This document shows, one piece after another, positions 1-64,000 of a stretch of DNA of 64,000 nucleotides. Numbering within the stretch: the stretch's first letter is position 1; each line of letters opens with the position of its first letter. The position numbers were made by a program, and so were the translations under genes. The stretch is from assembly GCF_000226095.1 (NCBI RefSeq), contig NC_016473.1:372001-436000 (forward strand). Direction: 5' to 3'. The notes below the pieces were generated by a model. The model was not told the origin of the DNA, ran no database searches, and saw only the letters and a program-made list of their open reading frames with translations. The stretch is from Thermothelomyces thermophilus ATCC 42464. Taxonomy: Eukaryota > Ascomycota > Sordariomycetes > Sordariales > Chaetomiaceae.

Positions 1-2215
1 AGAAGATATAGGCTTGACGTGCCTAGTATGTATAAGCTAACTCCCTTAAGTTATAAAGAACTTAAGAAGTTCGAAGGGAGCGCTATTAGTATATGGATTA
101 AAGAGTATTAGAAGCTCGTTAGATTAATCCTATACTATATAGTTATACTATATCTAGGTATTATATATACCTATTTAATACTCTCTTAATACCTAACTAA
201 CCTAGGACTAGACTACTTATTAGAGGTATAGTAAGTAGTAAGATATCTATTTAGGAGCTTTTGCCTATTAATCTAGTATAGAGGTAAGCAAGCGCTAGAA
301 AGTCTAACGCTTATAATTATTAGGGATATATCGTATATAGATAATCCAAATATATAGTATTTATTATAGGGATATATCTTCTTTCCATTTAAGGGCCCTA
401 TTATATAGAAGGTGTCGTACTAGGATACTATTATAACGTTAAGCACTAAAGTAGAACTTCTAACGCTTTCTCTTATAGTAAGAGAGGCTATAGCACTTAA
501 AAGGCTATTTATAGATATCGATCTTAAGCTTAGGGAACCCTAGAACATCTACTATAATAATTAGCAAACTATTCGACTAGTAATAGCTAAGAATGAACAT
601 ATTAATACTTACCTATAGTATATAGATATCTATAATATATAGTTATACTAGAAAGTAGCGAAAGGGACGTTCAAAGCTATATATCTACTAATTAGTCAGA
701 TACTAGCAGATAGGCTTACTAAACAACTTAGCTAATAAGCCTTTAAGCACTAGAAGGCTCTTCTTAATCTTTAAGATATTAGTTATAGGCTTACGTAACT
801 AAGGGGTGGAAGATAAGTTAAATTTGTCAAACAAAATACCGCCTAATACTCTCTATCTACTACTATTAGCCGTCATTAGGATTAATAGCCTTACCCTTGC
901 CTTTATCCTAGCCAGGCGATGATATAGCGCCTAACGTGTCATTAGACACGCTAACGTGAGTATTACGAGCCTCCTTGATCTTGCCTAACTAGTGGAAGAT
1001 GTTATATATAGAGCAGGCGATCTTCGTAAAACGCGTAAGTTCAGCCTTATTAAGCTTGTACTCCTCTATATCATCTATACCGGTATGTTTCAAGTCACTC
1101 TAAAGAACTGTATATAACTTCTTAAGATCCTACATATAACTGTTAGCGATTTGCCTATATGTCGGGGGTAGAGGTTTAGGATCTAGGGACTTATAGAAGC
1201 CTTAGCTTTATCTAATAAAGCTTTCGTCAAATCCTTTGCTAACCTAATATAAGAAGTAGGACTACTATTATAGTTAGTATAAGCATCATAAGAGCTATTA
1301 GACATATAAGCGATTAGTATATATCTCCTTACATTTATAAGAACTATATATATAATAGTAATAGTAAGAGCTAGCACTAGAATGATTGTAATATTTACCA
1401 AAAGAACATCCTACTAGAGCCGACTATATATATATTTTATAGGGCACCTTATAAAGCTTACTAGCTTTGATATTACTATATTTAGTTAGCTCGAACGATC
1501 TTAATATGACTAGAACACTTATAATATAGAAGCCTTAGTACACTTATACTTTCGAGGTATTATAAGAGCAAAAGTCAACCTACTAGTAGTTATAGTATTT
1601 GCGACGGGCGTACCTAATAAGTCATCCGTTAATTCGAGCATAGGAGGCGTTATCCTATTATTATTATGATTGAAACTAGTAATATCGTCGCTACTATGGT
1701 TATAATAGCTATATTTAATCTATAGCTTCAAAGGAATCGCTCTACTATACTCGACTCTTTCAGACTTCCGAATACAGAAAGTAGGCCCCTAAAGGAGCTA
1801 TCAAGGTAAGAGCAACAAAGGATATAATACCAAGAACAATATTACTATAAAGCGTAGTTAAACGACTACCGCGTTTAACTAGGGGGTGTATCGGAAGCTA
1901 TAGAGCTTCTAAACGTATTAGCCACGCGTTTGCTATAGCTATATAAGGCTGTTTAACGCTTTGGCTAGCTCCTTTGTCTATAAATATCAGTCGTTTTGTC
2001 TCCTTTGTAGATAGTTTAACAAGGCACTCTTTTCCTTCGTATAGCCACCCACTGGAGACTGCTTTCAACGCTCCCGGAAGCTCATCACTGCGTTCGGCAG
2101 AAAGCAAACCCTTGTCACTTCCACCTCACCACTTGCCTCCCGCATACTTGTTGTACGTATTTCAAGTACTTCGTGCCGAACCTCGAGAAATGCCGTCACT
2201 GGATCTCTGATGGCG
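1..2215 (+). mobile_element. Degraded Ty1/Copia-type LTR retrotransposon relic
   Basis: This is the 3' part of a Copia-family LTR element entering from the left edge. Near 690-760 the plus strand still reads like the end of the reverse transcriptase/RNase H region of fungal Copia elements (a block resembling ILADRLTKQL). A purine-rich tract at about 800-813 and another near 1882-1889 look like polypurine tracts. The second is followed by an LTR-like stretch with a TATA-like site near 1938-1950. The 1-1960 segment is very rich in A, T and TA dinucleotides, unlike the GC-rich genes beside it, as RIP would leave it. The element is clearly broken, with dozens of stops, and appears old. Two tract/LTR-like boundaries suggest more than one copy or a nested insertion. 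The outer boundary is only approximate. Confidence 0.7.
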
Positions 2216-2267
2216 GACGATTAATATAATTAATCACGGAACCCAAGTTCGCCGTCATGGGCGCTCC

Positions 2268-4475
2268 TCACGGATCCACTTCTTCGACATGTCTCGCAAC
2301 GGCCGCTCCCCCCTTTTCGTCCCCCTCGCTTTCGGCCTGGGTTGGGGCCTGCTCCTGCCGCGAGCCATTGACCGCAGACAAGGCGTTGCGATAGGTCCGG
2401 ACCACTAGGCCTTCCTGTTGCCGCCCGGCACAAGTCTCGGCGTCGTCGCTGCCGCCGCCGACCAAGGTCCACCCCGCACGCTCGAAGCGCCGTCGCACGT
2501 ACTCGGACATTCCCGAGAAGCGGATCGAGACGCCGGAGCCCCCATATGCCCTGATCTCCGAGAGCATGGTCTCGAGATGCACGCACGCCGTAGTGTCGAC
2601 GTGGTTGGCCCTCTGAAAGTCGATGACGATGACCCGGATGGGCGGCAGCACGGCGGTCTCGGCGATGCCCTCGCGTCGGCGAAGCTTGGCCACGTGCTTC
2701 TCCCGACTGACGGACCAGTTCCTCTTCCCGGCCTCCGGGTTCTCGGCGCTACCGAGGGCGGGCGCATGGCGAGTCTTGATCGTGTCCATGATCGCCGTCT
2801 TCGCCCGGTACGAGTTGGGGAAGAAGAGGGAATCGGTCAGCCGGAAGACGCGCGTGTCCGCCGGCACCGACGACGGGTAGTCTCTGGACTCGTCCAGGGC
2901 GGCCGCGAGCTCGGACCGAGGAGGATCCGGGATGGTGGCCACCCGGGCAAAGACCTGGCGGAGCAGGACGTACACGATGTTGAACCCGACGGCGCTGGCG
3001 ATGCCCACGCTGGTCGAGACGAAGAGGGAGACCCAGAACGCGATCATCGAGGAGACAAAGTCGGCGAGCGACGCCCGCCAGTACCGGTAGAAGACCGACG
3101 GCGGGCTGATCAGGGGCCAGCATGCCGTGATGATGATGGCGGCAAGAGTGGCCTTGGGCACCCAGTACAGCGTCCCGAGCAGCTCGTAGATGGAGACGAG
3201 CACGACCGCGGCGGCGACGAAGCCGGAGAGGGGCGAGCGCACGTTGCAGGCCGAGTTGACTGCCGTTCTCGACATGGCGCCGCCGACGCCGTGGGCGTGG
3301 AAGAAGCTGTTGACGACGTTGGTCGCGCCGTAGTACGTGAGCTCCTGGCTCTGGTCCACAATGTAGCCGTTCCTCACGCCGAAGCTGCGGGCGATGGCCG
3401 TGTGCTCTACCGCGCTCCCCACGAAGACGGCCACGCTCCGGGCCGCCACCCGGGATAGCAGCCCGGCGTCGGGCACCCGCGGGTGCTGGATGCCCCGACC
3501 GCCTGCCGAGGAGACCTGGGTGACGTCGAACAGAAACCTGTCCGGGCTGCCGCGCGACTTGTTGACGGCGTACCCGACCCCGGTGAAGATGACGAGGGTG
3601 ATGAAGGCGCGGGTGATGGAGAGGAACCAGACCACCTTGTTCCTCTTCCCCCATCGTCTCCCGGCCCGGTCCAGCGCGGCGAGGAGCAAGATGCCGGTAA
3701 AGCCGACCGCGCAGGCATACCCGTTGGCCCGCGGCAGCTGCTGGAAGACGTCGTGGATCTGGTTCGCCGTGCCGTCCCGGACGTCGGGCTCGCCGAGGAG
3801 CGAGTCCATCTGATTGAGGATGATGGTGATGGCGACGGCCGAGATGAAGCCACTGAGGACCGGGAGCGAGATGAAGTCGAGCAGGAACCCCAGCTTCAGC
3901 AGACCGATGACTAACCCGTAGATCCCCATCATCATGGCAACCGCAGACGCGATTTCCTGGGCAGACCAACCCCCGCCTTGCAGAGACTCGATGGTCTCGG
4001 CCGTCAGGAGGCTGATCAGGGACGTCGGGCCGGTAGACAGATCTGACAACCCGCCGCGTCGAAAAAAAAAAAAAAACAAAGATTAGTGCTATGATTGAAT
4101 ATACCAACAGGTTGCTCACTTGCCCGCGGCTGCGGAGACGGACGACTCACCCTTTGTTGTCCCCATGAGTGCGTAAAGCATTGGGGGGAACCAGCAGGAC
4201 AGGAGGCCGTATTGGACCGGGACTGTGGCGATCCGGGCGTACGACAGGCCCTGGGGAATCAGCATCAACCCTATGGTCAGCCCCGCGATCACGTCGTTGA
4301 CTAGCCAGCGAGGTCGGTATCGAGGCAGCCAGCCGATGATGGGGAACTTGTCGGTCACATATTCGGCAGCGGCACCGGGAAGGGCACGGGCGCCGGACAC
4401 GGTGAGCTGTCTAGCCCGCTGCCATGTATAGTCCGTTGCGATAGACTTTTTGGCTTTTTCAAGTGCTTGCATCAT
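2268..4475 (-). CDS. SulP-family sulfate permease with C-terminal STAS domain
   Basis: This gene encodes a plasma-membrane anion transporter of the SulP (SLC26/SUL1-like) family, expected to import sulfate with protons. Two exons (4475-4151 and 4042-2268) join across a 108-nt intron with a GTGAGT donor and a CTAAT branch. The junction rebuilds the family motif GTTKD, and the protein is 699 residues. The N-terminal PRYRPRWLVNDVIAGLTIG and the following LMLIPQGLSYA block are hallmarks of the sulfate-transporter core, followed by many hydrophobic segments. A STAS domain occupies roughly residues 500-650, with the typical VIDFQRANHVDTTAC strand. Length is a little below the fungal CYS-14/SUL1 proteins (about 780). 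The nearest upstream in-frame ATG was chosen. The stop lies only about 50 bp from the Copia relic. Family is sure; sulfate specificity is inferred. Confidence 0.9.
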
Positions 4476-7400
4476 GCTCGATGTTCTAGACGCGGTAGAA
4501 ATACTGCTTCCCAGGATACCCCGCCGAGAGGAGTATGAGTGGCGGATGGGGGTAAGGGAGAGTGCTAATTAATTACTGGAAAATAGAGGTCTTTCGTGTT
4601 GCTCTTCCCGAGGTATGTCCCCCTCGTTGTGTATGTCACGGACGCCTTCATCTTGTCCACCTCCCCATCGTCTCTTTTCACACCCCTACTTATCATCCTA
4701 TCCTCTTACACGTCTCTGGGGTCGGTGGTTCGGCATCTAATTACCCCTCTTTGACACTCACTTCTAGATCCGTCATGCTGCGCACGATTTCCACGGCGAC
4801 ACAACATTGACGCCGCTGCCGCTCCTGGTCAACCATCGTTTGAGTGCGGCACTGTATCGTCAAATGCGACAGCCGGGGGTTGCCTCGAGATGCATCCCCC
4901 CTCCTCCACTCCCCCCTGTCCGGCCAGCGAGGAGGGAGAGGGAGCAAGGGAGAGGGGAAACAGATGCGTGTTTCCGAGGATCAATCTGCGGCCCCTCTCC
5001 TCCTCTCTCTCTTTCCCTTCCCATCTCCTTATGAGACAAGGGGCAACGGTGACGTGGACCTGACCGCACGTTGCATCACGCTGACGCTGCCTGGCACTCG
5101 GTCAACAAGCATTGCAAATATGTTGTCTGTTTGCTGCTGGGCGAGAAAACGAGGTGGGTGGGATCGAGTACGACGCTGGCTTGCTAAGACGGTGCTGCAC
5201 GTCGGGATCGATGCCAAGACAGGCAGTCGACGAGGTAGGTGGTTTCGATTGGAAACTCGGGAATTGGGGTGACTAGCTCCCGTGAGCCCTTTCCTTATTT
5301 CCGGCTGCCTGTGCGGACTTCACCTCCCCGCGTGGGGGGGATGCCGGTTGTTAAAAGAGGCTGCAAGGGAAAAGACGAAGACCCAATTTGGAAGCGGCTG
5401 GTCAAGCTTTCCGTCTCCGCGTCACACGCATTGATTGCTGCAGTTGCATCCCTTCCCACCCTCCTCCCCTCCCCCCCCCCCCCCCAAACCGAAACCCAAC
5501 CCAACAAAACCATCATGTCTTTTGTGTCTATGTCCAGCATCGCGCATGCTCTTCGCCTAAATTGTCCCAGATCATCACAGATCATCAGGAAACTCGGCGA
5601 CTGCTCGGCATTGGTGGGGGTTTTCTGGATCTGATAGGATATCTGACATGACGAGATCTCGGGGGAAGTGTGGTGAGCTAAGCTTCAGCTCGGCCATGAC
5701 TCGGAATGTTCCACCGTTCCAATCTCGAGGCCAGTCTCCGGGGGCACCGAGGACCCGGGACTCTCCGGGACTCTTCCGAGACCTTGACTGCCTTGTTTTC
5801 TTGTTTCTGCTCCCTGCCCTACCACCTCCCGTACTACGCCCCCGAGGGCCTCCCGTGGTCTGCGGTATGCCCTCCTTCTCCAGAACGGGACGGGAAGAAC
5901 CGAGAACGAAGTACCTTGCGACAGCAAGCGACAGCGAGATCCCAAGCTCAACTCCAGCCTCCAGCCCGGCAGAGCTATGCTATTTCAGCCCATCTCTGTG
6001 GACCAAGGCGTGTATTAGTGTCCTGCTAGTGGAGCAGCCAGGAGTCATTTCATTACCATCATCAGCCGGGGCTCAGATCTCGGGTGTTCTACTGCCATTG
6101 TCGGGCTCGACCGATGTGACCGGTTGGACAGCCGTGACCGTCAGGCTCGTGAGGCCGAGTACTTCCCCTCCTTCCCAAACCAGCCATCTCTCCTCGCCGG
6201 TGACACGGAAGATAGACAGGTTACATACCCAAGTGTTGCGTCCAGCGCGGGGCGCAGATCCCACCAACGCAACGTGGAGGGCTCGGAAGTCTAATAATGA
6301 TACGGAAATCGTAGTATTGTCTCTCGAAGCAGGCCGTGTGAACACCGGGATGAGGTTTGTCAGCACCGGAGGCTAGACACCACCTGCAATATGATGGCGA
6401 GCGTTTATTCAGAGCTGGGTATTTACTCTTGCCCCCGTCGCACCAGAGCTGCGTAGGCTGACGGATCGCACACACAAAAAAGAAAAGAAAAGCGACATGA
6501 TAACGACGATTACGCCGGTCCTTGGCCTTGCCACATCACGTCGCAAACAGGGCATCTATCAAGGTATTAATCACTCAAGCAGGCAGACAGACAGTCGGTA
6601 TGGTCCTCCGCCGTGGCTGATTTCAAGTCAGCGAAATGCTTTTGGACTTTGCGACATGTGTTAAATGTGCCGGGTCATGCATAGCTTGGGAAGTCGGGCC
6701 GGGCCGCAGGGACGGACGGAACCTTGCGCTTAGCCGGATCAGTGTTTGAAAAAGGCTTGCACGGCCTTGATCGATTGATGCACATGCCTTGACATTCGAA
6801 GAGGTGGAGGAATCATGACTGCTCCAACACTGCCCCCGCGACCTCCCACTGCGCCACTGGTACCGGCGAGGACTTGTTTTCAAGTTCAACTCTTATGCTT
6901 TTGTTCTTCTCGGTTGGCAGGGGGGTTTCAAGTTTGCCAGGAAGCCCAAAAGGCGAAGGGTCAGACCAATCAAACTCAACATTCCCCATCGCCAGGTGTG
7001 TTTCAAGAGTTTGCCAACTACTTGAATTGCTGAGTTGATTTCTTACACATTTCCACACACAATGGTACTGTGTAAGCCTTTTCTTTGCTTCTTTCCTATT
7101 CTTCATCTTGTACGAGGCCATGGAGGTCCTAATTAGATTCTTGGAATCTCTTCAAGTTCAATGGATCTCTTAACTACACTCAACAACACAGTAATGTAAT
7201 TACGTACATACATATAATACTCGCTGGCCTACCGTAGGACTTTAGCGTGTTTCGATTGTGTATAAATATATGGTAGACCCCAAAGGCAGATTCCACTTGA
7301 AGCAGGAGGGATAAGGGACTAAGCACGAGTATTGTGTGCTATATATCTTGTATGTACATACAAACACACAGTAATTACGTCCGTAAATTGAGGCACAAGG

Positions 7401-7792
7401 CCCTACGTAAGGCTGGCGCCGCTACTGAACATTTAAACAACCCAGAGAGATAATATTGAAACCCTACCAAGAAGTGTCATCCGCAGTCTCTTCCTCGACA
7501 CTTCTGGTTAGCGCCCCCTTAACCCCCAGTCGGTCCACAGCACGATCGTGGCTGCGGGTCAGTTTTCGGCGGTGTGTGGAGCGCCGCACACCGCCAGTTA
7601 CCTAGCACCTACCTGCAGGAAGCTACGAAGAAAGTATCCCGCAAGTACGCAGTAACTGCACAGATTACTGGGTAACGGAATACCAAAGAAGTAACTGGTA
7701 CCCAGAAGCGTGCGCCCGGGTTACGGTCCCCCAATTCACCAATGATAGCCTATTAATAGTGCTACTAAAGCAGTAGGCGCGCCTACCACAGC
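4476..7792. other. Long intergenic region, no gene recognised
   Basis: These 3.3 kb lie between the divergent sulfate permease and the gene at 7793, and so hold both promoters. They contain pyrimidine-rich low-complexity stretches (for example a C15 run at 5471-5485) and several open frames of 80-240 codons without family features. The longest (5648-6376, plus) is Ser/Pro-rich and competes with an open frame on the other strand, so I do not call it. Confidence 0.5.
5471..5485 (+). repeat. Poly-C homopolymer run
   Basis: Fifteen consecutive C residues lie in the intergenic pyrimidine-rich stretch. Runs like this are prone to length error in sequencing. Confidence 0.9.
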
Positions 7793-9719
7793 ATGTCACA
7801 CAATCACCGAGGATGGTTGTTTCCGCTGCTGCCAAACCCACAACACCAACCCAGGCGCACCGGAATCGGAATTGCGCCAGGTGATTGGCCGCCGCTCCGG
7901 ACCTTGGACGCGATCGCGCTCCCGCCCCAAGTGATGGCTCTGCTGCCGGACTGGCTGCTGCGCCTACGCCGCGTCGAGCCAGCCGACAACCCCGTCCTGG
8001 CCGTCGAGAAGCTCAACTCTCTGGGCCGGCCGCTCCAGGATGCGGACAAAGAGATCCTGGTCGGCGCCGTCCTCACCATGAGCTCCAGCCTCCACCTCGC
8101 CCTCGATATGCTCCAGGAGATCCTGCCCCAGGAGAAGTCGCAGGAGAGGCTGGGCGAGGTCATGTGCCCGACCCTCGGAAGTCTCCTGGACTCGCTCCAG
8201 AGCACCCTCTCCTCCTTCGCCCGGAGCACTTCACGGCAGGCGCCTCCTCCCGAAGCCTCCGCCACGCCACCCGCCAGCACCCCCGGAACGGCCACTCCCC
8301 GCGCCGGGGGGGCCAACGTCGCCGGAGAGCACCACCACCACCACCTATCAACCCCCCGCAGCCGACACAGCGGGCATGGCGGGCGAGCCGCGGTCAAGGA
8401 GAGCGAGCAATTTGGTTCCGCGGGGTTTTCGCGCCCGCAGACCGCTCGGACGGAAACAGAGAGGTTCCCTCCTTTCGAGGACAGCCGAACTGCTGGCCGT
8501 CTCGACCACACCGGGATCAATATCCGCCGCAGGCCGGCGGAGAATCTGGTGAACGCCTTGCAGGCCGAGATGCGTGTCCAGGCCGCTATCAACGTGGCCA
8601 TCGAATCCCTCGAGTTCGCCGAGGGCCAGCTGAAGATGGTCAAGGAAGTCAACCGGCTCCATGGAGGCAGTAAGTTCCCCCCTCCCCCCAAAAAAAAACC
8701 TCTTTCGGTTTTCTTCCCTCCAACTCTTTTCACCTTACACTCTCTCCCTGGCCGCCTCTATGATTTTTTCTTTATTCTGTTCCTTCTGTTCTCCTCCTCC
8801 CTCCTCCCTGATGCATTGATGCATGGGAGAGCACGGCGGACCATGATCGCATGCGCGTGGGCTCCATGTTTCACCAAAGTGCCCCGGTCTCGGTTCAGGT
8901 ACCCGATATTGATACGGTATCCAGATTTCGACCTCCTCCAGAGGCATTTTTATCAGGGCTATAATCGCTTGCTGTCTCGCGCACTCGAGCTTCAGTGGCG
9001 AGAGATGGGGTTGCAGTCGAGCAGGGACAGCCTGATCTCTGTTGCGTCTGTAGAGCAGCCATGTCCGCAGCTCGCCAGGCATGCAGCTACTACTACTAAT
9101 AATACTGGCATGCGAGCGAGGCCCCGGCAACACTCAATCTCTTTTCAAAGCGTCTCGTCGGTCCAGTCTCCAGCCAGCACCACGCGAGGCTACGGAGAGA
9201 CCCGCACTCCCGGCTTCCAAAGGCGGTCGCTGGAGCGCAGGAACACGATACAGGGTATCAGGCAAGAGGGTAAGTACCGTTGGTGCGCTCCCCCGCCAAA
9301 GGCACCGTGGCTCTTAAGTCACGAACCGGTCTGCCCCGGATGCTAAGCGGTCTACAGTTCCCGGGAACTCGAGGACGAAACCACCGCTCCGGCGTCGGAT
9401 GTCGCTCGCCGACGAGCTAGCCATGGTCGGGGAGGACTCCGAAAGCGGGTATCAAGACGAAACCTCCGAGATGGCAAGTTCTGCGAGCGAATTCGGCGCG
9501 GAATCGGACCTTGAGTCCTGTAGCAATCATCGATCCGCATCCGAAAGGCAAGATGAGAGCGAAGAGCACAGCATTTATGGAGAGAGCACCGGGTACGAGA
9601 GCGCATTCGAAAATCCAAATGAAGAGGGTGACGGCGACAGAACCCTCAACGGGCTAGATACCGACAGTGGCGGCCTAAACGCGCGTTCTCAGTCTATCAT
9701 GAGACCGTCCATCGAGTAA
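7793..9719 (+). CDS. Uncharacterised fungal protein, helical N-terminus and acidic tail
   Basis: I do not recognise this protein. The best model has three exons (7793-8669, 8925-9269, 9358-9719) giving 527 residues. The second intron is firm (GTAAGT donor, GCTAAG branch, TACAG acceptor, phase kept). The first is 255 nt with a GTAAGT donor, but its acceptor at 8924 was chosen mainly because it keeps a coding-like frame (NFDLLQRHFYQGYNRLL). An amphipathic helical region (about residues 48-140) is followed by a Pro/Ser/His-rich linker, then a helix-rich part (AINVAIESLEFAEGQLKMVK) that could form a coiled coil. The C-terminal 110 residues are Ser/Glu/Asp-rich and probably disordered. Translation could instead start at the internal Met encoded at 7934 (MALLPDWLLRL). 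No catalytic motif is visible. Confidence 0.6.
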
Positions 9720-10226
9720 TATTAGAAGATGGGACTTTGCCAAACACCATCCAACTAGAAATATAATTACCCACCAGCCCAGGGTTGCAGGATCCCGCTG
9801 ATGTCGCTTTGCATGAATATTCATAGAGGTAGTTGAACGTGTTTACTTCCGCCTCCATCAGGGTGTTCAGCTTTAAAACCACGGATTCAAGGGAGACATT
9901 GCAGGTGTGCGAAGCAAGCATGTTGAAAGGTCCACCCACACCGCCCCCTCGAGCTTGAAGAGCCTCAAGTGTCAAGACAGTAGACGAAAGAAGAGAAACC
10001 TAATAATACAAAATGGCCCACCCACCACCCCCGCGAGCACGGCGACCCTCGGGTAACTAAAAATACAAAAAGCAGAAAAAAGATAAAGGCGAACGGAACG
10101 AGGAAAAAAAACCAAAAGCCAAAAAAGCAGCGACGAAAGCCAACAAGAGCAAACCATGCAGCATCACCACCCTCCTCCTCCTCCTCCTCCTCCTCCTCCT
10201 CGCAAGAACATGAGCCACCACCAGCC
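9720..10226. other. Intergenic region between converging genes
   Basis: About 500 bp holds the 3' ends of two converging genes. It includes an A-rich stretch (10050-10145) and a CCT trinucleotide run. No gene is seen. Confidence 0.6.
10171..10200 (+). repeat. (CCT)10 trinucleotide microsatellite
   Basis: Ten perfect CCT units lie just beyond the stop codon of the minus-strand gene ending at 10227, probably in its 3' untranslated region. Confidence 0.9.
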
Positions 10227-12699
10227 TCAGATATCCACCTGGCCCAAGTCAATACCCTCCTTTGCCGCCAGCTCCTTCACATGCCTCAAAACCGCGTTCT
10301 TGCCATCCTTGACCGGACCATCCATCCTTCGAAGGAGGTTGTACTGAAAGAACCTCTTGACCAGTATCGCGACGTTCTCCCGGGCCATGTGTGCCTCCTC
10401 GACGTCCGCCGGCAACTTCTCGCCCAGATCAACCAAGGTCGATTGCTTCCAGGAACGAGTCCACCGCGGCGAGACGTTTGCGCACAGGTCCGAGGTCTCC
10501 ATAAATGTCGCGCATGCTTCAATCCAACTCTCGAAGAGGCGGCGGATGAGGTCGCCTGGCAGCATAACCGACTCGAACGTGTGCGTGGGGTCCGTGGGCT
10601 CGTCGGCGTCGGCGGAGGACTCGGGGGCGTTGCCCTTGTCCTTGTCACCCACCGACGACGGGGACTGTGCTGCGACGACGACCGGAGCTGCGGGGACGGG
10701 AGGCGGTACAGGCTGGGAATGAGCAGGAGCTGGTGGCATGGCCGGAGCCGGGGCGGGTGCTCGTGCTTGGAACCGTCGAAGCCTGGACCTGGGCTTGGCA
10801 ATCCGGCGAGTTTCGCTGGCTTCAGCCTCCTGGAAGTCGAAGCTGATGGCCATCGGGGGAGCAGAGTTTGCCGGAGCCTGAACCGATACCTCCTCAACTG
10901 GATCTGCAGCCGAGGAGGACACCAACTCTTGTTGCTGTTGCTGTGGTGACTGAAAAGCGAAGGAGATCAGCACGCTAGCCAACGACTGGAGATGGCACAA
11001 TGTCGTGTCGCTTACCTGGACAACGGCAGACTCTGACATCTCGACGTCGTCGTCGTACCGTACATCCATGGCCATGTCTGCAGAGGCGGTCGGCACGGGA
11101 GCCAAGGGGAGCGGCGAGTCGTAGGGCTGGAGTGTTACGGTGTTAGCGGCGGGCAGGGGAGAGGCGCCATCACGGTCAGACGAGAAATAGGACTCACAGC
11201 GTCAGGCATGTCGATGTCAACCGCCAGGTCCGTTGCCTCAGCATCATGCACCGAAACATCGTGATCCTCGTCGGGCTCAATCAACTCGGGTGCGTCCGGC
11301 ATAACTGTATCGACCTCGACCACATCCTACGTGGCCGGAAGAGGAACGGTCTGCCGTAGCTCGGGGACTGGGGCGGAAACCGGGACCAGGACCTCCGGAA
11401 GAGGGCACCCAAACAAGACCTCGAAACCCGTACCAGAAGGGGGAACCGGATTCACGGCCCGTTGGCAACCTGCCAGGTCCCTCTCCGTCTCCAGAACGCG
11501 ACAAGAGGTTGCGCACAGCGGAGGCTGCACCACTATCTCCTGTCGGAACCGGGGGACAGGATCGGGAAGCGGGGCGCGATCGCGGTACCGATCCCTCTTG
11601 TAGAGCTCCTCGATCCAGGTGGGCTTGGAATTCTGGCGCTCTGTATACGTCGATGTCAGTCCCGGTGACGCCATGGCCGCCGGAGTGCGTGACACTGTGG
11701 CTCGGTGGGCTTACCGATGCGCAAGCGTTCGTATCTCTCCATCAACCTCAGCTGCCGCACCGCTTCGAGCTCTTCGTGGCGGAGCTTGTCCTTGTGCCTG
11801 CGGATCCGCGGGATGAGGTCGTCCAAGGCCTGCTGCTCTTCCTTGAGGATGGTCGACAATTTCCGGATGCGGTCCTGGTTGATGCAAACAGCGGCGTAAA
11901 GCTGCCTGACCTTGCGCGACAGGAAGACGGCCTTCATATCGGTGGCGTAGACTGTAAATTAATCAAAAGATTAGATGGCAGGTTGGCATCAATCGGCAAC
12001 TCGCGGGAAGAAAGAGATCCGAGGCGGTGCGAGACACGGCAAAAAAAGGGATAAGCATAATGGGATTGCCTGGTGTCGTCATATGCGACACGCAAGCGAC
12101 AGAGGGCAAATGGGAAGTGCTGAGGTGAACGACGTAAGAGATGAGATCGGGCACTTACACATCTTGACAAGCAAGGGCGGCTCTGTCCATCCGGTGCTGG
12201 GTACCTTTGCCGCAGACAGAAGCCGGGGTCCGCGATGCCGAAATACAGTCGGAAACTCGCGAGAGTGTCCGTTGTGCTCCTTGCAGACCCGGGTAATGTC
12301 GTCGTTGAGGGCGGCGAGGGTCGATTGCTGCTTCGCGTACCTGCGTCGTAGCTTCATCGCAGCCAGCTCGAGTCTTGACCGAAGCTCCTCGTCGCGGAGA
12401 ATGCTGTCGACAATCTCGAGGGAGAGTCCTACACTACGAACGCCAAAGTCAATGACAACAACCGAGATCCTTACCGTCCAGAACAAGAGGTAACCTGCGA
12501 CCGTCAATAGAGCTGGAGGGGGGCGGCTCCAGAAGGGAATCAACGCCATGCATGACACGGCGAGGAAGGATAGGAGGAAGAACACATCACCTGCGACCTG
12601 CACCAGCTCGGAAAGCCGCGTGGGGAGCTGGAGGACGAGGGCGGTAAGTGCCGCGAGGGCGAAGAGGTAGAGGTAGCAGAGGGCGCTCGTCGACGACAT
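10227..12699 (-). CDS. Membrane-anchored coiled-coil protein with disordered acidic tail, function unknown
   Basis: I do not recognise the family. The preferred model has six exons (12699-12159, 11951-11715, 11640-11456, 11326-11198, 11126-11016, 10949-10227), 641 residues. The first 100 residues contain two or three hydrophobic segments (LYLFALAALTALVLQL, VFFLLSFLAVSCMALIPF, LLTVAGYLLFWTVRISVVV). Charged helical stretches likely to form coiled coils follow (LRRRYAKQQSTLAALNDDI; ILKEEQQALDDLIPRIRRH). The middle is Pro/Asp-rich with repeated MPDAP motifs, then a Gln/Pro/Ala-rich linker and a predicted helical C-terminus. Four introns are well supported by consensus sites. The fifth (11327-11455, GTGAAT donor) is inferred because it removes an in-frame TAG at 11327. 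Without it the locus would split into a 363-residue protein and a second one starting near 11302. It converges with the gene at 7793. Confidence 0.6.
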
Positions 12700-13778
12700 T
12701 GTTGCGGCCGGGGACCTCAACGCAGACGTGTCGGAGCGGAGTCGGGAATCGGCGAGCGGGAACAAGCCGAACAAGAGCGAGGAGAGGAACGAAGCGAGGC
12801 CGAAGGCCGAGTCGTTGTCAGTTTGGATTGCGAGCGTAGGCAAGATTTGCGTAGACGGATGCAGTGATTGATCGCGTTGCAGGTGCAATGTTGATCAATG
12901 TGAAGCGTCAGGATCGAAAACCGATGAGGAAGAAAGAGAAGGAGAGAGGGGAGGGACTGGCCGGAAAGGAGAGGTATTTAAGGTATCCAGGTCGCTGGGC
13001 AACCGTGACTCTTACACTTGAACGCGCCAACTTACTGCTCTGTGGATTTCGTCTGAACTGTACGGGTCATGGTATCCCAATGTTTATTTACCCTGGAAAG
13101 TCCCTCGAGCAGGCCCCTCTCTTCTATGCACCTTCCGACCCCAGCTTGAGATCAGAGCCGCGAGGAGAACTTGGGTCCAGTTCATATTGTTTGTGTCCTG
13201 CAGCCGTGGAGGATGCGCACCGTTCTCAGAACTCGGCACTCGGTGGCAATCATGATTCAAGCGAACAACCAGACATTGCGACCATACATCATAAGGGATT
13301 ACAATCTGGAGTCCGGCATCTTTGCAGCCGTTATTTAGGCAGGTTCTTTAAGTGATCGAGGCGGGCGGGTTACCTTGGTCTCCCAGGCTTAAGCCATTTC
13401 CACCACACTATTCCTCGATCTTTCCCGGGTATTTCCTATCGCCATTTCCCCCTTTCCCCTGCCATTCTCTTCCTCTCTTTCCTTTTCCCTTTCATTTCAT
13501 TCTTTGCTTTTCTTGTGCTCTAAGTTCTCTTAGTTTCTCCTCCCTTCTGTCCCCCCCTTCTTCCATCTCTCTATCATATATCCACTAAAAATAGGTCCCA
13601 ACCCCTTCATTCCCCCTCCATGTTTCTGTTCATGAATATCAATTTGTATGGTAATGATCTAGGCATTATTTGGGGACATTACCGTGCTAGAACACTTGGG
13701 AGAGCGGGGAGCATAATTGCAGCCAAAATCGGGCTTCATTACTAAAGAATTATGCTAGTTACTTGCTATGTGACTTAT
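12700..13778. other. Intergenic region, promoter of the membrane protein gene
   Basis: About 1.1 kb runs upstream of the gene starting at 12699 and downstream of the GH31 stop. It holds a CT-rich stretch at about 13430-13570 and no supported gene. Confidence 0.5.
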
Positions 13779-16700
13779 CTACAAAGCACCGCTAATTTTG
13801 ATTTCGAAGTTGCCAGTCAGCGGCTGGTTAACAGTCACAACCGCCGTGTCCGCCTCTTCGTCCCTCTTGCGGCTAGCTCCGATCACCGTCACCTTGGTGA
13901 TCTTGGCCTTGGTATGGTACCCAAAAGTGCCCCTCGCCGTCAAGACGCCGTTCCTGTACCTGAAGGTGATGAGCGTCGTCCCTTTCTGCTCGAGACTGAC
14001 GCCGTCATCCAGGTACAGCTGGCCTGTCGCTGTTCCGTCTGCACCCACGGGGATGAGCAGCTCAAAGTTCTGCTCGCGCAGCTCAGTCGTCGTCATGGCC
14101 GACTTGACCCGGGCGGGAATGATGACGCCACCGCGCAGGAAGAGCGGGATGTCGGTCAGCCCCTGGTTGCTGACGCGGATCGTCTTGCCCTGTCCACGGA
14201 TGGCCTTGTGCGTGTACCAGTCGTAGAAGATGTCCTTCGGCAGGTAGACGTCCACGCTTGTTGCGCCCTCCTCGGTGACCGGCGCGACCAGCAAACCGGG
14301 ACCGTAGAAGTACTGGAGGTCGAGGCCAAAGGTATTCGCGTCGTTGGGGTACAGGAAGAACATGGGGCTGACGGCGGGAGTGCCGTCGACGGTTTGCTGC
14401 TGGAAGGCGGTGTAAATGTAGTCGAGAAGCCGGTAGCGGATATCGATGGCCTTGCGAGCGGCCTCGGCCACCGTGGGCCAGCGGTAAAACTCCTGCGGGA
14501 TAGAGCCGAGTTCGTTATGCGACCGGTAGAACGGGCTGAAAGCGCCGAGCATCGCCCACCGAGCGCAGAGCGATTCGGTCGTGTCGCCGCCGAAGCCGCA
14601 GACGTCGGCGCCGACCATGGGCACCTGATAGATGGACGTGAAGGCCATCACAGTCCGGATGACGGCGCGGTAGTGGTCCCAAGTGGACAGATTATCGCCC
14701 AACCACTTCCCAACCGATGCACCCGCCCCGGCAAAAGTCGACCTCGTGATGATGAATGGCCGGAGACCAGGTCGTCTGGACAACATAGCCTGACGCGATT
14801 GCACCGACATCACTGTTAAAAAAAGGGGGGGGGGGGAGGTTTCCGTTAGTCTCCGCCAGCTATCGAGGTGGAAGTCATTATTATGTCAGGGTTGGGGGAC
14901 AAGGGGGTTGGGGAGATGAGGTGACGGTGAAGCGAGACGTGGGGAGAGTTCTTCTTACTGGTGCCGTATAGGTTGTGGACATCGTATTCGGCCAGGCCGT
15001 TCGCATGGATGACATCGGTGTTGACGGTCTTGTTCGAGAGTCCGCCGTGCTTTCCGTTCCACGAATCCTTGTACGCTGCCTTGTTGTGGATCGAGTACTT
15101 GGGGAAGAGCAGGTCGCGGCCAGGAAGGCCTTTCCACTTGTTGTCGCCGCGAGGCGGATTGGCGATCGGCGCTGTCCTTGGCTCAATTCCGTGCCGTGGA
15201 AGGCTGACTGATGGCGTAGCCTCCTCCTGTTGTTGAGTGCAGTTGGAACCCTCGGGTTGGAATTCGCACGGCCACCCAGGCAGCGGGCGTGGTGCAGCGG
15301 GCCGCACGGGGGGCGGGTCCGGGGGATATCCTACCGCGGCCGAGAAGGGGTCGTCGCAGGGGAAGAAGCAGGGGAAGTTGGACGGCTCATTCATGTCGAT
15401 CCAGAGCCCGTCAATGTCGAGGCCAGTTTCCTTGGAGAAGAACTGGGCAAACTCGTTGTTCCAATACCTGGTGATATTGGCCGAGAACCAGTCGGGAAAC
15501 ACGGTGACGCCGGGCCACACGACACCCAGCCATTCCGAGCCATTGCTGCGCTTGAGAAAGACGTTGTCCTCGATGCCGCGCTGATACGCGGGGTTCGGCG
15601 AGTACGAGACCGCAGGGTCGACCATCACAATCAAGTGCTGGTTGTTGGAGTGAAGTTTGTCCGCAAGCATCCGCAGGAGAGGCATCGGGAACCTTTCCGG
15701 ATCGTTAGTGAAGACCTAGGTGCATTTGGTTATTAGCCGACAAGGTCCGGAGTGTCTATTACTGGAAAATGCCATGATGGCGATCGCTCGCTCACGTACC
15801 CTTCTCCGGTCCATATAATCAATGTCTATCCAGCTCGTCTCGAGAGGAATGCGCGCGGCACTGTAGTTGTATATCATCTCCGCAACGTCATATACGTCCC
15901 GGTATCCATAACGGCAGTTGTGGAAGCCAAAGGACCAGTACGGAACAGGGGCAGGCAGTCCGCTGATCTCGGCGTACTGCCGCGCGACGTCGACGGGGCT
16001 CGGGCCGGCCACAAAGTAAAAGTCGAAGACGCCGCCTAGCGTGTTGTACTCGAGATGTTGGGGATTCTTGTCAATCTTGATGTCCATCCCGTTCGAGTTG
16101 AGGAAGAACACGCCGTGCGTTCCGCTCTTGCGGTGCTCAAAGTACACCGGGTGGTTCCCGTACAAGTTGGCCCCTTCTGGCGTGCTATAGCTGTCCTGGC
16201 TCCAGAGGGTGCGGATGTAGTTGGTCGTGTTCAACCGAAACGGGTCACTGTGCTCGCCGAGCCCGTAGAGGTTCGGGTTCTCCGGCAGCTTGGTCCTCAG
16301 GCGGAGGTATTCCGATTGGAAGACGAGGGGAGCGGCCGAGGTGTCGAACAGGACCTCCCCCGTCTTGGTCCGCGAGACCGAGAAGGAGAAGGGGTTGGCC
16401 TTGTACTTGAACGTGAGCGCCGACTTCTTTGCGCTTATGCCGTCGGCCTTGGGACGCGGGAAGACACTCTCTGGCACTTGGTAGACCAGCTCGTCGGCGT
16501 CCCTGATTTTGACGTGAAGACGGTTTTCTGCAGTGTTTCACCCCTCAGTTTTAGCGTCCACGCGAGCGATGAATCTAAGCTCTACTCGACGACGTCCGCT
16601 TACCAGTCTCGTAGGTGACTTCCAGGCGAAGCTTCTCCAAGTCAGTCCCGTAGGTGTTGCAGGGACTCCCGGCGAGTCTCAGGTCGGCAGTGAGACCTGT

Positions 16701-16850
16701 GGCACTGGTCTTGACGTTGACCGCTTGGTATCCGGGACACTCGCTCAAGGGTCGTTCAGCAGAGCGTAGCTCAATTGCCGACGTGCTGGCAGAAGCGGAG
16801 CAAACGCCAGCTACAAGCAGGCCGAGGCCTGCGAGACGAGTGCCGATCAT
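13779..16850 (-). CDS. Secreted GH31 alpha-glucosidase
   Basis: This encodes an extracellular glycoside hydrolase family 31 enzyme that should release glucose from the non-reducing ends of maltose and starch oligosaccharides. Four exons (16850-16604, 16527-15800, 15715-14959, 14812-13779) sum to 921 residues in phase. The start is the ATG before a signal peptide ([21 protein letters not shown], cleavage near residue 21-25). Family landmarks are the [19 protein letters not shown] block spanning the second intron, the nucleophile in [12 protein letters not shown] (Asp about 432), the acid/base Asp in KWLGDN (about 617), and the [20 protein letters not shown] segment. A Pro-rich loop follows the nucleophile. 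Several NxS/T sites fit secretion. Length matches fungal secreted GH31 enzymes (about 850-1000). All catalytic residues look intact. Exact substrate preference is not readable. Confidence 0.95.
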
Positions 16851-18308
16851 GTTATCTCCAAGCACGTGGCACGAAGTCCTAGTACTTGCTTGACTATCTG
16901 GATAGGGGGGAGAGAAACCGACCCCGGAGCTTGCTGCCTCCTCAGCATCAGAGCGAGGGAGGAAGATCGCAGCTATTTATCCACGATCGAGCGTTGGGAC
17001 GCTGCATTCCCTTCCCTCGCGTTGATCTCTCTCTTCGGGACGGACACCGCACCCCAGACCTCGCTTTTGCAGAGTTACACCGAATTGGTGCATGCATCAT
17101 CTTACCAAGTACACTAATTCCAACTCCGCCAAACTCCGCCCGCCCGCATGCCATTGCGGGCACTGTAAATCGGATGAACCGGGTTGGCGGATTGCACGCA
17201 CACCTCGTGGAAGCCAGGCCGAGCACCGATGATGATACGACATCGGCCCTGCAGGGCTCCAGTTAGTGTATGTAGCTCGACAAACAACCCGCCCTTGACA
17301 ATGACTCTCTTCCGAGTTGGTTAGTTCGTGTCTGCCGAATGGCAAGAAAAAAGGGCCGTTTGACGCTTGGCAGCACGTGCGAGGGCTTGTTGGTCCTTGA
17401 CATTGACCACCGTCTACCGAGCTGTGACATCTTCGCTCGAGCGCCGTTGTCTTGGGCCGCGGCTGAAGGGACATATTTTCTGCTTTGGGGTCCCACACTC
17501 TCCGCGATCCCCGCATTACCGACGCCATGGCATACGGAGTAGTGTGTATAGGACTGGCGCCATTTGGGGCTTGTACCTGCCTCGTCAATTCTGAGTAGCA
17601 TTTGGTGTGGGATGCCCATGCCGTGGCCCGACCACACAGCACGGTTCGTGGTTCGTGGTAAGACTGTAAAGGGCCGAATTAAGCGGGGCCAACTGACTTT
17701 CGGCCGTGCCAAGCTGGGGTTGTTGGAGACGGCGGCTGGGGTGCCGTGGTGGGTCAACCTGGAGAAGTGGAGCAATAAACAAGACGTCGAAGAAACAAAA
17801 AGAAGACGAAATACAAGCAAGGTTCTATAGAGTGGTACAAGTAGTGGGTATTATACACTACGCTTGATAGAAGAAAGTGAGAAAAATGGACGACCGGACC
17901 AAAAGAGGGCCGAACATGTCCGTAACATTAGCGACGCCTGGTAGATGAATGTACATACAGTACAGTACATCAGTTACATACCTACATGTGCTGATGTGGA
18001 GGAGCACATGCAGGACCTCCCTTACATGGTACTTTACATACCAGGTATACACATGTATACACAATAAGCACCTTCCTTATTTATATAGCCTTAGCAAGAA
18101 TGTCCTCGCGCTGCTCCGCTCAATATGATGGGGCTACGCTTGAACAAGAACAAATACGATAATGGACGGCGCCGTCCAAACTCCCTTTTTTTTTTTTCTT
18201 CACAACCGAGTCGTAACACCATGGCATGATGGCCATTCTTAAAAAACATGGCTTCCAAGCCTCATGAGATCGTTCGTTTCCGTCCCCCCTCCGCTTCTTA
18301 CATTGTGT
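16851..18308. other. Intergenic region upstream of GH31 gene
   Basis: About 1.45 kb includes the GH31 promoter and the 3' flank of the caspase/C2H2 gene. It carries a TACGGAGTA-type motif at 17531-17542, a GTACATAC-rich patch around 17945-18060, and a T run near 18186-18199. No gene is supported. Confidence 0.5.
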
Positions 18309-21129
18309 TCAGCCGACCTCCATATTGTCAGAGACCGGAATTGGCATCGCCACCGTGATAGAGGGATCGTCGTCCCCCTCTGCTCTCCTGACGCCATCCG
18401 AAGAGGTCTTGTCGTTGTCGTTGTCATTGTCATTGCCGTCGTTGTTATTGTGGCTGTGGTTGTTGTGGTTGCTGTTGATATTGTTGTCGTTGTTGTCGTT
18501 GTTGTGGTGTTGGTGGTTGTGGTTGTTCACCTGATTTTCGCTCACACTTGACCCACTACCAGCGCAGAGTCTGTACTCGCCGTCTCCGAGTTCCTCGATG
18601 ATGCCTTCGTCTAGCGCCCATTTCGCTAGCAGCGGGTCGACTCCCATCCGACCGGCCTCGCCTTTCTCCATATGCCGCCCCACATGCTCTGTCCACTCGT
18701 CCCATGACCCTGGTCCCTCGAAGACGCTTTGACAGTCCGGTTTGGGGCAGGCTGACCGCTGAGGAGGTTTCCTCCGGGTGACGAGACAGGTCGTTTGCAT
18801 CTCCTTGACGTGGGCATCCCACTCGGCCTGCAGTTTACTGTCGCTCTTGGTTATGGCCTTCTTGATTGCAAATGGCGCGTGCATGCGGCGAAGGTGCTGC
18901 GTAAACAGGTCCTTGCGGTTAAACTCGTTGCCTTTGCCGTCGGCGCTGCTCTGCGGGCACGACGAGCACCGGTAGAACTGTAAGCACAGGTGCTGCGAAG
19001 AAATGTGCCGCTTCCACTCATTCTTGGACCCAAAGGTGCTGGTGCACCCGGCAAACGAGAAGGCACAGGGGAAAGGCCTCGTATGTGCAGCCGCGACGTG
19101 TTTGCGGAGCGACGAGGAATCCTTGAAGGGCGCATGACTGCAATGGTCACACCGCACCTCCTGCTTCGGCGTCTGCTTCTGGAGTGGTTTCCTGGCTTTC
19201 GTCTTCGCAGAGGGGGTGCTGTATTCGGCGCCGTAGAGGGGTCCGTCCAACCCGGTTACAACGCCGCTTGCCGGAGAATCAGGGTCGCCGATGTGACGGA
19301 CGGCGATACTGTCCCCTACCTGCGTAGCCTGGCGATCGAGCGTCGCTGGAGAGTCACCACCGATATGTCGGACATGGCTCAGTGCCTTCAATTGTTCCGC
19401 TGCCTCCTGCATCTCCGCCGAGTCTTCGACCTCATCCTTGGGACCTACCGGAGGGGTCTGTCCCGGGCTGGCATGGAGAGGTATGTTCGGGATAGAGGCT
19501 GTAACCGCCTGGTTGAGATAGGTATCCTGACGTCGAGCCGTCTCCTTCTGAACAGGGGCGCCATGACTTGAGGTCTCGTTGCGATGCATAGAGGGAGTGC
19601 GCTTGAGAGCGCGGCTGTCTTCCTCGTCCTTGATGCCAACCAAGCCTCTCGGAGGCGAGTTGACGAGTCGCTGATAGAGGTGAATCATGTTGTGGGAGCT
19701 GATGTAACCAAGGAAACAGCAAACCTTGTCATGCTGGACAATATTCCAGACATTGAGGGGCATGGAGATCAGCAGCATGGTCGGCGGTCCGAGGAACATG
19801 CCCTCAACGGCTATCTTGGACGTGGTGCTTGGCACGCTGTGGAGCCACTGATTGAAAAATGCCATGTCTGGACTCGCGTCGCCGACGAACGTCGTGCACA
19901 CCAACACCCTCTGCTCCTCCAAAGTCAGGTCGAGCACCTCATCTGGGTGGAGCGGGTGGTCTTCGGGCTTGGTTTTCCAGGCTCCTTGAGCGTCCGCATC
20001 AGCGGAGTGGGGGGGCGACTGGAGCTGGGCTGCCTTTGGGTCAAGCGGAACCAACACGATTCCCTGGCCCCTGGCCGGCGTGAGGGTAAAGAAAGCCGGT
20101 GACCTTTCGGGCGTGTGATTAGGCTTCGTAGATCCGTTGGATAGCCTGGCAAGCGCCTGCGTGCTGTCTTGCTGCCTCTGCTGGCAAAGATCGTCATAGA
20201 GCTTTTGCACGCTGAAGGGCCGACCCAGGAAGCTGAGTTTCTGAAGCGTCTCGGCCAACGCGGCCGTGAAGGAGCGGGGTCCGGGTTCCAACGCGCTCTG
20301 ATCGGGGCTATAGGCAGCGATTGCTTGCTTGGCACCGTGGCTGCCAGCCACAGGCGCGTCGCGGACGGCACACGAGTCGATCAGGAGCAGAATCTCCGAC
20401 TGGGCATCCTCAAACAAGCAGCGAACGCCATCCCACTTCAGCTTGGCCGCGTCATCGCGCGAATTGCTACGTTTGTCCGTCAGCACCAAAAAATGGGGCG
20501 AGAGACGCAGCCGGAAGTCACGGTATTGCACCTACCATGCCCAGTAGAGCTGATGGTCGGGGCCGACATATCCGTGGCCGGCGTAGTATATGATCAGAAG
20601 ATGGTCGGGGCGGGCATTGTCGAGGAAGGAAGCTATCCTGACCCCGAGCTTGACGCTGGGATTTGGGACGGTAGGGATAGCCCATTTGTCGGTGTGGTAG
20701 TGGTACCGCTCCTGGAAAACTCGCTCCAGGGCCAGCATGTCGGGTTCGACCGAAGTGTCCTCCTCCCACTGCAGCATCAACACCGACACGCTAGTATGCT
20801 TGGGTCTCAAGGTTTGTTGTTGGATGTGGATGGCCGCATCCTGGAGGTGACGTGCAAATGCCTCGAACTCATCGCGTTCTGGCAGCCGCGGAGCAGCTTC
20901 GGCGTGCGCGTAGTGCTGCGACGGTACCTGGAGGGGACGGGGTTAATAAGGCAAAACGAAACCGATCCCTAGAGCGAGTAGGCACTTGGGCCCGTCTACC
21001 TACTTGATCTTGCGAGAATGTCTGTGGTGGGGGCTGTGCCTGGGCTTGAGGTGTCGGAGGGAGCGCTGACACGGCGGGAGGGTCTGGGACCTTAGGGGCC
21101 AGCCTCCTCCGTTTCGAAGAGGGTTCCAT
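18309..21129 (-). CDS. Caspase-like domain fused to C2H2 zinc fingers
   Basis: This encodes an 891-residue two-module protein. Exons 21129-21004, 20927-20536 and 20466-18309 join across introns of 76 and 69 nt; the second junction rebuilds YWACNSRDDAAKLKW. An N-terminal basic patch (SSKRRRLAPK) looks like a nuclear signal. Residues about 85-210 resemble the caspase-like fold. One strand ends HLLIIYYAGHGYV with the catalytic-type His at about 160, and a second reads ILLLIDSCAV with the catalytic-type Cys at about 205, so both dyad residues are present. From about residue 610 come four C2H2-like fingers (CDHC..H..H, CAFSFAGC..H..H, CSSC..H..H and CPKPDC..H..H). The C-terminus is an Asn/His/Asp-rich tract. 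I recall similar fungal proteins annotated simply as C2H2 proteins. Protease activity and DNA binding are inferred from motifs only. A role in cell death or self/non-self response is speculation. Confidence 0.8.
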
Positions 21130-23682
21130 GGCCCGAGATGGCGCCTGGAGAGGGCGCACTCACGGCGCCTGGGCGGGCAACAGCGGCTGGGAAGTTGAAG
21201 GTGCTTGGCCAAGAGCTTTCGGAGGAAGATGGTTTGGTCACTGGTGTGGCAGGTTCGGGCGGGTGTGCCACCTTATGGGCGCAGGACAGTGTCGGAGACG
21301 TGGTAAACAAGATAAACCGGAGCCGAAATGGTGGTGGGAAAGAGGAGACACGGCAGCCCAGGAAAGCGAGGCGAAAGTGCGAGGCCACACCGAGGAAGTG
21401 GGGGAGGGGTGTGGTGGGCAAAGACGGGTTGCAGGAAGGTGCCGTGGTCTGTAGGTTGAGCGTACCTCCCAAGGTAAGGCTGTGCCAAGCTGCCTTGAAC
21501 CACTCGGCTCTGGTTTAGCCTTGTGGCATGGCGGTAGTGCAGCCTGATTGGTCGGCTTGTGCAATTCGGCTCTCCTTCGCCCTGCAAGACCGGCGAGAGG
21601 CAAGGAGGGGGAGCGGGGCTGGCCAGATGCCTTGCAGCCATTCACAGGCTGCCAAATGACGACGGTGCACAGACCGGGCCTCGGTTGACTGGGCTCGGCT
21701 GGCCGGGAGGGCCTGTCATGGCTCGCTGCCCACTCACTCAAGTGCCGCCGTTACAATTGATGCAGTCGTGTGCGGATGAGAGAGGTGAGGCGTGTCCATT
21801 GTGGCCTTGAGTCCGATGCAAAGTCGTTCCAAATCCGGCTTGATGGCCGGCCCTCGCAAGAACCATTCTCGATTTTCTCTTGCATACCTCGAGTACATTT
21901 CTATCCGCACTTCCTTGTCGCAGTGATTGCGGTTGTTGCTCCCATTGACTTTCCCTCAGTTTCTCATTGATGGCGCCTGCTCCGCTTCGGGCTCGCAGTC
22001 GCTGACCGACCGACCGAACTCTGCGGCGCCAGACAAGGTAATCCGTAACCCGTCGCTACTTGGCTCTCCAAACCCTCCCCGACACCGCTCTCGTCTGCAT
22101 GCCAGGTAGCCAGTTGTTCGGTGGAGTTGTCTATCCTACCTGGAGCGACGAGGTTTGACCAACGCGGTGCAGACGAGAGAGGTCGGGAGCAGAGAGGAAC
22201 GGAGCAGGTTGCCCACCTACACAGACAAATGATGGCAAGCACCCCCCCTGAGCACCAGCAGCAGCAGCCCGACCATCTCCCAGCTCGAGTCGCATCCATG
22301 CGTTTCTGCCCAACCTTGCTCTTCCGTCGTGGTCCATTCATATTTCCTGTCTTGTCTCAGGCTTCTCCTCTCTTGGGGTCGTTGATGTCAAGGACGAATC
22401 AGATCAGCGATTGGGCCCTGCACGACCGTGCTTACGTTTACCAGGCAGAGCTGCAGCAGTGCGGCCGTCGAATCATTTTATTGGAGAGCGTCAGCCTTCT
22501 GCAGCTGCCTGCAGCTACGATTGGTGCAACTCTGGCCAGTTCATCAGTCTATCGGACAGCGGTTTACCCAGGAGAGTGAAAGAAACAGTCCCTGACCGCT
22601 TCTAGAGACACCTTCATTAGTATCATTCGGAGTCTGGAGTCAGCCTCATCCGCATGCCCCGGAGGGATTCAGCTTTGTGGCCGAGGGGATTTAGGAGTCT
22701 TCACACCGATCATCATCGCATCCTCTGCGGTAAAAGGGTGCCTCTATCGCACGACGAAGCCTCAGTCCGCGATCGGCGCTCGATTAAGCGATTTGACCGA
22801 ATTGGCCGGGCCCTGTTCCGTTTAAGGTCCGCTAAAAGGGCAGTTGTGGTTATTTGATTCTCGAGATTCCGTTGGGGAAGAAGACATCAAGTTGGCGCGC
22901 ATGTTCTGTCTGCCTTCGTGTAGGAGTTTCCCAGCTGCAGATGACGGATCAATCTCGCGGCTGGTTGCTTTGGCATTGCACTGGGCCCATCGCAGGCAGA
23001 GCAGCAGCTGTGAAGGACTCCCCAGAAGAGGTCGACAGGCAACACTGGCGCTCAAGCTGCCAAAGCTCAAGTAGCAGACGATACCATCTATCCATACCAT
23101 GTTCCGAGTTGGAGCCGCTAGAAAAAAATATGACCAAAACCAGCATGTCGCAATGTTTTAGGGGTCAGCTGTTAAACATGCTTAGCGTCTTCCCTAACAC
23201 ACACACACACACCCTTCCTGTTACTTTTTCGTGTCACCCCCTTTTATTTACCTCCGAAGCATAGCGCTGATGGTCACCGGTGGCGGAAACTGTGCTCCGA
23301 AAGATTCAAAAGATGCGGTATCAGCAAGTTCAACATGTTCCAGCATGCGATCCAGACCCTATATAGGTAACATCTGATACCGTTTTTAAACCCCCGAAGA
23401 TCCTTCTTAAGGAGGCAACGGTTGGCCGGGCCCATCAAGCGACAGCTCACCTTTCCAGAGGCGGTGACGCCCCAACTAGCGTACAACATTACCAAGAGCC
23501 CCTCCCCGTAGGGGCCCGGCTTCCTTCGTATGCAGGTATGTTGCTCTCTTCCTGCACGCATGATCTAGCCGACCCTCCGCCTAACCCCGTCTCCTCTGGT
23601 ATCGCCAGACAGTATCCCTCCTCTACGAGGCCTACCGCCTTCATACCGCCCACCAAGCGGCGCCAACTCACTTTCACTTGCT
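21130..23682. other. Intergenic region, no gene recognised
   Basis: This 2.55 kb lies upstream of the caspase-like/C2H2 gene and downstream of the Zn2Cys6 gene. Short open frames exist on both strands, but none has family features or convincing splice structure. A short CA run sits near 23199-23212. Confidence 0.5.
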
Positions 23683-26282
23683 TCACTCGCCGGCCTCCGA
23701 AGGGCTCACCGGCTCACCCGCCAACCGTCGCTGTAAACGCAGGCCTGCCTCCATGGCCGAGCTCGCGATCTCCCAGTTGTCCATGCCCATCTGGAACATG
23801 CAGATGTTGAGCATGCCCCTCATGTAGCGGTCGTGCGGCTGTGCGGCCTTGCCGCCTCGCCGCCTCCTGGCACGAGGGGCAGCAGGATCCAGGTGAGCAC
23901 GCCCAGCAGGGATCGCCACGTCGACAGCGGCACGCGCCACGCCGTGGTCCAGAGGCGGAGGTACGCATCGGACATGACGACCCGGCTGAAGGCCCGGCGG
24001 TGCATAATGGCGCGGCTGTACAGGAGGGCGGCGAGACGGATGGCTTGGTAGATGTGGTCTGGAGGCAAGAGGAGGACGAGGCGGAAGAGGAGGGAGGCGG
24101 AGCCGCTGTCGGGTATTGTTCTTGCCTCAGGTCTGTCGGCATCTGCATCCGTGCCCAGGGCGGCTCCGGGTGGGTTTTCTGATGTTGGGACAGGGACAGG
24201 AACTGGGGAGATTGCACCTGTTTGGATATCTCCGCCACCATGGAGCCGTCGGCTCTGGGCGCCGAGCTCGCTTCTGGGGGACGTCGCGTGGCCGGCGAGT
24301 CTTCGGAGAGGCCCGAGATGCGCTCATGAATCCAAGCCGACGTGGCCTGTACCTTCTGGAGCTCCTTCGCCGAGGGCTTTGCCGGAAGCGCAAGGACCGC
24401 AGCGAGAAGAAAGCGCATGTCATCGAGAATGGAGGCAACGGCAGGGTGGATACGAAGGGCGTCGGCACATGACGAAAACCGCACAAGCGTGGGGATCAGG
24501 GGCGTATTGAGGGCTACACGGAGAGGGAAAGGTGAGCTGTCGCTGAACTCGAGTTCGGGCCCTCCTCGCAGGTACGGCGGGACTTCCAGAGACAGGGAAA
24601 TCGCAGCGTCGGCACTAGCGAGCCAGTTATATATTTTCACAACCAAGGTCTAGCGTGTAGGAACAAGGGCTCACGATATCGCAAGCTTGCTAATCAGGCC
24701 ATGTAGGCCGAGCATTCGAAATCCTCCGCGGCATTTGATCATATCCCGGAGTCCGCGCTGGTGAGCTCGCAGATCATCAGCGTTTCCCCAGAGCCTATAC
24801 TATCGTCAACTGCCTTGTTTTTTTTCCCTGTCGCGCAGGCTGTGAGTGGGGAGGAAAGGGGTAGCAATAGACTTCAGGCGGCCGAGCCCCTCTCCATTCC
24901 CGGGGCGGGCGCAGCCAGCATTGATCCTAAAGAAAGCACGCACCATTCGTTCAGGATGATCTGAAGCACTTCAGCAATCACTTCGTCAGTTGTGGGCATC
25001 CGTGACCTGATGTGTTCGTTCAGCAGCCTGAAGACATGGCCCTTGTGAGCCATCGCCACAGTTCTGTCGACGTGACCAGTGTCGGTGAGGAAGCAGGCAG
25101 CTGAGTAGATGGCCACGCGCAACAAGAGCTGAGAGTTGACACAGTATGGGACGTAATACTTGATATACGGGTTCGAGGGTTCTGGATTTCCGTCCAGCGA
25201 AGCCGTGAACTTGGACAGAAAGTTGGTGACTGTGGTACCGGCTTGCGTCAGAGAGGTGTTCAAAGGAGCAGATGCAAAGGGTAGCTGGGCCAGACTTACA
25301 AACCATCAAGAGCTCCTGGTTTGGCATGGTCTGTGCTGACAGCGTCCGACCGAGCCCCTGAACCGGATCGGAAATAGGCCAGCTCAAGCTGTCCGGCTCC
25401 GTGAAGACAGCCGGCACCAGTATCCACGCACTTATTTCTTGCCCCTGCGACCAGCTTGTGCTGCTCCAGCCATCTTGAGCCGATCGATAAGCTCGGAGGG
25501 TCCTGATGGCATGGTGAACTTCGGCGGAGTGCGATGTACATGTACAACCGTCTTGGCAAGCCGTGATGGACATGGAGAGACTCTGCTGGTCGGTGCTCCA
25601 GTAATATTGCCCGGCCAGAGCTGGCGCGGAACTTGAAGGCTGCTCGGGTAGACAAAGTGTGGGCCAGCCTGACAGGTTGCTGCCCGCATCACCATGGCTG
25701 TGTTGCTGGTCCCAGGACGACACGAACGGAAAGATCTCGAGGGGGAAACGCTATTGAGGGTCTCCGACATTCGAGTTCTCGCTTCGGGTCGGGTTAGACG
25801 GAGATAAGGAGACGATAAAGGCCGACTGCTGTGGCAACGGTACACTGGCAGGGCGCCTGCTTCCTCCCTTGAAGATGAGCAAACCGTCTACTAACACCTA
25901 GCGTTCGGCTTACGTTGGGTGGTGGTAAGAGGCCGACGCACCTGTGGTTCTGCCTGTATTCACAGATTGGTTGCGGAAACCTCCTCGCGCAGTTGCTGCA
26001 CGGCTGGCCTTGGTTGCACTATGACAGATCAGCAGGGTGTTACTCTCTGGAACAGGCTGAGTATTGAGTTCCTTGCAGACCTGAACTTTGGAGTGTCTGT
26101 GATAAACATCTGGGTGCTTGTGGGGGAGATGGCGGTGGCGGCAGGGAAGGACACATCTAAGTGCATTCCAGACCATTGACAGAATGATTGATCGACGTTA
26201 CTTTTTGCTTCCTTCGCCTACATTCGCCGCACGACGTTGTCATCCGCTCTGCACGAGGAGGCCGTGGCACAGTAGTCTGCAT
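23683..26282 (-). pseudogene. Zn2Cys6 transcription factor (Fungal_trans_2 type), apparently frameshifted near its C-terminus
   Basis: A fungal zinc-cluster regulator whose DNA-binding domain is split by an intron. Exon 1 (26282-26202) encodes CGECRRRKQK. Exon 2 (26018-25942) continues CNQGQPCSNCARRFPQPICEY, together giving the canonical C-x2-C-x6-C-x5-C-x2-C-x8-C. Exon 3 starts at 25828. The path between about 25450 and 25400 changes frame and I could not resolve it. Further exons are (end)-25300, 25241-24944, 24794-24675, 24614-24218 and 24125-23683. They encode the PF11951-like body: YYVPYCVNSQLLLRVAIY, GHVDRTVAMAHKGH, LRAHQRGLRDMIKCRGG and AAISLSLEVPPYLRGG. In the last exon the family-like frame is broken between TWILLPLVPG and PHDRYMRGMLN. 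Two abutting copies of an 8-bp unit (plus strand GCCGCCTC, 23851-23866) account for the shift. Read as is, the protein stops near 23820, losing about 45 residues. It could be a pseudogene, a real truncated allele or a sequence error. Confidence 0.7.
23851..23866 (+). repeat. 8-bp perfect tandem duplication inside coding sequence
   Basis: Two copies of GCCGCCTC abut within the last exon of the Zn2Cys6 gene. Eight bases are not a multiple of three, and the duplication coincides with the change of reading frame. Confidence 0.85.
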
Positions 26283-27182
26283 CTGTTCGGACATTGCCCC
26301 GCTGAAGTCTTACACAGGGACACCTGCGTACACTAAGAGCCCACAGGGACCATAGGGCTGACTTATAAAATGGAAACCCTATTTAGGGCTCAAACAAGGA
26401 TGGTATGGCTGGTCCCGAGCATGCAAGGGTTCGGACTTGACCTTTCTGGGGACTGGCAAATAAGGTATGAAACCGCCCCGGCTGGTTCTGGGCTGTGAGG
26501 CCTCGGTAACGATCTAGCTGGGGAAAGAGAAGGCGACACTCCCACATTCACGCGCAGGTGCGTGCGTTGGCGAAAAGGGAAGGGGAGACTGTATGACAGA
26601 TGCGACTCTTTCCCCGGACTGAAGTAGAAGATGTTACCAAACAAGATGCCAGACCGCAAGGGACTCGGGTAGAAGGGCGAAGAAGGGGGTGGAGGGATTG
26701 GCTCACTCGTCCTCCGAACCGTGCGGCAACTGGAGAAACAATGCTATTGGAACAGTGGAACGAGGCGGTGGTGAGAGAGCTGAAGCTGATGAGCTGACAA
26801 TCAGTCTGACTTGCAGAGTCAGCGCAGCGACCTGTAGGCTCGTCTTGTTCTCAAAATCACGAGGAGGGTGACGGTAAACTGGTGCCGGGGGCAGTGCAAG
26901 TGACGCTATTTCGTGTTCGCCAGGCATTAAGCTGCTTAAGTAGGTACCTTACCTTCCTAGCAGTACCAGCAGGTGAGCGGGTCAGCGCCGGCCATCGCTC
27001 TTGCCAAGAAGTGGTGAGCCGTCGTCATATTGTGATCTTGGTCATTTCAGATCTGAGAATAAAAGAAAAGAAAATGCAGAAAGGCAAAATGTCAGAGGTA
27101 TCCCGCAACAGAAGCTTACCTTACATACCGGTAGCGGGTCCCGCCTACCGACAACGTATGAGGCTCTCACGCACGTAGTAAG

Positions 27183-27204
27183 GTACATACATACATACAT
27201 ACGT
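27183..27204 (+). repeat. ACAT tetranucleotide run
   Basis: About five tandem ACAT units end in a GTAC-containing flank. Similar GTACATAC patches recur in other spacers of this window. Confidence 0.8.
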
Positions 27205-28616
27205 ACTGTACACTAACACGTGCAGCACAACCTGGGCGGGAAGGACACACCACCTGCGGCGTGAAGGCCCCCAATGGAACGCCACTACCGATGATCTGCG
27301 CATTCGCACCACTGGCAGACTAAAGACCACATTGAAGGGAGGCAAGGTAAGGCTAACGTGTATTTCTCGCCTGCCTCTGCACTAGCCGCTACGCTAGTGT
27401 ATGTAAGCACTTAATATGCAAAGTGTCGGAGGCAATGCATGTGCGTTCCGTACGCTGCGCGGCGAGTGGCATGGGCCCGCTCGGCTGGTAACCCACCCGA
27501 GACGCCTGACAATAGCTGCCCTGGTGTATATCCTGCAGATGCCCGGGGGCCAGACTATCGGAAAGAAAGCAAATTGGGATGGGAAGAATGGGTGGAGGGC
27601 CAAGATGGATGGGAGCATTGAATAACCTACCCGCTCTCCTTAACCCTCTCCCACGGCGTTCTAGGCATGAACAAAACAGGATGCAGCGCGCAGCCTATGA
27701 AAACTAAGAACAGGGAATCGGCCAAAGAGTATGGGAAGATGCTGTCGGTGGTAGGAGCCAATGGGCTATGGATATGGATGGCACTTTCGCAAGATCCCAA
27801 CGCTCCGTCCCACCATCCGATGCTACACTTCATCAGGCTCGCGGCTGCTGCAGCTGGACTGAGCCAGAACCGCTTGGCCGTGGGCCGCAGTAGCATAAGT
27901 TTAGACCATTGCAGACTTGCATGACTACTATCCAACTCGGACACCCGACTGCAGCTGTACCCCGGTTGCCGATCTAGGGCCGGCATGACTCTTTTTTCGT
28001 TCTGGGAGTCTCGATTGCAAACGTTTCCTCTTCTGGTCGGGCCAAAGTCGTTACGAAACCGTCAACTGGAGAGCTTTCCAATAGTAGGTGTTTACCATGC
28101 GCCGGTGAAGCGGGCAGGTTTTGCTCCCTCCCTCGTCATGGACCGCGTTTGTTGAAATAAAGTTGCGGACTTGGCCGGGCTGCTACTGGGAATGGCACCG
28201 ACAGGCTGGGCCATGCTGGGTTTAGTGGGAAGCTTATCGGGAACAGGTCCCACCCACAGGGGTGGGGTCGGTGGGCGATTGGCTGCCCTGAGCGGGCATG
28301 CTTCCAGGGCCTCGAGGTCTAGATCAGTCAATGAGACCACGAGCATTCTGGAGGGCAGTGTGCTGAAGAAAAATTGAAACAAAGCAAAGGGAGTTCGGTT
28401 ACACATGTAACTAGACCCAAGCTGGCTGGCCCAATGTGTCACGCAACTTGGGGGTCAAGTGAGTCTATTATGTATGTATGTATGTAGTACGGATTACTCC
28501 GGTCCGCTGCCTACACTACATTACAAGCAATTTCAATTGCCATCAGAGCATAACGTCACACAGACGACCACTGGACTCAAGGGCCTGAGCTGCTCTGCCT
28601 GGTATCCATTCAACAA

Positions 28617-28642
28617 AACACACACACACACACACACACACA
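28617..28642 (+). repeat. (CA)n microsatellite
   Basis: A near-perfect run of about twelve CA units in intergenic DNA. Confidence 0.9.
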
Positions 28643-28680
28643 TATCACCCAAGAGATCGTGTCCCCAAAACTCCGTACTC

Positions 28681-28752
28681 CTATAACCCTTGTGCCTGTC
28701 GTGCCTATAACCCTTATGCCTATCGTGCATATGGCCCTTGTGCCGATTGACC
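28681..28752 (+). repeat. 24-bp minisatellite, three units
   Basis: Three consecutive 24-bp units at 28681-28704, 28705-28728 and 28729-28752 share the core CCCTTRTGCC. The first two differ at two positions; the third is more divergent. Confidence 0.85.
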
Positions 28753-28951
28753 GTCTCGAGCACATCCAACCCGGATATACATGGCAAACACGTTCTGGAT
28801 ATCGTTTCTCATGGAATCATCGAAGAAGAGAAAGAAGCGGGGAAAAAAAGAACAAAACAAAACAAATAAAAAGAAGTCGACCTCGCTGATCGCGGTCAGC
28901 GCCAGCAGAATGGAATCATGGCAAATCCGTTCGCGAAGACGAATTTAGCAA

Positions 28952-31033
28952 CTAATTCGAGCTGTAGTAGTATGGCTTTCTCGCCATATTGACCGCCGGC
29001 GGTGCGTCCTCGTCGAGAGGATAAGGCAACACAGGGGCAGACGCTCGGCCATGGCCAGCCTGGATCTCCGGGAGCGGTGTTTTTGGGGGTAGCGGGGGTG
29101 GTACCGACGGCGGCCGCACCCGCAACGGCGCGGGCTGCATCAGCGGATCATCGTATCGCCTGGGGTAGTCGTCCGGCCCCGCGATCGCGATCTTATCCGC
29201 GCCCGTGGCGATCCGGTATTGCGCCGGCGTCGGGGCACTGACCACTAGGCGGTCCGAGTCCTCGGCCGCGCCGTCCGCAAAGTGGCTCGGTGCTGCTGGC
29301 GGGTGGCCGCCAGAGGGGGGCGCGGGCGGATACGGCAGCTGGTTCGGCTGGGGTGATTGTCGTGGCGGCTCGCAAGAGCTCCTCGGAGAAGGCGTAGATC
29401 CCCGCACTGGCAATATATCGTGGCCCGAGTCGTACGACTGTCGGCTTGGCGAGGCTGGGGTTGGGGCGCGAGCGGGCACGGGGGGAATGTCTCCCGGCAG
29501 CTCCGCCGCCAGGGGCAGCGAGATCTGGGGGACTTTTTGCGCCGCCTCCGGGCTGGCCTGGCTGAGGCGCTCCCAGCGCTGCTTTGCAAAGTGGATCTTG
29601 GCCAACTTTGCCGACGCGCTCTGGACCATCTTCTGCTCTTCCTCCCTAGCCAGATACCTCCTGGTATTCGTGCTGATGTCCGCCAGCCGGTTCCACTCAT
29701 TCATGCCAAACTCGCCGACACCGACCTCGACATTCCAGCGGTAGTAGTTCTCGATGTTGACGCCCCGCTTCGACAGGTGTTCCCTCTTCATCTGCTCGTG
29801 GATCTTCTCGCAACCCTCAATCTTTGCGATCAGCTTCCTCCGCGCCTCGGCAAACTCGCCGAGAAAGCCCTCGTACCACAGCGCCGAATTTGCGTCGCTA
29901 CCCCTTGGTCGCTTCCCGGTGCCCACGCTGACGAAGACGCCAACCTCCCGGCCCGGCCACTCGTTGACGACCGCCTCGTCGAGTGCTGTTATGGACGGGT
30001 TAAACGTGCCCGCACCATCGTCGTGAAACACGGACTGCCCAATCTGGATGGGCTTGAACGCGAGGCCGATGGCGCAAGTCGCACGTCCGGCTTCCCAGAT
30101 CTTACAGTCGAACTCGGGGGCCGGCTCCCGCCTGGAATCGTAAGAGCGGAGCATGGCCGGTGCCCCACCTTTCGGGGTGCCCTTGTAAACGGCCGTCACG
30201 GCACTGGGGAATCAAGGGGGTTAGCCTACGCAGACCTACTTGAGAGTAAGGTCGCCGTCAAACTGCCGGCGCAAAGTGAAACTCACGTCTTGGTTCGATT
30301 TTCCCGCTCGTCATACAGGCGAGCATTTGGGTTGCCATTGCGGGAAAACACCGGTCTCGCGGCCTGCGCGCTGGGGCTCCGCGCGCTGAAGCTCAAGACG
30401 CTGGCGTTGCTGGCGTGCCGCCTAGGGTATGCTGCGCTCGAGCGGGAGACCGGGCTCAGCGAATCATATGTGCTCCCCACATCGGAGCCATCATTTCCCT
30501 CCTTTTCGTAGACGGTGTGCTCCCGGACACACTCCTTGATCGCCTCCTCCAGCTTTGTCGCCTTGAACAGGGTCGATCGGTAGGGGATGCCGGCGATGGT
30601 CTTGTCGGTTTCGAAGACCATGCGGGTGAGGCGGACGTATAACTCCTTGCATGTTTCGATATCGAGGCGCAACCGGCCCAGCATGAGGGCAATTAGGCCG
30701 CCAGTACCGGTGCCGACAATGAGGTCGAAGTGGTCGCATGGTTTGGGGATCTCGGATCGTCGCGGTGCCCGGCCTTCGATTTCGACAAACGTTCGGTGCA
30801 TGAGCTCCTGGAGGATTAGAAACATGGAGTAGCCGCGCACGCCTCCTCCATCTGGGCGAAGGGAGTCAGCAAGCCTCTCGCCAACGCTGCGTACGGGGGG
30901 AAGGGAACTGGCCGTGCTTGTTGCGCCGGGGGGGGGGGGGGGGGGAAGAGGACATACCAAGCGACAGGATGCGCAGAGGCGGCCCTTTTGTTGTGTCCTT
31001 GCGCTTCAACCCGTTGAAGTCCATGTCAGTCAT
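28952..31033 (-). CDS. Patatin-like phospholipase family protein with Gly in place of the nucleophilic Ser
   Basis: Three exons (31033-30958, 30851-30287, 30203-28952) give 630 residues in phase. The N-terminal patatin domain begins with LRILSLDGGGVRGYSMF, where DGGGVRG supplies the oxyanion-hole loop and spans intron 1. The nucleophile elbow normally reads GxSxG, but here it is FDLIVGTGTGGLIALMLG, so the catalytic serine position is glycine (codon GGT at about 30694). The catalytic-Asp motif DGAGTFNPS is present near 30000. The region after (YYRWNVEVGVGEFGMNEW) fits fungal patatin proteins. The C-terminal 170 residues are Pro/Ser/Arg-rich and disordered. I recall related fungal proteins with the same GTGTGG, so this may be a conserved non-hydrolytic subfamily. 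Lipase activity should not be assumed. The gene is divergent from the HAM1-like gene, 1.35 kb away. Confidence 0.85.
30928..30945 (+). repeat. Poly-G run of 18 inside an intron
   Basis: Eighteen G residues (C on the coding strand) lie in the first intron of the patatin-like gene, just after the donor. Its length does not affect the reading frame if splicing is intact. Confidence 0.9.
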
Positions 31034-32387
31034 TCGGTCTGGTGCCGTCGACAGCGACACCTGAATATCCCGGCGTAGACACCAAAGCCTGCGGGGGCCT
31101 GGCGGACCTTTAGGAGGGATAGGCAACGGATGTTGAGGATTTGCCGCCTGGAGGCTTGGCAAGGGGAGCAGGGGTGAGCGGAAGGTGACGAACTGGCAGC
31201 GATCAGCCTAACAGAACGCCGAAACGCTAACTCTTCCACTAATGATGTACTGTATGTACATACATACGTATCTGAAATGTAGGGTAGTACGGAGTAGTGT
31301 ACGGAAATGAGTGCTCTATACACACAGGCGCAAATAATCCGTACAGTAGCGAGTACTGTCAGCTTGTGTGTTAGATCCTGCAGGAGGGAGTCTGTCTTGG
31401 GTCCAGGATAATACGAAGCAAGACGTAAGAGAGAGAGCAATCTGTGGCAGTGCCAGAAGCCGAGTCGCCGAGGACGGGGTTACCGCGTGGATGTAATCCG
31501 AACAGCTGACTTGTGACGCCGTGATCCCATGGCGATGGATCACTCGGGTGCCCCGGCCTTCTGCTCCACACACCTTTACGCCGACTTTTGTCGCTGACTC
31601 CTGCCTTGTACGGTTTCTGCAGTTATCGATGGTTTCGTGTTTCTTTCCATATTTCAACCCGAAGCTTCGACATGCGGGCACGTATCTCGATGTGCTGTGC
31701 CTACCTACCGTGGTATACGTATCTACGTGGAAACTGTACCCAATCTCGTCCCATCAGAAAATGGAAAAGTTGGGGTTATTTAGCTGTGCTTTGGATTACT
31801 GCCATCCGTGGCCAAGCAAATTGGCCTCCGGCCTGTGTTCGAGATTCATTTTGAGACCCCCACCGAAAGCAGATGCGGGCGCAGGCGCAGGCGCGGGGCG
31901 GGATTCAACGAGCTCCTGTCAAATTGTGGCTGTGCAAGCCCAGGTTCTCGACGATTCCAATCTTCATATCAGGAAATCTACACTACGGGCGCTTCGTCAT
32001 ATGTGCGCTAAGCAATGCGGTGGCTCGACTCCACATGTATGTAGATGTACTAGAGACGCAACTTTTATACCTACTTCTGGTATCAAGTGGAGGTACCTAG
32101 ATACTTTACGTTCAAGAATCTAAGTCGCTTTGTTGGAGGGGTCTCTTGCACGACGTCATCGTTACTACCATTCCACCCCCAATAGCCAAACAACGCTGCC
32201 GAACAAGATACGCCGGGAAACCAATCGAAACCGACGAGAAGCACGAAGCATGGTCGACTCGCAATTCCTTCACCCGGGCTACCGGGCCCATCATCGCACA
32301 ACGATTCTGGTGAGATCCTATCAGAAATCTTAACAGTTTGCGGATCTGGTTTGAGGCTTCGATCGGCCCTAGTCCACCACTGCCATC
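31034..32387. other. Divergent intergenic region
   Basis: About 1.35 kb separates the patatin-like and HAM1-like genes and should contain both promoters. It has TACGGAGTA-type motifs at 31287-31297 and 31334-31343 and a GTACATACATAC patch at 31254-31268. No gene is supported. Confidence 0.5.
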
Positions 32388-34677
32388 ATGTTTTCGTCGT
32401 GTTTCGGCTCTGGCCGTGACCGGCGGTCCGCAGAGCAGGAGCCACTACTTCCCCAGTATGACGACGATACGTCGCTTCAGAGGCAGCTGCATCAGAAACT
32501 GCACACGTACCAGATGCTCCGAGCCCTCTCCAAGGGGTACATGCCCTCCAACGAGCAGGCCATCGCCAACCTCCGCACCCTCCTTGCCGCCGACGTGCTC
32601 AACCCGGACTCGTCGCAACTCAGCGACTCGGGCCAGGCCCTGGCGCACTACGCTAAGCAGTGGATCAAGCAGCTGATCGAACTCCTCCAACACAAAAATG
32701 CCAACGACCAAATTCAGGACTTTACCTGGTATTTATCCCAGGCGAGGGTCTCGCTTGACATGGAGCATGTCGCCGAGCGCGCCAGCAGGGCAAAGGCAAC
32801 AGCGGACACGGCGGCAGGTACGTTGGGATCCACCGCGGCGCCGCATGATTCCAGGAGGGTGCTGACAGAGTCGCCTAGTCTATCGGAGCCTGCAGACAGT
32901 GGGCTCGCTGCTGCTTACTAACTCCGATTTTCGCTTGTTCCTCAGCGATCTCAACGTCGTCGCCCGCGAGGTTTTCAGGGACGCAGCGTTCGCCTTGTCG
33001 GAAGCCTCAGAGGAGGCCGGCAAGCGTATCGGACCGTCCGCCGAGCAGCAGGATTCGGTGAAGCAGCAGGGCAATGGCTCTCAGAGCGCGCCATCGCAGC
33101 AAGAACTGGTTGATCAAACCGCCGAAGTGTCCAAGGTTTGTAGCGGGTCTGCTTCCACCGTTGTAGACGAGGCAGAGAACAGCATACTGCGGAAGTTGGA
33201 CGGACCGGAAAAGGACACAATGATGCATCGCCTGAAGAACGCAGTGGCAAATTTACGCCGGCGGCGCGACTACTCGGATTCGGTCTCTACTCTGTCGCTT
33301 CTTCTCAAGCGCTATGCTATGGTGTACTCACGCATCGCCCGCGACACGGTCCAGGCGGCAGAAGAGGACGTAGACCGTAATCCGGAAACGGACCGGGCTC
33401 TGCGCAATTTCTGGGCGTTTCTGAGGTCGTTCGGCGAGGTGAAGGAGTGGGAGGAGTTGGAGGCACGGTTCGAGACGGTGGTGAACCATGGCCATGACGA
33501 CCCCGATTTTGAGGACCTAGCGGCCAAGCTGGCGAGCGCCCTGCAGGAAATGTTCACCGATCCTTCATTTTTCGACGATGCCGAACAACGCTTCCAGGAG
33601 CTCCGGACTCGGTACAAGCAAATTTCGAGTCACTCGTCTTTGCGCGACGACATGGACGGTTTGCTGTCACAGTTACAGGCGACCTTCCGCTCGGTGATCA
33701 GGGACAAGGATGTGGCCAACCTCATGAAGACGTCAACCACCATCGGTAAGATCCTCTCGCCAAAGCACCACTATGCGAATACCGATCTTGTGGCGGATTC
33801 GATCAACGTATTTGTCCCGCTACTCTTCCAGTCGATCAACTACGTCCCCATACCTAGGCTGGAAGTGTCCACCCCGCAAGTAGACCTGTTGCTCGAGAAT
33901 CTCATCCTCGAGCCCGGTACAACCGTCAACCACACTTCTTTCTTTCCACACAGGCTCCGCGTGGAAACGCTCAATGATATTGAGATTCGCAAGGCAAGGT
34001 TTAGGACAACTTCGGCTGTCAAGACGTTGATGAGGATCCGAGTGGACGGCCTGTCCATCCGGGGAGAGGAGATTGGGTACTGGCTCAGGGTGCACTCGGG
34101 ACTCTTGCGGCTGGCAGACGAAGGGATTGCCTCGTTCGAACTCGACGAACGGGGTCTCGATATTCAGCTCGACATCGAGGTCGGTAGGGACAGGCTCGAG
34201 AAGATTCTCTCCCTTCGGGGTGTCAAAGTGCGCATTCACAAACTCAACTGGAAATTGCGGAGGAGCAAGTTCAGCCTCTTGTCGTGGCTCTTCAAGCCGC
34301 TTCTCAAGCCCATCATCCGCAAGACAATGGAGGTGAAGATGGCAACCGCTATCGGGGAGGCGCTGCATTTCGCAAACCGCGAGTTGCTCTATGCGCGCGA
34401 GAGACTCCGCGCTACGCGTATCGCAGACCCGGACGACCTCAGGACCTTCTTCAAGGCTGTCTTGGCGAGGTTGACGGCCCCGGACGACCCGGATCTCCAC
34501 ACTCGTGTTGGGGTCGGTCAGCCGGGACACGGCGTATTCGAGGGGGTTTATGCCCCGGGAAGCATCGTCAAGCTCTGGAGGGACGAGGCGACCCAGGCAC
34601 CGCAAAGGATTCGCGAGAATGAAAGAGATGGTTGGCGGAACAGTATATTTGACGTCCAGGCGGCGATGCTCACCTGA
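32388..34677 (+). CDS. HAM1-like protein (BPI/SMP-like lipid-binding fold)
   Basis: This encodes a 742-residue protein of the fungal HAM1-like family, whose C-terminal half is thought to resemble BPI/SMP lipid-binding domains. Exons 32388-32817 and 32879-34677 join across a 61-nt intron (GTACGT donor, GTGCTGAC branch, CCTAG acceptor). Helical N-terminal half: HQKLHTYQMLRALSKGYMPS near residue 35, then VYRSLQTVGSLLLTNSDFR at the junction. C-terminal half: strands of the HAM1 domain such as YVPIPRLEVSTPQVDLLLEN, IRKARFRTTSAVKTLMRIRV and LDIQLDIEVG, then the basic LLSWLFKPLLKPIIRK segment. There is no signal peptide, so it is probably intracellular and may act at membrane contacts. Function is inferred from the family only. 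Confidence 0.85.
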
Positions 34678-35555
34678 GACTTTCGCGTCCCGCCGGTTCG
34701 TCGTCTGTATAGCAACTCACTCAGACACGCATTGACAATAAGGTATATTGAAACAGGACCCTCGAGGCAAAAGAGGGTTAAGAAGCATTGAATGTTGGAT
34801 TCCTCCTCTAACCACTCTGTTGGAGGACGCGAAGTTTCTGGTTTTGATTGACGTCCACCAACCCTGCCACTTATAGCGAAATCTCGCTGCTCTGAGCGGT
34901 GTACCATCGGTATTCGCAGTTTGAGACAAGACCAGGCCGTGGCATTGGAATGGCGTGGGTAGTAGCATATCGGTGTAGTGTCAAAATAATCAGGTACTCA
35001 AGGTAGGTACGTAGTATGTACCGTGGACAGAACTCACCTCTACAGATGACATCATCTTTTCCCGTTTGGGAACTTATACACTACACACCAGAGTCCAGCC
35101 ACAGCCACTTACCTCTCGGGATGGCTATCGAGGCCGACGCGCGCGTGGTCGTGCAGCCCTCGAGACGAATCAGAGTCGAGCAGCTTCCGGCCGACCAGTA
35201 ATCATAAAACAACAGGGTCGGTGTCCCACGGTGTGCCAGCCCCGGCTTGTGGTCGGTTGCTTTGTGTGCTGGCCGGCCACAAACAGTAGCGGCGATGACG
35301 ACGGAAGGGTCACAGTCGGCCTGCAAAACAAGATGTACGCCGTGCCCGCTGTGATACGCGGTATATAACCCGCCAGCTGCTCCTCATTCACTCCGCGGGC
35401 CCCAAGTGCGTTTGGCATCGACTGTTCCATCCAACTGGTCCCAAAGAAAGCTCCTACTCGCTGCCGGCCAACCCCCGCTAGCCCAAGAAATACTCGCTCT
35501 CACAGGAAATCCTAAGAAACAAAGCTTGACGTGGAGCCGGCAGTTCTTCGACAGC
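34678..35555. other. Intergenic region upstream of MARVEL gene
   Basis: About 880 bp contains the 3' flank of the HAM1-like gene and the promoter of the MARVEL gene. No gene is seen. Confidence 0.5.
35361..35368 (+). promoter_or_regulatory. Possible TATA box of the MARVEL gene
   Basis: GTATATAA lies about 190 bp upstream of the ATG in otherwise GC-balanced sequence, a reasonable distance if the 5' leader is long. Confidence 0.35.
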
Positions 35556-36239
35556 ATGATTCTCGCAGACCTCTTCTCCATCATCCTCCGCCTCACGGAA
35601 CTGGCCTTTGCCGCCATCGTGGCGGGTCTGAACGGCGACTATCTCAGCTCGGTTCACAATGCCGACTCGTGGCAGCTCGGGCGCCAGATATATACTGAGG
35701 TCGTCGCCGGCGTGTCCATCTTCTTCGCTATAATCTGGCTATTCCCCTTCAGTGGTTCCTTCGTCCACTGGCCGGCCGACTTTGCCATTAGCGCGGCTTG
35801 GTTTGCCGCTTTTGGGCTGCTCGTTGACTGGCTGGATGGAAACTGCGGGTGAGCCGAGTCATGATTCCGTCCTCAAGAGCAGCTGTCGCAGAAGAGGCCC
35901 GGGAAAGTGCTGATGGGTTAGACTATAGCGATGTATTCGACTGGGACGGCATCTCCTTCCGCGGAACCGCCTCGTGCTCCCAGTGGAAAACCACGATTGC
36001 CTTCTCATTCCTGAGCGCCCTTTGCTGGCTCGTTAGTGCTATCCTGGGGTAGGCGTCTTTTTCTTTCTTTCTTCTTTTTCTTCTGCTTCCTTTCTGACGG
36101 TCTCCCCTGTGTTCAAGCGAGCTCGGTTGAAATGCTGACCGATAAAATGAACAGTATCTATTGGGTCCGCCGTCATGTTGCCCCGGTTGACGGCGGATGT
36201 TACCGACGCCGCCACCGCTGGTACCGCTCGCGTGTCTGA
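35556..36239 (+). CDS. MARVEL-domain membrane protein
   Basis: This encodes a small four-helix membrane protein of the MARVEL type (related to fungal Nce102-like proteins that organise plasma-membrane domains). Exons 35556-35848, 35929-36048 and 36155-36239 give 165 residues; introns of 80 and 106 nt keep phase. The four hydrophobic segments are IILRLTELAFAAIVAGL, VVAGVSIFFAIIWLFPF, ADFAISAAWFAAFGLLV and AFSFLSALCWLVSAILG. The loop DVFDWDGISFRGTASCSQW between segments 3 and 4 carries the cysteines typical of this fungal group. The tail is short and very basic (CYRRRHRWYRSRV), likely cytosolic. The start is the first ATG of the frame, directly before the first helix. Confidence 0.85.
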
Positions 36240-37599
36240 CCTGTCATGGGTGGTCTCTCAGGATGCGAGAATGCGCAGCCAGTTGCTCACAGCCCAGTAC
36301 ACACCCATTAGTCTCCCCGACCCAAATCCATGATACCGTACCCTCTCTTTGTGGCCACATGTTTTGCTGCACTTTCATTTTTATCATTTTTTTTCGTTTC
36401 TCTTTCCTTAGGTTTATGGCTGTCGTCTACGATTCTCACCTCATCTCCAGCTATTCAACGTTGTCGTGTCATAGTAGCACACTTTATTCCCATTTCGAAT
36501 GGCAACAGATGGCTTCAAATGTTGATATCACGGTCCTGGATCTTTTTTTTTCCGAGAAGTTGAGGAGAAGTACTATAATATAGGAACAATTCCAGGTCCC
36601 TCTTCATGCCCTTGAAATGGGCGCTGTTTCAGGGCAGTAAAGTAGTCCGCGGTAACCTCGAGCAAGCGTGGTGACATGGATTTTGCCACCTACAAACTCG
36701 CAGCGGGTCAGGGTCTCGAATAACAGTTACCCTAGTGTAATGTTCAGTGTTTTGGCGTCTGCGATGGCCGCGGTGGTTCGTTTGAGGGCATGGGGTGGAT
36801 GACGTCACAGCTCCTTTTAAGCCTGCGGTCCGAAATATAGAAAACGAATCAAGGAAGCGGACTACACAGGAGCTGACTGCCTTGGTGTGATCACTTAACA
36901 GGTCGTTAACACAATTCCATGCCCCTATGGCACGTAATCGTAGTGAAGGAAGGAGCGTCAACCTGAATGGTTGTGATGGAAGTGACATCCGGGCAAGTGC
37001 GGGCAGACCAAACGTCACCCGCCACAAGCTTCCTTCCCCAATGACGTACTTCAATACCAAAGACTTTCTCCTTCCAAGCCCCCAACAGAGGAGTGGCTGT
37101 GGGGAAGGCGGTGGATGGCCGCGCATGGCTTGTGGGAAGAGCTGTGGAGAGTCTCATGCCTTGATGCTGTGCTGAGTGTGCCCTGGGGTACTACTTAGTA
37201 TCGTTTGTCGGGCGTTACCCATTAGCTGCTCCCGCCTCAAGGGTCCAAGATGCAACAATGATGTCGATGAGGTAATGATCTACTGGCCCCGGTAAAAGGG
37301 GTCGCCTGGGGAAGTTGGACAAGTACGAGTGCCATTGCTGGGACAATGCCGGTTAACCCAATGCCAAACCAATATGCCACTGACGACATGGCCGGCCCGT
37401 CACCGGTAATGATCGCCCAAGGTAGGTTGTCCATTCAAGGCAGCACCAGGAGTGGGATCTGGGCCGCTCAAGAGGAAGATATAAGGGAGGCGCTTCCTCC
37501 TCCAAGTAGCGATTATCTGCTGCAGACTTAAGAACCTACATACAAACACCACATAACGCAAAACAATATCATATATTCTTCCATCAGAAATCATCCAAC
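36240..37599. other. Intergenic region upstream of repeat-protein gene
   Basis: About 1.36 kb, with pyrimidine-rich sequence at 36340-36420. No supported gene. It ends in the promoter of the gene at 37600. Confidence 0.5.
37478..37485 (+). promoter_or_regulatory. Probable TATA box of the repeat-protein gene
   Basis: GATATAAG lies about 115 bp upstream of the ATG at 37600, followed by a CT-rich stretch and an A/C-rich leader typical of highly expressed fungal genes. Confidence 0.45.
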
Positions 37600-38552
37600 A
37601 TGTCCGGCATCGTTCACAAGATTAAGGAGGCTGTCCACCCCGACAGCAAGTCCCACCACAACACAGCCCCTGAGGGCAGCCACGGTCCCCACAACAGCCG
37701 TGTAGCTAACGCCGTCGACCCTCGTGTCGACTCGGATCGCGACGGCCGCGGGGCTGGCCGCACCGCCGGCCACGGGGAGTACGGCAGTGCTGGCTACGGT
37801 ACCGGTCGCGCCGGCTACGGCACTGGCACCGCCGAAGGAACACATGGTCCGCACAACAGCCGCGTAGCCAACGCCGCTGATCCCCGTGTCGACTCGGATC
37901 TCGACAACTCGCGCACTATCGGCACCGGTCGAACGGCCGGCACCGGCGCCACTGGCTTCGGCGCTGGCACCACTGGCGGTTACGGTTCGGGTATCACTGG
38001 CGGCGCCGGCTCCGGCGCTACCGGTGTGACCGGCACCCACGGTGCCCCGGCAGGTACCTACGGCCCGCACAGCAGCCGCGTGGCTAACGCTGCTGACCCT
38101 CGCGTCGACTCGGACCGTGACGGCCGCGGCGCCCTCGGCACCGGCCCTGGCCCTGCCCCCAACACTGCCGGCCCTCACAGCAGCGACATGGCCAACAAGA
38201 TGGATCCCCGCGTCGACTCGGATCTTGACGGCAGCCGAACTATGGGTGGGAACAAGACGTACCAGTAAGTAAGTAGCGTGCCGTTTTGTTTGCCTGATTA
38301 TTTTTTTTTTCTTCACTGGCCCATGCAGTCTCGTGGCACCTCACAGAACCCAAGCTGACCAGGCGGGCCGAACACAACAGATCTGGAACAATGTCGGATG
38401 CGCGACGCGATCCCACCGACGCTGCCCAAGTGCCTCCTTCAGTCCTGAGGAAGCATCTCGGCGAACCGTCGATCGAACACGAGGATGTCACCCACCACCG
38501 TGAGAGGAGAAACAGTATCAAGACACACCAGGAAACCTTCCGCGGTATCTAA
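37600..38552 (+). CDS. Hydrophilic Gly-rich repeat protein (LEA-like)
   Basis: This encodes a soluble, low-complexity protein with four copies of a degenerate motif of about 20 residues (GPHNSRVANAADPRVDSDRD and variants) near residues 28, 87, 149 and 190, separated by Gly/Thr/Ala-rich spacers. It begins MSGIVHKIKEAVHPDSKSHH. No signal peptide, membrane segment or enzyme motif is seen. Read through, exon 1 stops at 38268 (222 residues). A GTAAGT donor overlaps that stop at 38265, and splicing to an acceptor after 38362 would add a conserved-looking tail (AQVPPSVLRKHLGEP, then ERRNSIKTHQETFRGI) ending at 38552, 284 residues in phase. I prefer the spliced form. Strong codon bias and a good TATA box suggest high, possibly stress-induced, expression, which is inference. 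Confidence 0.75.
38391..38552 (+). other. Conserved-looking short reading frame, probable 3' exon or small separate gene
   Basis: A 53-codon frame opening MSDARRDPTDAAQVPPSVL and ending TFRGI has clear coding character. It is most simply the last exon of the upstream repeat protein, as described there, but it could be translated independently. Confidence 0.5.
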
Positions 38553-38823
38553 TTGCGTGTCCTCCGCTGGGTGGGGGTAATGGGAACAATGTATTATGAC
38601 GGAATATGAGATCTTTCATTTTCTTTTTTTTTTCCCTCTGTCATTTCAATAAGCTGTATTTTTAGAGCAGATACCAGCCAAGAGGGCGAAGGGTCTAAAA
38701 TTGCGGAATCAGAATGCAAGAACGACTGGAAAATCATGGACGCGGCTGTTTTCGTGTAGAGAATGTGCTTTCTCATAACGTGAGTGCGTACAGGTGGCCA
38801 ATTTCTGGGCCCTGTTGCTGCTC

Positions 38824-40483
38824 CTAGGAGAAAGTGACTTGTCTGCCCATCAAACTTCGAAAGGCATCATCCAGAGCCTTTCTCTTCTTCGTCTTGGCGG
38901 CAGAGATATCTGCTGCGCCGTCGTCGTCATCATCCCCTTCGTCGTCCGCACCCTCAAGTTCCGGGAGCCAACCCCGGATTTGACCATCCAAGTGCCCGCT
39001 GAGTAGGCCACCGGCAGCGTTACTGCCGCCCATAACCACACCACTTGAACCTCCGCTCCCCCCGGCCCCTCTCCATGCGACTGGTTGCCAGAGCATTAGC
39101 TTCACTAAGCAGAGAAAACACGCAAAAGAACGGTGACATACGGCTCGTGACACGATTCTTGATGGCCCTTTCACCCCCCTGATGTGTACCGACAGAGGCT
39201 ACAGCCGGGCCCATTCCGCGTAATCTTGCGACGGTAGACCCCTCGTGGAGATCCATGACCAGTATCTCGGTCTCGTTCGGGAAGAACAACAGCTCACACC
39301 CTGGCGCCGTGAGACCAAGGGGCGAGACAAACATGGTGACGGCGCCCATCTGGCTGTTACGGATGCTCGGCCCAAAGCTGGCAAGTGTGTTGGCGCCGGT
39401 CGCCGCGTCCCAGACGCGTATGCGGCGGTCGTGGCCAGCGGATACGAGGTAGGCTCCGTCGTCCGTCCAGGTGAGGCCGTTCACGGCCCCAGCATGTGCC
39501 TTTGCTGCGAGCCGAGGAGGACGTAGTTGCGACGTCGTGCCCCCGTCGGCAAGACCGACGACATCCTCTTGGTCGAGGAGCGCGACCAGGCCATTGGACT
39601 TCCTCACGTCCCAGATGCGCACTGCCCCGTCCGCCGAGCCGGCAGCAAGGACGTGCTCGTACGCCGGGGACCAGGACACGGACAGGACGGCGCCGGCAGA
39701 ACCACCGGTCTGGCCCGGCGGAACCAGCGACTGCACCGCGGCGGAAGAGCGCAGATCGACGAGGCGGACGGCCGGGTGTTGAGTCCCGCATGCGACCAGC
39801 AGATGGGAGGCTATCGGGGAAACTGCGTGAGTGTAGACCCTGGAGCCGAGGAAGAACGAACCGGACACGGATGCCCTCTCGGTGGACCACAGCTTGAGCG
39901 TCTGGTCATGCGAGCAGGAGAGAAATGCGGCACTGTCAAACGGGTAGAAAGACAGGTGAGTGACGCCGAAGCGGTGCCCGGCTGCCGCGGAGTCGCTGCC
40001 AGCACGAGAGACCACAGCAACGGGGCGGTAGGTATAATACCGCCATGGGTTTGGGCACTGTTCCAGATCCCAGAGCTTGATAGTGGCGTCCGAGCCGCCA
40101 GAAACCAGTCTAGGCGTTACAAAAGAAATGTGAGCGTGAGATCAACCGGGGAAACAACCCAAAATCAAATTGGGGAGGGGAGGAGGGCTCACCACGCACA
40201 TGCGGCCATCGAAGCGCTCCAGAGCCAGGGCACTGACACCGGCCTGGTGCGCCCAGAGAGAAACCCTCGGGGCAGCAGCATCGCCGCCCGAGCCAGAACC
40301 ATCAGCTGCCGAAGCTACGGCTCTGTTTCCGCGGCCGACGGGAACGCTTGCATCACGTTCGCCGCCGTCGAAGCGAAAGTGAGGAGCACGAGCGAAGGAA
40401 CGCAGCAGCGTCGTCGCCTGGATCCTGGCGAACTCGTCCGGACCCAGCCTGCCCGACGATCGCTCAAACAGAAGCAAATTCAT
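38824..40483 (-). CDS. WD40 protein of the CSA/ERCC8 (Rad28) type
   Basis: This encodes a WD40-repeat protein resembling CSA/ERCC8, the substrate receptor of a CUL4-DDB1 ubiquitin ligase in transcription-coupled DNA repair. Exons 40483-40200, 40109-39142 and 39080-38824 give 502 residues. Junctions restore DGRILVSGGSDATIKLWD and KNRVTSLAWRG, and the second intron has a GCTAAT branch. The N-terminus MNLLLFERSSGRLGP matches the CSA start. Blades include SGGSDATIKLWD, SCSHDQTLKLWS, AAGSADGAVRIWD and SAGHDRRIRVWD, each ending in the WD-type dipeptide. A C-terminal acidic stretch is followed by a basic KTKKRKALDDAF segment, a possible nuclear signal. It is divergently arranged with the probable RRN10 gene. 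Assignment to CSA rather than another nuclear WD40 protein rests on the N-terminus and blade spacing. Confidence 0.8.
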
Positions 40484-40929
40484 GCCATGGGGCTGATCTC
40501 TGGGCAGTCCGGGATCAATCGGTGTTGATGACGTATAGTTGCTTCGACGTTGGAGTGTTCGTCCGCCGTTGGATTTCGGGCTCGGCGGGGTGGGGCGGGG
40601 TTGCTGTGGGCTGCAAGCTAAGCAACCGCTGCAAGCGATCTCGAAACCTTCAGTTCGCCAACAAAACGACCTGACACACTTCCTCTCATCCATCGACCGG
40701 CTTCTGCAAATAGATAAGGTTTTTTTTTCTCTCAACAAAAAATAAGAATAAGAGAAAGGATAGAAAGGGTGAGAACTGCCCGGCTCCTTGCATCTTGCCT
40801 ATCGTGGCTGCGATACCATCCGTCAGAACACCTGAACGAAGAATCTCTCTTTGATCCGCGGCATGTTGAAGTATCAACGGAGAGTACACGCGCAACCAAA
40901 TATAACCACTTGTTCTCCAACCAGACTGC
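40484..40929. promoter_or_regulatory. Shared divergent promoter region
   Basis: Only 446 bp separates the start codons of the CSA-like gene (minus) and the RRN10-like gene (plus), so the two probably share a bidirectional promoter. No clear TATA box is visible for either. Confidence 0.5.
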
Positions 40930-41764
40930 ATGGAGGCGTCCCCGGACTCGATATTTCTGAGCTCAGGCGAGACCACACCATCGTCACGGCTGTCCTCCCC
41001 CGCTGAATCACACAGCAGCAGCAGCAGCAGCAGCAATAGGAGGAGGAGAAGTAAGTCTTCTCAAAGACATCGGCGCCGGCCGGCCAATGTTTTCGACGCC
41101 GTCGCAGGTATGCTTCTATTATCCTCTCATACTCCGAGACTGGACAACGGCCTAAATCTTGTCAGGACGTGTCACTCTTAACGGGGCCCTCGGTGACGCA
41201 GACGACGCGACCAGCAGGAGCAAACGCCGTCTGAGGGCTATCTCCGACCGCTATTTGTCGCGCAATCCGAGACTGGCCCCAGAAGAGGCCCTGTTCAGGC
41301 GTAAGAACGCCCCAGTTCGCTACGCCGAGTACGACATCTACTGGGCCAGCGATGACCTTCCCAATGCTGGCTACGGTAGTCTCCCGGACAGCGACCTTCT
41401 GAGGTCAATCCACAGCTATGCGAGCAAGTTCTACGAAACGGCGGCTGCCCGCCTGGGTCCTCGCTGCGTCGTTGGGACCAGGACCGTTGACGAGAGGAGT
41501 ATGGACGAGTCTGCCTTGTTGGCCTTTGGCATCCTGTTGGAAGAGGCTGGCCGCGAGGCCCTTGGAAAGAGGGGGGATGTCGTCTTCACCGAAGCCTCAA
41601 CAGAGGCCAAGGAGGCGACCAAGGTTGTGCAGAGCACCAAGTCGCCCTGCTTGGTCTCTGGGGGCTTCGAAGCCGCCGACGAACCCCCAGTTTCACATAC
41701 GTCCCCAAAACCGAAACGGAGAAAGGTGGCGAACACTGAGATCTCCGTCGAGGAACATCAATGA
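40930..41764 (+). CDS. rrn10: Probable RRN10-like subunit of the RNA polymerase I upstream activation factor
   Basis: Exons 40930-41107 and 41166-41764 (58-nt intron, CCTAAATC branch) give 258 residues. The segment from about residue 125 to 185 (PDSDLLRSIHSYASKFYETAA, then DESALLAFGILLEEAGREALG) recalls the core of yeast Rrn10, where PDIDLRVVHYYAT is followed by DETSLITLGLLIEKWVKDYL. Rrn10 belongs to the UAF complex that drives rRNA gene transcription in the nucleolus. The N-terminus is Ser/Arg-rich (SNRRRRSKSSQRHRRR), and the C-terminus has a second basic patch (KPKRRKVAN); both fit nuclear import. The match is from memory of the yeast sequence, so the assignment is moderate. The protein is longer than yeast Rrn10 (145 residues) because of the disordered ends. 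Confidence 0.6.
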
Positions 41765-43274
41765 CGGCATCCACATTATACCTCGATGAGGATGACGGAG
41801 CGTTCTTTTACCGGATCAGGCTTCTTGATACTGAGGGAAAAGCGAGAAAAGAACAAAAAGCAAAATTGACTGCCACCACAAGAGCCACAAAGGGCCACAA
41901 GGGTGCAGATTCAACGGGAGGAAGGGCATGCCTCCTTCCATCTTCGTACATACATAACATATGACAGACGCACGCACTTGTGGTGCTTCTCTAGGAGATG
42001 GTGTACACTGCATAGTTGTATGGGCGACAATGGGGACACGATTCTCAAATCGTTACAAATTTGTGTTGTCTGTCAGTCTCCGCAACCATGGCACCGGGAC
42101 GCCAATCCCACCCACGACGGGCTCTCAACTTTGGAAGAAAAGCAATAGCAATAACCAAAGGGCCGCCGCCGTTTTCCATTTGGCCCCTTCCCCCCCCAAC
42201 AAGACGCCGCGCGCCTACTATTGGATCGAAGGGGACATTCGGCAATACTCTTGACGAAGGGGCTGGACCGATGGCCTTCATAATTTGTGTCGCGCAGCAT
42301 TGCAATGCACTACACTACACTGGTTGATCCGTACGCTCCGTACGGATTGCACTCCAGTCCCGGTCTGCCAACAATACCATCCGCGACATCACGCCCACAA
42401 CTACCGCGGGGTCTTTCTTTTTCTTCTACACTACTACTTCCCCTCCTCCTACTCCTTCGGGTCGTAGCGTCGGTCTTGTCGCGAGCGGGCGTGGTCCCTC
42501 TCCCACAGGCTTTCTTGGATCGTTGTCCAATCACGAATACCTTGGAGGGCCCATCTTTGGCTCGCATAGTGCCGGCATTGCCGCGCATACCGATTGGGCC
42601 TCTGCGGTCCGCGTGCTATGACGAGATTCTTGAGCTTGTGGTTACAATTCGAGGTCGGGGCGTGGGATGACCATCGTCAGATCGTGCAGCAGCTCGCAAG
42701 ACATCCGAATCCCCAGGTTGGTTCTCAAATAGCAGTTCACAAGACCGCAAACACCACTGTGGCCAGCCATTCCTCCAAGGCTTGCCTGGTTTTACGGAGA
42801 TTGTTTCCCGACAAGGCTGGGCCGCTCAACCATGTGCAGGGACTGCGGAGTGACAATGACCCTCATCTACTTACCAAAAAGAGAAGGATAACGAGAAGGA
42901 TAAAGAAATAAATGAAAAGAAAAAGAATGAACATAGGTATCTCTTTACCTTGATTACGTGGACAATGTGTGTCGAATATAATAGCCTCTAGGTATTCACA
43001 TTAAGTGATTGCTAAACGCATACGTTCTCGATATGGTAGGCAAGGGAGGATGACGAGCTGGAACCTGCTCATTAGGATATATGAAACCCAAGATGACGCA
43101 CCAGAGAGAATGAGCGACAGAACCGCTCATCAAGTGGGGAGGCAATGGCATCCAGCGCGTGGAATGTCGATGAATGTGTACATAATACAGTGACTCGGGA
43201 CCAATGTGGTCGGCCGCTGCCGCCAGTGCCGAATCTCTTTTTCGGCCGCAATTGGGCTCGGCTTACACTACATC

Positions 43275-43298
43275 CACACACACACACACACACACACC
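43275..43298 (+). repeat. (CA)n microsatellite
   Basis: About eleven CA units in intergenic DNA. Confidence 0.9.
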
Positions 43299-46200
43299 AC
43301 TGCGTACCCCGCTGCTCTCCAACGACCTTTACCTGTTCCAGCGTCTAACCAGATCAATCAGCGACGGCGACGGCGCAGATCCCCGTCTCCAGCGTGACGG
43401 ATTCTTGGCCTGTGCCGCACGGAAATCATCGACACATACCCTCAACTGCCGCCAGTCTCATTGCTCGGGTTGACACCACGCCCATCTGGCCGTTGTAGAA
43501 CTGACCAGATGGCCAAAGGGCCGAAAAGAATCGATCCTCAAGGCAGATAGCTACACCTGAGTAATCTCGGCGTGGGATGTCCGGGCGCATAGAGCATTTC
43601 GTGCGTAATGTATGCCCGGAATACACGTACAGTACTCCGTACATCCTCCCATGTAATGCCGTAACTGGGGGAGATAAGAGAGGGGCAAAGAATAAGAGGT
43701 ATCCGTAAAAAAAAGGGAATGCGTGGCGCGAGATTTGTCAATGTCGTTCACATGGCACCTCCCGCGACCGGTCCCTCGCTCTTGCCCGCCGCCGATCGTT
43801 TCGCAACGAATGCGGTAACATACGAGGGTCGTGTGCCGTGACCTGCAAATCCGTTCCTTGGCCCGGGAAATTTCGAGCGTCCGTGGGTTGAAACCAGTCG
43901 CCGAAACAGCCTAGCACGAGGCTTAGTGGACACAAGAAGCGACCCAAAGTGGAGGCTGGGCCTTGCCATTCCCAGAACCTTGGGTCCCCCTAACTCGCAC
44001 TGATTGGGCAGGGCGCTGGAACATGTTCCATGACCGTGTCTGCGGGTCGGCACCGAGCTCCCACCTGATAAGCTTCGCACCATGCAACTACTGTCGTATG
44101 CTACTGCGTAGTGTCGCATTCTGGATGAGCCATTCCACCAGAAGCGGGTATCGGCTTTGGGTGGCATTGGGCACGGCGCACGTTCTGAGCAAAAAGCGGT
44201 GACTCGGCCTAGAGGCAGTGAAGAGTCCGGAAAGAAGCCATGTCAATGGGAGGGGCAGCTGTAGACGCAGGCACGTACTGTACATACAGAATACTGACGG
44301 AATACTGCGCGTAAAGTCGTCATCGCAATCAAGACCGCATCAAAGCCGAGGAGTACAATACCATTCAGGTGTGTATTTGATACACCGATGATATACCTAA
44401 TACGAAGTATTTTTGACACTAGCGGAGCGTTTGTAGGATAGTGCTTGAACCGCCGACAAAACAGCCGACACCTAGTCGGGAAGGTCGCTTGATGTGGGCT
44501 AAAAAATGATCCGATCCCCGTCCACCCGCGGTGGGCGGGTGTGCGGTGAGCAGCGAGGTTTGCGATCAATCATCAATCACACAGAGCTGCCAGTCACGTG
44601 GCGAATCTAGCGAGCGCTTGTTCCTGGAATTTGGACGCTGAGGGAGAACCTGTGTTCCGTACTAGTACTGTATATTGTACTGTATACCACGAGGGAGATT
44701 GGAGAACCTTCCTGGCGCAAGCTCTGGGAACCCCACGGTCTCGTTATTGGAACTCGTTTTGTCAAAGGACCTCTGTCCTCCAATATCAGACGGTTCGTTC
44801 TCTGAACCCAGTACGGCCGGAGTACCTTTCGTAGTTGCTTGTTTGACATGATGCTGCCTGAAGTCTTCATCAGAACCGGCAGGAAATACTCCGTACTAGC
44901 TAACATTTCAAAGCAAGGTGCGCTGCCGATGCGGTCCATGCTCGTTTTCTTTTTGCTTTTCCGAGGTTTCCCCCAGAGCTGCATGGAGAATTTCGGCAGA
45001 TCTACGGAGTAGCGAGACTAAGATTACTCTGGGAACAGAATGTGGTTGATGCTGCGTCCGCAGGTGCATAACTTCCGCCTTATGCGATCCCGTACGGAGT
45101 AATGCTTGTGCAGCTGCGCCAGCCCCATGGCTCCGAACGCGGCCAAAATCAGGGAGCAGCGTTTTCTCTCCTGTCGATCTGGAACCACTCCCTTCCAACA
45201 AACTCACCTACGAGATATCCATTGCCAGATCGTTGGCACCGCACAGAGTAGCATAGTGTACCGAGGTACCAATACATGCTACATTGGCAGACCATCGTGG
45301 TGCTCCTGGCCAGACACGGTGCGTGAGGGTGCGCGCGCGCGCGTATTGTAGTGTACGTCACCTTGCGAGAGCAGAGTCGGGGTCGTACTGTCGAACCGTG
45401 CACTTGCTGATCGACCACCCGCCTTCGCCCCCCCGCCTCTGCTCCCTGCCCGCCACGCGCCTCATGCATGGGCACCTCTCAGCGCCCTTCCCCGTGGGAT
45501 TGGCAGGCGGCCTTCCGACCTACACCTTGACGGGCCGCGGCCGCAAGGGCAATGTTCTACACTAGTGTAGTGTACACTAGACAGCCCACTCCCGGCCCAT
45601 GCTGCCAAGGATCGCGCGCTCTCTCCGCTGCGACTTGGCTACCCCGTCACTGCCAGTGTGTACTCGGTATACCGACGGCATTTACTGCGCACGTACCGTA
45701 CATACGAAAGGCAGCTCTCCCCACTGTCGACTTTTCTCACCTCGGAGTCTCGGTCGCCATCTCGGTGGTCGTAGGCCAGGCGCTTGGGACAAACCTAACC
45801 TGGAGTGCTGTGCGGTGTCTCACCTGGGTGAGAGGTTTGCGCAACTTGTGGATGGGGTTGCACGTCGAGCCGAGCTTACGCTAGTGTAGGCTTGGCGCCT
45901 ATGCCCGGGATTGGCGGACATTTTTTTCCTTGCGCACCATGCCTGCGGGTCGAATCGCCGCCTCAGCATCAAATCTCAGCACCCACCGGACGCCGGATTC
46001 CCCGTCACAAAGAAGACAAGAAGGAACCTGCCAAGGCAGGCTAGGGTGAGAAGCAGCAGAAAAGGAAAGAAGAAAAAGAAAGAAAGGGAAGAAGAAAAGG
46101 ATCGCCTTTGTGGACGCCTGCATGATACGGCTGAAGCGAAGCTTCCAGCCGCCCCTCATTACACCGTTCCACTAGCAGGGCCGTCAGCTCTTGACGAGTG

Positions 46201-46460
46201 TGGTACGATGCGTCAACGTCTGCAGCGGTCCTCCTGTGCATTGCTGGTACCTTAACTGCAGTAGTCCGTACTTAAAGGTAGTTTCGTACGCCATACAAAA
46301 AATCAGATTTCTACCCCTTTCTACCCCGTACATCAAAGCAGATGAACAATACCTACCTACCTACCTTTTCCTGATTAATGCTGTAGGGTCCGTAACAGTA
46401 TATCCGTACGTGACCTTTACGCACTAGGCACGCCTCTGTGTGACCCGGTTGCTGACAGCC

Positions 46461-46491
46461 TTTCCTTTCTTTCTTTCTTTCTTTCTTTTTT
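46461..46491 (+). repeat. (TTTC)n microsatellite
   Basis: About six to seven TTTC units followed by a T run. Confidence 0.85.
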
Positions 46492-47526
46492 ACTCCCGAG
46501 CGTCTGTCACAGACCATCTTGTCTCTTCTTTCCTTGGACACTACTGCGCCCATTACTTGTATGTACATACAGTACAAGAAAATGGCCGTGGACACACTAG
46601 CCAGAATTGAAGAATGTTGCAGCGAAGACGGGGACAAAAACAAATGCGAACGAATAATCGACACCCAAGGCACTGCGTGCCCATTCGTCCTCCCATGGCG
46701 CAACCCAAGCAACCAGCGTGCCAAAGGTAGTAGTGTACAGACCGGGGGATTAGCAAGAGCCCGCATTCCTCAAACAGGCGCTGTACTGCGTAGACTTCAA
46801 CCAGCTACACAGTACACTACTGTAGTAGCAGAAGGGAACCCTCGGCCCCACCCCGGACCGAGTGGGGAAATATGGCCCACCGTTTGCGCGGTTCTGATTG
46901 TTCAGCAGCGACCCCTGGCGCTCCAGCACCCTGGTTCCGACCGAGGTCCTTGAGACGTGCTTCGGCACGGTTGACTGATGACCGGGGCAGAACTCTCGTC
47001 AATTTGCGATGTGTTTTCTCACCAAGCCCCAAAACGCCGCCTGACCAGCTCCCGCTCCTGCCGACCCATTGATCCGTTCCTTGAGCGACCGGTCTGTCGC
47101 CCCGCGCCGCCTGGCAGGTCTCCTGCGCGCATCGGCTTTCTCTGTGGGATTTCGATACGCTCCGCTGCCCTACGCCAGTACAACTTTGTTACTCCCCTTT
47201 TCTTTCTGCGGCCCGCAATTGGTGCATCTCCCGCGTACATACATTTGTACCCCGACGAGAAGGGAGGCTGCCATTCAGCGTTACCGAAACCCGTACCGTA
47301 CCCTTGGATTTTGGATTTTAGATTTTGGGACCAAGCTCTCGTTTTTGCGCCCTCCCCACTCTGCTCGCCCCAGAACCCCCGAACGCGCAACACAGACCAC
47401 ATCCCGTTGCTGCCCGATTCGCGACTGGTCCCTGCTCGGCCGAGCTGCTGTCACTTTGGTGGGCTCTGCTCAGTGAGCCGAGGGGCTCGCTCTTCCCAGT
47501 ACGAACAAGAGGAAAACTGGATATCG

Positions 47527-47642
47527 CGCGCGCACACGCACGCACACACACAAACACACACACACACACACAAAGAGAGAGACACGGACGGACGGAGGGA
47601 CGGAGAGAGACAGAGAGAGGGAGAGAGAGAGAAAGACACACA
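47527..47642 (+). repeat. Compound CA/GA microsatellite
   Basis: CA dinucleotides (47527-47572) pass into GA-rich repeats (47573-47642), about 340 bp upstream of the large Zn2Cys6 gene's start codon and so probably in its promoter or 5' leader. Confidence 0.85.
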
Positions 47643-47980
47643 CGCCTCCGCTTCCCTCCCCTTCAAAACCGCACGCGCTCTCTCTTTACAGACCGCTTGC
47701 CCCGGCCGCCCTCAAACTTTCCGCCGCTGACCGGACGGCGCAGCCGTGTCTGACGCTCACAGTCACGGGGTCCCGCCGGATCGATCCCCTGCTTGGCTCG
47801 AGCCCCTCTCCCCCCTTCCCTTCTCTTCCCTCCCGGCTTGTGCTCCATGCTGGCGCGGCAGGCTTGCTGCTGCCCCATTGTCTGAACCTCGCCTTTCCGG
47901 CCAACGCCGCCCTGGTGTCAAGGAACACATAGAGTGGATGTACCTCCGTACATGTACATGTACGTATAAAGACCCCAGCG

Positions 47981-50900
47981 ATGGACCAAGGGCCGCCCGA
48001 CACCAAGCGACCACGCCTGTCGACTGGCCCGTCATGGTCAGTAGGGGGCTCCCTCCACCACGGCGTATCACTGCTTCATCCCACTCCGTCCCCAACCGCC
48101 GGCCAGCTGCCTCATCCCCCGCCATCGACCCAGTATCAGCAGCATTCACCGCTTTCCTTTGCGCGCCCTCTCGGTTCCGCGGATCATCCTTCGCACCCAC
48201 ACCCTCCTCCTCCTCCGCCTCCGCCTCCGCCTGCGCCTGCGCATGCTCATCCGCATCCGCATCCGCATCCGCACCCACGTCCTCAATCTCAACCTCAACC
48301 CCAGGCTCAACCTCAACCTCCCCCATCGCATACGCCCATCGACGACCGACGGCAACATGAACCAGACAGGTTCCCGCCAATGCAAGAAAACAGGCAGCCC
48401 CCGCAGTCGCCGGCACACCCGCCCTTCCCTCCTTACCCTCCTCGCGATCCCATGATCAAGACGGATCCTACCGATGACACACTCCCGCAGCTGCGCAGGC
48501 CTCTCTCGACCGGTGGTGTTCCCCAGGATACCATGACGCCGGTGACGCCGCACTCTGCCGTCCACCCCCCCCCTCCTCCCCCCCCACACACCCAGCCCTA
48601 TGGCGACGACAGGCGGCACGTGAGCTTCGACAACAGCCCCCAGCCCCCGGTCTACAGTCGTCAGCCGAGCTATCAACCGCAGACGCCCCTGCCGCACCCT
48701 CAGCCCTACGACTACCCGCCGCAGTATGCGTCCCATGGCGAGCTCCCGTATCCGATTCAGGTCGCCGCCGCGTCGGGGAAGCGCAAGGCCCAGCGGGCAT
48801 CGCAGGTTGGTCGCCCGGACCCCGAAGTCGTCCTTACCGAGAGTTAAGAGGGAGAGAGAGAGGGAGAGAGCATCTGCTAACTATGGACGCGTTTAGGCTT
48901 GCGATATGTGTCGGCAGCTCAAGGCAAAGTGTGACGAGCTCAAGCCGTGCAAGAGCTGTAAGGAAAAGAAGGTTGAGTGCAAGTACCGGGAGGCTGCCCC
49001 GAAACAGTAAGTTTTTCTTTTCTTTTTTTTTTTTTTTGAATAACAATTAAGCAATTGAGAAGCTTTTTAAATTCCCACCTCGGCTGGCTATGGCTAACCA
49101 CCGGGATGCAGACAAGACAAGATCACCGCAGACATCCTGGATGCTATCGTGGCGTTGCAGAACAGGTTCGACACCTTCGACCAGCGCATGAGCAGGCTTG
49201 AGCGTGCCATGGTCCGCAATGGGACTTCAGTCGACGTTCCGGCCGAGCCGCCGCTGGACGACGACGAACGGCCCGAATCGGCGGAATCGGCGGCGCTCAC
49301 GGCTGAGGATGCAGGATCATCATCTCCGGGGGACACGGCAGGAACGCAGGCCCCGATCAACAGCCAAGAGGCGAGGACCATCACGCGCAGCATGGAGGAA
49401 GAGAAAGAGGTAGAGCCCGGCCCGGCCGTGCGGCCGGGCGCCCCGTCCATCCCGCTAAACCACACCACTCTTGCGGCCTTCCTGCTCAAGTGGAGGCCCA
49501 TTTCGGTCCTCGTCCGGGATATATTGGAAGCTGAGAACGTAAAGTACGTGGACGAGTTCCCGATCCGCCAGGAAGAGAAGCGTGGTCTTCTCCGAGTCTG
49601 GGGCCGTGGCGAGGGCTTGGAGAGCAGCCTCCGAGTCGACAAGGTCGATAGGGAATCCTTGCGCGACGTGGGCGTCGTGGAGATGGTGGCGGACGACCTT
49701 TCGGATACCGGCGCGCCCTCGCCGGGCGACTGCTGGGGCGGTATCAGCAGTTCGCCTGCTCCCGTTGACGGCAAACCTTCCATCTCGTTACCGACGCCAG
49801 ATTTCAGCGAGGCGCTGGTGTGGAAGTACGTCAAGAGCTTCCAGGATAACATCCAGAACATGCATCCGCTCATTATCCCCCGCGAGCTGAACGCCATGGT
49901 CAAGCTGTTTCTGGACACGGTCCAACAGACCATGGGCAAACAGCCCCGGGGAACCACCATCGCCAAGTTTGCCACCACGCCGTCGACCCAGTCCGAGACT
50001 GGGTCCAAGAGAAAGCGGTCCCCTGGTCCGGACGCCGCCGAGCCGTCCTCAGCGTCACCCAAGTCGTCCAGGCCCGTCTTTCAACGCTCCATAAACAACG
50101 CCCTCGTCTTGTTGGTTCTCGCACTGGGCAAGATCTGCCTGCACAAGGACAAGATCCCTGACGTAGTCCCGGTGAGCGAGCCTCCCGCGCATGGCTCGCC
50201 CATGGCACGGAACGGCTACCCGGCTTCCCCGATCCAGGGTTCGTCGCCCTCCCAAGCCTCCCACTCTCACTCCTCGGCCGGCCTTCCTTCTCCCAAGGAC
50301 GGCGCCGAGCGCCCGGGGCCCAGCAGGCGGGCGTCGTTTCAGGGAGGCGGAGCATCCATCAAGGGGGGAACATCTCCAAAGAGGAACATGGATGTCATTC
50401 CTGGCCTGGACTACTTCGCCTACGCAACTGACATCCTCGGCGGTCAATTGGCCGGGACTAGTCTGCGCCATATCTACGCCTTTCTCCTGGCCGGGCTCTA
50501 TCAGGGACAGTTAGGAAGGGTTTTGGAGAGCTACGCTTACATCAAGGAAGCCGGCTTTGCCTTGCAGATGAAACTGAGGCCGTAAGTAGCTGAGATCCCT
50601 CTTTCCCTCCCCCTCCCCCCTCCCTTTTTTTCACCTTCTTTCCTTTTTATTTTTTAAGCAAAAATAGAAATGAAGGAAGACTCTTGCCAGATTCGTCACT
50701 AATCTGCGAGCAACCAGGAGCCTGGATCGATTCCGGAGGTTGAACGAGATGGGCCGCCAAGGTGCGGTAAGCGACAAGTCTGATAACCAGCTCGTTTTTG
50801 CCTTCTGGACCTGTCTGCAACTTGAAAGGTGAGCTTAAACTGACAACACCACTAAAGGAGAAAAACCACACAGGAGCGCTCGCCCTCGGAGTCTGGCCGC

Positions 50901-52142
50901 TAACATAACCCGCCTTAGCGACATTATCGCCGAGCTTCCCCTCCCGCAATCGCACATCTTGGCCTACGAGGACATAATGCCGTATCCGAACATTGAGGTG
51001 GCCAAAAAGCTAGGATTCGATGAGCACGTGCTTCAGAGTTATTTGGCCCAGTTATACCTGCGCAAGACTCTGAATCAGATCCACGGAATGCTCTACAATC
51101 CGGAGAAACCGCTGCCGCTAGACGTCACGTCGGGCGCGGCCAACATCATCGAATATATCCAGGAGACGATGCACCTGAGTTTCGTGCCGCCCGAGTTCAT
51201 GTTTGAGCCTACCGACCCGCCGGCCAGCGATATCCTGTCAGCTCGGCTCCGCGCCAAGTACTGGGGCGCGCAGGTCATCACGTACCGGCCGTTTGTTAGG
51301 CAGATCCTCGAGTTCAACTTCCAAAAGATGGCCAACGACACCCCGTTGCCTGCGTCCGACTTCCGCTCCGGCGTTGTGGTGCCCGTCATTGGCCCCGACA
51401 ATGACATCCCTCCGCAGATGATCGAGTACGCGGTCAAGGGTGTCGGGGCCCTGATTGAGAGCACCCGGGCGTTCCATGGACTCAAGGAGAAGCGGTTCAT
51501 TGTGACCAACATCTTTGGAACCGCTCATGCGTAAGACCCTCACCCCTCTTCAACCCCCCCCCCCCCCCTTCCACTTGGCTTGGCTTGGAGAGCTTTCGAG
51601 CAGCGCATCTAACCCTCTTTTTTTCTTGTAGCCAATGGGGCAACCTCCTCACCCTCGCGGCCGCGTTCCGAGATCCGATATTGAGTAATTATATCGACGA
51701 GCGACTCCTCAAGGAGCTCTTCGCCAAAACCATCTCCTTTTTCAAGATCATTGCACCCCCAACAAGCGCCTTGCACATCGACCTACGGATACTGGAAGGC
51801 CTCCAGCGCAAGCTCTGGGGAAAGTCTAGCAGCACCGAGGCGGTAGACCATCCGACCGGATCAAGCTTTTCCAGCTCGGCGAGCGGCGGGCCACCGCCTG
51901 TCCAGCCCATGGCTCCAGCGCCTCCGATGCCGCCCGTTGCCGGCCCGACTGGCGTTCGCTCCTCTCCGGGAGACCACGTCGGCAACGGAATGACGAGTAT
52001 GTCTCCGCCACTGCCGTCGCCCCTCCCGGCAACGATGCCTGGGTCGGCGACCCCAGTACCCGTGTCACCTCTTGAACCAAGCCAGGGGCCATATCCCGGC
52101 GGCATGCTACCTCCCATGCAACACCAACCTTCCCATCATTGA
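47981..52142 (+). CDS. Large Zn2Cys6 fungal transcription factor
   Basis: A 1,221-residue zinc-cluster regulator. Six exons (47981-48805, 48897-49006, 49112-50581, 50691-50828, 50919-51530, 51632-52142) keep phase across introns of 90-109 nt. Residues 1-275 are a Pro/His/Gln-rich disordered region starting with a basic KRPR patch. Exon 2 encodes the cluster ACDMCRQLKAKCDELKPC with SCKEKKVEC, so cysteines fall at 277, 280, 287, 293, 296 and 303 (C-x2-C-x6-C-x5-C-x2-C-x6-C). A likely dimerising coiled coil follows (ILDAIVALQNRFDTFDQRM). The middle homology region includes YFAYATDILGGQLAGTSLRH, LDRFRRLNEMGRQGAVSDKS and YWGAQVITYRPFVRQI. The tail is Pro/Ser/Gly-rich. It probably acts in the nucleus. 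The target pathway cannot be told from sequence, so no symbol is given. Confidence 0.88.
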
Positions 52143-53290
52143 GAGGAGAGGGGTTCTCGCTGGAGGAGAGAAGTGTGTGGAGATAGATCCCCTTGCGCGC
52201 GGCTCTCTCCTGATTCCCCTCGTTTTCTTTTCAACTCTACCTTGCCAGTCTCGGCATTCCCGGAGTTCGCCTTCGACGAGCCCATATTCGATCAGTCCCC
52301 GGTCCTTGGACTCATCCAACAGCGAACGTTGGATCGAGCCGAGGGCGACCATGCTCGATCTCTCCACCCTCTGATAAAAAAAAAACAGCCGCCCACGGAA
52401 GCCTGCATCAGTCTTTCCACCACGCAACTACAATTGCTTCTGGAGAAGGCAGGGATCAAGTTCCTCTTTTTGTCTTCGTTTTTATTTGTTTATTTCCACT
52501 CTGATGCAAAGGGAATTGGTCCGAGACCATCCACCGTCTTATCTCGGCCTGTTTTTTTGTAACATGTGCATGGCCTTGTTTCGATATGGCAGCGGCGGAG
52601 ATACCACTATGTGCGAACATGTCTTGGTTGGTGAAAGGGGGGAGGAGAGGTTGTGGCGGCTCTCTGCTCGTCTCTCACTGTCTTGTCTTGGTTTTTGCAT
52701 GGCTCGGGAAGGGGAGTGGTCAAATCTCATTGCTTTGTGGGTTTACATCAAGAATACCTCGTTGCTCGTGTACCCGCCCGTGTGTTCACGCGGGCTGAAT
52801 CCGAGGGCTTGTTTGGCAAGCATTAAGAAGAAGCCAAACTGTCCTTTTATTATTCCTAATACATACCAAACTTCTTGGAGTCGTCATCTGGGTGAAAGAG
52901 CGGATGCGTGTATGTTGGGGAAGAAACGAGGACGGGAATTGGGGTATTGGCGGACGTCGTTAGATGCTGATTACGTGCGGGATGATGGTTAGAGCGGTGA
53001 CTCTTGTTTTTTGTTTGAGGCGGAGACAGATGGGCGGAAAACCCTCCAAGGAGAGACAGCCGCGTTAGGCGTACTATGTATGTATGTATGTACAAGTATT
53101 GTACTGTACATTCACAAGCAAGAGCCACCGAGATATAGCCTTGCTCACTCCAGCAGATGGAAGCGCGCGCGCCCTGGGACGTTCCTTCCTCCTCCTCCCT
53201 TTCAATACCATCATCATTTCCTCACTGTCGTCGGATCTCGAAGAAGTACGTGTCCGACGCGAATCACATGGCCATGACTGGGGGGGAATG
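52143..53290. other. Intergenic region between converging genes
   Basis: About 1.15 kb holds the 3' flanks of the large Zn2Cys6 gene and ATG5. An open frame at 52486-52992 has no family features. A TATG tetranucleotide run lies at 53076-53095. Confidence 0.5.
53076..53095 (+). repeat. TATG tetranucleotide run
   Basis: About four to five TATG units in the 3' flank of ATG5, next to a GTACTGTACAT patch. Confidence 0.8.
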
Positions 53291-54455
53291 TCATAACAGA
53301 ACGACACAAAAACATAGCCACCCGTCAGGGTAGGCAGCCTCGCGCATCAGTTCCTCCAACGGCGCCCGGAAGGGCACTGGCCCGCCATGGAGCAGCACGT
53401 TTGCCAGGACGGGATCCCGACTACTGGGGAAGAGCGTTGGGAGAATGCTCTTTAGGGCGGCGCCCAGCGTTTGCGGCGCCCCTTATATTTTGTTTCTCGT
53501 AGTTAGAAAATCCTTGCCATCAAAGCTTCTGACGGATATCATCCCCCTGACCGCTCTCCAAAGACGAAAGGACGGGAAAAAAAGAGGGGAAATGGCAGGT
53601 TGAAACTTACTGTTGGGCAATCTCGGCGGCACCAGCGTCTGAACGACCTTAAAAGAGGCTGGCGCGGCGCCGCTTGCCTCTCTCGGCGAGGAGGGGATGT
53701 AGATGCGGATGGGGACGTTCTTGAGCGGAGTGGGCGCGTTGAGGAGGAGGCTGTTGACTTTGTTGAAGGCGGCATAGTCATCTTAAACCAACCGGGGCCA
53801 TGATTGTCAGTGCCCTTTTTCGTCGCTTTCCAGCACAGCCCGGGGGTCAACGGCCAAAAGGAGGGGAGGAGGAGGAGGAGGAGGAGAGTGTAGTGGTGGT
53901 TGAGTGTAGTGGTGGTTGGGGTGTTGTTGGTTGTGGTGTCAGTGGGAGTGATTTAGGACTCAACTCACTATCCTGGACGGCGTTCCACAATGCGGTGCTA
54001 TGCTCCTTGGACAGGCTCATGATCTGCTTGGCGTTTCCATTCCGGACAAAGTCGGCCTCCTTGGCCGAGTTGGTGAAGGTGTCGGCGATGTCCCATTCCG
54101 GCCCGTCGCTGACCACCAGCCGCCAGGGCAGGGAGGCGGGTTGGTATAGGTCGACCAGGAGGCCGACGGCCAGGTTGCGGAGCTGGATCTCCTCGTGGTG
54201 GAAGCTGGAGCAGGGCAGGCCATAGTAGGCGGTCAGGCGGGGCACCAGCAGCGCCAGGTAGCTGAAGCGCGGCACCGAGACGATGAATGGGTCCGTCGAT
54301 TTGGACGCGTGGGTGATGTACAGAGGCACCTGCAGGCTCCAAAGGATCCGGGGGAGCGACGTGGAAGCTGTATCCGGAGTGTTGCTGTCTCGGCGACGGT
54401 CGGGCCGAGTGCCAGGGACGGGCGAGCCGGTGGACGATGCCGATGGTGATGCCAT
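53291..54455 (-). CDS. atg5: Autophagy protein Atg5
   Basis: This encodes Atg5, which is covalently joined to Atg12 and, with Atg16, promotes Atg8 lipidation on autophagosomal membranes. Three exons (54455-53969, 53781-53611, 53481-53291) sum to 282 residues, close to other fungal Atg5 proteins. Family blocks are PLYITHASKSTDPFIVSVPR, QLRNLAVGLLVDLYQP, DTFTNSAKEADFVRNGNAKQ and LSKEHSTALWNAVQDNDYAA; the last is rebuilt exactly across the first intron. Exon 2 carries VPIRIYIPSSP and KVVQTLVPPRLPN. Exon 3 carries LGAALKSILPTLFPSS and ends with the typical REAAYPDGWLCFCVVLL. The lysine in NSAKEADFVRNGN corresponds to the Atg12 attachment region. Intron 1 is long (187 nt), with a GGA-rich stretch on the plus strand. 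The gene looks intact. Confidence 0.95.
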
Positions 54456-56795
54456 CGTGTTGCGACTCTGCAACTGTCCGACTCGCACGCGCTCTATTCC
54501 GTCTCCCCCCGCCCTCCGACGTTGCCTGCCTGTTCGGCCCTCTCCACGACTCTCCGACAGAGGAATGAAGATCAAGAAGGCAACAGTCTCCGAACGCACT
54601 CGGGAATCTGGACCAGCACGTTTGTCTGCGACTGCTCTTCGGTGCCGGGTGCTGTAAGGTCGATCCGGCGGGGTAAACGCCAGGGTCGATTGATGGTGGG
54701 ATCGAGGGCGAAGATGCAGGCTGCCCGATATAGCGAGCGGGTCGGCCAGTCCCGTTGAGCGTTGTAAAGCGTTGTATGAAGTAGATAGCCCCAAGTACCT
54801 TTGTGTAGATACGTACAGTACTTAGATAGGATGGTTCTACCGATTGGCAGGGTACTCCATGTACTGTAGTTATTTGCCAGCAACACATCCAAGGGCACCC
54901 GTGGCGCGGTGAAGATCGAATCAGGATGCAGTGAAACTTGTGGAGGGGCTGTGGAGGGGCTCCCGGCATTGGTGGGGGGTTTATCAAGTACTGTAGCTCC
55001 GTACATACCTGAGCTACCAACGTACTCAAGTATGCATGAAGAGTAATCCGCATACCTCAATTTTTAAGACTGCATGGTAAAATACTACTGCAATACGGAG
55101 TATGAGGTAACAAATGCACTGCGGAAGGCGCACATACTACTACAGTACGGATTACTTTGCAGTAGCTTATCTGTGAGGGGCACTCTGTGTAACCCTCAAT
55201 GGGATCAACAAATGCGGCCGGCAAGGCACAGCCTGCCCAGCGCCGCTCTAGGTTCCCAGGTATGTAATCCGTATGTACATACAGAAGGAGCCTAGAGTAG
55301 CTGTGTACGCTGTGCGGGTACTGTACATACTACTGTTGAATGTCCATGTAGGTAAGGTAAGGTACTTTCTTCATCTTCGAGAACGCCCGGGAAGCTGCGT
55401 ACGCCGCGGTGCTCAGCCGGACTGAACACCCTTGGGATTCCCCCATCCTTCACCACGCTCCGGCACCCAATATGCACTCGCATGCTGCAGGTGGACGTGA
55501 CGCAGGCAGGCACCAGGCTATGTGATCTGCCGCTGCTCTCTATCAGGTCTGATCATGCGCCTGATCCACCAGATCAGCAATCAAGAAGCGACCGCCCGAA
55601 ACACTCCAGCGGCGGCGAAAGTCGGGCAAACGGGGCCGCCGATCCAAGCAATTGACTCAGGGCCGACATGAATCTGCTTAGAACGGATGGAGGAATCGCG
55701 AGGGACACGACAGCCCCGGGGACATCCGGTTGGGAGCTTCATCTTCCTTCATCTGGCTCGAGAGGTACCATTGTGCACGAGAGGGGTAAGATGATCAATC
55801 ATTCGAATACATATCATATGCAGCTGTCTGCTGGTAGCTTCTCTCGCCCGGCATTATCCGAATCATAAAAAGCAATTGGATGATGTCGCCGCCCGCCTGG
55901 TTGTGAGCTGACGCGACAGGTTGCAACTCTCAATCCACCAACACAACCCGGGCTAGTCAGCAAGCTCATGCCGTGCAACATCAGCGGCGGCTCACCTCCG
56001 CCCGTCTCCTCTCAGACAGCTCTGAGTCCTGTCCTTTGTCGGACTTACCATGGAAACTCCGTGTCTACTCGCGTTCCATGAACCGCCAAAACGCGACTTC
56101 TTGCTTAGTGTCACCCAGAGCATATTCCTATGGCCTTGAGGTGCACGACCCCTTACTTGTAATCAATACCTACCACTGCAGCGAAGGCACGAAGGAATTA
56201 GGGTCTCTTGGGATTCGACTGTTCCCGATGGACAACGGCCTGTTGCACTTCGCTGCTACATTCGGGGACCGGAGGGCAAGGTTGGAATCGGTGTGCGAAG
56301 AGAGAGAGAAGGATGCATATTGAGTGATGTTTGCTCCTCGTGTTGCATTTCCAAAAGGGAGCAAGGTTGCTGCCGACGGTGAATGGTGATATGTTCACTC
56401 ACTGGAAAACAGATAATTCCCGTTTCATCAAGCTGGAACAAAGGAAGCCTCCATGGTATCATGAGGGGTAGAAAGGTCGTGCTAGTCAACCGGCATATCC
56501 TCGCTTGTCTACGACCCGTAGAAGACACGACGAGAAGGAGAGAACAGCAAACAGCCGAGCCACAGCAGAAAATATTGAATGGAAAGAATAAAGAAAGAAA
56601 AAAAGCCTGCTTTCTCTGCCGCAACAATATGCCTCAAAATGATATTTCTTTGAAGAACTGCTCGACGCATCCAAACAGTTTCATCACATGAAAATGTACC
56701 TCGAGCGAATGGTGAAGAATGTAGGATGAACATACAAGATGGCAAAAAAAAAAAAAAAAAAGCTTACACATGAAAGGAACATAACCTTCAGAGGG
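54456..56795. other. Intergenic region upstream of atg5
   Basis: About 2.3 kb. It has several TACGGAGTA/TACGGATTA motifs (55092-55103, 55145-55155, 55264-55275) and GTAC-rich patches. Open frames are short and unsupported. An A-run of about 17 lies at 56744-56761, just 3' of the next gene. Confidence 0.5.
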
Positions 56796-59700
56796 CTATT
56801 CGGACTCGGGCATCCGGCGAGGATGGGACACGCTGGGCTTCTTCCTCCGGCTGAACACCTTGGAGATGCCGCTCGCCTCATCCCGCCCCGCCGTCTCCGA
56901 AAAGTCGCTCGCCATAGGAGTCGTGCCGACGGGCGGCGCCGATTGTTTTAGAAACTCGGCTAGGTCTGACGTTGTCCTAGTAGGAACCGAAATCGCCTCG
57001 CGCGGCTCAAACTTCTTCATCGGCACCCGGCCTCTTACGGGGCCCGGGCCACCGCCACCCATCATCGCTGCCGCCTTGGCGGAATCTCCATTCGAGTTCT
57101 CGTGCGTGTTCGCTGACCCAGGAATGTTCACTTGGATCGGTATGTGGCCGGCCTTTGGCGCACTTGCCCGACCGTTGGCGGACCTAGTCTCTGGAACTTT
57201 GGAGGCCGCAGAAACGGTTGAGCCTGCTGCGCTCGATTGCGCGCTATCCCGTCTCGTAAACCTGGCCATCAAGCTTGATGTGCTGGCCTTCTTCCTTGGC
57301 TGCATCGCGTTCCGTGTCTGTGAGATGTTGAAGGGCTGCACAGGAGGCTCCGGTGGCGGGGCGTAATTGTTCAAGAAGTCGATAAGGCTCTCCTCCTGGG
57401 TCTGTGCTTTCTTGGGGGGCAATGGCGTGAACTCGTCATCGTCTTCCAACTCATCGCTCAGGTCGATGGCGTAGGGGTCACGGACACGACGAGTCTTGCG
57501 CTTCGGCATCGGCATGTCAACATCCCCCGCATCCGATGGCAGGGGCTTGTTCTTGGCGACCAGAGCACTGCGGGAGTTGATGGATGACTGTACCGAGGGT
57601 GGCACCGAGGAGTCGGTGGCGTTCGTCGAAGCCTGGCTATCAGCGAGCTCGGCGTCCCGGAGTTGGGCGTCCACAGCTCTCCCCCCAACAGCAGCGGACA
57701 GCTGGTCCGAGTCCATCGTGGTCCGGAACGGAGCAACAGATCTCGGGATACGCGGGTTACCAGCGCTGCTCGGTGGCCCGCGCCGGATGAAATCGATCAA
57801 GTCAGAATTGTCGTCCTTGTGATCGACGACAGCACCGCGAGGCTGCAGTCTCGGCCGGTTGGGGTTGCTAGTCGCGGAAGCCAGGCTGGTGGTCCCGACA
57901 TCCCCGTTCGAGATCGAACCTTGATTACGCCGTCTCCCTGATCCCGATGATCCATTGGCATTGGCATTGGCGGAAGCGGCGCGAGCGTCAGCAGGGCCCG
58001 TTGAGCGGATAAACTCGGCGAATTCGGCAAGAGATTCACGCTCCAGTCTCGCATCTCTCGCTTGAGGCCCGTTGGTGGCACGAGGCTTCGAAGGCACCGG
58101 GGGGATGGAACGCGGGACGACACCGTTATGTTTGGCCGGGGAGAGGGCAAAGCTTCGGCTGGGGTGATGCCCATCGGTGACGGAATGGGACCCGGATCCT
58201 GACGAACGAGGCGCTGATGACGGCGATTTCGCGTCGTTTCGAGGAACCGACGACGAGGGGGAGCGGGAACCGTTCCGGCAGGCTTCTTCGCTCTTCCGTG
58301 TCTTAATCGACACAACTGGGCTTGCAGCTGTGGCGGGTCGCCCCGACTGACCCTGCGACTGCGTTTCGCTCGTTAGACAAAGCTGTGGCACGGCACGATG
58401 TTGTGTATGTGCAAGAGAGCGCTATCTGCTTACCTCGAGATCACGCATACTCTCGGGAGTAAGCGTGTACTGGATCGTCTGGTCGCTCTGGATGAGTTCC
58501 TCGAAATTCCGCACAACATCGATACGAGATTGCACTTGCTCCTCTGATGTCTGGACCGTCTTGAGCTTCGTCGACGAGGGGGACTCGGCAGCGGTTTGCT
58601 GCCGGCCTCGTCCCGCCGACGGCTCGCGGGGCCGGGAGGAGGAGGACCCTTGAGACGGACTGCGGTTACGAGTACGCTCCACCGACACCTGGCCGATAGC
58701 TGCTGGCTGGCGCAAGGCCGACGTATTCGCAACTGCTTGCCTTCCGGCGCTTCGCTCGGGAACGGCAGGGGGGTTGGAGGTGGAAGGAGAGCGATACCGT
58801 CGGCCGCCGGTTTGGGATGGCCCTGCGGCTTCTCTCCCCTCCGGCAGCACCGGCATAGACTCGATGAAGAAGGTGCCACTCGTCGTCGATGCGGTAGACA
58901 CCGGCGAGGACGTCGCGGGCAGTACGACGTTTTTGATGACGGGTTTTGGGGGCGTCGAAGGTTCCGGGACGGTGGGCAGGCTAGTTCCTGCGTGAGCAGG
59001 AGCAGGGGGAGTTACGGGTGTCACCGGTGAGACGGTATAGTCCCGGTCGGCCGGCTCGCCGCTCTCGGAAATAGAGACGCTCGACGCCAGTCCAGACGAC
59101 CTGGTACCGTGGCTGATAGCTGGCCTGCCAACTGAGCTGCTACCAACAGACTGTTCCTGCCGGTCCTCTGAAAGCGGAGGAGTGACCGTGCGGTTGGCAC
59201 TGGATGGGCTAGCATGCCGGGCTGACTCGGTGACAGCCACCGAGTTGCGCCGCGAACCTACCACCGGGCTGCGCGGACTGGTCACTTCGATTAGCCGCGC
59301 AGAGTGGATGCTTGGCGTTCGAATCGGCAGGTTCGTGTTGATAGACGCAGGCTTTCCCGGTTCCGAGGATGTTGTGGACGGGGTTCGGCCCAAGATCGAA
59401 ACCCTCGAGGATCTGACGATTCTTGGCTCCTCAATGGACACTTCGTCGTCGTCATCATCATCTTTGATCTCATCTTTGAGCTCCTCTCCACCAGGGGCGA
59501 CGCCAGAGTCGGCGGCTTGGGAGGTTTCGACGGCCTGGACTTGCTCTGCTTCTTCTGCGGCATTCTGCGATAGGGTACGGGTCGAACGGCTGGCCTGAGC
59601 CGGGGAATCCTGCATCTCGGCCGGCACATCCGGCCGAGGTTCCGCGGGGATGCTGAAACGGGGTCGGGCGGGCGCTGGGAGTGTGCTCGAGCGTCTCCGA

Positions 59701-61037
59701 GTGATCTGGTGCTGAGACGAAGCGGTCGACAGCGGGCCCGGCGCCTCACGCAGCGGCATCGATATCATGCTCTTCGGACGGGTTGGCGTCCTTTCCTTCT
59801 CCGCGTCGCCGTCCTCTTCTCTTTCGTGACGGTAAAAGGCAAGACCAGGGACCTCAATTTCGGCAATGTCGTCTGGGCCTAGCGGCAAGGGAATGCTGGC
59901 AGCAACGAGATATTCTTCCAGAGGCTGCGAGGTATTCGCGCCTTGATCGCGATAATCAGCCGGGTCCTCCTTGCTCGGCGGCGCACCGGGCTCGGCGTCG
60001 GGCTCAGGGACGGTGGCTGGGACGGCGAACTCGGCAACGCTGCCAGACGAGCGCAAATGACCAGACGACGAGTGCAAGGAGTCCTTGGAATAGGACCTAT
60101 TCAGGCGATCTGTGGAGCTAATGGCGGGCGACCTGATCTTTTTCTTCCACGAGCGCCACAGCCGGCCCAGGGTACGGTCCAGCGCGACTCGCTCCATGTC
60201 GAGGTCCTCGATCACGACCTTATCGGCGACGCCGGTCGGGCTCCGGGCGCCTTCCTTGAGCTCCTTCTCGTACTTTGCGCGTATGCGATGGTATGCGGCT
60301 TGGCCGGCGACGATCAGTGCCTGCTCGCCCATGAACTCCAGGATCGACGTCAGGAAGATTGCGACGGCGGGCGAGACGGACTCGGATAGCTTGTCGTCTG
60401 GTCCAGAGGCAAGGTGGCCCTGTTCCATGTAGTAGTCCTCGTCCTCTTCTTCCATGTCGCCCAGTGATGAGTAGACCATGCAGCGAAGGCGCGTCCTCTT
60501 CCAGGCCAGCTCCAGATCCCATCCCGTGGGCGACACAGCGTCGGCCGTCTGCGGTTGGGCGCCATCTTGGCCATCCTCGCCGAGATACTCTCGCAATTCC
60601 TCGTCCGCTTGGTTGATAGCATCTTTGGCGAGCTTCGGTTTCAGCACCTCGGTCACGGCGGGTCGCAGGGCGGAGAGGGCGGTGGAGCGCGAAACGGAGA
60701 GGAAGTTGAAGAGCAGCTGGTCGAGGAAGCTGTTGACCAACTGCAGCGCGGTGGGCGACACGGTAGCAGCCTCGCCCGGAGGTTCGATACCATGCTGGTC
60801 GTACCACGCTTCGGCATGGCTGTCGTAGTCGTTGGTGACGATCTGCGAGGCGGCCGAAGCGGCAATGAAGGCCGGTTCAGGCGACACAGCCAGTGGAGGC
60901 GTCATCAGACTGTGCGCGACGGTCGACGGTCGGTCGCTGGAGATACTCTGTGTCCTCGACCGCGATGTTATCCTCGGTGGGGGAGAGGCCATCCCCGAGG
61001 ATGGCCGGGACACAGCCGCTTCTAATGGAGAAGCCAT
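56796..61037 (-). CDS. Large scaffold-like protein with repeated DLIDFIRRGPP-type motif
   Basis: A 1,388-residue protein from two exons (61037-58434 and 58358-56796); intron 58359-58432 has a CTAAC branch and keeps phase. Similar fungal proteins are often labelled Flo11-like, which says little. An ordered N-terminal part (about residues 85-290) is helical: ALQLVNSFLDQLLFNFLSVS, LRPAVTEVLKPKLAKDAINQ, then VAIFLTSILEFMGEQALIVA, resembling a histone-fold-like pair, and an RLWRSWKKKIRSP end. The rest is Ser/Pro/Thr-rich and disordered. Four copies of a short motif appear in the last third: ESLAEFAEFIRSTGP, SDLIDFIRRGPPS, ESLIDFLNNYAPPP and SDLAEFLKQSAPPVG. The C-terminus is basic (FSRRKKPSVSHPRR). 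I infer a protein-interaction hub; the cellular role is unknown. Confidence 0.75.
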
Positions 61038-64000
61038 GGGTGGCCGCTGCAAACAGGCACCAGGCCCGGCACAGTGCAGAATTCCCGGGATTGCGGGACG
61101 CGGCTGCTGTCCTTCTGTAGCGTGTCAACCAATTTGGGAAGCTGAGAGGTGCGGCAGGGGAGTGACAGCTCCGCGCATCCGATCTTCTCTGCGCTCGTGT
61201 TGGCGCACAGCGCGTGTCAAATGCGGGCGGCCGGCCGAGCGGTGCGCTGCGCGGGTTGCGGTGTGATGTGGTTTTCGGAAACCGCCTGGATGGTTGGGAG
61301 GAGAATTGGCAACGGAGACATGGATTGGACCGAGGGATTGGATGACCAGAATCGGTGATGCGAACCGGGCAGCGGTTCTTCGATCTCGCAGGGCCTGGGA
61401 TGTCCGGAAACTAATGCGGGCTGAATTCTCTGTTAGCCGGCTGGGTGCGATTCGCCGAGATGCGCAACCACGCGCAGCGGAAACTGAAACATTAAAGCGA
61501 TGCTGGAAATTCGAAACGTGACGGCCCCAATAGGAAGGCGGGTTGTACTGTTACAGTACACTAGCCCCCTCCCCGGAGCAGCGCGATGCGGTGCAGGTCT
61601 ACACACACAGGAGTGTATGTAATCCGTAATCCGTCGTACACAAGGAAACGGCCTCTCCGGGTTTCCAGACAACAAGTCGACTGCGCGAGAGTGGCACTTG
61701 CAAGACACAGCCCCGCCGTTGCACACCACTACAACCAAAGTAGTATACGCTGCAGTATGAAGATGGAGATCGGACGCGTATGTGTGCACGACTCGGATGG
61801 CAGGCCCCTCAGCACCGTGGTCTTAGGTTCAGCGGCACGGATGCAAGCGTGAGGCAATGGCCTTCCCCAGCGCCGTTGCCGGACGCCACGCTGAATGACC
61901 CACGAGTAGGTAGTTGAAGGACAGGCAAGCACTGGGCCGACCAAGTCACGAAAAAAGTGACACCAGGTCTCGGCGAGAAAAGAAAAAGCCATCTGCACGG
62001 CTCACTGTTGGCAGATTTCCACTCTGGCGGGCTGCCGACAGCAAGACACTTGAGAAAACGGGGTGACTGGAAGGGAAACACTTTGTACGCACCTGCCAGG
62101 TGAGAACTTGCTCGCGACAGAGCCACTGGCGCGGCCCAATAAACACCACTCGTGGACGACGTGATTGGATCTCGGCAGGTCCCCAAGTATGGTGTTGCCC
62201 AGACAGGAGAGGGCGGCGGCGCGTGCTGGAAACTTGCTGCGTCTGTTCCGGCGCACCGAGGCGAGTTGTCGGCACAGCAGTTTGCACGGATCTGATGCAA
62301 CTACAGGACTGCGTGTGCATACACCGACTTACTCGTGGAAAGCGAGCGGCGCATAAGGGCTGGAGAAGTCGGGGTGGTCAGCAGGATCCGAGCAGCTCAA
62401 GGCCATTCACCACCTCCTTTCACGCTGGGGCTCGGAGAGATATTTCGCTCCTGAAGTGCTCCCGGCACAGGCCCAGGTTCATGTTACATCTTCAACCCAG
62501 AGCGGTTTAGTGCGCAGAAAGGGGTTATTTCTGGGATGACTTCCCGGCTGTTTGAGTGGGCAATCCGTCCCATGTTCCATGCGACAGCCAAGGAGCGCTG
62601 TCTTGGCTTCAGAGACCCTGGAAATGTCCCGGAGGGTCTGCAAGGGCTAGGTTGCAAGGGATGTGGTCCGAGTGTGGGTTCACAGAATACTGGAATTGTT
62701 CTCTAGCGGGAATCCACTACACTACGAGTTGATACTCGGTAGAATGGGAGGATGAGATGCTTTCCGCTCGGGTTCTCAGATCTTCGAGGCCAGGATGAAC
62801 GCAGATGTGCCTGGGAGGCAAAGTTGCTAACCGACCCCTAATGCTGTGTCCTACTGTAACTACACAGTACGGAACACACTGAGACCACTATCTTCGAGCT
62901 CCTTGTCTCTGGAGCACTGCCGGCAAAGGTGGGATTGGATCGGTGCTCGAGCGGCGAAAAACGACTGGAATTCTCTCACGCCACACTCTATTCTATATGA
63001 CCCGAGTAAATTACCTAAGACGCGGGAGAGGACTGCACTCTGCGCGATAACTACAGAGTACTTGCAGTAGACTAAGTGCTCTTGTGATGTATAGTTATAC
63101 GTACTATACTAAGAGTGTACGTTTTACATATTATAAACACAGGAGAGTCCTTTACTACCGAGGTAAGGAAGGTAATGGAGTATATAATTATAGGTATACT
63201 TGGTAAATTCCTCTATCGTACGGAGTATACAGTCAGTAAAGTACTTACCCTGTAAGTAAGACACCTATAATACTAACCACTCGACCAGGCACCCTAAGAC
63301 CTGAAACACATCTAGGTAACCGACGCTAGCTACATTCGCAGTTCACTAGTGTCCGATAGTTCATTGTTCTATGCACAATAGTTACTCCATAATACTTACA
63401 GCTATGCTAATATTTAAAAGTTAATCGAAAGAAGCATTAGGTTGTTAGCCGACCCGGATGACTACGTAAAGGAGGCCGCTCTCTTCGCTTTTGCACGCTT
63501 GTTCCACCACGCTTCGAGTGAAAAAGCCTGCAGTGACTCCATAATACAAGTAAGGATCGGAGACCAACCTGGAAGCGTTGTCGGTGATTTCAAAGTTCAT
63601 GCAGTGGCACATGCGGGGAGTGAAACCATCTCAGGAACACTAGTCAAGCGATGAGATTCGACTGCGTAATGCCTGTTCCATCACCTGCAAGTCCACACTA
63701 CACAGTGTAATATTTTAGTTTCCGAGCGTCCATTGTGCGGTGCACTGGAAAGCAAGACTTTGCATTAGCAGTAGCCCTTGCCTAAGTTCCCCAAATAGCA
63801 TGGATTAATTGTGTGTGAGGAGGAGTATGAGTCTCAAGTGCCAAGTGCTCTCTCGAGGGATGGCAAAAGGCTTTGCAGCAACAAAGAGGACCACCTTAGC
63901 CAAGCTACCCGGCTGCGACTGTCCTCGGGCTCTAGACTCGCCGAGTCTCGACGAGGGGAGCAAAACAGCCTGGATGGAATGTTGATAACTAATCGCTCCC
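61038..64000. other. Right-hand intergenic region with AT-rich patch
   Basis: About 3 kb upstream of the 1,388-residue protein gene. The first 2 kb is balanced sequence without a supported gene. From about 63060 to 63430 the DNA becomes AT- and TA-rich, as RIP-affected DNA is, and includes a CGTACGGAGTATAC motif at 63216-63229. A short coding-like fragment follows (see 63442-63654). Confidence 0.5.
63442..63654 (+). pseudogene. Possible gene fragment of unknown origin
   Basis: A 70-codon open frame directly beside the AT-rich patch starts with a helical, coding-like stretch (LLADPDDYVKEAALFAFARL) reminiscent of HEAT/ARM-type repeats. It has no ATG at its head, no clear splice sites, and a weaker second half. 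It may be a remnant of a gene or element beyond the AT-rich patch. The family is not recognised. Confidence 0.25.

Follow-up and report, generated by a model that had tools for sequence, protein, structure and literature searches.

The gene described here lies on the reverse strand at positions 18309..21129 of the window, a term that denotes the whole stretch of 64,000 nucleotides that was analyzed. As modelled from the sequence, it comprises 891 codons distributed over three exons. Exon 1 (21004..21129, reverse strand) encodes residues 1-42, which are rich in Pro and Gln and include at residues 6-9 a basic cluster, KRRR, that could be a possible nuclear signal. It is followed by an intron of 76 bases (20928..21003, reverse strand; GTAGGT..CAG) and by exon 2 (20536..20927, reverse strand; residues 43-173), which encodes the first half of a caspase-like domain and contains the codon of His160 (20576-20574). 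The second intron, of 69 bases (20467..20535, reverse strand; GTAGGT..TAG), displays a branch-like CTGAC motif 12 bases before its end and is in frame save for one TAG. Exon 3 (18309..20466, reverse strand; residues 173-891) encodes Cys205 (codon 20372-20370), a middle region, four C2H2-like fingers and a tail.

All of exon 3 is contained in an uninterrupted open frame of 740 codons (20531-18309), the chance of which is about 7e-13 at the composition of the window. His160 is located in exon 2, outside this frame. Since this one frame carries both Cys205 and the fingers, no splice model is needed to join them, and the wrong joining of two genes is highly improbable. Both GT..AG introns and the three-exon translation agree with the coordinates, the length of 891 residues and the positions of His160 and Cys205 that had been given in an initial annotation, and the gene for this putative modular protease is intact. 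A search for a paralogue within the window found only the gene itself at E <= 1, Rfam and tRNA scans found no features, and scanning viral and genome contig collections for close relatives left none confirmed.

The neighbours that were identified are sulfate permease, family 31 glycosidase, patatin-like, HAM1-like and MARVEL genes, and none of them points to a function for the caspase-finger gene. Together with the shortness of the GT..AG introns, neighbours such as the HAM1-like gene make a fungal origin of the sequence most likely. The open reading frame of the patatin-like phospholipase (28955-31005, reverse strand; PF01734, E = 6e-10) lies some 8 kb away from the caspase-finger gene; patatin appears among the domains listed for fungal NLRs in an excerpt of PMC4986451. 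A 419-aa open reading frame beside the patatin-like one has no Pfam match, and those located between the caspase and patatin genes (23714-25723, reverse strand) have none at E <= 1. Further away, two open frames of 541 and 900 codons lie almost end to end at 56799-61124 on the reverse strand, again with no Pfam match, and are possibly one large uncharacterised gene. The segment 25723-28952, in which no open reading frame of at least 150 aa is listed, holds two short microsatellites, at 27185-27205 and 28615-28645 (CATA-type, AC-type). Positions 1-2000 are low in GC, at 0.34, when all other 2-kb steps lie at 0.51-0.64, and this stretch is possibly a repeat-induced-mutation region or another AT-rich island.

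The caspase-like domain covers approximately residues 85-315 (20040..20801, reverse strand) and spans intron 2. Its dyad consists of His160 in the motif YYAGHG and Cys205 in the motif LLIDSCAV. When the protein was shuffled 200000 times, both motifs at a plausible spacing never appeared, the patterns having been written around the observed motifs after the protein was known. The Gly next to the His (His160-Gly161) is present and the adjacent Asp is also kept. The two residues stand in the order of clan CD peptidases, the His behind strand 3 and the Cys behind strand 4. H-S-G after the catalytic Cys is usual in metacaspases. This feature of metacaspases and Peptidase_C14 proteins is absent here, the residues at Cys205 (Asp203-Ser204-Cys205) reading DSCAVRD, and the F-S-G that follows the Cys in most of the aligned bacterial caspases is missing as well. 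Shortly before helix 1 sits an acidic cluster formed by Glu97, Glu98 and Asp99.

When the spliced caspase region was compared with NCBIfam, a single family was matched at E <= 10, namely NF047832 ('caspase, EACC1-associated type'), with E = 7.3e-11 and 41.9 bits over positions 21-204 of the 211 of the model; the curated cut-off of this family, 140 bits, is missed. Exon 2 alone matches the same model at E = 1.4e-7. On these profile scores, the bacterial EACC1-associated caspases are the nearest family among the libraries searched, and the word nearest holds only within them, NCBIfam being a prokaryotic library. In Pfam, Peptidase_C14 (PF00656) matches the caspase region with 16.4 bits (E = 0.0075), missing its gathering cut-off of 21.4 bits, and is absent from the matches of the full protein at E <= 10. 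A sub-threshold match to Raptor_N is also observed (E = 0.021 with the domain, 0.009 with exon 2 by itself and 0.055 with the full protein), and no Pfam family reaches its cut-off anywhere in the full protein. The PADLOC 'caspase' model gives E = 0.027 with the caspase region. A search of PDB sequences with this region at E <= 10 returned three armadillo-repeat proteins only and no metacaspase.

We also compared the domain directly with bacterial sequences. With tblastn at E <= 10, the caspase region met 26 records among 72,556 plasmids. Of the 20 listed matches, the best of which has an E of 8e-3, sixteen bear the annotation 'caspase family protein', two bear other gene names and two have no gene under the match. 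The first of the otherwise-named matches, L005, begins in a caspase-like manner, with GHG and DCCFSG, and the second shows identical match figures. A near-reversed control query met two records, neither of them annotated as a caspase. A genome scan seeded by four of these bacterial proteins, the fungal one being left out, yielded 80 caspase loci, from 79 of which a profile was built (L046 was removed for a stop in the frame used). With this profile, the fungal domain obtains 32.5 bits, whereas the top score among 5000 shuffles is 16.8, and eight resamplings of 20 sequences gave 28.6-35.0 bits. Among the 615 open reading frames of the window, only exon 2 of the gene itself beat the best shuffle.

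In the joint alignment, His160 falls over a His in 79 of 79 bacterial caspases and Cys205 over a Cys in 78 of 79; the corresponding counts in pairwise alignments are 79 and 71 of 79. These bacterial counts stand only in part for conservation among fungal relatives. The top-scoring local alignment with the bacterial profile ends just before Cys205, so that the register of the Cys rests on the joint and pairwise alignments, on hhalign and on NF047832. Some selection is present in the bacterial set, which was found via matches of the fungal query, whereas the NF047832 match is free of it. The extra residues contributed by intron 2 land in a loop that is itself an insertion relative to the bacterial rows.

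A structure model of the domain was sought in two ways. From the sequence alone, AlphaFold gave no usable fold (pLDDT 33). The second model was based on an alignment, A6, of 20 bacterial caspases that had been selected for having their motifs in register. The query that was folded read through intron 2, that is with 23 extra residues, and MAFFT then misplaced Cys205 (75 bacterial rows; register off by one). The alignment subsets tried comprised 60 random, the full set, 79 pairwise and one of 38, then 225 subsets, followed by split fragments and by 500 subsets plus pairwise runs. Two sets of 20 sequences, in which His, Asp-Cys and Phe were aligned as in the spliced protein, were kept, and only A6 was folded.

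The A6 model (pLDDT 57.9, pTM 0.60) displays, as read by eye, the helix and strand order of caspases with strand 2 missing, and its residues 88-118, covering the intron-derived ones, are of low confidence. Among the best 50 of its 54 PDB structure matches at E <= 0.001 (E from 1.3e-5), 46 carry the name of a caspase, a metacaspase or MALT1 in their titles. The remaining four are CED-3 (one) and GSU0716 of Geobacter (three), and we take the latter to be caspase-like. The TM-scores normalised to the query range from 0.38 to 0.54 and the rmsd from 5.6 to 10.4 for these best 50 of 54. Because the alignment was chosen for motif register, the fold is partly imposed and the model serves as a consistency check in support of the other data; the caspase topology it suggests is of modest strength. 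The tblastn, bacterial profile, NF047832 and resampling statistics, as well as the dyad counts, are independent of this choice. Altogether, the NF047832 match, the bacterial profile, the dyad alignment and the structure matches bear out the initial proposal that both dyad motifs of a caspase-like fold are present, the structural part being carried by a modest model. We thus consider it very likely that the domain adopts a caspase fold with the His160/Cys205 dyad in place, and its sequence suggests that it is rather probably an active protease.

Behind the caspase-like domain comes a middle region (19620..19928, reverse strand; approximately residues 353-455) that appears rich in strands and helices by eye and matches no Pfam family at E <= 1. 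A basic linker rich in Lys and Arg, SAKTKARKPLQKQTPKQEVR (residues 592-611), directly precedes the first of the C2H2-like fingers. The four fingers are encoded on the reverse strand at 19083..19151 (residues 612-634), 18990..19067 (residues 640-665), 18879..18968 (residues 673-702) and 18672..18749 (residues 746-771). The third one has a long Cys-His spacing, with 20 residues from its second Cys to its first His. A tighter C2H2 pattern finds three fingers and a pattern widened to admit the third one finds four, both patterns having been written after the protein was seen; in 20000 shuffles of the whole protein, the widened pattern gave four matches in 0 and three in 3. The best Pfam matches at the fingers, zf-TRAF with 18.3 bits (E = 0.0039) and zf-C2H2_4 with 14.4 bits, are both below the cut-off of 27. 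Matches of the finger region to PDB sequences are weak (best E = 0.0041, for YY1), 22 of the 24 being named zinc-finger or transcription proteins and the other two laminarinases. Judged by sequence, the four fingers are degenerate C2H2-like. The joining of a caspase-like domain to four such fingers, as first described for this gene, is confirmed by the shared frame of exon 3 and by the four spacing matches.

The tail (18405..18548, reverse strand; approximately residues 813-860) is rich in Asn, His and Asp. It had been noted as an Asn/His-rich and possibly aggregation-prone extremity, and the tail itself is indeed found. It is encoded by an imperfect tandem repeat of the GTT type (18409-18527), so that its composition can be explained without an aggregation function and is, taken alone, poor evidence for aggregation. 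Strains are also likely to differ in length at this repeat.

The protein can be compared with several known systems. Like the EACC1-associated caspases (NF047832; 'System 4' in the excerpted text of PMC7159879), it has an N-terminal caspase with modules behind it, and it shows a significant profile match over almost the whole domain with aligned dyad positions. It differs from them by a score far under the curated cut-off, by the introns of its gene, by the C2H2 fingers that form its C-terminal module and by the lack of S-G after the Cys. The bacterial system is moreover defined by an adjacent gene for the single-TM EACC1 protein, the comparison made here being one of the caspase proteins. It is thought to work near the membrane, whereas the fungal basic cluster may point to the nucleus.

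With type I metacaspases (C14B), the fungal protein would share the fold, the order of the dyad, an Asp on L4 and, for some members, the presence of a zinc-finger motif (excerpts of PMC4357240 and PMC13304501). However, in proteins such as plant AtMC1 the zinc finger is N-terminal and of the LSD1 type, PF00656 is under its cut-off here, and metacaspases are missing from the PDB sequence matches at E <= 10. A parallel can also be drawn with the fungal CHAT proteases acting on gasdermin-like proteins, where a caspase-related protease is likewise found in a multi-domain fungal protein (excerpt of PMC10197012). Nevertheless, a CHAT profile scores the domain at 2.0 bits, under the shuffle scores (five best, 9.3-10.8), and the hhalign probability is 0.1 with this profile versus 95.0 with the EACC1-type one. 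The CHAT profile was made from 12 of 25 bacterial loci, seven having been dropped for stops in the assumed frame and six as weaker matches, and includes no fungal CHAT. Judged against bacterial CHAT sequences, membership in this family is rejected, and the CHAT affinity that had been suggested for a structural check gave no signal. Finally, the N-terminal caspase-like domain of Raptor resembles the first half of our domain weakly, with a match that is not over the cut-off, and we know of no Raptor with fingers of the C2H2-like kind seen here. By its sequence, the domain fits none of the families tested, be it through the metacaspase/C14 cut-off or the CHAT profile.

How could such a protein work? 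Our leading model, to which we assign a probability of roughly 0.35, is that it probably works as a protease directed to Arg/Lys and that it frees or controls its zinc-finger module. In TbMCA2 and MALT1, Asp211 and Asp462 respectively stand two residues before the catalytic Cys. According to an excerpt of PMC4357240, both are on L4, Asp211 in the potential S1 pocket of TbMCA2 and Asp462 in the S1 pocket of MALT1, and both are assigned to the P1 pocket of Arg/Lys-cutting enzymes. Asp203 occupies the same D-x-C position of metacaspases and MALT1, which would give a P1 preference for Arg or Lys and not Asp. From this position and from the acidic cluster formed by Glu97, Glu98 and Asp99, a specificity for Arg/Lys is thus to be expected rather than one for Asp.

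In the proposed sequence of events, the finger module would sense a partner or a nucleic acid, this sensing would cause caspase domains to assemble, and a cut within residues 592-611, the basic linker, or within the linker 456-600 would free the finger module or switch it off. We rank self-release or self-control of the fingers first because the layout is that of the EACC1 caspase proteins, in which the C-terminal domain behind an N-terminal caspase can be of up to 50 kinds. For these, autoproteolysis deploying the C-terminal domains has been suggested, as a prediction, in the excerpted text of PMC7159879, and the regulator released by proteolysis that had been envisaged for our protein would be the same idea. 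Self-release of the finger module in particular is put forward tentatively.

A second, doubtful explanation is that the protein is an effector protease of fungal cell death or non-self recognition, where the fingers act as the sensor and the caspase cuts a separate substrate, as CHAT and S8 proteases cut gasdermin-like proteins. Supporting this idea, protease-bearing sensors control gasdermin-like killers in fungi (excerpts of PMC10197012 and PMC12881547), and the nearest prokaryotic caspases that we found belong to predicted conflict systems (NF047832; excerpt of PMC7159879). On the other hand, the proteases named for fungal gasdermin systems in the excerpts of PMC10197012 and PMC12881547 are S8 or CHAT, and the domain here is not CHAT; nor does Pfam detect NACHT or NB-ARC domains or ANK/TPR/WD40 repeats in the caspase-finger protein. 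A two-gene unit of protease and gasdermin would place a gasdermin-like gene within about 10 kb. The 22 open reading frames of the window that were scanned contain no gasdermin Pfam match, which is weak evidence, as fungal gasdermins may escape Pfam and these open reading frames are not full gene models.

One could also assume that the domain is a non-proteolytic scaffold with a caspase fold, similar to that of Raptor, and that the fingers do the actual work. The sub-threshold match to Raptor_N and the lack of the S-G that commonly follows the Cys in the aligned sequences would agree with this proposal. We nonetheless consider it unlikely, as the protein retains His160 and Cys205 together with the neighbouring Gly and Asp, and the EACC1-type match is far stronger than that to Raptor_N. 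Less probable still is a nuclear sensor and caspase united in one protein, in which the C2H2 array would bind foreign or aberrant nucleic acid, from a mycovirus, a transposon or the nucleus of a fused stranger, and thereby switch on a caspase related to those of bacterial conflict systems. Finally, the protein could be a C2H2 regulator of the ordinary type whose N-terminal region is vestigial or unrelated, or two genes could have been misjoined. C2H2 proteins are very common in fungi and Pfam gives no family above its cut-off in the whole protein, but we disfavour this as highly improbable, since Cys205 and the fingers share one open frame and the match of the domain to a caspase family has an E of 7e-11.

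In Pezizomycotina genomes, comparable caspase-like domains and comparable finger modules are probably present in numerous proteins. In the open-access literature we found no description of a fungal caspase domain joined to C2H2 fingers, which is no proof of absence, most subscription papers being outside this scope; a caspase domain-containing protease of Sclerotinia is named with no link to fingers in an excerpt of PMC5372324. If the dyad is active, the gene would provide a fungal caspase-fold protease that is outside the families tested and whose closest match, among those that can be detected, comes from bacterial conflict systems. Such a gene would then offer, in a eukaryote, a single-gene test of the proposed bacterial design, in which a constant caspase is associated with a variable C-terminal module that is self-cleaved, and would also test how zinc fingers could control a caspase.
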